Shown: positions 1 through 35,376 of the stretch, piece by piece
Numbering within the stretch: the stretch's first letter is position 1
How the letters are laid out: every line of letters begins with the position of its first letter
Origin: a virus
Virus record (IMG/VR): IMGVR_UViG_3300023184_000008
Span: 1-35,376 of that record
Reading direction: 5' to 3' (one strand)
Length of the DNA: 35,376 nucleotides
Program-made: the position numbers and the translations under genes
Notes under the pieces: generated by a model
Seen by the model: only the letters and a program-made list of their open reading frames with translations
Database searches by the model: none
Told to the model about the DNA's origin: nothing

Positions 1-127
1 GCGTCTTGATTTACAGATTGACGTTCACCACCGATTGGCACAAAGTTTCTGTCTTTGTGTGGGCGGAAGAAAATGTAGTCTGTGTTTAAGAAATACATGT
101 GGTTAGCTGGTTCTTGCGCACCAATAC
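1..127. repeat. Terminal overlap of circular contig, left copy
   Basis: These 127 bases are identical to 35250-35376. The repeat lies inside the major capsid gene, whose frame is kept across the join, so the contig closes into a circle of 35,249 bp. The exact length of 127 suggests an assembler k-mer overlap rather than a true direct terminal repeat. Confidence 0.97.
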
Positions 128-920
128 CGCCACCAAGTACCACGTCAGCAGATGTACCGCCACCGTAGAATTTGAGTGAAGCGAAACCTGAACCGGCCAT
201 TTCTGGATCAGTTACACGTTGGATTGCTTGTAAGCTGTTTACATATAGATTGTAGTAGTTGTTATCTGCAACGATTAAGTCAGCCTTATCAGTACCACGA
301 ACTAGCTTGATAGCTAATTGAGTCATGTAAGATTGAATGTTAGCTGCTGATACTGCTGAGCCACCGTTAGTTACGCCAGAGAACGCTTGGTTTCTCCAGA
401 ATGACCATGTAGCACGATTGATACCACCGTAAGTACCGCTTGATGGTGCATCTGCAACTGCTGCAGCTAAACCAGTAAGGTTCTTACCACCGTTACCAGT
501 ACCATCACCATAAAGGTCAAGGTTGATACGGTTAGATAATTGTGCTTCTGCTACTTTGATACGACCTTCTAGTAAGTCAATGATTGCTTCTTTACCAGAG
601 TTTTGTAACATTTCAAGACCAGAAATAGTAACTGCTGAAGCGTATTGAGCAATACTGAATTGCGCTGCAGAAATTGGGCTATTAGGTGAAATGTTTAATG
701 TTTCAAAGCCACTATATGAGTTAGTGTTGTTTGTTGAAGTGTCATTGTACATGATTTCTTCTAAAATGACGTTACCGCCTGAAAATGGGCGTACATTACC
801 CTTTGACTTCAATTTTAATAGAAGCGGATTATTGTTAGTTACGTTGTCAGCTAATTCACCAGAACGAGATTGAATGGTGGTAGCGATAATGTCACTAACT
901 GAAGAATTGGCAAATGCCAT
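1..920 (-). CDS. Major capsid protein, N-terminal 306 codons (continues at 35249-35174)
   Basis: This is the 5' part of the capsid gene; the rest follows from 35249 down to the stop at 35174, giving 331 aa in total. The start at 920 is preceded by a strong AAAGGAG site. The protein begins MAFANSSVSDIIATTIQSRS and contains QFSIAQYASAVTISGLEML and GINRATWSFWRNQ, which look like the HK97-fold capsid proteins of BPP-1-like and related short-tailed phages. It follows the scaffold gene directly (25-nt gap) and precedes a decoration-type protein across the junction. The start and end of the window cut the gene artificially; it is intact on the circle. The family assignment rests on remembered similarity plus gene order. 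Confidence 0.9.
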   Translation of the reverse strand, partial: MAFANSSVSDIIATTIQSRSGELADNVTNNNPLLLKLKSKGNVRPFSGGNVILEEIMYNDTSTNNTNSYSGFETLNISPNSPISAAQFSIAQYASAVTISGLEMLQNSGKEAIIDLLEGRIKVAEAQLSNRINLDLYGDGTGNGGKNLTGLAAAVADAPSSGTYGGINRATWSFWRNQAFSGVTNGGSAVSAANIQSYMTQLAIKLVRGTDKADLIVADNNYYNLYVNSLQAIQRVTDPEMAGSGFASLKFYGGGTSADVVLGGGIGAQEPANHMYFLNTDYIFFRPHKDRNFVPIGGERQSVNQD

Positions 921-944
921 AGTAAAACTCCTTTGTTAGTTTAA

Positions 945-1931
945 TTAAATATTTTCGCTAGAAAAAGTGTCTACAATAGACGCTAATTGGTCACGAAGAT
1001 TATTGCCTTTACCACCTATACTCATGTTCGCTGTAGGCGAGCTAGACTTAGGGGATATAGCCTTAGCTTTGACTAGGGCAAGTTTACTTTTCTGCTCTGT
1101 TTGGCTAGAACGAGTCTGTTCAGACTGTACCTTTTGCCAAATGTCATCATGTAAACGAATTGCTTTGTCGTAAGCAGTATTCAAGTCAGAAGCCATATTG
1201 TTCTGGAGTAATCCAGCCATTGTTTCTCTGACGTCATCAAAGTAAGGTTTATCCTTACTGAAAGATTCTATTTCACCCTTTAACTGGGTTTGTTCTATTT
1301 GTTCTTGTTGCGATTGAAATTGTTGCCATTGATTCTTAATCTGGCTTAATTCCTGTGCGATCATAGAGAATTGTGGACTAGCTTGTTGTCCGCCAGTCAA
1401 TCCATTTAGATCAACACCATAATCGTTTGCTAATTGCGCAAACATTTGTAATTTTTGGTCAGGATTACCAAATACCAAAGTCTGATGTGCAGTACCTAAG
1501 CTATTAATCCATTGTGCTGGATCAATACCATTTTGTTGTAGTGTAGGAGCAAATTTCTCCATTGTAGAGAGAATAGGCTGTGCTTGATCCCATTGGCTCT
1601 TATAAGTAGAAACACCTTTAGCAAAGTCTGCTTCACGTTGAGAAATATAATCCTGTAATGTAGGATCTAATTTTCCCCATGATTCTTCATAGTCTTTTTT
1701 CCATGAAGATGGTCTTGGTTTAGCAGATTTAACCTCTGCTACAACTTCTTCTTGGACTTCTTCTGTAGGTGTTTCTGTTATTTCTTTAGTGCTTTTAAAC
1801 TTGCCTAATTCATCCCTAGGCTTGTCTGATACTTCCGTTTCTACAACTTCTGGTGCTACTTCAACTGTTTCTACTGCACTTTCTATTTGGTCACGCAAAG
1901 ATGGCGTTTCCAGAGTAGTCTGGTTTTCCAT
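945..1931 (-). CDS. Scaffolding protein
   Basis: A 328-aa hydrophilic protein directly upstream of the capsid gene, the usual place for a head scaffold. The first 70 residues are very acidic (many E, V and T), the middle is helical and Q-rich with coiled-coil character (about residues 185-230), and the last 60 residues are basic and end in a short helix. Scaffold proteins commonly use a basic C-terminal helix to bind capsid subunits. The N-terminal motif DELGKFKS is frequent in phage scaffolds. The start has an AGGAG site six bases upstream. No protease domain is visible, so maturation would depend on scaffold exit rather than self-cleavage. The function is inferred from position and composition. 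Confidence 0.8.
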   Translation of the reverse strand: MENQTTLETPSLRDQIESAVETVEVAPEVVETEVSDKPRDELGKFKSTKEITETPTEEVQEEVVAEVKSAKPRPSSWKKDYEESWGKLDPTLQDYISQREADFAKGVSTYKSQWDQAQPILSTMEKFAPTLQQNGIDPAQWINSLGTAHQTLVFGNPDQKLQMFAQLANDYGVDLNGLTGGQQASPQFSMIAQELSQIKNQWQQFQSQQEQIEQTQLKGEIESFSKDKPYFDDVRETMAGLLQNNMASDLNTAYDKAIRLHDDIWQKVQSEQTRSSQTEQKSKLALVKAKAISPKSSSPTANMSIGGKGNNLRDQLASIVDTFSSENI

Positions 1932-1948
1932 TTAAAACTCCTAGTTAA

Positions 1949-2314
1949 TTATGCTGATAAGTTTGCAAACCAGTTACCATCTCCTAATGAGATAAATACT
2001 GCTGATTTAAGTGTTGCGATTGATAATGCAGCATCTGCTGAACCACCATTAATTTTGAACCCTGAAGCAGGCCAAACTTTAATTGTGTTAGCTGATGTAT
2101 TAGCTATCCAATATTTGTCACCTGGAGCTGCATCTGATGGCAATGTTGGGCCATAGTTACTTGTAGATGATGAATATTCAACAACTGATGTAGGTAATGT
2201 TTGACCACCTTGTGCTGCTGCTGTTGCTGTTTGTGCTTTTGTTACAAAGCCTACGATAGCTTGAGCTGTTTGACCAGCGTTACCACTACCTTGAATTGTT
2301 TTTACTAATGCCAT
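1949..2314 (-). CDS. Putative head decoration or fibre-like structural protein
   Basis: A 121-aa protein rich in A, T, S and G. The C-terminal half is predicted to be beta-rich (YWIANTSANTIKVWPASG, then INGGSADAALSIATLK and GNWFANL). This layout, with a hydrophobic plug followed by 'INGxxADA', recurs in small virion surface proteins of many phages. It sits just upstream of the scaffold and has a good ribosome site (AGGAGAACATT before ATG). It has no membrane segment. It could equally be a fibre-associated protein of the preceding cassette. The role is inferred, but the ORF is well supported by tight packing and composition. Confidence 0.6.
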   Translation of the reverse strand: MALVKTIQGSGNAGQTAQAIVGFVTKAQTATAAAQGGQTLPTSVVEYSSSTSNYGPTLPSDAAPGDKYWIANTSANTIKVWPASGFKINGGSADAALSIATLKSAVFISLGDGNWFANLSA

Positions 2315-2323
2315 AATGTTCTC

Positions 2324-2605
2324 CTATTTATACCTTAGTTTTTCATAAACCTGACGTGCCACTTGCTCTTTCAACTGACCACCGTCAGGCTTCTGTGGTC
2401 TTGCTGAACTCTGTTCCGCCACTACTAAATTGTGACGTTTTAAATGCTCTTTGTGGGCCTTACGGCCTTCTATCATTTCACCTGTTACCATAGATCTATA
2501 AGGTTGGTAATCAGATACAATGTAATGTAAATGGGAATCCTGTGTTTGATACTCGTCAGCAGGAATAAGTTTGTGTGTTACCGGATCTTGTATATATCTA
2601 GCCAT
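2324..2605 (-). CDS. Conserved phage protein of the head region, unknown function
   Basis: A 93-aa basic protein starting MARYIQDPVTHKLIPADEY and containing YRSMVTGEMIEGRKAHKEHL. It resembles a small protein family found near the portal and scaffold genes of many podoviruses, in which a short segment (Y-x-S-x-x-T/DG-x-x-I-x-x-R-x-x-H-x-x-H-L) is conserved. Some relatives have cysteines; none is seen here. The start overlaps the stop of the upstream gene as TAATG, indicating translational coupling. The C-terminus is helical and charged. A possible role is head morphogenesis, but I cannot assign a reaction. Confidence 0.6.
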   Translation of the reverse strand: MARYIQDPVTHKLIPADEYQTQDSHLHYIVSDYQPYRSMVTGEMIEGRKAHKEHLKRHNLVVAEQSSARPQKPDGGQLKEQVARQVYEKLRYK

Positions 2606-2961
2606 TATATTAAAAGAAGTATAGCTTCTTCATCTTCCCTTTCACGTTGCATTTCCATAGCCATATTAATAATTTTCTCGGCTATTTCTACATTTTGAGA
2701 TAAAAGTCTAAAATCTATGGCACTTGTAGTTAAATACTTAGAATTGGAATAGGGCTGGACTAATTCTTTAATTTGCTCTATTACTTGTGGCTCATCTAGT
2801 AACGCATGTAAAGATTCTTTTACAGTTTGTCTAAATGTTCTATTATGCTTACGTTCTTTTTTAAACCCACCTCTTGTAGCAGGTATATTAGATACAATTG
2901 CGCCAACGATCTGGAAAGCATTATTTTGAAATGCGTTACTTTGAAATCCAGAGTAATACAT
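2605..2961 (-). CDS. Hypothetical protein with FQ/NAF-repeat N-terminus
   Basis: A 118-aa protein. The first 20 residues hold a short repeat (GFQSNAFQNNAFQI) seen at the start of various small phage proteins. The remainder is helical and charged, ending in an acidic stretch (EREDEE) and a hydrophobic tip. It has a clear AAGGAT site 6 nt before the ATG and overlaps the next gene by one base. No catalytic motif or transmembrane helix is evident. It sits between the last fibre-associated gene and the head proteins, so it is probably a virion or assembly protein. Confidence 0.55.
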   Translation of the reverse strand: MYYSGFQSNAFQNNAFQIVGAIVSNIPATRGGFKKERKHNRTFRQTVKESLHALLDEPQVIEQIKELVQPYSNSKYLTTSAIDFRLLSQNVEIAEKIINMAMEMQREREDEEAILLLI

Positions 2962-2963
2962 GT

Positions 2964-3125
2964 TTATCCTTCTGCTGGTTCTGGTGTATTTCCTTCACTT
3001 ACCCATTTTAGGTAGGCTTGGTAGTCTGTGTTATCAGGTGCAAATGGAATGCAAGCACCATCTATTGTGCAAATTACGCTTGTAATTTTTGTTTGACCAA
3101 GACCTAATTTTGTTAATTTATACAT
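2964..3125 (-). CDS. Small fibre-cassette protein, paralogue of 4750-4926
   Basis: A 53-aa protein (MYKLTKLGLGQTKITSVICT at the N-terminus) starting immediately after the stop of the 361-aa fibre-like gene. Its C-terminal half, [20 protein letters not shown], is nearly the same as that of the 58-aa product at 4750-4926, which holds the same position behind the related 371-aa fibre gene. The motif resembles the end of small tail-fibre assembly or adaptor proteins. The pairing with each fibre paralogue suggests a chaperone or cap for that fibre. The downstream gene is reached after only two bases. The function is inferred from context. Confidence 0.7.
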   Translation of the reverse strand: MYKLTKLGLGQTKITSVICTIDGACIPFAPDNTDYQAYLKWVSEGNTPEPAEG

Positions 3126-3126
3126 T

Positions 3127-4212
3127 TTATAACTCCGCAGATAATGTCATGGAAGTTGAGCCGTTTTGGTAAACAACAGCAGCTCTTCCAATAGTAGTAA
3201 AACCACTTCCAACAACAAAATCAAATTCAATTTGTGATGCAAAAAGATATGAACTTCCTATGCTACTAACAGTAGATGTCAAAGAACCATCATAAACTGG
3301 CAAAGCACCCACTACAGCAGTAGGAGCTGTTCTCATTACAACAGGTAAAACCATACCCATTCTATTTAAAGCAGTTGTACCAACAACAACACCCCTTAAT
3401 GGTGGCTGTGTATAAGTTTGAAAATACCTCTGACAATTAGCCAATTCCTGATTATAAAGTCTGCGTTCAAACGGTGTTGCTGATGTGTTTTGTTCTAGTT
3501 GGACACCTGTGATGTAGAAGGTAGCTCCGTTAGTGCCTACGACTGATGTTGCTCCTGTGGCTGATACATAGTTTGCTCCAGCCCAAGCACTAGCAGTTCC
3601 ACTATATGTTGAGCCAACACCAAGACCGAAGAACAAAACAAGTCCTGCACCATTGGTTGTGTTCCATGTGCCGCTTGTATCACCAGCAATCGTAATTGTC
3701 TTTTGTTCCCATGTGTTTGCCGTGCTAATGGTGTATGTAAATGGATAACTTCTATTTGCAGATGCGTTTTGAGCGCAACCTCCAAATGTTCCAGTTAAAG
3801 AACTACGCACCCAAAATGACAAAGTAACAGTAGCAGCTCCTGCTGCACCCCAACCAAGGTCAGCTACATTAAAACCTTCGATGTTGTGTTGTTGTGCAAA
3901 GTAATCACCAGTTAAAACTGAGTAAGCAGAAGACGAAGTGATGCCAAGGTATTTTGTAAAGCCAGTAGGGGGTGTAACAGCTCCAGCACTTTGTTGCACT
4001 GTGTATTTGCTTGATTGACTAAGGCGAGATTGCCAACGGTCAATTGTGTATTGAGTTTCTGTCGGAGTAACACTAGCCCCAGCATTTCTCTGGTCAATCC
4101 TCATGTCACCATTTATAATACGGTTCTTTAGCACATAAGGTGAAGCAGCAGCTCCTTGTAGAGAGGTGTCGTTAAAGGTGACTCCGTTTGTCCCATCCAG
4201 CACAAGAGACAT
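3127..4212 (-). CDS. Tail fibre / receptor-binding candidate, paralogue of 4928-6043
   Basis: A 361-aa beta-rich protein with few charges. It shares the order of motifs with the 371-aa protein at 4928-6043: NRIINGDMRIDQRNAG near residue 30, a TxxxSFWVRSS beta-sandwich region, [35 protein letters not shown], then [13 protein letters not shown], and both end in LSAEL. The central part looks like a carbohydrate-binding jelly roll. The N-termini differ (MSLVLDGTNGVTFNDTSLQG), suggesting different attachment points to the virion. It is followed by a small partner gene. An AAGGAG site precedes the start at 4212. The likely role is host surface recognition, inferred from family type. Confidence 0.75.
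   Translation of the reverse strand: MSLVLDGTNGVTFNDTSLQGAAASPYVLKNRIINGDMRIDQRNAGASVTPTETQYTIDRWQSRLSQSSKYTVQQSAGAVTPPTGFTKYLGITSSSAYSVLTGDYFAQQHNIEGFNVADLGWGAAGAATVTLSFWVRSSLTGTFGGCAQNASANRSYPFTYTISTANTWEQKTITIAGDTSGTWNTTNGAGLVLFFGLGVGSTYSGTASAWAGANYVSATGATSVVGTNGATFYITGVQLEQNTSATPFERRLYNQELANCQRYFQTYTQPPLRGVVVGTTALNRMGMVLPVVMRTAPTAVVGALPVYDGSLTSTVSSIGSSYLFASQIEFDFVVGSGFTTIGRAAVVYQNGSTSMTLSAEL
3423..3460. repeat. 38-bp direct repeat shared by the two fibre paralogues (copy 1)
   Basis: These 38 bases are identical to 5179-5216. They encode the [11 protein letters not shown] segment of both fibre paralogues. Perfect DNA identity in otherwise diverged genes suggests recent duplication, gene conversion or a recombination hot spot. 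Confidence 0.9.
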
Positions 4213-4213
4213 A

Positions 4214-4267
4214 TTAATTTACTCCTTCAAATGTATTTCTTTTTGTAGCGTTAATTGTTGATGCCAT
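4214..4267 (-). pseudogene. Vestigial start of a fibre gene (17 codons)
   Basis: Between two fibre genes lies a 17-codon frame, MASTINATKRNTFEGVN, with its own ribosome site (AAAGGATAAAAC before ATG). Its first seven residues match the start of the 371-aa fibre protein at 6043 ([11 protein letters not shown]), and the DNA around the start is also alike. The frame then stops, and its tail supplies the AAGGAG site of the 361-aa gene. This looks like the remnant of a duplicated fibre gene whose body was replaced. It could instead be a short translated leader for the next gene. Confidence 0.6.
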
Positions 4268-4277
4268 GTTTTATCCT

Positions 4278-4748
4278 TTAATCAAAAATAGCCACATGAA
4301 TAGCGGGAGAATCATAATATGCAAATGCAGAAGCACCAGCCCTACATTGAATGCCCACTGATGATGTGGTTAAAGAGGAAGCACCAATAGAAAACCCAAA
4401 AGTGCTTGCATCTGAAAAACCAGTAGTAACCACAGCATAGGTTGCATCAGGCATTGCTGTTGTAAAATTAACTGTATATACTCCTGTTGAAGTTCTTGTT
4501 ACAGAACTAATATTAAATGACTTGTTAATACTTCCAGATGATCCAACAAAATTTACCCATGCTCTACATAATCCAAAGCCAGTAGAAGTTGATGTACTAA
4601 TCATTGTTTTAGTAACAGTACCAGTATCTCCTGTAGTAATGACTGTTCCTGTTGTCGCTGGCAAAGTTAATGTTGTTGTTCCTGATACTGCTGTAGGAGT
4701 TAGGGTTGTTGTGCCACTTGTTGCACCTGCTAAAACTATATCCCCCAT
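4278..4748 (-). CDS. Short tail-fibre-like protein
   Basis: A 156-aa beta-rich protein. The N-terminal 45 residues, ATSGTTTLTPTAVSGTTTLT followed by LPATTGTV, form the low-complexity shaft leader common at the start of phage fibres. The C-terminal domain has AWVNFVGSSGSINKSFNISS and VYTVNFTTAMPDATYAV, a terminal-knob type found at the ends of many fibres. The start at 4748 has GAAGGAGCATAAC upstream and follows the 58-aa partner by one base. It is probably a short receptor-binding knob on its own attachment leader. No enzymatic motif is seen. Confidence 0.7.
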   Translation of the reverse strand: MGDIVLAGATSGTTTLTPTAVSGTTTLTLPATTGTVITTGDTGTVTKTMISTSTSTGFGLCRAWVNFVGSSGSINKSFNISSVTRTSTGVYTVNFTTAMPDATYAVVTTGFSDASTFGFSIGASSLTTSSVGIQCRAGASAFAYYDSPAIHVAIFD

Positions 4749-4749
4749 G

Positions 4750-4926
4750 TTATGCTCCTTCGTCTGCTGGTAAAGGTGTGTTGCCCTCGTCTAACCATTT
4801 AAGGTAGGCTTGGTAGTCAGAGTTAGCGGGGTCAAATGGTATTACTGCATTATCTGATAATCTAATGACCGCTACTGGTTCGCCTATTGTTCCATCCATT
4901 TTAATTGTTTTTTGTAATTTATACAT
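4750..4926 (-). CDS. Small fibre-cassette protein, paralogue of 2964-3125
   Basis: A 58-aa protein read from the ATG at 4926, one base after the stop of the 371-aa fibre gene (TAAAATG). An upstream in-frame start at 4941 would overlap the fibre gene and is less likely. The segment [20 protein letters not shown] matches the 53-aa paralogue at 2964-3125. The N-terminal half ([20 protein letters not shown], then [13 protein letters not shown]) recalls short tail-fibre assembly proteins. Each copy directly follows one of the two related fibres, so a dedicated fibre chaperone or tip protein is plausible. Confidence 0.7.
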
Positions 4927-4927
4927 T

Positions 4928-6043
4928 TTATAACTCCGCACTTAAAGTTAAAGCTGTGCCTACACCAGCTATATAAAAATATGTACTGCCAGAACCAAAG
5001 GCACAATTATCTATAGATGGATAAATGCCAGGCGTTGTATTAACCCACCCATAAGGAGCAGCCACTGTTGGGATTGCTCTTTTAGTTTGTTTATAAAATA
5101 CATTTAACCAATTGTTTGCCCCAATTAAAACTCCAGATAAAATTGCTGTTCCATTAGAATTTCCGTTAAAAACTTCATAATACCTCTGACAATTAGCCAA
5201 TTCCTGATTATAAAGTTTATATTCAAATGATGTAGCAGAAGAACCTACTTCTAATTGGACACCTGTGACATACCAATAATTACTTGTGCTTCCCATTATA
5301 GATGTAGCACCTGTTGTTGATAAAAAAGGTCCAGTAGCCCAAGTATTTGCAGCTCCACTATAAGTAGTTCCTGTTCCTAAACTAAAATAAACATCTATAC
5401 CAAGAGTATTTCCTGTTGCCCAAGTTCCTGTAGTATCGCCAGCAATAGTTATTGTTTTTTGTTCCCAAGTATTAGCTACTAAAATAGTATAACTAAAAGG
5501 ATAGTTTCTAGCACCTGTATTTTGTATGTTTCCACCAAATGTTCCTGTAGTATTAGAATATACCCAAAAAGATAATGTTACTGTTTTAGCTGATGCAGTT
5601 CCCCAAGCTAAATCAGCTATATTATAACCTTCAATTCTTTGTTCTAATACAAAATAATCACCTGCACCAACAGTTGCAGTAGCGGCTACTTTAATTCCTA
5701 AATAATTAGTAAATCCTGCTGGCGGTGTAACTGAACCATAATTTTGTTGAACAGTTAATTTAGATACTTGTGAAAATTCTGTAACCCATCTATCTAAATT
5801 ATAAGTATTAGACGCACTTGGTGTTGTAGCAGCACCAGTATTTCTCTGGTCAATCACCATAGCTCCGTTGATAATACGGTTCTTCATTGTGTATGGAGAT
5901 AATACCGCACCACCTACGCTAAAGCCAGATGATGATATTGTAGCTTGAGTTACACCAGCAGCTTGTAAATTAAGAATTCCTGTGCCGTCAGCCGTTTGGA
6001 CTATGGCTGCTGGACTTGTACTTGCGTTTATGGTTGATGCCAT
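4928..6043 (-). CDS. Tail fibre / receptor-binding candidate, paralogue of 3127-4212
   Basis: A 371-aa protein of low charge and high T, S, G and A content. It begins [20 protein letters not shown], a virion-attachment leader, followed by a short triple-beta-type shaft ([20 protein letters not shown]). The shared fibre core then starts at [16 protein letters not shown] and runs through [50 protein letters not shown] and [13 protein letters not shown]; it ends LSAEL. The final 80 residues differ most from the paralogue, as expected for a receptor-binding tip. It lies ten bases after the large fibre gene. A host-recognition role is inferred. Confidence 0.75.
5179..5216. repeat. 38-bp direct repeat shared by the two fibre paralogues (copy 2)
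   Basis: This copy is identical to 3423-3460 and lies in the equivalent codons of the 371-aa fibre gene. Bases just outside on both sides differ, so the match ends sharply. Confidence 0.9.
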
Positions 6044-6053
6044 TTATTTTCCT

Positions 6054-8444
6054 TTATAAAACTACCCAACGACTGCCACTAGGAACTGTAACTGTAACAC
6101 CACTATTAATAGTGACTGCTCCCACGCTACTAGCTCCATATCCTGTAGGTATCGTGTAACTTGCAGCAATGGTCATATTGTTTACAAAGATGCCATTACT
6201 AGCAACAACTTCTGGTGCAGTTAAGCTACCTGTAGTGCTGTTATATGTAAAGCTAGATGATAAGGCTGGTGTTGTCGTGCCTTGACCATAAGGTACATAA
6301 GTAGATGTATATGTAACAGCCGGTGCTTTATTATTAAATGTTGTCCAGTCCGTAGAGCTTAATGCACCACGATTACTTGCTGAAGCTGTAGGTACTTGTA
6401 AAGTAATAACTGGTGTAGTTGTTCCTGTCGCTACTGTAGAGCTTAAATCTGTACCTGTTGTGCCTAATGTTAAAGCAGCAACGCTTGTGACTGTTCCTGA
6501 ACCCTTACCATTAAAGGTATTCCAGTCAGTAGATGTTAAGTAACCATTAGTTGTAGTATTAGCTGCAGCCATAGATATAGCTGGAGTAGCACCACCACTA
6601 GACACTACTGGAGCAGTACCTGTTACGCTAGTAACTGTACCTTGTGGATTTGATGCTGTTGTTATACTTGTTACACGACCATAAGTATCTATAGTAACTA
6701 CAGGAATTAATGTTGATGATCCTGTAGTGCCAGCAGTTGCAACGCCACTAGCTAAATCAATGACAGGTGTATTTCCGCCTGTGCTTGTAATTCTACCTGT
6801 TGTACCTGATACTGATGTTACTGTACCAGATCCCTTGTTATTAAATGTAGTCCAATCTGTGCTTGTAAGGTAGCCAGATACGCTTGTAGTAGCTGCTGGC
6901 ATAGCTATAGTTGGTGTTGTACCACCTGAGCTTGTAACAGGGCTAGTTGCACCTACAGATGTAACATAAGTACCTGCTGGTTGTTTATCGTTAAACGTAT
7001 TCCAGTCAGTAGAGCTTAAATATCCGTTTGTGCTTGTTGTAGCTTGGCTAATACTAATTGCTGGTGTAGCACCGCCTGATGATGCAATAGGTGATGTTCC
7101 TGTAACAGATGTAACAGTTCCTACAGATACCGAACCACCAAGACTAATTGGTGAACCATTAATTGTAATAGAAGAATTAGTTAATGCTGCATTACCAATA
7201 TTGCTTAAAGTATTAGTAGTACCTGAAATAGATTTATTAGTAAGCGTATCAGTAGTATCTCTACCTACTAATGTTGTTGTAGCATCTGGCAAAGTTACGA
7301 CTCTACCTGCTGTAGATACTGCGTCTAGTAAAGTAATAGCACTTGCAGCACTACTTGAGCTTCTAAAACGAATACCTTTGTTAAAGTCTGTACCATCACT
7401 AATAGTAACTAATCCTGTGCCTTTTGGCTGGATATGTAAACCTGTATTGGTACTAGATCCATCTGCATATATATGTAATGGTACACCAACACCAATACCA
7501 TTTTTAACTACTAAATAATCGGTTGCTGAAGTAGTAGGAGAGAATCCTAGTATTTCATTACCATTAGTATCATTGATTAAATCAACTTTAGGTGCTGTTA
7601 ATGTTTTGTTTGTAAGTGTTTGAGTGCCAGTAAGTGTAGCTACTGTGCTATCAATAGCTAAAGTACGGTTAGCAGATAAATCACCACCGCCTGTTAAACC
7701 TGTGCCTGCTGTAATTGTTCTACTCGTAGGTACTGTGCCACTAATATCAGTTTGAGTTAGTACTACTGTACCTGTATATCCGTTTACACTTGTTACAGCG
7801 TCTGTATTGTCAATCTTTTGCCATGCTGAACCGTTATATACAGCCCAATCGCCTACTTGCCAATCTGTAATACCATTTAAATTTGTAGAGCCAGCAACAT
7901 TGACTACATAATAGTAGCCTTTTGTGCCTACAGATGATGTTAGCGTTGGAGTATTAGTACTAGCGTTCCATGTGCCTTGATAGCTTAATGCACCTAATAC
8001 TGCTGCAGGAAGCTGGCTAACTGGTACTGTGCCGCTACCATCTAGTGAAGCAACACCGTTAGCAATACCTCTATCTGTAGTAGGAATGTATCCACTAACA
8101 GTTGTTCCACTAATAGAACCACCTGTGATAGATACGCTATTAGCATTTTGCGTAGACATTGTGCCTAAGCCAGTAATATCTGTGCTAGGTACTGTTGAGC
8201 TTGCTGTAAATGCTGATGTACCGTTACCCTTTACATAACCTGTTAGGGTTGTAGCTCCTGTACCACCGTTACTAACACCTAATGTGCCTGTAAATGTGTG
8301 ATCGTTATTCCAATCAGAAGGCAATACAATGTCAGCTAAGACTGTGCCAGGCGGAAAGTTGCCTAACGCAATTTGTGCGTCTAGTTCAACTTGTGTCCAA
8401 TCAGCAATATTATCGGTCTTGGCATGCTTAATCGTAATAGCCAT
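6054..8444 (-). CDS. Large repeat-containing tail fibre
   Basis: A 796-aa fibre protein. The N-terminus (MAITIKHAKTDNIADWTQVE, LADIVLPSDWNNDHTF) is a widespread virion-attachment leader. Then follow GGTGATT-type shaft segments, a GYYYVVNVAGSTNLNGITDW and WQVGDWAVYNGSAWQKID module (about residues 175-210), and 'TLTNKTLTAPK' shaft units. About five tandem imperfect repeats come next (roughly residues 440-702) built on GTVTSVTGT...SSGGATPAI...NGYLSSTDWNTFN. The C-terminus is a short beta domain without an obvious enzyme or S74 domain. It overlaps the portal stop by one base. This looks like the main long fibre. Its start codon is fixed by the overlap with the portal gene. Confidence 0.8.
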   Translation of the reverse strand: MAITIKHAKTDNIADWTQVELDAQIALGNFPPGTVLADIVLPSDWNNDHTFTGTLGVSNGGTGATTLTGYVKGNGTSAFTASSTVPSTDITGLGTMSTQNANSVSITGGSISGTTVSGYIPTTDRGIANGVASLDGSGTVPVSQLPAAVLGALSYQGTWNASTNTPTLTSSVGTKGYYYVVNVAGSTNLNGITDWQVGDWAVYNGSAWQKIDNTDAVTSVNGYTGTVVLTQTDISGTVPTSRTITAGTGLTGGGDLSANRTLAIDSTVATLTGTQTLTNKTLTAPKVDLINDTNGNEILGFSPTTSATDYLVVKNGIGVGVPLHIYADGSSTNTGLHIQPKGTGLVTISDGTDFNKGIRFRSSSSAASAITLLDAVSTAGRVVTLPDATTTLVGRDTTDTLTNKSISGTTNTLSNIGNAALTNSSITINGSPISLGGSVSVGTVTSVTGTSPIASSGGATPAISISQATTSTNGYLSSTDWNTFNDKQPAGTYVTSVGATSPVTSSGGTTPTIAMPAATTSVSGYLTSTDWTTFNNKGSGTVTSVSGTTGRITSTGGNTPVIDLASGVATAGTTGSSTLIPVVTIDTYGRVTSITTASNPQGTVTSVTGTAPVVSSGGATPAISMAAANTTTNGYLTSTDWNTFNGKGSGTVTSVAALTLGTTGTDLSSTVATGTTTPVITLQVPTASASNRGALSSTDWTTFNNKAPAVTYTSTYVPYGQGTTTPALSSSFTYNSTTGSLTAPEVVASNGIFVNNMTIAASYTIPTGYGASSVGAVTINSGVTVTVPSGSRWVVL
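6335..7130 (-). repeat. Tandem coding repeats in the fibre shaft
   Basis: About five imperfect repeats of roughly 45-60 codons lie end to end. Recurring protein words are VTSV-x-GT, SSGG-x-TP-x-I, GYL-(S/T)-STDW-(N/T)-TFN-x-K and GSGT. The third and fifth units are the most diverged. Such arrays set shaft length and can expand or contract by recombination. The boundaries are approximate. Confidence 0.75.
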
Positions 8445-10657
8445 TATTGAACGCCTATAATTTTACCGTTTACATCTCTAATAACTTGTTTAGGTTTAGT
8501 CATGTGATTTACTAACATTTCATGTGCAGCTTGTTGTTGTGCTACCAATCCTGCGTTAGCTTGTTGAGCCATCATGTTTGCGTTTACCAATGTTTCCATA
8601 CTTGCATTTACATCATGTAGAAGATTTGTAATGTCATCCGGTAGTTTAGGATTGCCATTGTCATCTATATGTGTAAGCGGATCTTGTGGGTTAGCAGACA
8701 TATATTGTGTTTTCAATTTAGTCTTAGCATCAAGTTCAGCAATAAGGATCTTAGTTTCATTTTCTAGCTGAGTTTTCCATGTATCAAAGTCTAATTTTTG
8801 TTTAGCTAATGCTTGATCTAATTCTGCTTTATGCTGACGTTCTTTCATATCATTTTCAGCTTGAGCTTGTTGTTTCTGAGCTTCTAATTGAATTTCGTGA
8901 TCTCTAGCCTGCACTTCAGATTGTAACTCAGCTTGCCTTGCTTGTGCTTCCATTTGTATCTTCATCATTTCAGGATCAGGTTTAGGTGCTGGTGGGTTTT
9001 TAGATGCTTGTTTGATGTGATCTGCTAATGTATCAAATTCACCTTCTAATTCACGACCTACACGATAACCTGTGACACCAAACTTGAGCAAGTCCATAAG
9101 TAATGGAGTAGCTTCCGGTGGCATAGCTTGTGATGCTTGTACAGCTTTCTCTAAATATGTGCCGACTGCACCTAAGAACTCTACACGATCAGCCTTTTCT
9201 TGTTGTTCATCTTGGTAAAGCATAGAATCTGTAGCAACTTCAATACGGAATGTACGCATAGGATTGTTTTTAAGCAATTCTATAGCTTGTGGTACGATTG
9301 CTTGGTCATCTTGGCTTAATTGTGCAACGCCACCAATTTTAATAAGCGTTTCTGGTTGGAATTGTCCGCAAATAACTTGTGCTTTTAGTTTAAGTATGTG
9401 TGAAGCATAACAAGCGACAGCATCTTGGTATTCTTTTAAACGTAATGATGCAAATTGACTCTTAATTTGAGCTGATGTTGCAGTTTCAATTACATTAGAT
9501 TGGCCACGAATAATGTCAGATATACCAGTAATATCATAGATTTCTTGTTTAAGCTGTGCCATAGCTTCATAAGCATTTTTAAGGGCCATAGCAATAGGTG
9601 TAATATCAACAATGTCAATTGCACCTTTAAGTCCAGCTTTTTCAGAGAAAGCAGGCCAATTTTTAACTGGGATAAGAGTATTGTTTTCACCTTCGGTAAA
9701 TAAGCGTTGTAATGTTGGTTCTGATGCGTCATATACACCACGAACTTTTAATGCGTCTATAAGGCCAGAAATGCGTGTAGAGAGTACATCTAGGGCATTA
9801 GCTTGGTCTTGATATAATGTAAAATCTGGGATTGGTACAAGTGATTCGTTAGTAATAGTTGAATAGAGTGGTTTAGGGCATGGGAAAAATTCCTCTAGCT
9901 CTAATGGATCATCTCTTTCGTCTAATATTTCGTTAAGTGATTTAGAGATCCACATAACCTTCTTAGTTTCACGATCCCATAGCTCAATGATTAAGCCTTT
10001 TTTACCTACACCATCTGAATCTTTATACTTTTGGTCATCTGGGCTTGAATCTAATGGTACTTTGTTACCTAATTCCTTACCAAATCTATCAACTAAAGCT
10101 TTGCGTGTCATATAGACTTTACGCCATACCTTGTTTACTTCATCCCATGTTCTTGCTGTTTCATGGCCAAAGTCTTTCCAATGTACATAATCTATAGGTG
10201 CTGCTTCTGAATCTAAGTATTCTGCTGCTTCATCTGATTCTTCATCTGACTCTGATGTTTCGTAGTCCATAGACTCAATCTTAGGCTCATAACGAATCCA
10301 TGCTGAACCACGACCACCTAAGAATCTGTCATATACGCTAGACTCTAAACAATGTTTAAGATCTTCATAGTGAGTAATCTCAAAGTCCATAGCTCTTTCT
10401 AAGATCATGGATGCTACTCTACCTACTGGATCATTGTCTTTAAATCTGCGTGATACATCAGGCTTAGGCATGCGTGAAAACGTAGCAGCTTTTAATGTCT
10501 GTACGTTAGCCCATAACATGTTGTAGCGTGATTGCATGGAATTAACTTGACGTTCATCCCTGTATCTACGCAATATCTTATCTGTTCGGCCTGACCATTT
10601 GGCAAACTCTTTGTCATACTGCGTGACAACGTTTAGGTAAAGTTCTACTTTAGTCAT
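8444..10657 (-). CDS. Portal protein (P22-like)
   Basis: A 737-aa protein, close in size to the P22 portal, encoded two genes after the large terminase. The N-terminus (RRYRDERQVNSMQSRYNMLW, VQTLKAATFSRMPKPDVSRR) and the wing/clip region (YVHWKDFGHETARTWDEVNK) are typical of this portal type, as is GISDIIRGQSNVIETATSAQ. Residues about 556-652 form a long, highly charged, Q/E/K-rich helix like the C-terminal barrel of P22-type portals, which may extend into the head. It forms the dodecameric DNA gate at one capsid vertex. No clear Shine-Dalgarno site precedes the ATG at 10657, which lies two bases after the previous stop, so coupling is likely. Confidence 0.9.
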   Translation of the reverse strand: MTKVELYLNVVTQYDKEFAKWSGRTDKILRRYRDERQVNSMQSRYNMLWANVQTLKAATFSRMPKPDVSRRFKDNDPVGRVASMILERAMDFEITHYEDLKHCLESSVYDRFLGGRGSAWIRYEPKIESMDYETSESDEESDEAAEYLDSEAAPIDYVHWKDFGHETARTWDEVNKVWRKVYMTRKALVDRFGKELGNKVPLDSSPDDQKYKDSDGVGKKGLIIELWDRETKKVMWISKSLNEILDERDDPLELEEFFPCPKPLYSTITNESLVPIPDFTLYQDQANALDVLSTRISGLIDALKVRGVYDASEPTLQRLFTEGENNTLIPVKNWPAFSEKAGLKGAIDIVDITPIAMALKNAYEAMAQLKQEIYDITGISDIIRGQSNVIETATSAQIKSQFASLRLKEYQDAVACYASHILKLKAQVICGQFQPETLIKIGGVAQLSQDDQAIVPQAIELLKNNPMRTFRIEVATDSMLYQDEQQEKADRVEFLGAVGTYLEKAVQASQAMPPEATPLLMDLLKFGVTGYRVGRELEGEFDTLADHIKQASKNPPAPKPDPEMMKIQMEAQARQAELQSEVQARDHEIQLEAQKQQAQAENDMKERQHKAELDQALAKQKLDFDTWKTQLENETKILIAELDAKTKLKTQYMSANPQDPLTHIDDNGNPKLPDDITNLLHDVNASMETLVNANMMAQQANAGLVAQQQAAHEMLVNHMTKPKQVIRDVNGKIIGVQ

Positions 10658-10659
10658 GC

Positions 10660-10935
10660 TTATGCAAATACCACAGTAGCACTAAGAGTACCACCTACAA
10701 CAATGTAGATGCCTGCTGTTGTAGATACAGGTATTGGATACCATGTGCCTAATACACCAGTAAATGTGTCAATGACTTTAGCTGAAGTAGTTGTAGTAGC
10801 ACTATCATAAATAGTTACTGTGCCTGCTGTTGATGCTGATACAAATATACCTAGTAAACTAGCACCGACTGGCGATACATTACCTGTTGTTGTTAATAGT
10901 TTATATCCACCTACGTTTTGTACTGTTCCTGCCAT
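10660..10935 (-). CDS. Small beta-rich structural protein between terminase and portal
   Basis: A 91-aa protein (MAGTVQNVGGYKLLTTTGNV start) of almost uncharged beta-strand character: VTIYDSATTTTSAKVIDTF, GTWYPIPVSTTAGIYIVVGG. The ATG at 10935, with AAGGATCTAAA upstream, is preferred over an in-frame start at 10950 inside the terminase gene. The composition resembles small virion surface proteins. Its place before the portal is conserved for such proteins in some podoviruses. No function can be proven. Confidence 0.6.
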   Translation of the reverse strand: MAGTVQNVGGYKLLTTTGNVSPVGASLLGIFVSASTAGTVTIYDSATTTTSAKVIDTFTGVLGTWYPIPVSTTAGIYIVVGGTLSATVVFA

Positions 10936-10936
10936 T

Positions 10937-12268
10937 TTAGATCCTTCCACCTTGTGTTTTAGGGACTGTATCCCATAATTCGTTTAATGTTACTTTCGTT
11001 TGGCCTACATGTAATCCTCTAGGTTTATCGTCTTGCTTTTCTATCTTAGCTTCTTCTTGCCAACATACAGCTAGGTATCTAAATGCGTCACTAGCATGAG
11101 ATGTCCAATCGTGTTTAGGCTTATCTCTGAATATCTTGCGATCCTCATCCCATTCACGTTGATATTGCTTTAGAGCTTCTATGCCATCAGCACAGTTTTC
11201 TTTGTCAATCCATACTCTTGAAAACATAAGTCTTGCGGCCTGAATACCATCCATCATAGATAGGTTAGTAGTAATCCGCATATTTTTCCACTCAAAGTGA
11301 GAAGCTAACTGTTCTACAATAGATTTACCACCGGATGCTAGAGTTTTAGCTTTAGCGTCATGTGGCAAATGATGTAGACCAAACTTATAAGGTTTGGTAA
11401 GCACTTGCGCAGCATAGTGAGCTATTTCTTTACCACTTGAAGCATAATAGTCAATAACATGGACTTCCCCATGAATGACCTGATAGAACCATATAGCAGT
11501 ATCATCACTATATCCTAGATCCCATACTGTGTGTACAGGGACTTCTTTATCATACTTAACTTCTGTGATTCTGTTTTCTTGTTCGGCTTGGTATAATTCT
11601 CTACCCCATATTGCACCAGGTATAGCAGCGTCAAAATCACATTCCATCTCCTGACGCCAGGCATCTTCAGTCATCTCTTTTTTAAGAGAATCATATTCGC
11701 TAGGCAGAAGTATATTACTTTCTGATGCAGTGATCTTGAGTGCCAACCATTCGCTACTTGATGTAGCCCTGTTATACACTTCCCAGAATTGATTGCGACC
11801 TTTAGGTGTGCCAATAATAATAGCTTTACCTTGTCTATCGGCTAACGCTGGGCGTATAACGTAATTCCAAACGGACGGTTTCCAGTCACCATATTCATCA
11901 GCGACTAACAGATCAAAGAATAGTCCACGAAGGCTATCTGCATTGTCTGCACCGAATAATTGTATTCTTGCGCCATTAGCGAAATCTATACGCATTTCAG
12001 ATTCGTTTATGGTAGTACCTTGTATAGATCGTGAGAAGTATTTAAAGTAATCCCAGCTAACTGATTTTGCTTGACGGTAAAAAGGTGCTAAGTAAGCTCC
12101 TCTAAAGTCTGTACGCTGTGTAATGAGTGCTTCTCTTATGAGATGATTAACACAAGCTACTGTCTTACCAGCTCTACGGTGAGCAACTACTACAGCCCAT
12201 CTTTTGTTTGTATCGTGTAATGGGTTAAAGGCTTCTCGTGGAGTATAGGGTATTACTATTTCTTCCAT
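10937..12268 (-). CDS. terL: Terminase large subunit
   Basis: A 443-aa packaging motor. Walker A is AHRRAGKT at residues 29-36, Walker B with the catalytic glutamate is LLVADE at 120-125, and the coupling motif is GTPKG at 153-157. The C-terminal RNase H-like nuclease shows WDLGYSDDT at 249-257 as the first acidic motif, HDAK near 303 and HDWTSHASDAFRY near 386. This order is standard for TerL: an ATPase that pumps DNA into the prohead and a nuclease that cuts concatemers. It overlaps the small-subunit gene by 13 bases. The packaging type (headful or cos) cannot be decided by reading alone. Confidence 0.95.
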   Translation of the reverse strand: MEEIVIPYTPREAFNPLHDTNKRWAVVVAHRRAGKTVACVNHLIREALITQRTDFRGAYLAPFYRQAKSVSWDYFKYFSRSIQGTTINESEMRIDFANGARIQLFGADNADSLRGLFFDLLVADEYGDWKPSVWNYVIRPALADRQGKAIIIGTPKGRNQFWEVYNRATSSSEWLALKITASESNILLPSEYDSLKKEMTEDAWRQEMECDFDAAIPGAIWGRELYQAEQENRITEVKYDKEVPVHTVWDLGYSDDTAIWFYQVIHGEVHVIDYYASSGKEIAHYAAQVLTKPYKFGLHHLPHDAKAKTLASGGKSIVEQLASHFEWKNMRITTNLSMMDGIQAARLMFSRVWIDKENCADGIEALKQYQREWDEDRKIFRDKPKHDWTSHASDAFRYLAVCWQEEAKIEKQDDKPRGLHVGQTKVTLNELWDTVPKTQGGRI

Positions 12269-12543
12269 GTGTAAGTGACTTCACCACTATGTTCTGTGTT
12301 CTGGTCTATTTGCTGTGTGGCCTTACCTTCTAATCTATCACCAATTTCTTTGAGTGCTGATATATCGCCTGCCATTGCTTTTTCTACTAAGGCATGAGCT
12401 AATAAGTTAATGTTCTCACCTTGAGTAATAGCTTTTCTTACTGCGTCTGTCCATATCTTGGGCTTTACTGCATTAGTATTACCTACTGGCGCACCCCTTT
12501 TGTTTTGGGTATTTTCAATTGTTAAGTCTTTGTTTTCATTCAT
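12256..12543 (-). CDS. terS: Terminase small subunit (probable)
   Basis: A 95-aa protein directly upstream of, and overlapping, terL. The N-terminal segment NKRGAPVGNTNAVKPKIW resembles the DNA-binding leader often seen in small terminases and related packaging proteins. The middle part (RKAITQGENINLLAHALVEK, then AMAGDISALKEIGDRLEGK) is helical, as in oligomerisation cores. It would recognise the packaging site and hand DNA to TerL. The ribosome site is weak (AAGTGA before ATG), and a hairpin sits just upstream. The call rests on gene order and the leader motif. Confidence 0.75.
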   Translation of the reverse strand: MNENKDLTIENTQNKRGAPVGNTNAVKPKIWTDAVRKAITQGENINLLAHALVEKAMAGDISALKEIGDRLEGKATQQIDQNTEHSGEVTYTWKK

Positions 12544-12552
12544 TTCACTTAT

Positions 12553-12570
12553 AATCAGGGTAGCCTGATT
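12553..12570 (-). promoter_or_regulatory. Perfect hairpin in the leader of the small terminase gene
   Basis: A 7-bp perfect inverted repeat (AATCAGG / CCTGATT) with a 4-nt loop lies ten bases before the terS start, in the only gap (36 nt) of this stretch. It has no U-tract, so it is not an ordinary terminator. It could be an mRNA processing or stability element, a translational control, or part of a packaging site. Confidence 0.5.
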
Positions 12571-12579
12571 CCTCGTTAT

Positions 12580-12906
12580 TTATTTAAATGTTTGCATGTA
12601 ATTAAGCATTAAAGATTTATCTTGTGGACTTAATTGCTCGTATGTTGCTTTTAATGTGTGATTTCCTGTTTGATATCTTGCATCTATACCTGTTGGCTTA
12701 ACATTAACACCATTGTACGGATCATAAGAACCTTGACCTAATACACCTACATTTAGATTGCCATTACTCAATGGCATATTTAATCCTAATCTTCCACCAG
12801 CTCCAGCACCTAATGAACCACCACTACCATTAATAGATAAATCTAATTGTGGATTTTTATTTTGTGCTAAAAGTAATTGAGCTAATTTTTCTTGTTCTGT
12901 AGCCAT
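12580..12906 (-). CDS. Hypothetical glycine-rich beta-type protein
   Basis: A 108-aa protein. Residues about 1-18 are helical and Q/K-rich. The centre is glycine-rich with alternating hydrophobic residues (GSGGSLGAGAGGRLGLNMPL, NLNVGVLGQGSY, GIDARYQTGNHTLKATYEQ), reminiscent of outer-membrane hairpins or of virion proteins. The C-terminus (SPQDKSLMLNYMQTFK) is helical. It starts by a TAATG overlap with the upstream 58-aa gene. No signal peptide is visible. The function is unknown. Confidence 0.5.
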   Translation of the reverse strand: MATEQEKLAQLLLAQNKNPQLDLSINGSGGSLGAGAGGRLGLNMPLSNGNLNVGVLGQGSYDPYNGVNVKPTGIDARYQTGNHTLKATYEQLSPQDKSLMLNYMQTFK

Positions 12907-13082
12907 TATTTTCTCATTAAAGCTTTTGCCATCTTTTTGGGATCAGCTTGTGAATCTTTAAAGTCTTGCTTTGTTGGCGCATCTGCACTTCCAGGTTTAC
13001 GCATGTGTTCACCCGATCCAGCTTTGATCCTATCTTGTTTAGCATGGATATTAGCCCATAAGCCAGGTTTGTTATTATTCAT
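12906..13082 (-). CDS. Conserved small phage protein (GLWANIHAK family)
   Basis: A 58-aa basic protein starting MNNNKPGLWANIHAKQDRIK, with GSGEHMRKPGSADAPT following. This motif block (G-L-W-A-N-I-H-A-K ... I-K-x-G-S-G-E-x-M-R-K-P-G-S) is very common in tailed phages near packaging genes. The C-terminus, ADPKKMAKALMRK, ends like the product of 13457-13618 (PHKLAQALMSK). Its role is unknown. The start at 13082 follows the previous stop by one base, and its stop overlaps the next ATG. Confidence 0.75.
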   Translation of the reverse strand: MNNNKPGLWANIHAKQDRIKAGSGEHMRKPGSADAPTKQDFKDSQADPKKMAKALMRK

Positions 13083-13083
13083 A

Positions 13084-13455
13084 TTACGATACCTGTGATG
13101 CTTGTGGCATTTGTGTTGGTCTTGCCAATCCTACACCAAATCTGTTTTGACCTTGTTGGTTCATACCTATTGGGCCTTGTGGTGCTTGGTTCATGTTAGG
13201 GATCATAGGTTGTAAGTTATATCCAGCGTTAGATTGTGGCATCTGCATATTACCCATCTGTGGGGTTGGATTGCCATATTGGCTTGGTGCTAACATGCTT
13301 GGCTGTGCTTGTGACATATCTTGCATAGGCATTCTAGGCTGCATAGGTGGTTTAGGCATGTTTTGCATAGCATTACCTAACATCACATTGCGTGGCTGTG
13401 GTGTTTGTTGTGCTGGTTGCATTGTTTGGAAGTTATTTTGTGGTGAACCGATCAT
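13084..13455 (-). CDS. Low-complexity P/Q/M/N-rich protein
   Basis: A 123-aa protein made mostly of proline, glutamine, methionine and asparagine, with repeating MQ/MP words such as AMQNMPKPPMQPRMPMQDMS. It should be disordered. There is no enzyme motif, membrane segment or signal peptide. Similar proline/glutamine-rich small proteins occur near terminase genes in some uncultured phages, but I cannot name a role. The reading frame is packed between neighbours with one-base gaps, which supports it as coding. Confidence 0.55.
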   Translation of the reverse strand: MIGSPQNNFQTMQPAQQTPQPRNVMLGNAMQNMPKPPMQPRMPMQDMSQAQPSMLAPSQYGNPTPQMGNMQMPQSNAGYNLQPMIPNMNQAPQGPIGMNQQGQNRFGVGLARPTQMPQASQVS

Positions 13456-13456
13456 A

Positions 13457-13618
13457 TTATTTACTCATTAGGGCTTGCGCTAGTTTATGGGGATCTTTTT
13501 TTACGCCTTCAGATGCTAGTTTTTTAGCTGTAGCTTGTGACATGCCTACTTTTTTAGCAATAGCAGGATTATGTTCTGCGGCTCTAAATAATCCATTCTG
13601 GGCCTTTGTATATGGCAT
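13457..13618 (-). CDS. Conserved small phage protein (PYTKAQ..LFRAAEHNPAIAKK)
   Basis: A 53-aa helical basic protein starting MPYTKAQNGLFRAAEHNPAI and ending PHKLAQALMSK. Short proteins of this type recur in phage genomes just before the packaging genes. I chose the ATG at 13618 because the frame upstream lies wholly inside the zinc-ribbon gene; the two genes overlap by 35 bases. The 'LAQALMSK' end matches 'MAKALMRK' of the neighbouring 58-aa protein, hinting at a shared binding site. The function is unknown. Confidence 0.6.
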   Translation of the reverse strand: MPYTKAQNGLFRAAEHNPAIAKKVGMSQATAKKLASEGVKKDPHKLAQALMSK

Positions 13619-13757
13619 CTTTCGGTTCTTTCTGAAGTAATTTGGGTATATCTGTAGACTTTTTGGTTGTATCACCATCTCTAATACATTCAGGGCAAGT
13701 TGGATAGCCGGTATAGTCATAGACATCACCGCAATCCTGGCATACTGTAATTTTCAC
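13584..13757 (-). CDS. Small zinc-ribbon protein, first gene of the late transcript
   Basis: A 57-aa protein with two CxxC knuckles: VCQDCGDV near residue 5 and TCPECIRDG near residue 20. The start is GTG at 13757, with CAGGAA seven bases upstream; an in-frame ATG at 13793 lies inside the terminator hairpin and is rejected. It is the first gene after the late-leader terminator. The remainder (KSTDIPKLLQKEPKDAIYKG) is short and charged. It may bind nucleic acid or a protein partner; no more can be said. Confidence 0.6.
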   Translation of the reverse strand: MKITVCQDCGDVYDYTGYPTCPECIRDGDTTKKSTDIPKLLQKEPKDAIYKGPEWII

Positions 13758-13780
13758 TTGATTTCCTGAGTTATAGATAT

Positions 13781-13808
13781 AAAAAAAGCCCACGTTTTAA
13801 GTGAGCTT
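13781..13808 (-). terminator. Intrinsic terminator in the late leader
   Basis: On the minus strand an 8-bp stem (one G-U pair; arms 13801-13808 and 13786-13793) with a 7-nt loop is followed by a run of six to seven U. It lies about 60 nt downstream of the promoter at 13846-13874 and ahead of all late genes. In this place it would stop early transcripts unless polymerase is modified, as at lambda tR'. Confidence 0.8.
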
Positions 13809-13845
13809 ATGTGAAAGTAATAGATACAATTCTCCCACAACTGCG

Positions 13846-13874
13846 ATTATACCAAAACTGACTATGCTTGTGTA
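13846..13874 (-). promoter_or_regulatory. Extended -10 promoter for the late operon
   Basis: The minus strand reads TGGTATAAT (-10 at 13846-13851, a perfect TATAAT with an extended TGn element). A TACACA -35-like box (13869-13874) lies 17 bp upstream. Start would be near 13840. It lies in the gap after the Q-like gene, and the terminator follows within about 60 nt. The arrangement resembles lambda pR'. Confidence 0.75.
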
Positions 13875-13881
13875 TTATATT

Positions 13882-14214
13882 TTAGGCATTTATACGTCTG
13901 CCGCCAATAGTCATAAGATTATCCATAGCAAGCTCTAGCTTAAATTCATAGGCAAATGGCTTCCTAGTCTTTAAAAAGCGTGTGTAGATAGCTTCCTGTT
14001 GTTCCTTAGGCAATGAATGAATAATACTGTCAATAGTATGTACGTTCTTTAAGTCTTGCGCACTTACCATCTCCAAAAAGGCGTCTGCTGTTGATTCGCC
14101 ACCTGATATAAAACCTGTGCTTTTTTTTGGAAAGCCTAACTTATGGCTATCATGTGACTTCATGTACAAAGCCCAGTCCTCGCATATACATAATAAACGA
14201 TCCATACTAAGCAT
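13882..14214 (-). CDS. Putative Q-like late antiterminator / sigma-region-4-like regulator
   Basis: A 110-aa protein, last gene of the minus-strand early operon. The ATG at 14214 (AAGGTGG six bases upstream, overlapping the previous stop as TAATG) is preferred to an in-frame GTG at 14223. The C-terminal half, DSIIHSLPKEQQEAIYTRFL, followed by RKPFAYEFKLELAMDNLMTI, has the pattern of a sigma-70 region-4-like helix-turn-helix, as in several phage Q-type antiterminators and late activators. The position supports this: directly downstream are a strong promoter and a terminator, then the whole late operon. Family membership is from memory of the pattern, not a search; a plain HTH activator is the alternative. 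Confidence 0.6.
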   Translation of the reverse strand: MLSMDRLLCICEDWALYMKSHDSHKLGFPKKSTGFISGGESTADAFLEMVSAQDLKNVHTIDSIIHSLPKEQQEAIYTRFLKTRKPFAYEFKLELAMDNLMTIGGRRINA

Positions 14215-14366
14215 TAATTCCACCTTGTTCTAAAATGCCACCATTTTTTGCGTAGCTTTTCTATTTCAGCATAAATTCTTTTATTCTTGTCAGAGTTTCT
14301 TCTTTTACATCCATGAGCATCCATCATAAAATGCCCATTTAAACTTTTAAGCTTATAAACAATCAC
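14214..14366 (-). CDS. Small basic protein, GTG start
   Basis: A 50-aa very basic protein: VYKLKSLNGHFMMDAHGCKR and IEKLRKKWWHFRTRWN. The GTG at 14366 overlaps the stop of the upstream gene (GTGA), with GAGGA about 12 bases before it. The stop overlaps the next ATG (TAATG). The coupling at both ends argues that it is translated. It may bind nucleic acid, given its charge, but no family is recognised. Confidence 0.5.
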   Translation of the reverse strand: MIVYKLKSLNGHFMMDAHGCKRRNSDKNKRIYAEIEKLRKKWWHFRTRWN

Positions 14367-14482
14367 GACTTAATTTTTTCCTCTATGAGCCTGGCAAATC
14401 TTATCATGCGTTCTACACTCATAGGTTCATAACCTGTTGGAAATACCCTTTTGTATATAGCAATAATATCTTCTTGCGTCAT
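14363..14482 (-). CDS. Small helical protein
   Basis: A 39-aa protein, MTQEDIIAIYKRVFPTGYEP followed by MSVERMIRFARLIEEKIKS, predicted to be two helices. It begins in an ATGA overlap with the wHTH gene, preceded by ATAGGA. The pattern (short helix, 'Y-x-P-M-S-x-E-R', charged helix ending E-x-x-I) recurs in tiny phage proteins of nin-like regions. The function is unknown. Confidence 0.55.
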   Translation of the reverse strand: MTQEDIIAIYKRVFPTGYEPMSVERMIRFARLIEEKIKS

Positions 14483-14859
14483 GTTCCTATTTTCACTCCT
14501 TCGCCTACTATAGAACTACCATAAAATGAATCTTGATCTGGGTTAAATCTTAAATTATGTTTAGCGTCTTTTTCGTTATAAATTTGTGAGCCTTTTATTT
14601 GATCTTCTGTAAATCTTACTTCATGGCCAAATATAGATTGTAATGGATGCGGTTTAGGCTTTAAGTAATATGTAACGTCATTTATTTTGTATGATGTAAG
14701 ATGATCTTCATTTCTAAGCCTATACATAACCCATTTAATACGATTGTAATGCACGCCTAATTTTAAAGACATATCCTGGCAAGTCATTTTATCCTCGCCT
14801 ATTGTTTCCATTACTGCATCTTTGTATTGGTAATAATACTGCTCTGATTGAAATTTCAA
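14479..14859 (-). CDS. Winged helix-turn-helix protein, probable regulator
   Basis: A 126-aa protein. Residues about 15-68 (GEDKMTCQDMSLKLGVHYNR, WVMYRLRNEDHLTSYKIND, TYYLKPK) match a winged HTH: two helices, a recognition helix and a beta wing. The C-terminal 55 residues are polar. The start is a TTG at 14859 that overlaps the nuclease stop (TTGA); an ATG at 14811 is the alternative but lacks a ribosome site. It may control middle or early transcription. There is no partner motif to define its target. Confidence 0.6.
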   Translation of the reverse strand: MKFQSEQYYYQYKDAVMETIGEDKMTCQDMSLKLGVHYNRIKWVMYRLRNEDHLTSYKINDVTYYLKPKPHPLQSIFGHEVRFTEDQIKGSQIYNEKDAKHNLRFNPDQDSFYGSSIVGEGVKIGT

Positions 14860-15185
14860 CTTACATCTTTCACTTTACAATGCCATTTTTTTTTATCATC
14901 TTGATGCCATCCATGTACATGAATAGCCCAGCCAGCATCCCGAACTGCACCTACATACTCGTTATTTCCTATCTTAGCCAATCTCGCTGACATATTTGAA
15001 GAGGTGGTGGTCTGGACAGCTAATACTTCTTTACCTTTTAAAGCTAGTATATCTATAAAACCAAATAGATCCTGACGTATTCTTGCAAAACTGTTCCAAT
15101 GTTCTACTATAGCAACTGTATATCCCTGATTTCTTAAAAGTTTAAGACTCAGTTGAGTCGGACTCGTTGCCAAATTGTTCTCCAT
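14856..15185 (-). CDS. PD-(D/E)XK-like nuclease fold protein with altered active site
   Basis: A 109-aa protein from the ATG at 15185 (an in-frame ATG at 15203 would lengthen the overlap with the previous gene). The order helix, RQDLFGFIDILAL, KGKEVLAVQTTTSSNMSARL is the core of the PD-(D/E)XK fold found in Holliday-junction resolvase and VRR-type nucleases: D45 would be the metal ligand. The usual E/Q-x-K is here Q58-T-T, with no lysine in the classical place. It may be a variant or an inactive DNA-binding relative. The nin-like context favours recombination or branch resolution. Confidence 0.6.
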   Translation of the reverse strand: MENNLATSPTQLSLKLLRNQGYTVAIVEHWNSFARIRQDLFGFIDILALKGKEVLAVQTTTSSNMSARLAKIGNNEYVGAVRDAGWAIHVHGWHQDDKKKWHCKVKDVS

Positions 15186-15393
15186 TAGGTTTAGATATAC
15201 CATTTACAAAACGCTTTTGTACTTCTCCTGTACTAGGATGCAATTCGTATTCTGCAAAGTAATTGTTTGCTTCTAAATGTAATTCTTCAAATGTTTGTTT
15301 ACGTCTAAATATACGATCAAAGTTTTCTTCAAACTCTTTACTGTTCATGCGTGATTGTAATAGATCACCTGTGATAGGATTTTTATCTGCCAT
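15142..15393 (-). CDS. Hypothetical charged protein
   Basis: An 83-aa protein with GAGGAG well placed before the ATG at 15393. The first 50 residues are helical and charged (MNSKEFEENFDRIFRRKQTF); the rest is polar with STGEVQKRFVNGI. The C-terminal 15 codons overlap the nuclease gene in another frame. I recognise no family. It lies between a tiny membrane protein and a nuclease-like gene. Confidence 0.55.
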   Translation of the reverse strand: MADKNPITGDLLQSRMNSKEFEENFDRIFRRKQTFEELHLEANNYFAEYELHPSTGEVQKRFVNGISKPNGEQFGNESDSTES

Positions 15394-15395
15394 AA

Positions 15396-15506
15396 TTACT
15401 CCTCATTACAAGAATTAACAATATAAATGCAAGCTGCTTCAAAAGCCACAAATACTATTGCAAAAGGTAAAAATAATATACCTATAAATCCAACTAAATA
15501 TTTCAT
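15396..15506 (-). CDS. 36-aa membrane miniprotein
   Basis: A 36-aa peptide, MKYLVGFIGILFLPFAIVFV then AFEAACIYIVNSCNEE, with one long hydrophobic helix (about residues 3-29). The ATG overlaps the stop of the DUF1364-like gene (ATGA), and its end carries the ribosome site for the next gene. It should sit in the inner membrane. The function is unknown; it could act in host takeover or exclusion. Confidence 0.55.
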   Translation of the reverse strand: MKYLVGFIGILFLPFAIVFVAFEAACIYIVNSCNEE

Positions 15507-15793
15507 TTTATTCCCAAATGGTTGTTAGTAAATAACCAACCTATAGTTTTTCTGTGCGCTTCTTCCCATGCTGCTATTCTATCATGTTTATCTAATGATT
15601 TGTCATTATCTATTATGTGGTGGCATTGATGACATAAAAATGCTATACGGTGGTCATGGGCTTTTATGCCTGTACCTTTACCATCTCTTAACTGATTGCT
15701 ATGTGCGGCCACTACAGTACCGTCTTGCATAGAACACATCATACATGGTGCGCCATTAGCTATTTTTAAAAGTTTAGGGTTTCTATAGTTCAC
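15503..15793 (-). CDS. DUF1364/NinG-type zinc-HNH nuclease-like protein
   Basis: A 96-aa protein read from a GTG at 15793, which overlaps the NinB stop (GTGA) and has GGAG nine bases upstream. An ATG at 15826 also exists but would overlap NinB by 37 bases, and family proteins begin close to 'PKLLKIANGAPC'. Metal ligands are visible: C17 and C20 (PCMMC), H31 (AAHSN), and the cluster C54-H-x-C57-H58-H59. This layout is that of the DUF1364 (YbcO-like) family, thought to be HNH-type recombination nucleases in nin regions. Its neighbour NinB fits that setting. The activity is inferred. Confidence 0.75.
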   Translation of the reverse strand: MNYRNPKLLKIANGAPCMMCSMQDGTVVAAHSNQLRDGKGTGIKAHDHRIAFLCHQCHHIIDNDKSLDKHDRIAAWEEAHRKTIGWLFTNNHLGIK

Positions 15794-16146
15794 AGATCCC
15801 AACTCCAGCCCATAGTATTTGCCCACAATTCTATTTGTTGTTGATAATCTGTCATTTCTGCTGTTGTAAGTTTAGTAGTAGATTTTATAAGTTCTACCGG
15901 AAAGCCAGCTATTTCTGACTGTGATCTAAGCAGACGCCAAGACATGAGTTCGTGAACCTGTTGTTTATCTAAACCTAAATGATTACCTACGCTAGTATAA
16001 AGTTCCCATAACCTTTCGTTTTGCTCTAAGCTACGATTTGCTTTTGCTTCTACTATTGTCACACGCCATGATTTAGTCCAATCAAGTAATCTTAATTTGA
16101 TAATAAGATTTTCTAGGTTGTTTTTTGTTAAGCTCCATTTCAGCAT
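15790..16146 (-). CDS. ninB: NinB/Orf-family recombination protein
   Basis: A 118-aa protein with the diagnostic stretch NRSLEQNERLWELYTSVGNH at about residues 37-56, followed by VHELMSWRLLRSQSEIAGFP. Lambda Orf (NinB) helps load recombination proteins on single-stranded DNA bound by SSB. The second ATG (16146) is chosen because AAAGGA lies eight bases upstream; the ATG at 16152 is too close. The first 65 bases overlap the 63-aa upstream gene in another frame. With the exonuclease, annealing protein and SSB-like protein on the other strand, it completes a recombination set. Confidence 0.8.
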   Translation of the reverse strand: MLKWSLTKNNLENLIIKLRLLDWTKSWRVTIVEAKANRSLEQNERLWELYTSVGNHLGLDKQQVHELMSWRLLRSQSEIAGFPVELIKSTTKLTTAEMTDYQQQIELWANTMGWSWDL

Positions 16147-16273
16147 TGTCATATCCTTTGCTTTTATAAACTGTTCCGTTATGTAATGTTACTTTCCAAT
16201 TTGTTGTAGAAAATGGTTTTCCATCTTCATCTAAATCAAGATATTTAAACCAAGCTGTAGTTTCATATTTCAT
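16082..16273 (-). CDS. Hypothetical protein overlapping ninB
   Basis: A 63-aa protein, MKYETTAWFKYLDLDEDGKP at the start, with a small beta-sheet pattern (WKVTLHNGTVYKSKGYDNAE). It starts in an ATGA overlap with the helicase stop. Its last 22 codons overlap ninB in another frame, so both frames constrain that DNA. No known family. The start is secure through coupling; its biological role is open. Confidence 0.5.
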   Translation of the reverse strand: MKYETTAWFKYLDLDEDGKPFSTTNWKVTLHNGTVYKSKGYDNAEMELNKKQPRKSYYQIKIT

Positions 16274-17184
16274 GGGCTTTCCTTGTATCGTAATCCTTTA
16301 GCATCAAACCAAAAATTAAAACTACCTTCCCATTGTGCGTTTCTCTGCTTCTGTACAAACACCTTTGCATCAGGAATAATTCTAAGTTCTTCTGGTGTTG
16401 TTTTTCCTTCTTCAACAAGTTTTTCTTTTGCACGATTTCTCCAAACACAAATAATGTTATCACAAAGGTTGCGAATATGAGAACTACCCATAATATCTGT
16501 TGCATCTGGGATTTCTGTTTCATCTTTCATCTTGCGAGTGTGAGCAACTAAAAATACATGAATGTTTAAATCTCTACAAGTAACAGCTAAAGAATTAACA
16601 AAGGCTTTTTGTTTGTCTAATGATTCTTCAGTTATATCCTGAATCTTCATTAAACTATCTATTACAAATACGTCCACACCCAAAATATGTTTGCCATAAA
16701 ATAATGTAGCTATCATATCTTGTGATGTTGTAGTTCCTGTTTGATCGTATATGTATAATTTGTCTGCAGCTCTACTACAAAACTTTCGTATGTAATCATC
16801 TGTTGGTTCTTGTGAACCTAGTGCCTGCGAAATAAGCCTACTCAAACTTAATACTGGGCGCATTTCAAGGCTTGAAAGCAAACATTTGCCACCTTGTTTC
16901 ATTATAGATAACATGACTTGAGATAACCACATTGACTTGCCATGGCCAGAAGGCCCAGTAATTATCGTAAGTTCCGCCATCCGAACACGAAATTTATCTT
17001 CCGTCTTAATCCAGCCCAACGATTTACCAGAATGAATTTCCTCACCGAAATACTTGATGACATCATCAGTAAATATATCTGTACTTTTAACTTTAAACTC
17101 TGCTTGAGAATATCCTTCATTGTAGAACTCCTTAACAGTTGATTGGTTTACTGTGAGCTTATCAATAACTTCGCCAAGGTTCAT
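16270..17184 (-). CDS. DnaB-like replicative helicase (RecA-fold ATPase)
   Basis: A 304-aa protein that corresponds to the C-terminal motor of DnaB helicases, without a full N-terminal primase-binding domain. Walker A is GPSGHGKS at residues 77-84, the catalytic glutamate lies in SLEM near 107, Walker B is VFVIDS near 172-177, the sensor is VAHTRK near 213, and KQRN near 279 resembles the arginine-finger region. It would unwind the phage fork 5'-3' as a hexamer. The ATG at 17184 overlaps the initiator stop (ATGA); an upstream ATG at 17199 is less likely. No primase motif is present, so host DnaG is probably used. Confidence 0.85.
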   Translation of the reverse strand: MNLGEVIDKLTVNQSTVKEFYNEGYSQAEFKVKSTDIFTDDVIKYFGEEIHSGKSLGWIKTEDKFRVRMAELTIITGPSGHGKSMWLSQVMLSIMKQGGKCLLSSLEMRPVLSLSRLISQALGSQEPTDDYIRKFCSRAADKLYIYDQTGTTTSQDMIATLFYGKHILGVDVFVIDSLMKIQDITEESLDKQKAFVNSLAVTCRDLNIHVFLVAHTRKMKDETEIPDATDIMGSSHIRNLCDNIICVWRNRAKEKLVEEGKTTPEELRIIPDAKVFVQKQRNAQWEGSFNFWFDAKGLRYKESP

Positions 17185-17801
17185 ACTCCACCTTCCCAAA
17201 CTTTTTTCATAGGCTTGCTATCTTCCACAGGATCATTCCATCTCGATTGATTAATGTAAGTTGTAGTGGCCGGCACATAACCTTCTTTCCATGACTTAGT
17301 TTCCTTCATTTTTTGAATATGGTCAAGTATTTCATCTTTGATCTCATATAATTTTCTATTACGCCATTTTTCTTCACATTTAGTTTTAGATATTTTACGA
17401 GCTGGATATGACTCCCAAAATTCTGTAAAAGAACTTCTGGCCAACACATATATATCTTTATCTTTATCTATATCTCTATCTCTATCTAGTATAGACTTTG
17501 TATAGTCACATTCTATTATCCACTTACTCAATGATTTTATTACAGAATTTATAAATTCTATAGGGTATCTTAACCGGTAAGCAATTGCCTGATCTTCAGG
17601 TAAATAACCATCATATTGACTAGCTAAACACCATAATTTGATTAAAATAGCTTGTTGATCGTGAGTCATTGCATTAAATTCAAAATCCTCTAATAAGTCA
17701 ATTCCGTATAGTTTAAACCAGGGCATTTTCTTAGTTTCATCTGCATAAGTCTTTGGCTTATAGTGCTGGAATTTATCCCAATTCTTAACTTTGTATTTCA
17801 T
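17181..17801 (-). CDS. Replication initiator / helicase loader (O/DnaT-like)
   Basis: A 206-aa protein with an AAGGAG site before the ATG at 17801. The N-terminal half (WFKLYGIDLLEDFEFNAMTH, IKLWCLASQYDGYLPEDQA) has the winged-helix pattern of phage replication initiators. A repetitive acidic linker follows (ILDRDRDIDKDKDIY). The C-terminal segment, FTEFWESYPARKISKTKCEE and YVPATTTYINQSRWND, is the module shared by many phage initiators and helicase loaders. It directly precedes the helicase gene, the O-P order. It probably recognises the origin and recruits the helicase. The origin itself is not identified. Confidence 0.8.
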   Translation of the reverse strand: MKYKVKNWDKFQHYKPKTYADETKKMPWFKLYGIDLLEDFEFNAMTHDQQAILIKLWCLASQYDGYLPEDQAIAYRLRYPIEFINSVIKSLSKWIIECDYTKSILDRDRDIDKDKDIYVLARSSFTEFWESYPARKISKTKCEEKWRNRKLYEIKDEILDHIQKMKETKSWKEGYVPATTTYINQSRWNDPVEDSKPMKKVWEGGV

Positions 17802-17810
17802 GTAAACTCC

Positions 17811-17987
17811 TTAAAATAAACATTCTTCATATAAATCTGTCATTGGCACAGACTTTGCTTTAGGAATAATCTGCAGCTTACAATCAGGCCTATTCTCAAG
17901 AAACCATTTAGCAGATGCCTTGTTACTAAAGGCTCTGATAGGTTTGCCATCAAATTCATCTAATATAATAAAACGCAAATAATCCAT
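17811..17987 (-). CDS. Small conserved phage protein, first gene of the minus early operon
   Basis: A 58-aa protein from the ATG at 17987: MDYLRFIILDEFDGKPIRAF, then SNKASAKWFLENRPDCKLQI. The alternating hydrophobic strands and 'KPIRAF-S-x-K-x-A' resemble a small family often seen beside phage replication genes. A TTG at 18023 could extend it by 12 residues, but the conserved part starts at the ATG. No Shine-Dalgarno site is seen for either start. The function is unknown. Confidence 0.55.
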   Translation of the reverse strand: MDYLRFIILDEFDGKPIRAFSNKASAKWFLENRPDCKLQIIPKAKSVPMTDLYEECLF

Positions 17988-18041
17988 GTGAAAAACATTA
18001 GCATAGTTAAATTCTATATGCAAACTATTTTATTTCTATTA

Positions 18042-18070
18042 TTTATCAAATAATGCTTGACATGGTTCAA
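18042..18070 (-). promoter_or_regulatory. Candidate promoter for the minus-strand early operon
   Basis: On the minus strand TTGAAC (18065-18070) and GATAAA (18042-18047) are separated by 17 bp. The match is moderate. It overlaps the plus-strand promoter, so the two polymerases could not bind together. A small inverted repeat, TTGA-N6-TCAA, spans the two -35 boxes. Confidence 0.4.
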
Positions 18071-18084
18071 AATGCCATTAATAT
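18057..18084 (+). promoter_or_regulatory. Promoter of the plus-strand early operon
   Basis: A perfect TTGACA (18057-18062) is followed after 16 bp by TAATAT (18079-18084). Transcription would begin near 18091, and the first gene starts at 18119 behind an AGGAG site. It is the only sizeable gap between the divergent operons and reads like a strong sigma-70 promoter. Confidence 0.7.
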
Positions 18085-18118
18085 GGGTATTGCAACATCT
18101 AACCCTTAGGAGAATTAC

Positions 18119-18214
18119 ATGAGTATAAAGACTATGATTGTAACAGGAATAGCGTTTTGGTGTTATGTAGGATTATGCCTATATGTAATAGGTAAATTGG
18201 CAGGAGTAATATAA
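18119..18214 (+). CDS. 31-aa membrane miniprotein, first early gene
   Basis: The peptide MSIKTMIVTGIAFWCYVGLC followed by LYVIGKLAGVI has one hydrophobic helix of about 20 residues with a positive N-terminus. A good AGGAG site is placed seven bases before the ATG. Its stop overlaps the next ATG (TAATG). Being the first gene behind the strong early promoter, it should be made in quantity soon after infection. Its role is unknown; early membrane peptides of phages often alter host membranes or exclude other phages. Confidence 0.6.
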   Translation: MSIKTMIVTGIAFWCYVGLCLYVIGKLAGVI

Positions 18215-18324
18215 TGGAAAGACATTTAGATCCTGATGCTTATTTAGACGATATGGAACGTCTTGAACAAATGGAAGAAGAAGCGCAACATAAACTAGAT
18301 CAACAAGAGAAACATGATGACTAA
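18214..18324 (+). CDS. 36-aa acidic helical miniprotein
   Basis: The peptide MERHLDPDAYLDDMERLEQM continues EEEAQHKLDQQEKHDD and is highly charged, mostly acidic, and predicted as one long helix. It is coupled to the preceding gene by a TAATG overlap, with CAGGAG 9 bases before the ATG. Small acidic phage peptides sometimes mimic DNA or bind host enzymes, but nothing specific is visible here. Confidence 0.55.
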   Translation: MERHLDPDAYLDDMERLEQMEEEAQHKLDQQEKHDD

Positions 18325-18385
18325 ATTTATATGTTGCTTTATGATAATTTTTATAGGATACTTCTTATGGCGAATCATGGCTTAA
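18317..18385 (+). CDS. 22-aa membrane peptide (possible)
   Basis: The frame MTKFICCFMIIFIGYFLWRI ends in MA and is almost entirely hydrophobic. It starts inside the end of the acidic miniprotein gene (an ATG at 18314 would add one residue) and overlaps the start of the next gene. GAGA upstream is a weak site. Translation is plausible by coupling but not certain. Confidence 0.35.
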   Translation: MTKFICCFMIIFIGYFLWRIMA

Positions 18386-18546
18386 TACCAATATCAAAAG
18401 TAATACAAGAGCTTAAATTAATAACCAAAGATTTAAAAGAACATAACGATAGGATGGATGAAAAATATGGAAGAATTGATGTTTTACCAACAAGCGATGC
18501 AGGAACTACACGAACTGGAAATGAAACTACAGGAGAATCCAAATGA
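18367..18546 (+). CDS. Small hypothetical protein
   Basis: A 59-aa protein from the ATG at 18367, with AGGA eight bases before it; a start at 18331 exists but lies within the hydrophobic miniprotein and has no site. The first 45 residues are helical and charged (ISKVIQELKLITKDLKEHND); the tail is threonine-rich (TSDAGTTRTGNETTGESK). It ends in an ATGA overlap with the annealing-protein gene. Possibly a small partner of the recombination module, by position only. Confidence 0.5.
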   Translation: MANHGLIPISKVIQELKLITKDLKEHNDRMDEKYGRIDVLPTSDAGTTRTGNETTGESK

Positions 18547-19061
18547 GTAACGGAATCGTAAATATCAAAGGTAAAGAATATAAAACAGTAGCTCTTAGAG
18601 TTGCAGAATTTAGAGATAAATTTCCTAACTATTATTTAACAACAGAGATTGTGAAGATTGATGATGACCAATGTATTATTAAAGCTTATGTCGGCCAGCA
18701 CAAAGATGACGGTTCAGTTCAAACTTTTGCTACAGGCCATGCTCAAGAATTTCGTAAAGCAAGTCAGATCAATGGTACTTCTTATGTGGAAAATTGTGAA
18801 ACTTCTGCTATCGGTAGGGCTTTGGCTTGTCTTGGTATTGGTGGTACTGAGTTTGCTTCAGCTAATGAAGTTGTTAATGCTATTCACCAACAAAGTAATC
18901 CAGTTAAAGAATTGGTTACTGAAGCTGCTTTAACAGTTGCTAAAAACAAATTATTAGAAGCTAGTAAAGAAGGCAAACTTAAAGAAGCATTTTTTGCTTT
19001 AACACCGGCAGTTCAAGAAGAATTGCGTGAATATGCTAATGATCTTAAAAAGTCTGCATGA
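18543..19061 (+). CDS. Single-strand annealing protein (Erf/Rad52-like, probable)
   Basis: A 172-aa protein. The core, YLTTEIVKIDDDQCIIKAYV, FATGHAQEF and YVENCETSAIGRALACLGIG at residues 81-100, matches a widespread group of phage recombination proteins in which 'E-x-x-x-T-S-A-I-G-R-A-L' sits at the end of the fold. Such proteins anneal complementary single strands. The gene is translationally coupled to the following exonuclease (4-base overlap), the classic Exo-annealase pair. The C-terminus is helical and lysine-rich. Exact family (Erf, Sak or other) cannot be settled by eye. Confidence 0.7.
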   Translation: MSNGIVNIKGKEYKTVALRVAEFRDKFPNYYLTTEIVKIDDDQCIIKAYVGQHKDDGSVQTFATGHAQEFRKASQINGTSYVENCETSAIGRALACLGIGGTEFASANEVVNAIHQQSNPVKELVTEAALTVAKNKLLEASKEGKLKEAFFALTPAVQEELREYANDLKKSA

Positions 19062-19606
19062 GTCACTTAACTGATAATCGTAGGCATAACATAGTAACAG
19101 CATCTAATGCCTGGGCTTCTGTAAACGAAAGACAAAAGCTTTGGCGTCAGATGACTATGCGTGAACCACCTTTTGAAGGTAATGAAGCTACTGCATGGGG
19201 TAATTTACATGAAAAGGATGCTTTGTCAGAATTTGAAAAAGCTATGGGTGATTTTTGTGCGCCTGGTAACAAGCTCATAGTGCATGATATTTTGCCCATA
19301 GGTGCTAGTGCTGATGCTTATTTTAAAGATGATCCTGTAGAGCTTAAATGTCCTTTTAGCATGAGTTTTTATGATGGAATACCTGATCGTTATTATTATC
19401 AAGTCCAGATGCAAATACATTGCACCGGTAGAGATCAAGGATGGTTTAGTGTATGGACACCAGATGGCATTACAGTTGAGCTAATTAAGAAAGATGATAA
19501 ATGGCTTGACTGGTATAAGCCTTTGTTGTTAGAATTCATGGAGTTTGTAAAAACAGATGTAGAACCAACAAGATGGAAACGTAAACCAATTTATATTAAG
19601 GAGTAA
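19058..19606 (+). CDS. YqaJ/lambda-exonuclease-type recombination nuclease
   Basis: A 182-aa PD-(D/E)XK nuclease. Motifs in order: the N-terminal ITAS-like NIVTASNAWA; AWGNLHEKDALSEFE with E52; GASADAYFK with D86; VELKCPF giving E95-x-K97; and RYYYQVQMQIHCTG near 111-123, the helix that follows the active site in this family. The enzyme would degrade one strand from double-strand ends to expose DNA for the annealing protein encoded just before it. The start overlaps the upstream stop by four bases. All key residues are present. Confidence 0.9.
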   Translation: MSHLTDNRRHNIVTASNAWASVNERQKLWRQMTMREPPFEGNEATAWGNLHEKDALSEFEKAMGDFCAPGNKLIVHDILPIGASADAYFKDDPVELKCPFSMSFYDGIPDRYYYQVQMQIHCTGRDQGWFSVWTPDGITVELIKKDDKWLDWYKPLLLEFMEFVKTDVEPTRWKRKPIYIKE

Positions 19607-19609
19607 TAT

Positions 19610-19879
19610 ATGGCAGAATCATTTATACCTAAACCAGGCACTTGTAATCTTTTTCCTAATGATAAAAAAGTAGAAGATTGGCATGCTGATTATACTGGTG
19701 TAATTATTACACCGGAAGATATTTTACCTAACACGCCTTACTATGTAAACATTAGTAATAGGCTTACAGCTCAAGGTCGTGATTTTAAAAAGTTTACACT
19801 TGGCAAACAAGCACAGCCAAGAACACAAGAATCTGCAAAGGGTGCAGATGTTGAAGATGACGGAGATGTTCCTTTCTAG
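19610..19879 (+). CDS. SSB-like protein with acidic SSB-type C-terminal tip
   Basis: An 89-aa protein. The body (KVEDWHADYTGVIITPEDIL, TPYYVNISNRLTAQGRDFKK) is beta-rich but I cannot recognise a standard OB-fold. The tail is a disordered polar linker ending DVEDDGDVPF; the last residues copy the conserved acidic tip of bacterial SSB (DDxxPF), which binds many repair enzymes. The AGGAG site precedes the ATG at 19610. Its place after exonuclease and annealase supports a role in binding single-stranded DNA or recruiting host repair enzymes. Confidence 0.65.
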   Translation: MAESFIPKPGTCNLFPNDKKVEDWHADYTGVIITPEDILPNTPYYVNISNRLTAQGRDFKKFTLGKQAQPRTQESAKGADVEDDGDVPF

Positions 19880-19910
19880 GAGCATCCCCATCATTTATAA
19901 CTATTTGTTC

Positions 19911-20060
19911 ATGACGTACATAGTCACTTCAAAGCCAAAACGCATTTCTGTAGCTGCTGGAGTTGTCCACATAGTTGCTCTCCTTTCTTTCATAATGTTC
20001 GTATTATACTGCTACCGTAGATTTAGGGTAACAGTAAAATCATTAACTAGGGGTATGTAA
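19911..20060 (+). CDS. Small membrane protein
   Basis: A 49-aa frame from the ATG at 19911 (MTYIVTSKPKRISVAAGVVH, then IVALLSFIMFVLYCYRRFRV) with one hydrophobic helix flanked by basic residues. The ribosome site is weak; an ATG at 19866 in the same frame overlaps the SSB-like gene. It fills the only gap between the recombination module and the hydrolase gene. Possibly a membrane partner of the hydrolase behind it. Coding status is likely but not sure. Confidence 0.45.
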   Translation: MTYIVTSKPKRISVAAGVVHIVALLSFIMFVLYCYRRFRVTVKSLTRGM

Positions 20061-20063
20061 TAT

Positions 20064-20441
20064 ATGGATATGCACTCATTAGAATTGGAAGTTGGATGCT
20101 ATGCAGCCGGTGTGTACCATGAAGCTAACACTAGAACTTTAGAAGAAAAATTAGGAGTAATCAATGTTATTAGAAATCGCATTAAATCTGGCCATTGGGG
20201 GAATAATGCTTGTAGCGTTGTATATGCTCATGGACAATTTTATGGAGTTACAGACCAGACACATAATGATGTGGATACAGAAGCATTCCTTAAAACAGAA
20301 TTATTGGTTATTGATGCAGTTGTACTTCATAAATATACTAACCCAGTTGCAGACAGTATGTACTTCCATGATGACTCAATTAAAAAAATGGCTAAATGGG
20401 GTAATAAAACAGTTAAAATAGGTAAAATGATATTTTATTAG
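20064..20441 (+). CDS. SleB-type cell-wall hydrolase
   Basis: A 125-aa protein matching the SleB/CwlJ hydrolase fold: AGVYHEANTRTLEEKLGVIN has the catalytic glutamate E20, followed by VIRNRIKSG at 35-43 and ACSVVYAHGQFYGVT at 49-63. This family cleaves peptidoglycan glycan strands as lytic transglycosylases. There is no signal peptide, so export would need a holin or another route. The gene lies in the early operon, not among the late lysis genes. It might serve as a regulatory or late-accumulating endolysin, or alter the wall early. Confidence 0.8.
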   Translation: MDMHSLELEVGCYAAGVYHEANTRTLEEKLGVINVIRNRIKSGHWGNNACSVVYAHGQFYGVTDQTHNDVDTEAFLKTELLVIDAVVLHKYTNPVADSMYFHDDSIKKMAKWGNKTVKIGKMIFY

Positions 20442-20447
20442 GAGTAT

Positions 20448-20681
20448 ATGATGAGCTTTGAGAGAGTATCAAGATTTATACATAGACATGCAGAAGCAGT
20501 AGCTGTATATAAACATAATGCTAGGTTTATTGTTAGGCCTGCACGATATAGAGATATTCCAGAAGTGCCTAGAGAGCTTATGGGCCAAAAATTAGTAGGT
20601 ATATATAATGCTACTAAACCAGAGTATAATGACAATCAATTAGAGTCCGACATGATGTGGGCGGAAAAGAATATAATATGA
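20448..20681 (+). CDS. Hypothetical small protein
   Basis: A 77-aa protein starting at 20448 (or the next ATG at 20451), with TTAGGAG close upstream. It is basic in the first half (RVSRFIHRHAEAVAVYKHNA, RFIVRPARYRDIPEVPRELM) and acidic at the end (NDNQLESDMMWAEKN). No membrane segment or known motif. It overlaps the next gene by ATGA. Confidence 0.5.
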   Translation: MMSFERVSRFIHRHAEAVAVYKHNARFIVRPARYRDIPEVPRELMGQKLVGIYNATKPEYNDNQLESDMMWAEKNII

Positions 20682-20908
20682 ACGCAGTTGCATGGCTTTA
20701 TGAAGAATATGATGTTAAAACAGGTGAGCTGTTAAAATCTTATTTATGGTCATTTCATCCGAATCAATTATCGTACTTGAACGATCTCAAAAATACGACT
20801 CACCACATCAAAATAACACCTTTATTTGAAGGTGAACCAGTAGAAGAATACAAAGGATTAAGCAAATATGATTCTAAGCGTTTAACAGAAGCGGAGAATG
20901 GACTATGA
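20678..20908 (+). CDS. Hypothetical small protein
   Basis: A 76-aa protein from the ATG at 20678 (MNAVAWLYEEYDVKTGELLK). It has a strand-rich pattern with HHIKITPLFEGEPVEEYKGL. An in-frame ATG at 20657 would overlap the previous gene more and is less likely. It is coupled at both ends by ATGA overlaps. Small phage proteins starting 'VAWL/YE..D' are common, but their role is unknown. Confidence 0.55.
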   Translation: MNAVAWLYEEYDVKTGELLKSYLWSFHPNQLSYLNDLKNTTHHIKITPLFEGEPVEEYKGLSKYDSKRLTEAENGL

Positions 20909-21021
20909 ATTTTTTAGAAAAGGCAATTGATTGGCTTATTTGGCTTTTAATTATTGGCGGTATTGGATGGTTTATTTATGGATTGTGTCAATTAACTAGC
21001 GTAATGTTTATTAGGGGATAA
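20905..21021 (+). CDS. 38-aa membrane miniprotein
   Basis: The peptide MNFLEKAIDWLIWLLIIGGI continues GWFIYGLCQLTSVMFIRG; most of it is one long hydrophobic helix with tryptophans. It starts in an ATGA overlap and ends one base before the next ATG. It would sit in the inner membrane. No family is recognised. Confidence 0.55.
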   Translation: MNFLEKAIDWLIWLLIIGGIGWFIYGLCQLTSVMFIRG

Positions 21022-21022
21022 T

Positions 21023-21373
21023 ATGGATATAGATGATATTCTTAACGAAAGACAAGAACAATATGGTGATTTTTTAAATAGATCTAAAATATCGCAAGAT
21101 TTTAAAACGCTTATTCATAATGGTAATTCTTACCGCATGTTAAAAGCGGATCAAAAAGAAGCTTTAGAAATGATTGCTACAAAAGTAGGCAGAATTGTCA
21201 ATGGCGATCCTGATTACCTTGATTCATGGTTAGATATTCAAGGATACTGTCAATTAATAATTGATAGAGTTCGTAAGGATAAAATTGCTTTAGATAATGC
21301 AGTTGATATGTATGTAGTTGAAGGAGTGCCTAAAGAAACAGCAGTACAATTACAACGATCTGATGATGAGTAG
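21023..21373 (+). CDS. DUF6378-like protein
   Basis: A 116-aa all-helical protein: ILNERQEQYGDFLNRSKISQ, KADQKEALEMIATKVGRIVN, GDPDYLDSWLDIQGYCQLII. This matches the pattern of DUF6378, a phage-common family with a conserved 'E-R-x-x-x-Y-G-D-F' and 'K-x-x-R-I-x-x-G-D-P-x-Y-x-D-x-W-x-D-I-x-G-Y'. The all-alpha, acidic-residue pattern recalls the MazG-type nucleotide pyrophosphohydrolase fold, but this is only inference. It is the last secure gene of the early operon. TTAGGGG lies upstream of the ATG. Confidence 0.7.
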   Translation: MDIDDILNERQEQYGDFLNRSKISQDFKTLIHNGNSYRMLKADQKEALEMIATKVGRIVNGDPDYLDSWLDIQGYCQLIIDRVRKDKIALDNAVDMYVVEGVPKETAVQLQRSDDE

Positions 21374-21443
21374 GTATCCAGATTTGGTAGTTATTACACG
21401 TTTAGTAGAAAGCCTAAAAATACTAAACTTATACATCCTCTGA
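21363..21443 (+). CDS. Possible 26-aa peptide at operon end
   Basis: An ATGATG within the last codons of the DUF6378-like gene opens a frame MMSRYPDLVVITRLVESLKI ending LNLYIL. It could be translated by coupling, but there is no independent ribosome site and it runs through inverted repeats. Listed as a weak possibility. Confidence 0.2.
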   Translation: MMSRYPDLVVITRLVESLKILNLYIL

Positions 21444-21451
21444 TGTAGGCT
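21400..21451. repeat. Nested inverted repeats in the convergent gap
   Basis: GTTTAGTA (21400-21407) pairs with TACTAAAC (21421-21428); AGCCTA (21411-21416) pairs with TAGGCT (21446-21451); and TACATC (21432-21437) pairs with GATGTA (21442-21447). The alternatives exclude each other, so the RNA could switch folds. They precede the terminator of the early operon. Confidence 0.6.
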
Positions 21452-21473
21452 TAACGATACCTAAAACGCACAT

Positions 21474-21495
21474 AAAGGGCTGTTTAAGCCCTTTT
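21474..21495 (+). terminator. Terminator of the early plus-strand operon
   Basis: A perfect 8-bp stem (AAAGGGCT / AGCCCTTT) with a 5-nt loop is followed by TTCTTGT. It lies between the convergent early and late operons. On the minus strand the U-run is short, so it works best for the plus strand. Confidence 0.75.
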
Positions 21496-21505
21496 CTTGT
21501 ATTAG

Positions 21506-21688
21506 TTAGTGAAATGTACTATCATCATGTTGAAGCTCTGCATAGATGCTTAGTTCTTCCCCAGAAATCTCTATATAAGATCCGTCAGAAATCTCAAGTA
21601 TGATTATGTTATCTCCATAATCTAGTTCGGCAGACACAACAGTTTTACCTATAAGGTGATCGCATATTTTTTGTGCTGTTGCAGCCAT
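21506..21688 (-). CDS. Hypothetical protein, last late gene
   Basis: A 60-aa acidic protein. The segment LIGKTVVSAELDYGDNIIIL, then EISDGSYIEISGEEL, gives a regular beta pattern seen in small phage and bacterial proteins of unknown role. AGGGCAATT precedes the ATG. It ends eleven bases from the terminator that closes the opposite operon. No active-site motif. Confidence 0.6.
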   Translation of the reverse strand: MAATAQKICDHLIGKTVVSAELDYGDNIIILEISDGSYIEISGEELSIYAELQHDDSTFH

Positions 21689-21695
21689 AATTGCC

Positions 21696-22403
21696 CTAAG
21701 CTATTTTACCTATCCACCGGCCAGATGTATTTAATACCATAGGCATAAGTTTAGGTTGTCCGTTAATGATAACGCCACATCCTACAATAAACCTACTTTT
21801 GAAGTTTTTAGCATAATCAAAAGCCATAGATTTTTGATGAATAAGGCATCCTACTTGCATACCCCAAATAAGTGCGTCTGGGTTAGAGTAATAACCAATA
21901 CTGAATTTAGTATGATAATGGCCTTGCACCGTACTCATACCATATTGTTGAGCTACTTTTAAAACGTCTGCTGACATGCCATGAGTAAAGAAACACCTAG
22001 AGTTGTCGCTTAGGGTTATGGTATGGTCATCTACCCATTGCCATCCCCTGCCAACGCCTAAAAACTCATTGTAATGCTTTAGGTAAGCTTTAGGCATACC
22101 ATACTTTAATGCTCTACGATAAACCAATGAGCTATGGTTGCTATGCACCAAAGTCATTTGTGGAAATATCTTTTCTAATGCTTTAACGTGCTTTTTAGCT
22201 TCTTCTAACTCATGTCCAGCAGAGTATAAGTCTGGATTATGTTCGTGCATAGAAATAGCATGTTGATCTAATTCGTCACCAATATTTACTACATGGTCAA
22301 ATTTGAATTGTCTTTTAAGTGCTGTAAGGAAGGCTAGTGCGTCTGGGTGATGATATGGGATGTGCATATCAGATATTACTAAAACTGATTTATATTTCGC
22401 CAT
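21696..22403 (-). CDS. Calcineurin-like metallophosphoesterase
   Basis: A 235-aa phosphoesterase with the five metal-binding blocks: SDMH (D12, H14), GDELD (42-46), SNH (88-90, in place of the usual GNH), THGM with H141, and GHYH (161-164). Two metal ions would be bound. Phage enzymes of this type may act on nucleotides, 2',3'-cyclic phosphates or DNA ends; the substrate cannot be told. It is placed at the far end of the late operon behind the lysis genes, so it may be transcribed last and lowest. AAGGG lies upstream of the ATG. Confidence 0.85.
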   Translation of the reverse strand: MAKYKSVLVISDMHIPYHHPDALAFLTALKRQFKFDHVVNIGDELDQHAISMHEHNPDLYSAGHELEEAKKHVKALEKIFPQMTLVHSNHSSLVYRRALKYGMPKAYLKHYNEFLGVGRGWQWVDDHTITLSDNSRCFFTHGMSADVLKVAQQYGMSTVQGHYHTKFSIGYYSNPDALIWGMQVGCLIHQKSMAFDYAKNFKSRFIVGCGVIINGQPKLMPMVLNTSGRWIGKIA

Positions 22404-22439
22404 TATGATACCCTTAGTATTGTGGTGCTTTATTATACA

Positions 22440-22829
22440 CTAAGAAATTACAATAGTAGCAGTTTTAGCTTCTTTCAGTTTATCAAAAAAAGTATTAAAA
22501 GCTAGTTTAGAATTGCATATAAAATCTCCACCTGTCCAGCTAGTGCCTAATAATATACATCCGTCTGTGTCTTTAGATGTATTGCCAGGATGAATCCTTA
22601 TGCCTTCAAAACCAGGCACATTTAATACATGGGGTAATTGCTTACCAAAACGAGTAGAAAGATCAATGATGATAGGGTAAGTGCCAGTAGGAATAGCTGT
22701 TTGTCCATTTATTTTTTCCCCTTTTCTAACTACATCTTCTAAAGAAAAACTATGATAAACACCATCAATGTAGAATTTGCCGATAGTATAAGTGCTTCCA
22801 TATTCAAACCTCTCTAATCTAAGTTTCAT
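22440..22829 (-). CDS. DUF5675 protein, probable endolysin
   Basis: A 129-aa protein from the ATG at 22829, which overlaps the holin stop (ATGA); a longer frame from 22877 lies inside the holin gene. The core, LERFEYGSTYTIGKFYIDGV, GQTAIPTGTYPIIIDLSTRF, LPHVLNVPGFEGIRIHPGN and DTDGCILLG, is that of DUF5675. The H80...D-T-x-G-C91 pairing recalls the catalytic His-Cys of L,D-transpeptidase-type enzymes. Next to a holin, this makes it the likely late lysis enzyme, cutting or exchanging peptide cross-links. Enzyme activity is inferred. Confidence 0.75.
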   Translation of the reverse strand: MKLRLERFEYGSTYTIGKFYIDGVYHSFSLEDVVRKGEKINGQTAIPTGTYPIIIDLSTRFGKQLPHVLNVPGFEGIRIHPGNTSKDTDGCILLGTSWTGGDFICNSKLAFNTFFDKLKEAKTATIVIS

Positions 22830-23209
22830 TTCTTTATAGCTAAGTACATGCGTTCGCCAATAATGAATGACATACAAGCACCTGTCATATCTAGGAATAC
22901 GCTTACGACTGCTGTAGGAACGCTGGGTGAGTAGATAACTGCAATAGTAGCAATTAGTATGAATGATACAATAACGTATCTATAGCAAGCTCTAAGATCA
23001 ACAATCCATTTAGAAGGTTCGCCATTAGGTGTATCTAAATCAGCTAATGCTTTTAAACGTTCTGTTTCAGCTTGTATAAGAGATATGCGTTCTTGCATGT
23101 TTTGTGGTTGGCCACCAGCTCCGCCTGTTAGTTTGGCAAATATACCTCTAACGCCATCTGTAAATGCAGGCACTAATGCTGGTAATATAAGTGAGATTAA
23201 GCTACCCAT
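22826..23209 (-). CDS. Holin (three-TM type, GTA-holin-like)
   Basis: A 127-aa protein. It has a hydrophobic N-terminal helix (residues 3-16), a polar stretch with a coiled-coil (MQERISLIQAETERLKALAD) and then a conserved D-x-R-P/A-type segment (KWIVDLRACYRYVIVSFILI) leading into two membrane helices (about 77-93 and 98-117), with a basic end. This order matches the three-TM holins of gene-transfer agents and many phages. It would make inner-membrane lesions that let the endolysin out. It overlaps the enzyme gene by four bases and the preceding peptide gene by one. Confidence 0.8.
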   Translation of the reverse strand: MGSLISLILPALVPAFTDGVRGIFAKLTGGAGGQPQNMQERISLIQAETERLKALADLDTPNGEPSKWIVDLRACYRYVIVSFILIATIAVIYSPSVPTAVVSVFLDMTGACMSFIIGERMYLAIKK

Positions 23210-23316
23210 TATGTTGTTGAACTCCCATGATTGTGATGATGTAATTCAGGTGTTTCTTGTTTAGGCTTTGTAGGGCCTTTAGCAAATAATTCTTTAAGTT
23301 TGTCTAGTATTTTCAT
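23209..23316 (-). CDS. 35-aa peptide beside the holin
   Basis: The peptide MKILDKLKELFAKGPTKPKQ continues ETPELHHHNHGSSTT. It has an amphipathic basic helix followed by a proline/histidine-rich tail. Similar tiny proteins occur next to holin genes in many phages. It is coupled at both ends (ATGA with the peptidase gene, TAATG with the holin). The HHHNH cluster may bind metal. Its function is unknown. Confidence 0.6.
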   Translation of the reverse strand: MKILDKLKELFAKGPTKPKQETPELHHHNHGSSTT

Positions 23317-23657
23317 AGCTCTAACGGATCAAATCCAAATTGTTTAGCAACTTTATGTTGCATACGTTTAAATTCGCCTTTATGGGATAAATATATTTCT
23401 GATGTAGGATTGTTGATATAGATAATTTGGTGAATCATCTCATGTAGAAGCGTTTTTATAACAGTATTTAAATGACTACATTTACCGGTTGATATTGTTA
23501 TTTTGTGTGGTTCAGGTTCGTATTCCCCATAAACTTCAGGGTTGTTACATACCACAAATTCTACACGCTTGGCAGGTGGAAATGGCATAGATGCAAAGGG
23601 TTCTATTTGTATAAATGCGGTATATAAAGCTGCGATAGAATCTTCGGTTATCCACAT
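23313..23657 (-). CDS. SprT-like zinc metallopeptidase
   Basis: A 114-aa protein with the zincin motif TLLHEMIHQ (HEMIH at 72-76) followed by SHKGEFKRM, which supplies the third ligand H92. This is the pattern of the SprT/YgjP-like family, often phage-encoded. It has no signal peptide. The family may trim DNA-protein crosslinks or virion proteins; no specific substrate is implied here. It overlaps the upstream and downstream genes by a few bases and is co-transcribed with the lysis genes. Confidence 0.8.
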   Translation of the reverse strand: MWITEDSIAALYTAFIQIEPFASMPFPPAKRVEFVVCNNPEVYGEYEPEPHKITISTGKCSHLNTVIKTLLHEMIHQIIYINNPTSEIYLSHKGEFKRMQHKVAKQFGFDPLEL

Positions 23658-23986
23658 TAAACACTTGCTTTCGGTTGAAATAATTTAGCATCAAATACTG
23701 CTGTTTGGTTTATCTCTGGAAAGTATATATAGACTGCATGCTTGCCTTCGTAACTATCAGACTTCCAGCATCCTTCATGGTTAGCATGGCCTAGTTCGGT
23801 AGCATAAGCAGCATACTCATAGCCTTGTAATCCCATCTTTTTAAAGATGCACTCTTGGCTAGTAAGTACAATTTCACCTGATTCTGTTTTCATGCTCATT
23901 TCTTTAATTTGTTCCTGAGCATAAGGATATTCTAATAACAAAACCCATAAAACAAGTAACCCTGTAATATAGGCTAATAGTTTCAT
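23657..23986 (-). CDS. Exported small protein
   Basis: A 109-aa protein with an N-terminal signal-anchor or signal peptide (MKLLAYITGLLVLWVLLLEY). The rest is a compact domain with two cysteines (QECIFKKMGLQG and HEGCWKSD) that could form a disulphide in the periplasm, and a strand-rich end (GKHAVYIYFPEINQTAVFDA). AGGAAAG precedes the ATG. The lysis-region position suggests a spanin-like or envelope role, but it lacks a lipobox and coiled coil typical of spanins. Confidence 0.6.
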   Translation of the reverse strand: MKLLAYITGLLVLWVLLLEYPYAQEQIKEMSMKTESGEIVLTSQECIFKKMGLQGYEYAAYATELGHANHEGCWKSDSYEGKHAVYIYFPEINQTAVFDAKLFQPKASV

Positions 23987-23987
23987 T

Positions 23988-24194
23988 TTACTTTCCTAAA
24001 AACGTATGACTAATATATCCGATAAATCCGCCCATAGCGGACACGATCATCATGCCGGCCCACATACCACCACGACCTTTATTTGCAAGCTCTAATAGCT
24101 CTTTTATATCTCTTTCAAGGCTTTCTACTTTATGTTCTAAAGATTCTACCTTGCCTATGAGTTTGCCATAGGATACTGGGTTTATGTCATTCAT
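23988..24194 (-). CDS. XhlA-like coiled-coil membrane protein
   Basis: A 68-aa protein with a heptad-rich helix (LIGKVESLEHKVESLERDIK, residues 11-36), a short GRGGMW hinge and one membrane helix (about 43-64). This layout resembles XhlA-type holin accessory proteins, or the cytoplasmic coil of a pinholin regulator. With the three-TM holin two kilobases on, it may tune lysis timing. The assignment is by architecture only. Confidence 0.55.
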   Translation of the reverse strand: MNDINPVSYGKLIGKVESLEHKVESLERDIKELLELANKGRGGMWAGMMIVSAMGGFIGYISHTFLGK

Positions 24195-24195
24195 A

Positions 24196-24663
24196 TTATA
24201 CTGTTGTCCAAACTTCTGTAGGCATTGTAGGCCATTGAATATATCCAGCTACAGGGTTAATTGCATATTGTCTAACAGCATTTCTATAAGTTACAAATTC
24301 ACTTGCATTAGATAGATATGGATTACTTTTTGTAGGATCACTTACATCAGGTATGGTAGCCCAATCAGTTTCTTGTAGTAAAGCTACTGCTGTTGCTTTA
24401 TTTTCTTCTGCTGTTGGTGGGCCTGGTGGCGGTGGTGGTTGATTTGCTTCAGTCCACTTTGCTAAACAACAATCTACCCAAGAAGGTAATGTTGTAATAT
24501 CTTCATTATTTGGATTATCCCAAAACTCTAACCATCCAGCCGTATCTTGCCATTGTAAAGCACGGATATTTGAAGGAATTGCACATGAAGAAAGATCAAG
24601 ATTGATATATCCCATTCCATTTTCTATAACATTTCCATCTGACGGTATAATTGTTAATTGCAT
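24196..24663 (-). CDS. Tail-fibre assembly chaperone-like protein
   Basis: A 155-aa protein. The first 70 residues are strand-rich; a polyproline hinge follows (NQPPPPPGPPTAEENK). The C-terminal part, ATAVALLQETDWATIPDVSD, PYLSNASEFVTYRNAVRQYA and IQWPTMPTEVW, is the helical motif shared by phage tail-fibre assembly chaperones. It lies one gene after the fibre at 25002-25991, as is usual for such chaperones. AAGGAG precedes the ATG. Confidence 0.75.
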   Translation of the reverse strand: MQLTIIPSDGNVIENGMGYINLDLSSCAIPSNIRALQWQDTAGWLEFWDNPNNEDITTLPSWVDCCLAKWTEANQPPPPPGPPTAEENKATAVALLQETDWATIPDVSDPTKSNPYLSNASEFVTYRNAVRQYAINPVAGYIQWPTMPTEVWTTV

Positions 24664-24666
24664 TTT

Positions 24667-24999
24667 TTACTCCTTATTCTGTATTGCTATTATTGAGTCA
24701 TTATTGTTTGGTTCTACTAATCTTGCATTTGCTTGAGCAGTATGTAATAAAATTTGTTGGCTAGTTTGATTTGCTTTTACCATTTCATTTCTAAATGATT
24801 CTACCGCAGCACCTGTTGATCTTTGTTGTCCTGAATTTTCTACAAGTAACATAGGCATCAAAGATATTGCACATTGATATTCGTCTACTTGTTTGCCTGT
24901 ATTAGTATCATATCCTTGTATTCTAGTGAACCAAGAACATTCTAGCCCTATACAGTCTTTTTTGATTAATGGGCAAAATGTACCATTTTTAATTTGCAT
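24667..24999 (-). CDS. Conserved phage protein with cysteine cluster
   Basis: A 110-aa protein. The N-terminal half has four cysteines (FCPLIKKDCIGLECSWF and YQCAIS), suggesting a small metal-binding or iron-sulphur-like fold. The C-terminal half is helical and polar. Such proteins ('C-P-x-x-x-x-x-C-x-x-x-x-C-x-W') are found beside tail-fibre genes in many uncultured phages. No Shine-Dalgarno site is obvious; translation probably follows from the fibre gene, which ends two bases before. The role is unknown. Confidence 0.6.
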   Translation of the reverse strand: MQIKNGTFCPLIKKDCIGLECSWFTRIQGYDTNTGKQVDEYQCAISLMPMLLVENSGQQRSTGAAVESFRNEMVKANQTSQQILLHTAQANARLVEPNNNDSIIAIQNKE

Positions 25000-25001
25000 A
25001 A

Positions 25002-25991
25002 TTAATTTGCAGTTGCAATAATGAAGTCATAATATTTTACAGCTAAATTAATTGCTGTGCCACTAAATGTAGCTGATCCTGAACTAAATGAGAACGAGTG
25101 AGTATGTGAAGCACTCCCACCTGTTGCTCCAGTTGTTGCTGATGTGGTGCTTTTACTGCCAGTTGCACCATCAGTTGCACCTAAACTAGATGTACCTAAA
25201 GTATATGTATGATCGTGAGAAGGTATTTGGCTTGTAGTAAGTGTTGTAGCACCGGCAGTACCTGTGATAGATGTAACGGATACAGAACCTGCTGGAGTTT
25301 GTGATGCAAAAGCTGTTGTAAATGCTACTGATCCACCATTTACTACTGAACCTGTTACTAAACGCATAGCACTATCATTAATACCTGCTGTAGTATCTTT
25401 AGTCCAACCTGTTGGTGCTGATGTTTGTTGGAAAGACATTCTAGTGCCTGATGGAAATGCCTGAGATGTAGCTGCTATTGGGTTTATTAATTGAAATTGT
25501 GTGCCATCATAAATAACTTCTACCACACTATTAATTAACAAATCTCCAGCACTTAAACTTGTTGTACCATTTTTAGTAATAGATTTAGCACCGATAGAAT
25601 TTATGTTAAGCGTAGTTGAACCAGTATTGGTAGTAGCCACTATAAATCTAAATGTTTGACCGGCTGCATAAGCTGTCATAGAAATTGGTGCTGATCCAGT
25701 TACAGTATTTGTACCAGATATAGATGTTAAGTATTGCAATGTTCCATCTTGCACTTGACCTGCTGCCGCATAATTTGTTCTGACAGTTGCATTGCCTACA
25801 TTTGTATGAAGATAACCACCCATAGGCAAGTTAGCTACAGGCACAGTTTGTCCATCATACGCAAGAGATGCTGTCATAGCAGAACCAAGATCGTTTAGGG
25901 TATTGTTAGCCCATGTAGATGATATTGTTGTTCCTGTGGTTACTGGATTTCCGGCTGGAAGCGAGTATGTTCCTGATCCATTTCTTGCCAT
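25002..25991 (-). CDS. Tail fibre with HxH-rich tip
   Basis: A 329-aa fibre. The N-terminus (MARNGSGTYSLPAGNPVTTG, STWANNTLNDLGSAMTASLA) is a common phage tail-attachment domain. Then come beta-shaft segments and a collar-type element, FPSGTRMSFQQTSAPTGWTK. The C-terminal 80 residues contain PSHDHTYTLGT and SHTHSFSFSSG and end AVKYYDFIIATAN; HxH pairs of this sort bind iron ions inside the trimeric needle of T4-type fibre tips. An AAGGAG site precedes the ATG. It is followed by a chaperone-like gene. Receptor binding is likely. Confidence 0.8.
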   Translation of the reverse strand: MARNGSGTYSLPAGNPVTTGTTISSTWANNTLNDLGSAMTASLAYDGQTVPVANLPMGGYLHTNVGNATVRTNYAAAGQVQDGTLQYLTSISGTNTVTGSAPISMTAYAAGQTFRFIVATTNTGSTTLNINSIGAKSITKNGTTSLSAGDLLINSVVEVIYDGTQFQLINPIAATSQAFPSGTRMSFQQTSAPTGWTKDTTAGINDSAMRLVTGSVVNGGSVAFTTAFASQTPAGSVSVTSITGTAGATTLTTSQIPSHDHTYTLGTSSLGATDGATGSKSTTSATTGATGGSASHTHSFSFSSGSATFSGTAINLAVKYYDFIIATAN

Positions 25992-26003
25992 TATTGTTGC
26001 TCC

Positions 26004-28472
26004 TTATTCTGTAGTTTTTATTGCTGTTTTTGCAGCTAAAATAGTTGTTAATTCTTTAGGTAAATTATCCATAAGTTCTTTTAATATTTTACCTTTAATA
26101 GTCGGTGAAACACCTGATAATTCTAATTTTAGAGCATTAGCAACAGCCTGTGGATCTTCTGCCATCATTCTTTCAAGTTCTATTGTCATTTGATCGTTAA
26201 GTTTATCTCCAATCATATTTGCTACTTTACCTGCTGCACCAGTAATATATCTAGCTCCAGGTATAATATTAAACATATCTAATACTTTGCTCAAAACAGG
26301 TGCTTTTGTTTTAAAATCATTATTAATAAATTGACCTATAGATTGACGTCTAGCAGTAGCAGATCCATGACCAGTTCCCATAGCTGTAGCTTCAGCAATT
26401 TTACTTGCATCAGCACTTACACTTTTAATAGCTTGAGCTTCTTCAGGAGTAAATATTGTTTTAAATTTAGCACCTTCAAATTTAGTAACTGATCTTGCTA
26501 ATGCGTCTTTTTCTTGTAATGCTTTAGCCAATGATGCAGCGTTAAGTCTTGACGGTGTTTCACCTACTGCTGTAGTTGAAGGTACAAATTTCTGTGTAAG
26601 TGCTTTAGCTAATTGCATTTTGTTAATAGGTTTACTTGCTTCTGCAAATGCTTCAGTAGCTTGTGCAAAACCTGGTGACTTAGATGCTAACCATGATTCA
26701 TAATCTTTTTTAAGAGATTGCAATTCTATCTTTTTAGGGCCTGTAGCATCAGATATGGCTTGATCTATACCTTTTTTAAGATTCATAAGATCCATGCCTT
26801 TAATACCTTTGCCTATAACAGGTTCTTCAGGTGTTAATGGTGCAGCAGATTTAGCAATACCTTCATAAGGATGTAATTCAACTTGTGGTGGTTCACCCAT
26901 GCTCTTTTCCCAAGCAGCTCTTAAATGATCTTGCACACCATATTTTTGAGCTTTGTTACCAAACGCTTCATTTTGAATTAAATCTCTTAATTGTTGTGCG
27001 CCACCATCAACTTCACTTAATACTGATTCAGGTAAATATTTATTATCTACAGCGTGCATAACAGCATCATCTAATCCCATACCATTTTTAGTAAATGTGC
27101 CTATTTGAACTTTGGCTTTATTAGTAGCTTTTTCACCAAGTAAATCTCTCATTTCTGACATATTAAGACCGCCAGCACTTCTAAGACTTGCTAATATGCC
27201 TTTATCTTCGCCTGTTGAAACTTTAGTAGCTTGTTCTGCAAAATCAAATGGTACTTTTTCACCTTGTGGTAATTCAGCCATTTTTGATTCATATTGTGGA
27301 TAATCTATCATTGGCAATGTAAATTTAGTGCCACGAATTTCAGCTATTTTTTGAGCTTCACCTAATGCTCCTGATGCTTTAGCACGATTAAGTAAAGTTT
27401 CAAACTCTGGGCCACCAGTATAAAGATTTTTTTCTTCAGCTTTATATAATGGAGCTGCTGTTTCTGATCTTGCAGCTTTAGCCATATTAATAGATTCTTC
27501 ATCACCTGACATATTACGCAATACATCAGCTAAAACAGTTTTATTTCTTTGACCTAATTCTGATATAGGGCCACTAGGATTTTTAGATGCTAAGGCATCT
27601 TCTATAGCATTTAAAGCTGCATTATTACTTGCTTGACCTGCACTTAAATTAACTCCAGGTGTTTGAGCTTTCATAGTTTCTATAGCATCAATTACTTTAG
27701 GTGCATTTTCTTTACCTACAGCACTCATAAGCATAGATGAAATAATTTTGTTTTGATTGGCTATAGGATCAAATACTTTACTTTTAATAGCACTAGCAGT
27801 TCTACCAATACCACTTAAAATAGGCGGTATAACAGCACCACCAATAGCACCAGCACCTATTTGATTTGTTTTATTACCAAAGTAATCACCTTCTTGAGAT
27901 ACAGGTTGAACAGCACCAATAGCAGCACCTTGTGCGCCACCACGCAATAATGCGTTTGCTAATGCTGGAGCTTTTTCTATTTTAGCTAAATCGCCAATAT
28001 AAGATAATACTTTAGCTGGAGCTTCTAACATAAATGGAGCTACTTCACCTACTGTAGCACCAGCATAAGATGCTGCACTATCAGGTACTTCTTTTTGATA
28101 ATTAGCTTCACGTTGTTGCATTAATCTATTATCTTCAGCTACAGCATTTTGAAGTTTTTGATTCCATTTACTTCTTTGTGGCTGACCTGTAATAAGTGAT
28201 GATAAACTTTGTTTTGGTTGATCTATAATATCAGCACCTTTAGCAAGAACATTTTCTAATGCTTGTGCTGTGCCCAAAACAGGGTTAGCAAGATGATGTA
28301 ATCCAGATCTAGCAAAATCACCTGCTTCTTGAACTAATGATCTATCTTCTGACGCAACAGGTGCTTGTTTCACAGATTTAGCTATGCTTGCCAGCCTTGT
28401 AGCATCTTCTGTATTTCCAGCTTTGTCTGCTTCTCTTAAAGCAGTCATTACTTGGTCGTAGTTATAAGCCAT
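26004..28472 (-). CDS. Large DNA-ejection (internal virion) protein
   Basis: An 822-aa mostly helical protein, the largest product of the genome. The N-terminus, YDQVMTALREADKAGNTEDA, is a short helical module often found in phage ejection proteins. Residues about 125-235 contain A/G-rich hydrophobic stretches (VGEVAPFMLEAPAKVLSYIG, GAGAIGGAVIPPILSGIGRT) that could cross a membrane. Long charged helices and a second hydrophobic stretch near 740-760 follow. No lytic transglycosylase or peptidase motif is seen. Position after two other presumed internal proteins matches the order of ejection proteins in podoviruses. It would help move DNA through the cell envelope. Confidence 0.7.
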   Translation of the reverse strand: MAYNYDQVMTALREADKAGNTEDATRLASIAKSVKQAPVASEDRSLVQEAGDFARSGLHHLANPVLGTAQALENVLAKGADIIDQPKQSLSSLITGQPQRSKWNQKLQNAVAEDNRLMQQREANYQKEVPDSAASYAGATVGEVAPFMLEAPAKVLSYIGDLAKIEKAPALANALLRGGAQGAAIGAVQPVSQEGDYFGNKTNQIGAGAIGGAVIPPILSGIGRTASAIKSKVFDPIANQNKIISSMLMSAVGKENAPKVIDAIETMKAQTPGVNLSAGQASNNAALNAIEDALASKNPSGPISELGQRNKTVLADVLRNMSGDEESINMAKAARSETAAPLYKAEEKNLYTGGPEFETLLNRAKASGALGEAQKIAEIRGTKFTLPMIDYPQYESKMAELPQGEKVPFDFAEQATKVSTGEDKGILASLRSAGGLNMSEMRDLLGEKATNKAKVQIGTFTKNGMGLDDAVMHAVDNKYLPESVLSEVDGGAQQLRDLIQNEAFGNKAQKYGVQDHLRAAWEKSMGEPPQVELHPYEGIAKSAAPLTPEEPVIGKGIKGMDLMNLKKGIDQAISDATGPKKIELQSLKKDYESWLASKSPGFAQATEAFAEASKPINKMQLAKALTQKFVPSTTAVGETPSRLNAASLAKALQEKDALARSVTKFEGAKFKTIFTPEEAQAIKSVSADASKIAEATAMGTGHGSATARRQSIGQFINNDFKTKAPVLSKVLDMFNIIPGARYITGAAGKVANMIGDKLNDQMTIELERMMAEDPQAVANALKLELSGVSPTIKGKILKELMDNLPKELTTILAAKTAIKTTE

Positions 28473-28479
28473 TATTGTC

Positions 28480-29268
28480 CTATTTTAAATATTTAGATAT
28501 TAAAGCATCATCTGCATTAGGTTGTGCGTTACTTTGAGACATAGGCTGTTTGGCAACTTGGCCAAATTTACCTGCTGAAATTCTATCATAAACAGTTCTA
28601 GCTTCAGGAGTAATAAAATCAGCAATTGTTTTATGAGTTCCCATTGTGCGATTATAAGCATCAATTTGTGGTTGAAATTTACCTTCTAAATCTTTAACGG
28701 TAGCTTGCATACCACCTTTCATACCAGAAGGAGATTCATTAGATGATAAAGCTTCTATTTGACGTGTAATGTCTGCTTCACTCATACCAGTTGATCTAAA
28801 TGCAGCAGCTAATTCACCTGATAAATTTTCAATATTACGTTTTGTAGCTCCTAAATGTTCTTGCATATTTTTATTTCCAAGAGCATTTTCTAATGGATTA
28901 ACGATAGCATTAACTAATGGAAAACGAGTATTATTTAAAGAACTAAAATTTTGTTCTAAATTACCTGCATGACTTAATGCTGTATTAATGTTACCAAACT
29001 TTTTACCTGTAGCTCCACCAGGAGAAAAATCTATTGCAGTTTTGTTTCTAGCATTAAAATTAGTAGCATCAAAAGAAGGATCATACGCCATAATTGTTTC
29101 TAAAATTTGTGGCACTACTGTATTAGTTCCTCTTATTGTAGGTACTGGTAATGCGCCTGTAGCATAACCTTTAATAAGTGGTTGAGCTTGCGGTGGTAAA
29201 GTCTTTAAAAAATCTTCTCCAGTAAGGCTTGGAGCTGTACCATATAAGTGTTGTGATAAATCTGCCAT
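28480..29268 (-). CDS. Internal virion / DNA-ejection protein candidate
   Basis: A 262-aa protein. The middle, YDPSFDATNFNARNKTAIDF, GNINTALSHAGNLEQNFSSL and NPLENALG, is a well-spread phage motif in which 'A-L-x-H-x-x-x-L' opens a helical domain. The gene is packed between two other ejection-type genes. The C-terminus is polar with a small helix. AAGGGATAAT lies before the ATG. Its precise place in the virion is unknown. Confidence 0.65.
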   Translation of the reverse strand: MADLSQHLYGTAPSLTGEDFLKTLPPQAQPLIKGYATGALPVPTIRGTNTVVPQILETIMAYDPSFDATNFNARNKTAIDFSPGGATGKKFGNINTALSHAGNLEQNFSSLNNTRFPLVNAIVNPLENALGNKNMQEHLGATKRNIENLSGELAAAFRSTGMSEADITRQIEALSSNESPSGMKGGMQATVKDLEGKFQPQIDAYNRTMGTHKTIADFITPEARTVYDRISAGKFGQVAKQPMSQSNAQPNADDALISKYLK

Positions 29269-29269
29269 A

Positions 29270-30211
29270 TTATCCCTTTTTCCATCCTTGAGCTAAAAAG
29301 TCTTGTCTTACTTGTTGTTGTGTTTTACCTGATGATTTAGCAGTGTCTGCCACATCTTGTTCTGTAAACATTTTTGGTTTATTTAATCCTAATGGATCAG
29401 ATTTGCTTCTTTCTATTTCAATTTTTTGACCTTCAAATTTATTTTGAATGTCATGTTGTTTTGCAGTTTCTTTAGAAGTAAGTGCAGTATCAGCAGAAAC
29501 ACCTATAGTTAATGGTTCAATACCAGGCACTCTTAATCCTGTTGTTTTGCTTACAGCTACTTTTTTATCCCCAATACTTTCCCATATTATGTCTTGTGGT
29601 GCATAAGCTTGTTTTACATAATCTAAAATAGCACTCTCACCTATTTTGTTATCACCAACAGATTGACCATATCTTGTTACAGCACCCAAAACATCATTTC
29701 TTGATAATGGTTGGCCAGGTACTTGTGTTGTAACTGGTTGCATCATATTACTTTGACCTTGCATGTTTTGTGTTTGATATGGTGATGTTGCACCTACTTG
29801 TTCAGTAGTATTATAAGGTGATGTGGGAACGTTCATACCTTGTTGCAAATCTACTGTTGTAGGTTGCATTGTAGTTTGTGATATTGATTTTGGAGATAAA
29901 TCACTTAATAATGTAGCTAAACTAGCTTGTTTTTTAGCTTCTTGAGCTTTAGAAACATTACCATATTCTTTCATGGCATTTTCTGATATCTTATTACCAA
30001 TATATTTATTAGCAACATTAGCTAAAGATTGTGTCCATGCTGGAGCTACATAACGACCAGATACCATTTGGCCTTGCAGTTCTGGTGTATTTCTTAAAGA
30101 ATCTGCTAATGCAAGCTTTCTTTTAAGATTGATTTGCTGTAGCGTAGCATCATCTGATGATGTTGTATCTGTGTTATCACCAAATTGTGGTAAAAAGTCC
30201 ATAAATGCCAT
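29270..30211 (-). CDS. Internal virion protein candidate, Q-rich
   Basis: A 313-aa protein. Residues 1-110 are helical (LQQINLKRKLALADSLRNTP, then an A/K-rich segment), residues 110-170 are low complexity in Q, T, P and M, and the last 130 contain a small mixed domain (PQDIIWESIGDKKVAVSKTT) and a helical end (QQVRQDFLAQGWKKG). The N-terminal 'LRNTPELQGQMVSGRYV-A-P' motif occurs in podovirus internal proteins. AGGAG precedes the ATG. Inferred to be ejected with the DNA. Confidence 0.6.
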   Translation of the reverse strand: MAFMDFLPQFGDNTDTTSSDDATLQQINLKRKLALADSLRNTPELQGQMVSGRYVAPAWTQSLANVANKYIGNKISENAMKEYGNVSKAQEAKKQASLATLLSDLSPKSISQTTMQPTTVDLQQGMNVPTSPYNTTEQVGATSPYQTQNMQGQSNMMQPVTTQVPGQPLSRNDVLGAVTRYGQSVGDNKIGESAILDYVKQAYAPQDIIWESIGDKKVAVSKTTGLRVPGIEPLTIGVSADTALTSKETAKQHDIQNKFEGQKIEIERSKSDPLGLNKPKMFTEQDVADTAKSSGKTQQQVRQDFLAQGWKKG

Positions 30212-30219
30212 AATATCTC

Positions 30220-31317
30220 CTAGATCATTCCATAATTAACAAGTTTGTAACCATTCTCTGCTGTTGTAACAGCTTCTGGAATGACTTTCTCAACTTCTTG
30301 AGCCATAACACCCACTTGTGTGCCTTCTGGTAAATGATGGCCTTTTTTGTATTTAAATGTATATATACCAATACCCAATTTATGAGTACCAATTTGTTTA
30401 ATATCTGTTTTAAGTCTTTCATCTGAGAAAGTTCCAGCAGGGGCCATGAGAGCAGATCCACCAAGACTCATAAGACCACCCATAAATCCACCGCCAGCAG
30501 CTTGTTGAGCATTGTAAGCATTAAGTTGGTTTTGATATTGTGCATTTGTAGCACCAAGTAAATCTGGGCCTGCTGTATTAGCTTGTTGTGGAGTATTTGC
30601 AAAACTAGGATTTTGAACTTGAGATCCTGTGCGTAATGCGTTAATGACGTTAATAGGTTGCATTTGATTATAAGCAGCCTGTTGGAAACCTTGTTGATTA
30701 GCTGCAAGACCTGTATTCATACCTTGAACTACTGCACTATTAAGTCTATCATTTTGGTTTTGAGCTTGTAATTGTTTAGCTTGATTGTAAGCATCTGTAC
30801 CTGCTGCAATACCTCTATTAGCTAATTGTTGTTCTAATTGTGCGCTTTCACGTTCAATTTGCGGTGATAATCTTGACATGATAGCATTTTGATATGACTG
30901 ACCAGGATTAATGCCTGTTTGAGCTAATTGAGATGTATCTATGCCTGGTTGTGATAATACTTGATTAGCATAATTTAAACCAGTATTAGCTGTATTCATT
31001 AACCCTTGATTAAGAGTATTTGTTGAATTAAGAATACTCTCTTGAGCAGGTGCTAATGTTTGTGTAGCAGTATATAAAGTGTTACCGTATGGATCAGTAC
31101 CAGGATTGGCTGTGTACGTTAAGTTACCATAAGGTGTAATTTGATTAGTACGGTTTGCAGCAGCAGTTGCTCTAGCAGCTTCTAAGTTACCAGCAGCAGT
31201 TGCATTAGCAGCACCTGTATAATCTGGAGCAGGTGGAGCAGAACCCTTACCACCACCATAAAATGTGAAATAATCACCTAATGCAGGTAAGAACCAACTA
31301 ATATCAAACAATTTCAT
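30220..31317 (-). CDS. Virion protein with C-terminal S74 chaperone domain
   Basis: A 365-aa protein. Residues 1-290 are A/N/Q/T-rich and helical (residues 25-55 and 140-220), with a glycine-rich hydrophobic patch GGGFMGGLMSLGGSAL at 275-290. From residue 298, SDERLKTDIKQIG, YTFKYKKG, QVGVMAQEVEKVIPEAV form a compact Peptidase_S74 intramolecular chaperone domain, which trimerises its client and often cuts itself off at the first serine. S74 is usually on fibres, but the body here looks like an ejection or tail-tip protein. The stop region is short, with the domain ending in LVNYGMI. It overlaps the acetyltransferase gene by four bases. Confidence 0.75.
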   Translation of the reverse strand: MKLFDISWFLPALGDYFTFYGGGKGSAPPAPDYTGAANATAAGNLEAARATAAANRTNQITPYGNLTYTANPGTDPYGNTLYTATQTLAPAQESILNSTNTLNQGLMNTANTGLNYANQVLSQPGIDTSQLAQTGINPGQSYQNAIMSRLSPQIERESAQLEQQLANRGIAAGTDAYNQAKQLQAQNQNDRLNSAVVQGMNTGLAANQQGFQQAAYNQMQPINVINALRTGSQVQNPSFANTPQQANTAGPDLLGATNAQYQNQLNAYNAQQAAGGGFMGGLMSLGGSALMAPAGTFSDERLKTDIKQIGTHKLGIGIYTFKYKKGHHLPEGTQVGVMAQEVEKVIPEAVTTAENGYKLVNYGMI

Positions 31318-31718
31318 ACGTTTTCCTTTATATATCTATCTTTAAGTTTTAACCAACGACATTCTTCTGGTGACATTGTATAAACAATGCCATCACCATC
31401 TTGAAAATAGTCTTTAAGCAATGCTTCTTGCCTAAATCCTAAATGCACATTTACTTTTTGAGCTTTCAGATTAGCTGTAGATACTAACCCTTTTAACTGT
31501 TTTACTTTTAACACATTGAAGGGATAATTAAATATTGCAAAATAAAATTCCCTAGATACATGACGTGGATCGTCACATCTTGAATGACTTGCTATACTTG
31601 AACCTGTATAACCATCATACATTAAACCTGCTATTAATTGACCTTTGTAAACTTGTCCTATGGCTTGGCAAATAGGAGTCCATGATCCGCCAGCTTTTTG
31701 GCAAACCCATTCTCCCAC
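31314..31718 (-). CDS. GNAT-type acetyltransferase-like protein
   Basis: A 134-aa protein. The late part, KGLVSTANLKAQKVNVHLGF, then RQEALLKDYFQDGDGIVYTM, is the C-terminal half of a GNAT fold as carried by many phages near tail genes. The V-x-x-L and acetyl-CoA loop are not sharply visible in the first half. The start given is a GTG at 31718 with AAGG about seven bases before it. In-frame codons ATA-ATC-ATT (31739-31731) lie just upstream, and 'IIQGQEVGEWV' would suit a GNAT start, so a rare initiation codon is possible. The substrate is unknown; virion protein modification is one idea. Confidence 0.7.
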   Translation of the reverse strand: MGEWVCQKAGGSWTPICQAIGQVYKGQLIAGLMYDGYTGSSIASHSRCDDPRHVSREFYFAIFNYPFNVLKVKQLKGLVSTANLKAQKVNVHLGFRQEALLKDYFQDGDGIVYTMSPEECRWLKLKDRYIKENV

Positions 31719-31735
31719 TTCTTGACCTTGAATGA

Positions 31736-33262
31736 TTATAGTACTGCGCCCTTTTCAAGAACTATATCTGTTGAAACCCACCTTACATCTATACCTTGTG
31801 ATGATGTGCTTACAATAGGTGCGCCATAGTAGCCTACGCCATTAACGCCTTGCCATTGTTGTAATACATTTAAACCACCACCCCATAATCCTGCATCCCA
31901 TGTAGCATTATCCCATGTTCCTGATGATGTGGGCGTAAAGTTAAGTATGGTAGTAGGTGTATTTAAGTTAAAATCAACATTTATATTTGCATAAATAGCA
32001 GGGCTTCCAGATGTTCTAAAAATGGGTTTAGCCATTGTAAAACGCTTTAATTCGCCTGGACTATTAAATGATGAAAATGCTTGTAATGCGTTAGCAGTAA
32101 TATTAGATCCATTATCTGCATTTGTGTACCATGCACGACCTACATAACCATTTCCACCAAAATAAGGTTGATCGTTATATAACTCTAAACAAGTAGCGTT
32201 CCATCCTGTGTAATTACACCAGTTTGTAGTAATGGTATTCATAGCATACTGTGTAGTTTGTGTCGTATTAGGTACATTTAACCACAATTGATTTTCTTCT
32301 GGATAAAACAGTATTTGCCATCCAAAAACAGAACCATAACTAGAAATAGCTTCTGATACAGCCCATTGTATTTTATCTGTAATGGCTACTCTAGGATCAA
32401 GTCTTGATGATTGTAGCTCTGAAGCTAACGGTGTAAGCCCATCCTTGCTTAAAATGAGTACATCACCACCATATTTATACATACAACGAGTGCCTACAGG
32501 TGTGCCTAAATCCCATACACCTGCTAAAGCAAAGTCATTATCAGGATCAGTACCCTTATATACAACTACTTGGCCTTTAGATGTGTAAGCTACATAGTAA
32601 TCATCTACGCCATAACCTGCATCTATTGTCCATGTTGCATGTTGAACAACATACCCACCTTTGTAAGCAAAAGAGCTTAAATCTAATGATTTAGCAAGTC
32701 CACCTAATGATAATGTAGGTAAATACCATATTTTTAATGTATTGGCTTGTGTAAAAAATATTCTACTTTTAAAAACAATTGGATTGTTTAATGTAGTAGT
32801 AGTTACACCTGTAATAGCTGGGGTAGATATGCCTGTAACAGATGTCCATGTAGTACCATCATATACATAAGGCGTATTTACGCCATTAGCCATATATAAA
32901 TATGATCCGCCAGCAGTTGTAATATTACAATATTGCCAACGTGAATTAGTTAATCCTGATAATAATGCAGAACCTACTGCACCAGTATTAGTCACATCAT
33001 AAACAGCACCATTAGATATAGCTAAAAGTTTACCAGAAGTACCACTTTGGTAATTCATAAGTGTGTCTACTTGAGCAGGTAATCCTGTAGCCCATTTAGT
33101 ATAGCCATTTCTTAAAATAAGCTCTGTAGTAGCAGGAAACCAGTTAGTCAGATAGACTGCATCCGTTGCAGGCATATCACTAAGACTATCTCTTGCGTTC
33201 CATCCACCCACCGGTGCTGGTAATGATACGCTTCCTGATGATTTTCTTTTTACTGGAAACAT
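31736..33262 (-). CDS. Tail hub / DNA-stabilisation protein (P22 gp10-like)
   Basis: A 508-aa protein beginning LPAPVGGWNARDSLSDMPAT, the hallmark of the gp10-like tail-hub family, and then DAVYLTNWFPATTELILRNG. Repeated beta-propeller-like blades follow (KLLAISNGAVYDVT, SYLYMANGVNTPYVYDG, QVVVYKGTDPDNDFALAGVW). The hub closes the portal after packaging and is the platform for tail fibres. The C-terminal 100 residues are beta-rich with WDNATWDAGLWGGG. It follows the adaptor gene by five bases. There is no tape measure nearby, in keeping with a short tail. Confidence 0.85.
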   Translation of the reverse strand: MFPVKRKSSGSVSLPAPVGGWNARDSLSDMPATDAVYLTNWFPATTELILRNGYTKWATGLPAQVDTLMNYQSGTSGKLLAISNGAVYDVTNTGAVGSALLSGLTNSRWQYCNITTAGGSYLYMANGVNTPYVYDGTTWTSVTGISTPAITGVTTTTLNNPIVFKSRIFFTQANTLKIWYLPTLSLGGLAKSLDLSSFAYKGGYVVQHATWTIDAGYGVDDYYVAYTSKGQVVVYKGTDPDNDFALAGVWDLGTPVGTRCMYKYGGDVLILSKDGLTPLASELQSSRLDPRVAITDKIQWAVSEAISSYGSVFGWQILFYPEENQLWLNVPNTTQTTQYAMNTITTNWCNYTGWNATCLELYNDQPYFGGNGYVGRAWYTNADNGSNITANALQAFSSFNSPGELKRFTMAKPIFRTSGSPAIYANINVDFNLNTPTTILNFTPTSSGTWDNATWDAGLWGGGLNVLQQWQGVNGVGYYGAPIVSTSSQGIDVRWVSTDIVLEKGAVL

Positions 33263-33267
33263 ATTAT

Positions 33268-34170
33268 TTATTGTCCGTAGTTAGCGTCAGGAATATTCTC
33301 AAAGCCGATTAAGACTGCACCAGGTGTTGGAGCAAAGCTTAATGTAGCAGAGCCAGAATCATTGGCTTTAGCAAAGCTTAATTGTTGTAAATAATCTCTT
33401 GTAAATGCTGTTGCGTCAAAACCTTTAATTTCAAAGTATTTCTTTTTCAACGCTGTAACCATTAAACGATCAGGGAATATACAAGTATCTGAGTCAGCTA
33501 AGAATGATGATTGTGTCACTCCTGCTGTGCTTGTAGCCCATTGGTTACTCATGTATTCAAAACCTAAATACTCATCTGTATTCATAGCAGGCCATACTTG
33601 GAAGTATCCGCCTAAAATTCTATAACGGATTCTAGGGCCTGTTGAAATATAGCTAGACTTTAAAAATTGCCATTGTTGCGCATCTGTAGGGCCTAACATT
33701 TCCCAGCGTTTAGACTTGTCGTAATGTGTACGATCTACTTGTCTATCCCAATCGCTAGGTAATGGGTATTTAGCTTGTGAAAAATAAAGTGTATATACAC
33801 CTGTTGTAGTTGCAGCTTGTGATAATGTTAATGAATTAGCACCTGTTACTGTATTAACATAAGTATCTTGATTAATACCTGTGCCTGTTACGATATATAG
33901 GTTACTTAACCCTGTGGTTGATTCTACAGTTGTTACATTGACAGAATTAGCCACAAGGGTACAAGTAAGTGTTGTATAGACTGTATAAAAACGGTATTCT
34001 TTGTCTAATGCTTCCCAGTTATGATCTCTTTGAACTTCATAGCCTACTGAGTTCATAAGAGAATAAATTTGAACAACATCTGCCGCAGTATTACCTACGA
34101 CTTGCGTAGGCTGAGTTAAACCCATTTCACCTGTAGCTTGTTGAACGAGTTGCAATAGAGTTGATGCCAT
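33268..34170 (-). CDS. Head-tail adaptor (gp4-like / tail tubular A-like)
   Basis: A 300-aa protein. The N-terminal helices (LLQLVQQATGEMGL, VVQIYSLMNSVGYEVQRDHN) and the YPLPSDWDRQVDRTHYDKSK segment are typical of the adaptor that binds below the portal in short-tailed phages. An insert near residues 68-130 is a small beta domain. Then YRILGGYFQVWPAMN and LGFEYMSNQW complete the fold, and a helical tail follows. It lies just before the tail hub gene, as expected. Assigned by pattern and order. Confidence 0.8.
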   Translation of the reverse strand: MASTLLQLVQQATGEMGLTQPTQVVGNTAADVVQIYSLMNSVGYEVQRDHNWEALDKEYRFYTVYTTLTCTLVANSVNVTTVESTTGLSNLYIVTGTGINQDTYVNTVTGANSLTLSQAATTTGVYTLYFSQAKYPLPSDWDRQVDRTHYDKSKRWEMLGPTDAQQWQFLKSSYISTGPRIRYRILGGYFQVWPAMNTDEYLGFEYMSNQWATSTAGVTQSSFLADSDTCIFPDRLMVTALKKKYFEIKGFDATAFTRDYLQQLSFAKANDSGSATLSFAPTPGAVLIGFENIPDANYGQ

Positions 34171-34173
34171 TTA

Positions 34174-34776
34174 TTAGTCCTTTTTAGGTTCTTTCGTATC
34201 GGCTTTGACCTCAGTTTTATCTTCTGATTTAGCTTTAGCTTCTACCATTTTTGCTAATCTAGTCATCTGATCTTTAAGATCAGCAATTTCTTGCTCTCTT
34301 AATTTAAGTTCGTCTGCCTGTCTTTGTACAAATGATGAATCTTTTGCGTTTTCTAAGAACGCTATAGCTTTATCTCTTAAAGCTAATGGTGACATACCTG
34401 CTGTCATACCTATAGCCATAATTTGTTGATCTGAAGCTGCTGCCACTTGTTCTACTGTGTAGAACTTAAAGTGTTTTAATTCTGTAGCTTGTGCTGCGTT
34501 AAGAATAGGCCAATCTCTTAATATTGTGCCTTGCACGTTATCAGGATTGTTATTGCCATCTGCTTTTTCGTTTAAATACATAGCCCATTGTGTTGGGAAT
34601 CTGGATTTATGTCCATTATTGACAAATGTTTCAATAATGCTTGTTTGATTGCCTGGAACTTCAATTCTAACAAAGTCAGCCATGTAACTAATTGGTCTGC
34701 CTTCTTTATTGGTTAGAAAATCGTTTTGCATTTCTTTACTATAAAATCTTACTGCTAGTGCGCCTGTGTCTGACAT
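34174..34776 (-). CDS. Head-region protein with C-terminal coiled coil
   Basis: A 200-aa protein. The first 95 residues (VRFYSKEMQNDFLTNKEGRP, VRIEVPGNQTSIIETFVNN, FPTQWAMYLNEKAD) form a small conserved domain found after the capsid gene in many podoviruses. After a helical linker, residues 148-190 give a charged coiled coil (ELKLREQEIADLKDQMTRLA) and a lysine/glutamate-rich tail. GGAG lies upstream of the ATG. Its role is unknown, possibly in head completion. Confidence 0.6.
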   Translation of the reverse strand: MSDTGALAVRFYSKEMQNDFLTNKEGRPISYMADFVRIEVPGNQTSIIETFVNNGHKSRFPTQWAMYLNEKADGNNNPDNVQGTILRDWPILNAAQATELKHFKFYTVEQVAAASDQQIMAIGMTAGMSPLALRDKAIAFLENAKDSSFVQRQADELKLREQEIADLKDQMTRLAKMVEAKAKSEDKTEVKADTKEPKKD

Positions 34777-34829
34777 TTAATTCTCCAAAGTAGTTTGGTT
34801 TGTCAAGCCTACTCACCATGAATAGACTT

Positions 34830-34855
34830 GAGAAACCCCCCTATTGCTAGGGGAG
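34830..34855 (-). terminator. Probable terminator behind the capsid and decoration genes
   Basis: An 8-bp G/C-rich stem (arms 34848-34855 and 34836-34843, one G-U pair) with a GCAA tetraloop is followed by UUUCUC on the minus strand. It lies in the 88-nt gap after the decoration gene. A partial terminator here would raise capsid and decoration mRNA above the tail genes downstream. A TTGACA (34801-34806) lies beyond it, but has no good -10. Confidence 0.6.
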
Positions 34856-34864
34856 TACTTAATA

Positions 34865-35155
34865 CTATACTGAAGCCTTACTGAACCAGCCATAGTCACC
34901 AGTTACCATGTCGTAAGCTGGAGATGTGTAAGCACCACCTGAAGCTGTGACAAGAAACGTAGTAGCATTAACTGTACATGCAGTTGTTGAAGCTGTAATT
35001 GAAGCATTAGCTTTACCAAATACATATCGTAGACCATCTGATCCCCATACTTGAACACCAATTAATTGGTTTACAGGGTAGCCTAGTGCAATATTTGCGG
35101 CTGTTACTGTGTTACTTAAATCAATTCCCACTAAAGGGGTTACTGAAAAAGCCAT
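34865..35155 (-). CDS. Capsid decoration / cement protein candidate
   Basis: A 96-aa, almost uncharged beta-rich protein (LVGIDLSNTVTAANIALGYP, VQVWGSDGLRYVFGKANASI, SPAYDMVTGDYGWFSKASV). It lies 18 bases after the capsid stop and before a terminator, the usual setting for a protein needed in high copy. BPP-1-like phages carry a small cement protein beside the capsid gene. A strong AGGGAGAATATA site precedes the ATG. The role is inferred from size and place. Confidence 0.65.
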   Translation of the reverse strand: MAFSVTPLVGIDLSNTVTAANIALGYPVNQLIGVQVWGSDGLRYVFGKANASITASTTACTVNATTFLVTASGGAYTSPAYDMVTGDYGWFSKASV

Positions 35156-35173
35156 GTTATATTCTCCCTTTAA

Positions 35174-35376
35174 TTAAGCTGTTAGAACGCCGTTAAATTG
35201 TGCGCCTGAAGCAGTAAGATTACCAGCCCAGCCGATTAATTTAACAATAGCGTCTTGATTTACAGATTGACGTTCACCACCGATTGGCACAAAGTTTCTG
35301 TCTTTGTGTGGGCGGAAGAAAATGTAGTCTGTGTTTAAGAAATACATGTGGTTAGCTGGTTCTTGCGCACCAATAC
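35174..35376 (-). CDS. Major capsid protein, C-terminal end (joins 1-920)
   Basis: This segment holds the last 25 codons of the capsid gene plus its 127-base repeat of the left end. On the circle the reading frame passes from position 1 to 35249 without change: ...NQDAIVKLIGWAGNLTASGA then QFNGVLTA and a TAA stop. The gene totals 996 bases including the stop. No disruption is present. Confidence 0.9.
   Translation of the reverse strand, partial: IGAQEPANHMYFLNTDYIFFRPHKDRNFVPIGGERQSVNQDAIVKLIGWAGNLTASGAQFNGVLTA
35250..35376. repeat. Terminal overlap of circular contig, right copy
   Basis: This copy is identical to bases 1-127. In a linear reading these 127 bases should be removed to give the unique 35,249-bp genome. 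Confidence 0.97.

Follow-up and report, generated by a model that had tools for sequence, protein, structure and literature searches.

The window, that is, the whole 35,376-nucleotide stretch of viral DNA that was analysed, is a single circularised genome (~35.2 kb) of a small freshwater phage that we read as lytic; an identical 127-bp direct repeat at its ends (1–127 and 35250–35376) fits a circular assembly. Plus- and minus-strand early operons diverge near 18.0–18.3 kb, and a YqaJ recombinase is encoded in the plus operon. The minus-strand operon encodes, in order, a replication initiation-like protein (17181–17801; phrog_9474 and phrog_270), a DnaB-like replicative helicase (16270–17199; PF03796, E = 4e-12; phrog_19), a NinB-like protein (15790–16152; PF05772, E = 1.8e-4, slightly under the cut-off), a YbcO-like nuclease (15503–15826; PF07102, E = 3e-6, slightly under the cut-off) and, last, a 110-aa Q-like regulator (13882–14214; ATG at 14214, stop at 13882, with an alternative GTG start at 14223); this is the lambdoid order. 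Behind the regulator gene, on the same strand, lie a predicted promoter, a terminator and then ~27 kb of late genes. These cross the circular junction and extend as far as about 21.5 kb; there, a terminator-like hairpin (21474–21494) closes the convergent plus and late operons. The first gene past the leader terminator is an ORF with a GTG start for a small CxxC zinc-ribbon protein (13584–13757, minus strand). In the late operon, one gene, probably the major capsid gene, crosses the junction, two adjoining genes (3127–4212 and 4928–6043) look paralogous (common motifs, e.g., DRW), and the terminase has its nearest counterparts in Rhodoferax, Methylophilales and Pelagibacter phages.

The preliminary description had placed a small regulator gene at the end of the minus early operon, ahead of late genes that cover more than 27 kb on one strand, in a phage with no visible lysogeny genes. 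All of this holds: the 110-aa ORF ends the operon behind the YbcO-like gene, the late genes share one strand via the circular junction (backed by the terminal repeat), and a Pfam scan of 20 window proteins reveals no lysogeny genes.

The Q-like protein

The regulator is identified as Q-like by its relatives, their weak family matches and its predicted fold. HMM searches, which the preliminary description had proposed as a check on its 'sigma-region-4-like/Q-like' label, gave no Pfam match for the window's protein; 10 of 39 relatives weakly match PF06530 (Phage_antitermQ; best 3.3e-4, 21.0 bits), with alignments that are collinear over residues 4–82, and 21 of the 39 weakly match Sigma70_r4_2 (best 9.7e-4), which covers the first half of the PF06530-matching domain. 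The remote similarity to both families stands for the relatives, with every Pfam family match under its curated cut-off. The lambda-Q family is absent from the Pfam matches of these 39 relatives. In an NCBIfam search many sigma factors match (E 0.005 to 0.1); alignment with hhalign against nine Q proteins was weak (17% probability, from a shallow protein alignment), and a sequence search of the PDB returned chance-like hits only. Two AlphaFold models (pLDDT of 82 and 80) consist entirely of helices, apart from a loop predicted with low confidence at about residues 23–39, beside a conserved GGEST motif; when they were compared with the PDB using Foldseek, chains of sigma region 4 (3hug, 3vep, 2h27) were among the most probable matches, but with E values >1, and 21Q itself was not among the listed matches.

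Two relatives were already named as antiterminators in GenBank before this analysis: a protein of MW202481 is called 'phage antitermination protein Q' (57% identical to the window protein, and likewise preceded by NinB), and Venkman gp37 is called 'antitermination-like protein' (55% identical). The best explanation is that the 110-aa protein represents a short, unrecognised Q-like family that resembles 21Q more than lambda Q; because no member tested reaches the curated PF06530 cut-off of 26 bits, we file it as a Q-like family and not as a member of PF06530.

The promoter, leader and terminator and their conservation

A −35-like box, TACACA (13869–13874, minus strand), lies within a conserved ACACAAGYA element (mean conservation 0.97 in 15 non-redundant copies) and is separated by 17 nt, the TGG counted within the spacer, from TATAAT, which starts 30 nt past the stop codon of the Q-like gene; TGG-TATAAT (13846–13854) is an extended −10 and the proposed late promoter. 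The match to consensus is 10/12 plus TG (4/6 in the class A −35; classes are defined below); few sites in the window reach 10/12, and none of the others combines an exact TATAAT with TG. From the −10 spacing, transcription is predicted to start near 13839. A tR'-like intrinsic terminator spans from about 31 to about 59 nt downstream of this start: its 8-bp stem is formed by AAGCTCAC and GTGGGCTT, separated by 7 nt (13808–13786), and its run of 7 T reaches 13781. The window has one case of an extended −10 promoter followed within 90 nt by a terminator; 300 dinucleotide shuffles produced none. The box, the 17-bp spacing (TACACA-17-TATAAT, 13874–13846) and a terminator with a U-run some 60 nt on had all been noticed earlier and are confirmed, as is the lack of another strong late promoter, since no comparable one was found ahead of the late genes. 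The late genes are predicted to be headed by a sigma-70 promoter with an intrinsic terminator in its leader.

An alignment scan of IMG/VR gave 325 relatives of the Q-like protein, and two further scans added more; a pattern-based search of bacterial genomes found none. The gene–promoter–terminator order recurs in >100 IMG/VR contigs that fall into five sequence classes (A to E, our own grouping of the downstream DNA, with the window in class A); in all five, the Q-like gene is followed by a promoter, a short leader, an intrinsic terminator and a late gene, the last being the zinc-ribbon gene in classes A–D. The class A module is present as a single copy in each of 39 contigs. Its core, from TATAAT (invariant) to CTAT, is 91–100% identical between copies; the synonymous third positions of the adjacent gene are 45–86% identical, mostly near 55%. 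A terminator lies downstream in 39/39 contigs, 22–24 nt away in most and farther in two (L255 and L284), and the Q-like gene lies upstream wherever the contig extends that far. Classes B to E have a good −35 (TTGACA or TTGAACA) and good −10s.

Several rearranged loci separate the parts of this arrangement. The module can be 86–788 nt from the Q-like gene, in some loci with an inserted gene that occupies about 600–790 nt; the module remains intact, so it is not simply the 3' end of the Q-like gene. In L006, L012, L017, L021, L023, L089, L094, L100, L108 and L117, the intervening gene starts with LLHGDCLELM and, read by eye from the DNA, apparently encodes a DNA methyltransferase. In L026, >100 nt are inserted ahead of an unchanged terminator, and in L038 a different terminator stands in place of the usual one; the promoter-plus-leader and the terminator are therefore separable units, both of which are kept. 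A search with the GGEST motif passed over three loci: L288 is truncated, L032 has GGAST in its place, and the L283 protein is only 49% identical to that of the window. In L283 and L290, an unchanged class A module lies under a 49%-identical Q-like protein (GGASSS for GGEST), as if the allele had been swapped.

Venkman (L044) has no module behind its Q-like gene. At about 351–170 on its minus strand there is a candidate late promoter, TGATGATATAAT, of the extended −10 type (near 351), which is followed by terminator-like hairpins. This candidate precedes the late operon; the Q-like gene is far away, on the opposite strand. One relative matches this region at 88%, in a segment that we read as lacking the same promoter.

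Conserved in class A are ACACAAGYA, TTTTGRTATAATCG (nearly so) and TGTGGGANAATTGTATCTAT; the middle of the spacer is the least conserved part (0.59), and two 6-bp direct repeats of the type bound by 21Q are not conserved in the −35/−10 spacer. The initial transcribed element, TGTGGGAGAATTGTATCTAT (13820–13839, minus strand), is near-invariant (mean conservation 0.98), has a single copy in the window and is a candidate sigma-dependent pause site. It includes a −10-like GAGAAT (GATAAT in relatives), which is possibly a sigma pause hexamer; hexamers resembling a pause element, as read by eye, are GAGAAT or GATAAT in class A, GATAAT in B, CATACT in C and GATAGT in most of E, and they end 17–18 nt past the −10. 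In class D, such a hexamer is not evident by eye.

The start of the leader can also pair as RNA: a 5'-proximal leader hairpin of 7 bp, UGUGGGA...UUUCACA (13810–13839, minus strand; z about −2.4), is predicted, and in class A its 7/7 pairs hold in 13/13 distinct sequence variants. Three of the seven pairs vary by a one-sided G-U change, and no two-sided changes occur. Stems such as GGACA/UGUCC and GGGCA/UGCCC substitute for each other in class D; when the 3' halves were re-dealt 500 times, only 2 re-dealings reached the observed stem score. Class E has UGGG/CCCA and UGGA/UCCA stems as well as broken stems and poor folding, and the hairpin is weak or absent in much of the class. We judge the leader hairpin to be probable in classes A to D and unproven in class E. 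An Rfam search found nothing over threshold (a Trp_leader hit was sub-threshold, E = 0.033). The hairpin may serve in pausing, in protection of the RNA or in being read by the protein.

A reading of late-gene control

We read the observed anatomy, conservation, gene order and remote family similarity as those of a Q-type late antitermination switch, an assignment that we consider likely. Transcripts from this promoter must get past the terminator, because the promoter stands at the head of the late operon and upstream of the terminator; with the Q-like gene in the position of Q, protein-dependent read-through is the simplest account. The Q-like protein would be made last by early minus-strand transcription. 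Host sigma-70 polymerase would initiate constitutively at the extended −10 promoter and would then pause, some 20 nt farther on, at the −10-like element of the conserved initial transcribed region. Without the regulator, transcription would stop at the leader terminator, yielding a ~59-nt RNA; with it, the protein, which is predicted to have a sigma-region-4-like fold, as 21Q does, would load onto the paused polymerase and allow read-through into about 27 kb of late genes. Because the family matches are under their cut-offs and a binding repeat of the 21Q type is lacking, this mechanism is likely but not proven. As for how the protein is recruited, one reading, which we consider rather improbable, is that the protein engages polymerase via the initial transcribed region (the DNA pause element and/or the nascent 5' hairpin), not via a DNA site in the spacer. 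If so, this would be a Q system with its loading site shifted downstream of the start.

The 110-aa protein might instead be a sigma-4-like activator that helps late initiation, the terminator trimming leftover early transcription or setting a basal level. Although the weak matches do point to sigma region 4 and the class A −35 is only a 4/6 match, the good −35 and −10 elements of classes B to E make help with initiation look unnecessary, and the terminator lies downstream of the promoter and is kept even when replaced or displaced (L038 and L026); we regard this explanation as unlikely. More improbable still is a leader that acts by itself, that is, an RNA switch or a put-like antiterminator RNA in which read-through is set by the hairpin itself or by a host factor, the upstream gene having another function. 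Such an RNA would agree with the pairing in all class A variants, with the alternative stems of class D and their rarely equalled score, and with the sub-threshold Trp_leader hit; but the hairpin is weak or absent across much of class E, the class A changes are one-sided only, no Rfam family exceeds its threshold, and in classes A–E the module is never far from the Q-like gene.

The main product might also be the terminated small RNA itself, with the late genes served by leaky read-through or by another promoter. The anatomy does predict a 59-nt terminated RNA in the absence of an antiterminator, and lambda makes a short terminated leader RNA. We consider this the least probable of these explanations, and a very improbable one: no comparable alternative promoter was found ahead of the late genes, the module keeps its position in front of the late operon, and a function as a small RNA leaves the link to the Q-like gene unexplained.

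For this group of uncultured aquatic phages, Q-type antitermination would be a circuit of late-gene control that can be put to the test, and it would extend such control to a phage without visible lysogeny genes. The five natural promoter–leader classes and their matched proteins, including the 49%-identical protein on the same module, form a comparative set for what a Q protein reads.

Comparison with known systems

The preliminary description had likened the locus to the lambda Q, pR' and tR' arrangement. This likeness stands for the layout: the order is kept in five classes, the promoter and leader are constrained, the upstream genes are lambdoid, and in lambda, too, the regulator is last in the replication/nin operon, with a promoter behind it and a leader terminator before the late genes. 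It does not extend to the protein, which is nearer to 21Q (PF06530); lambda Q is also larger (624-nt CDS), and the lambda terminator is farther downstream. The lambda leader also begins with a foldable hairpin, formed by the initial RNA from pR' (L045, 788–812). The sequence GATGGGnTAATT is common to lambda pR' and class B leaders (e.g., L092) at nearly the same place; we do not count it as evidence.

DLP12 QuuD, of PF06530, resembles the present system as a small Q protein with YbcO in the same operon and in the weak collinear matches over residues 4–82; it differs in that no member here attains the family's 26-bit cut-off. Another small regulator, AlpA of Pseudomonas aeruginosa, loads at a promoter and enables polymerase to run past a terminator farther downstream (PMC7969949, PMC9371919); we liken it by description and not by sequence, and, unlike the phage protein, it is a bacterial cell-death regulator. 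The proteins of MW202481 and Venkman are homologous and are antiterminators by annotation only, in records that describe no promoter, leader or terminator.

In phage 21, as here, the Q gene is followed by a strong promoter, with start and terminator within about 60 nt. 21Q is sigma-region-4-like, and 21Q-type proteins and lambda Q have no overall fold in common (PMC6606751); the likeness of the present protein to 21Q is by prediction and by remote PF06530 similarity, and it has 110 aa as against 162. The 21Q site consists of two TGAGCA repeats in the spacer, whereas here such repeats are not conserved, and conservation is among the highest in the initial transcribed region. What is new here is a spacer without a 21Q-like repeat together with a near-invariant initial transcribed region that is predicted to form a 5'-proximal RNA hairpin, whose pairing is preserved by G-U changes and some compensatory ones.
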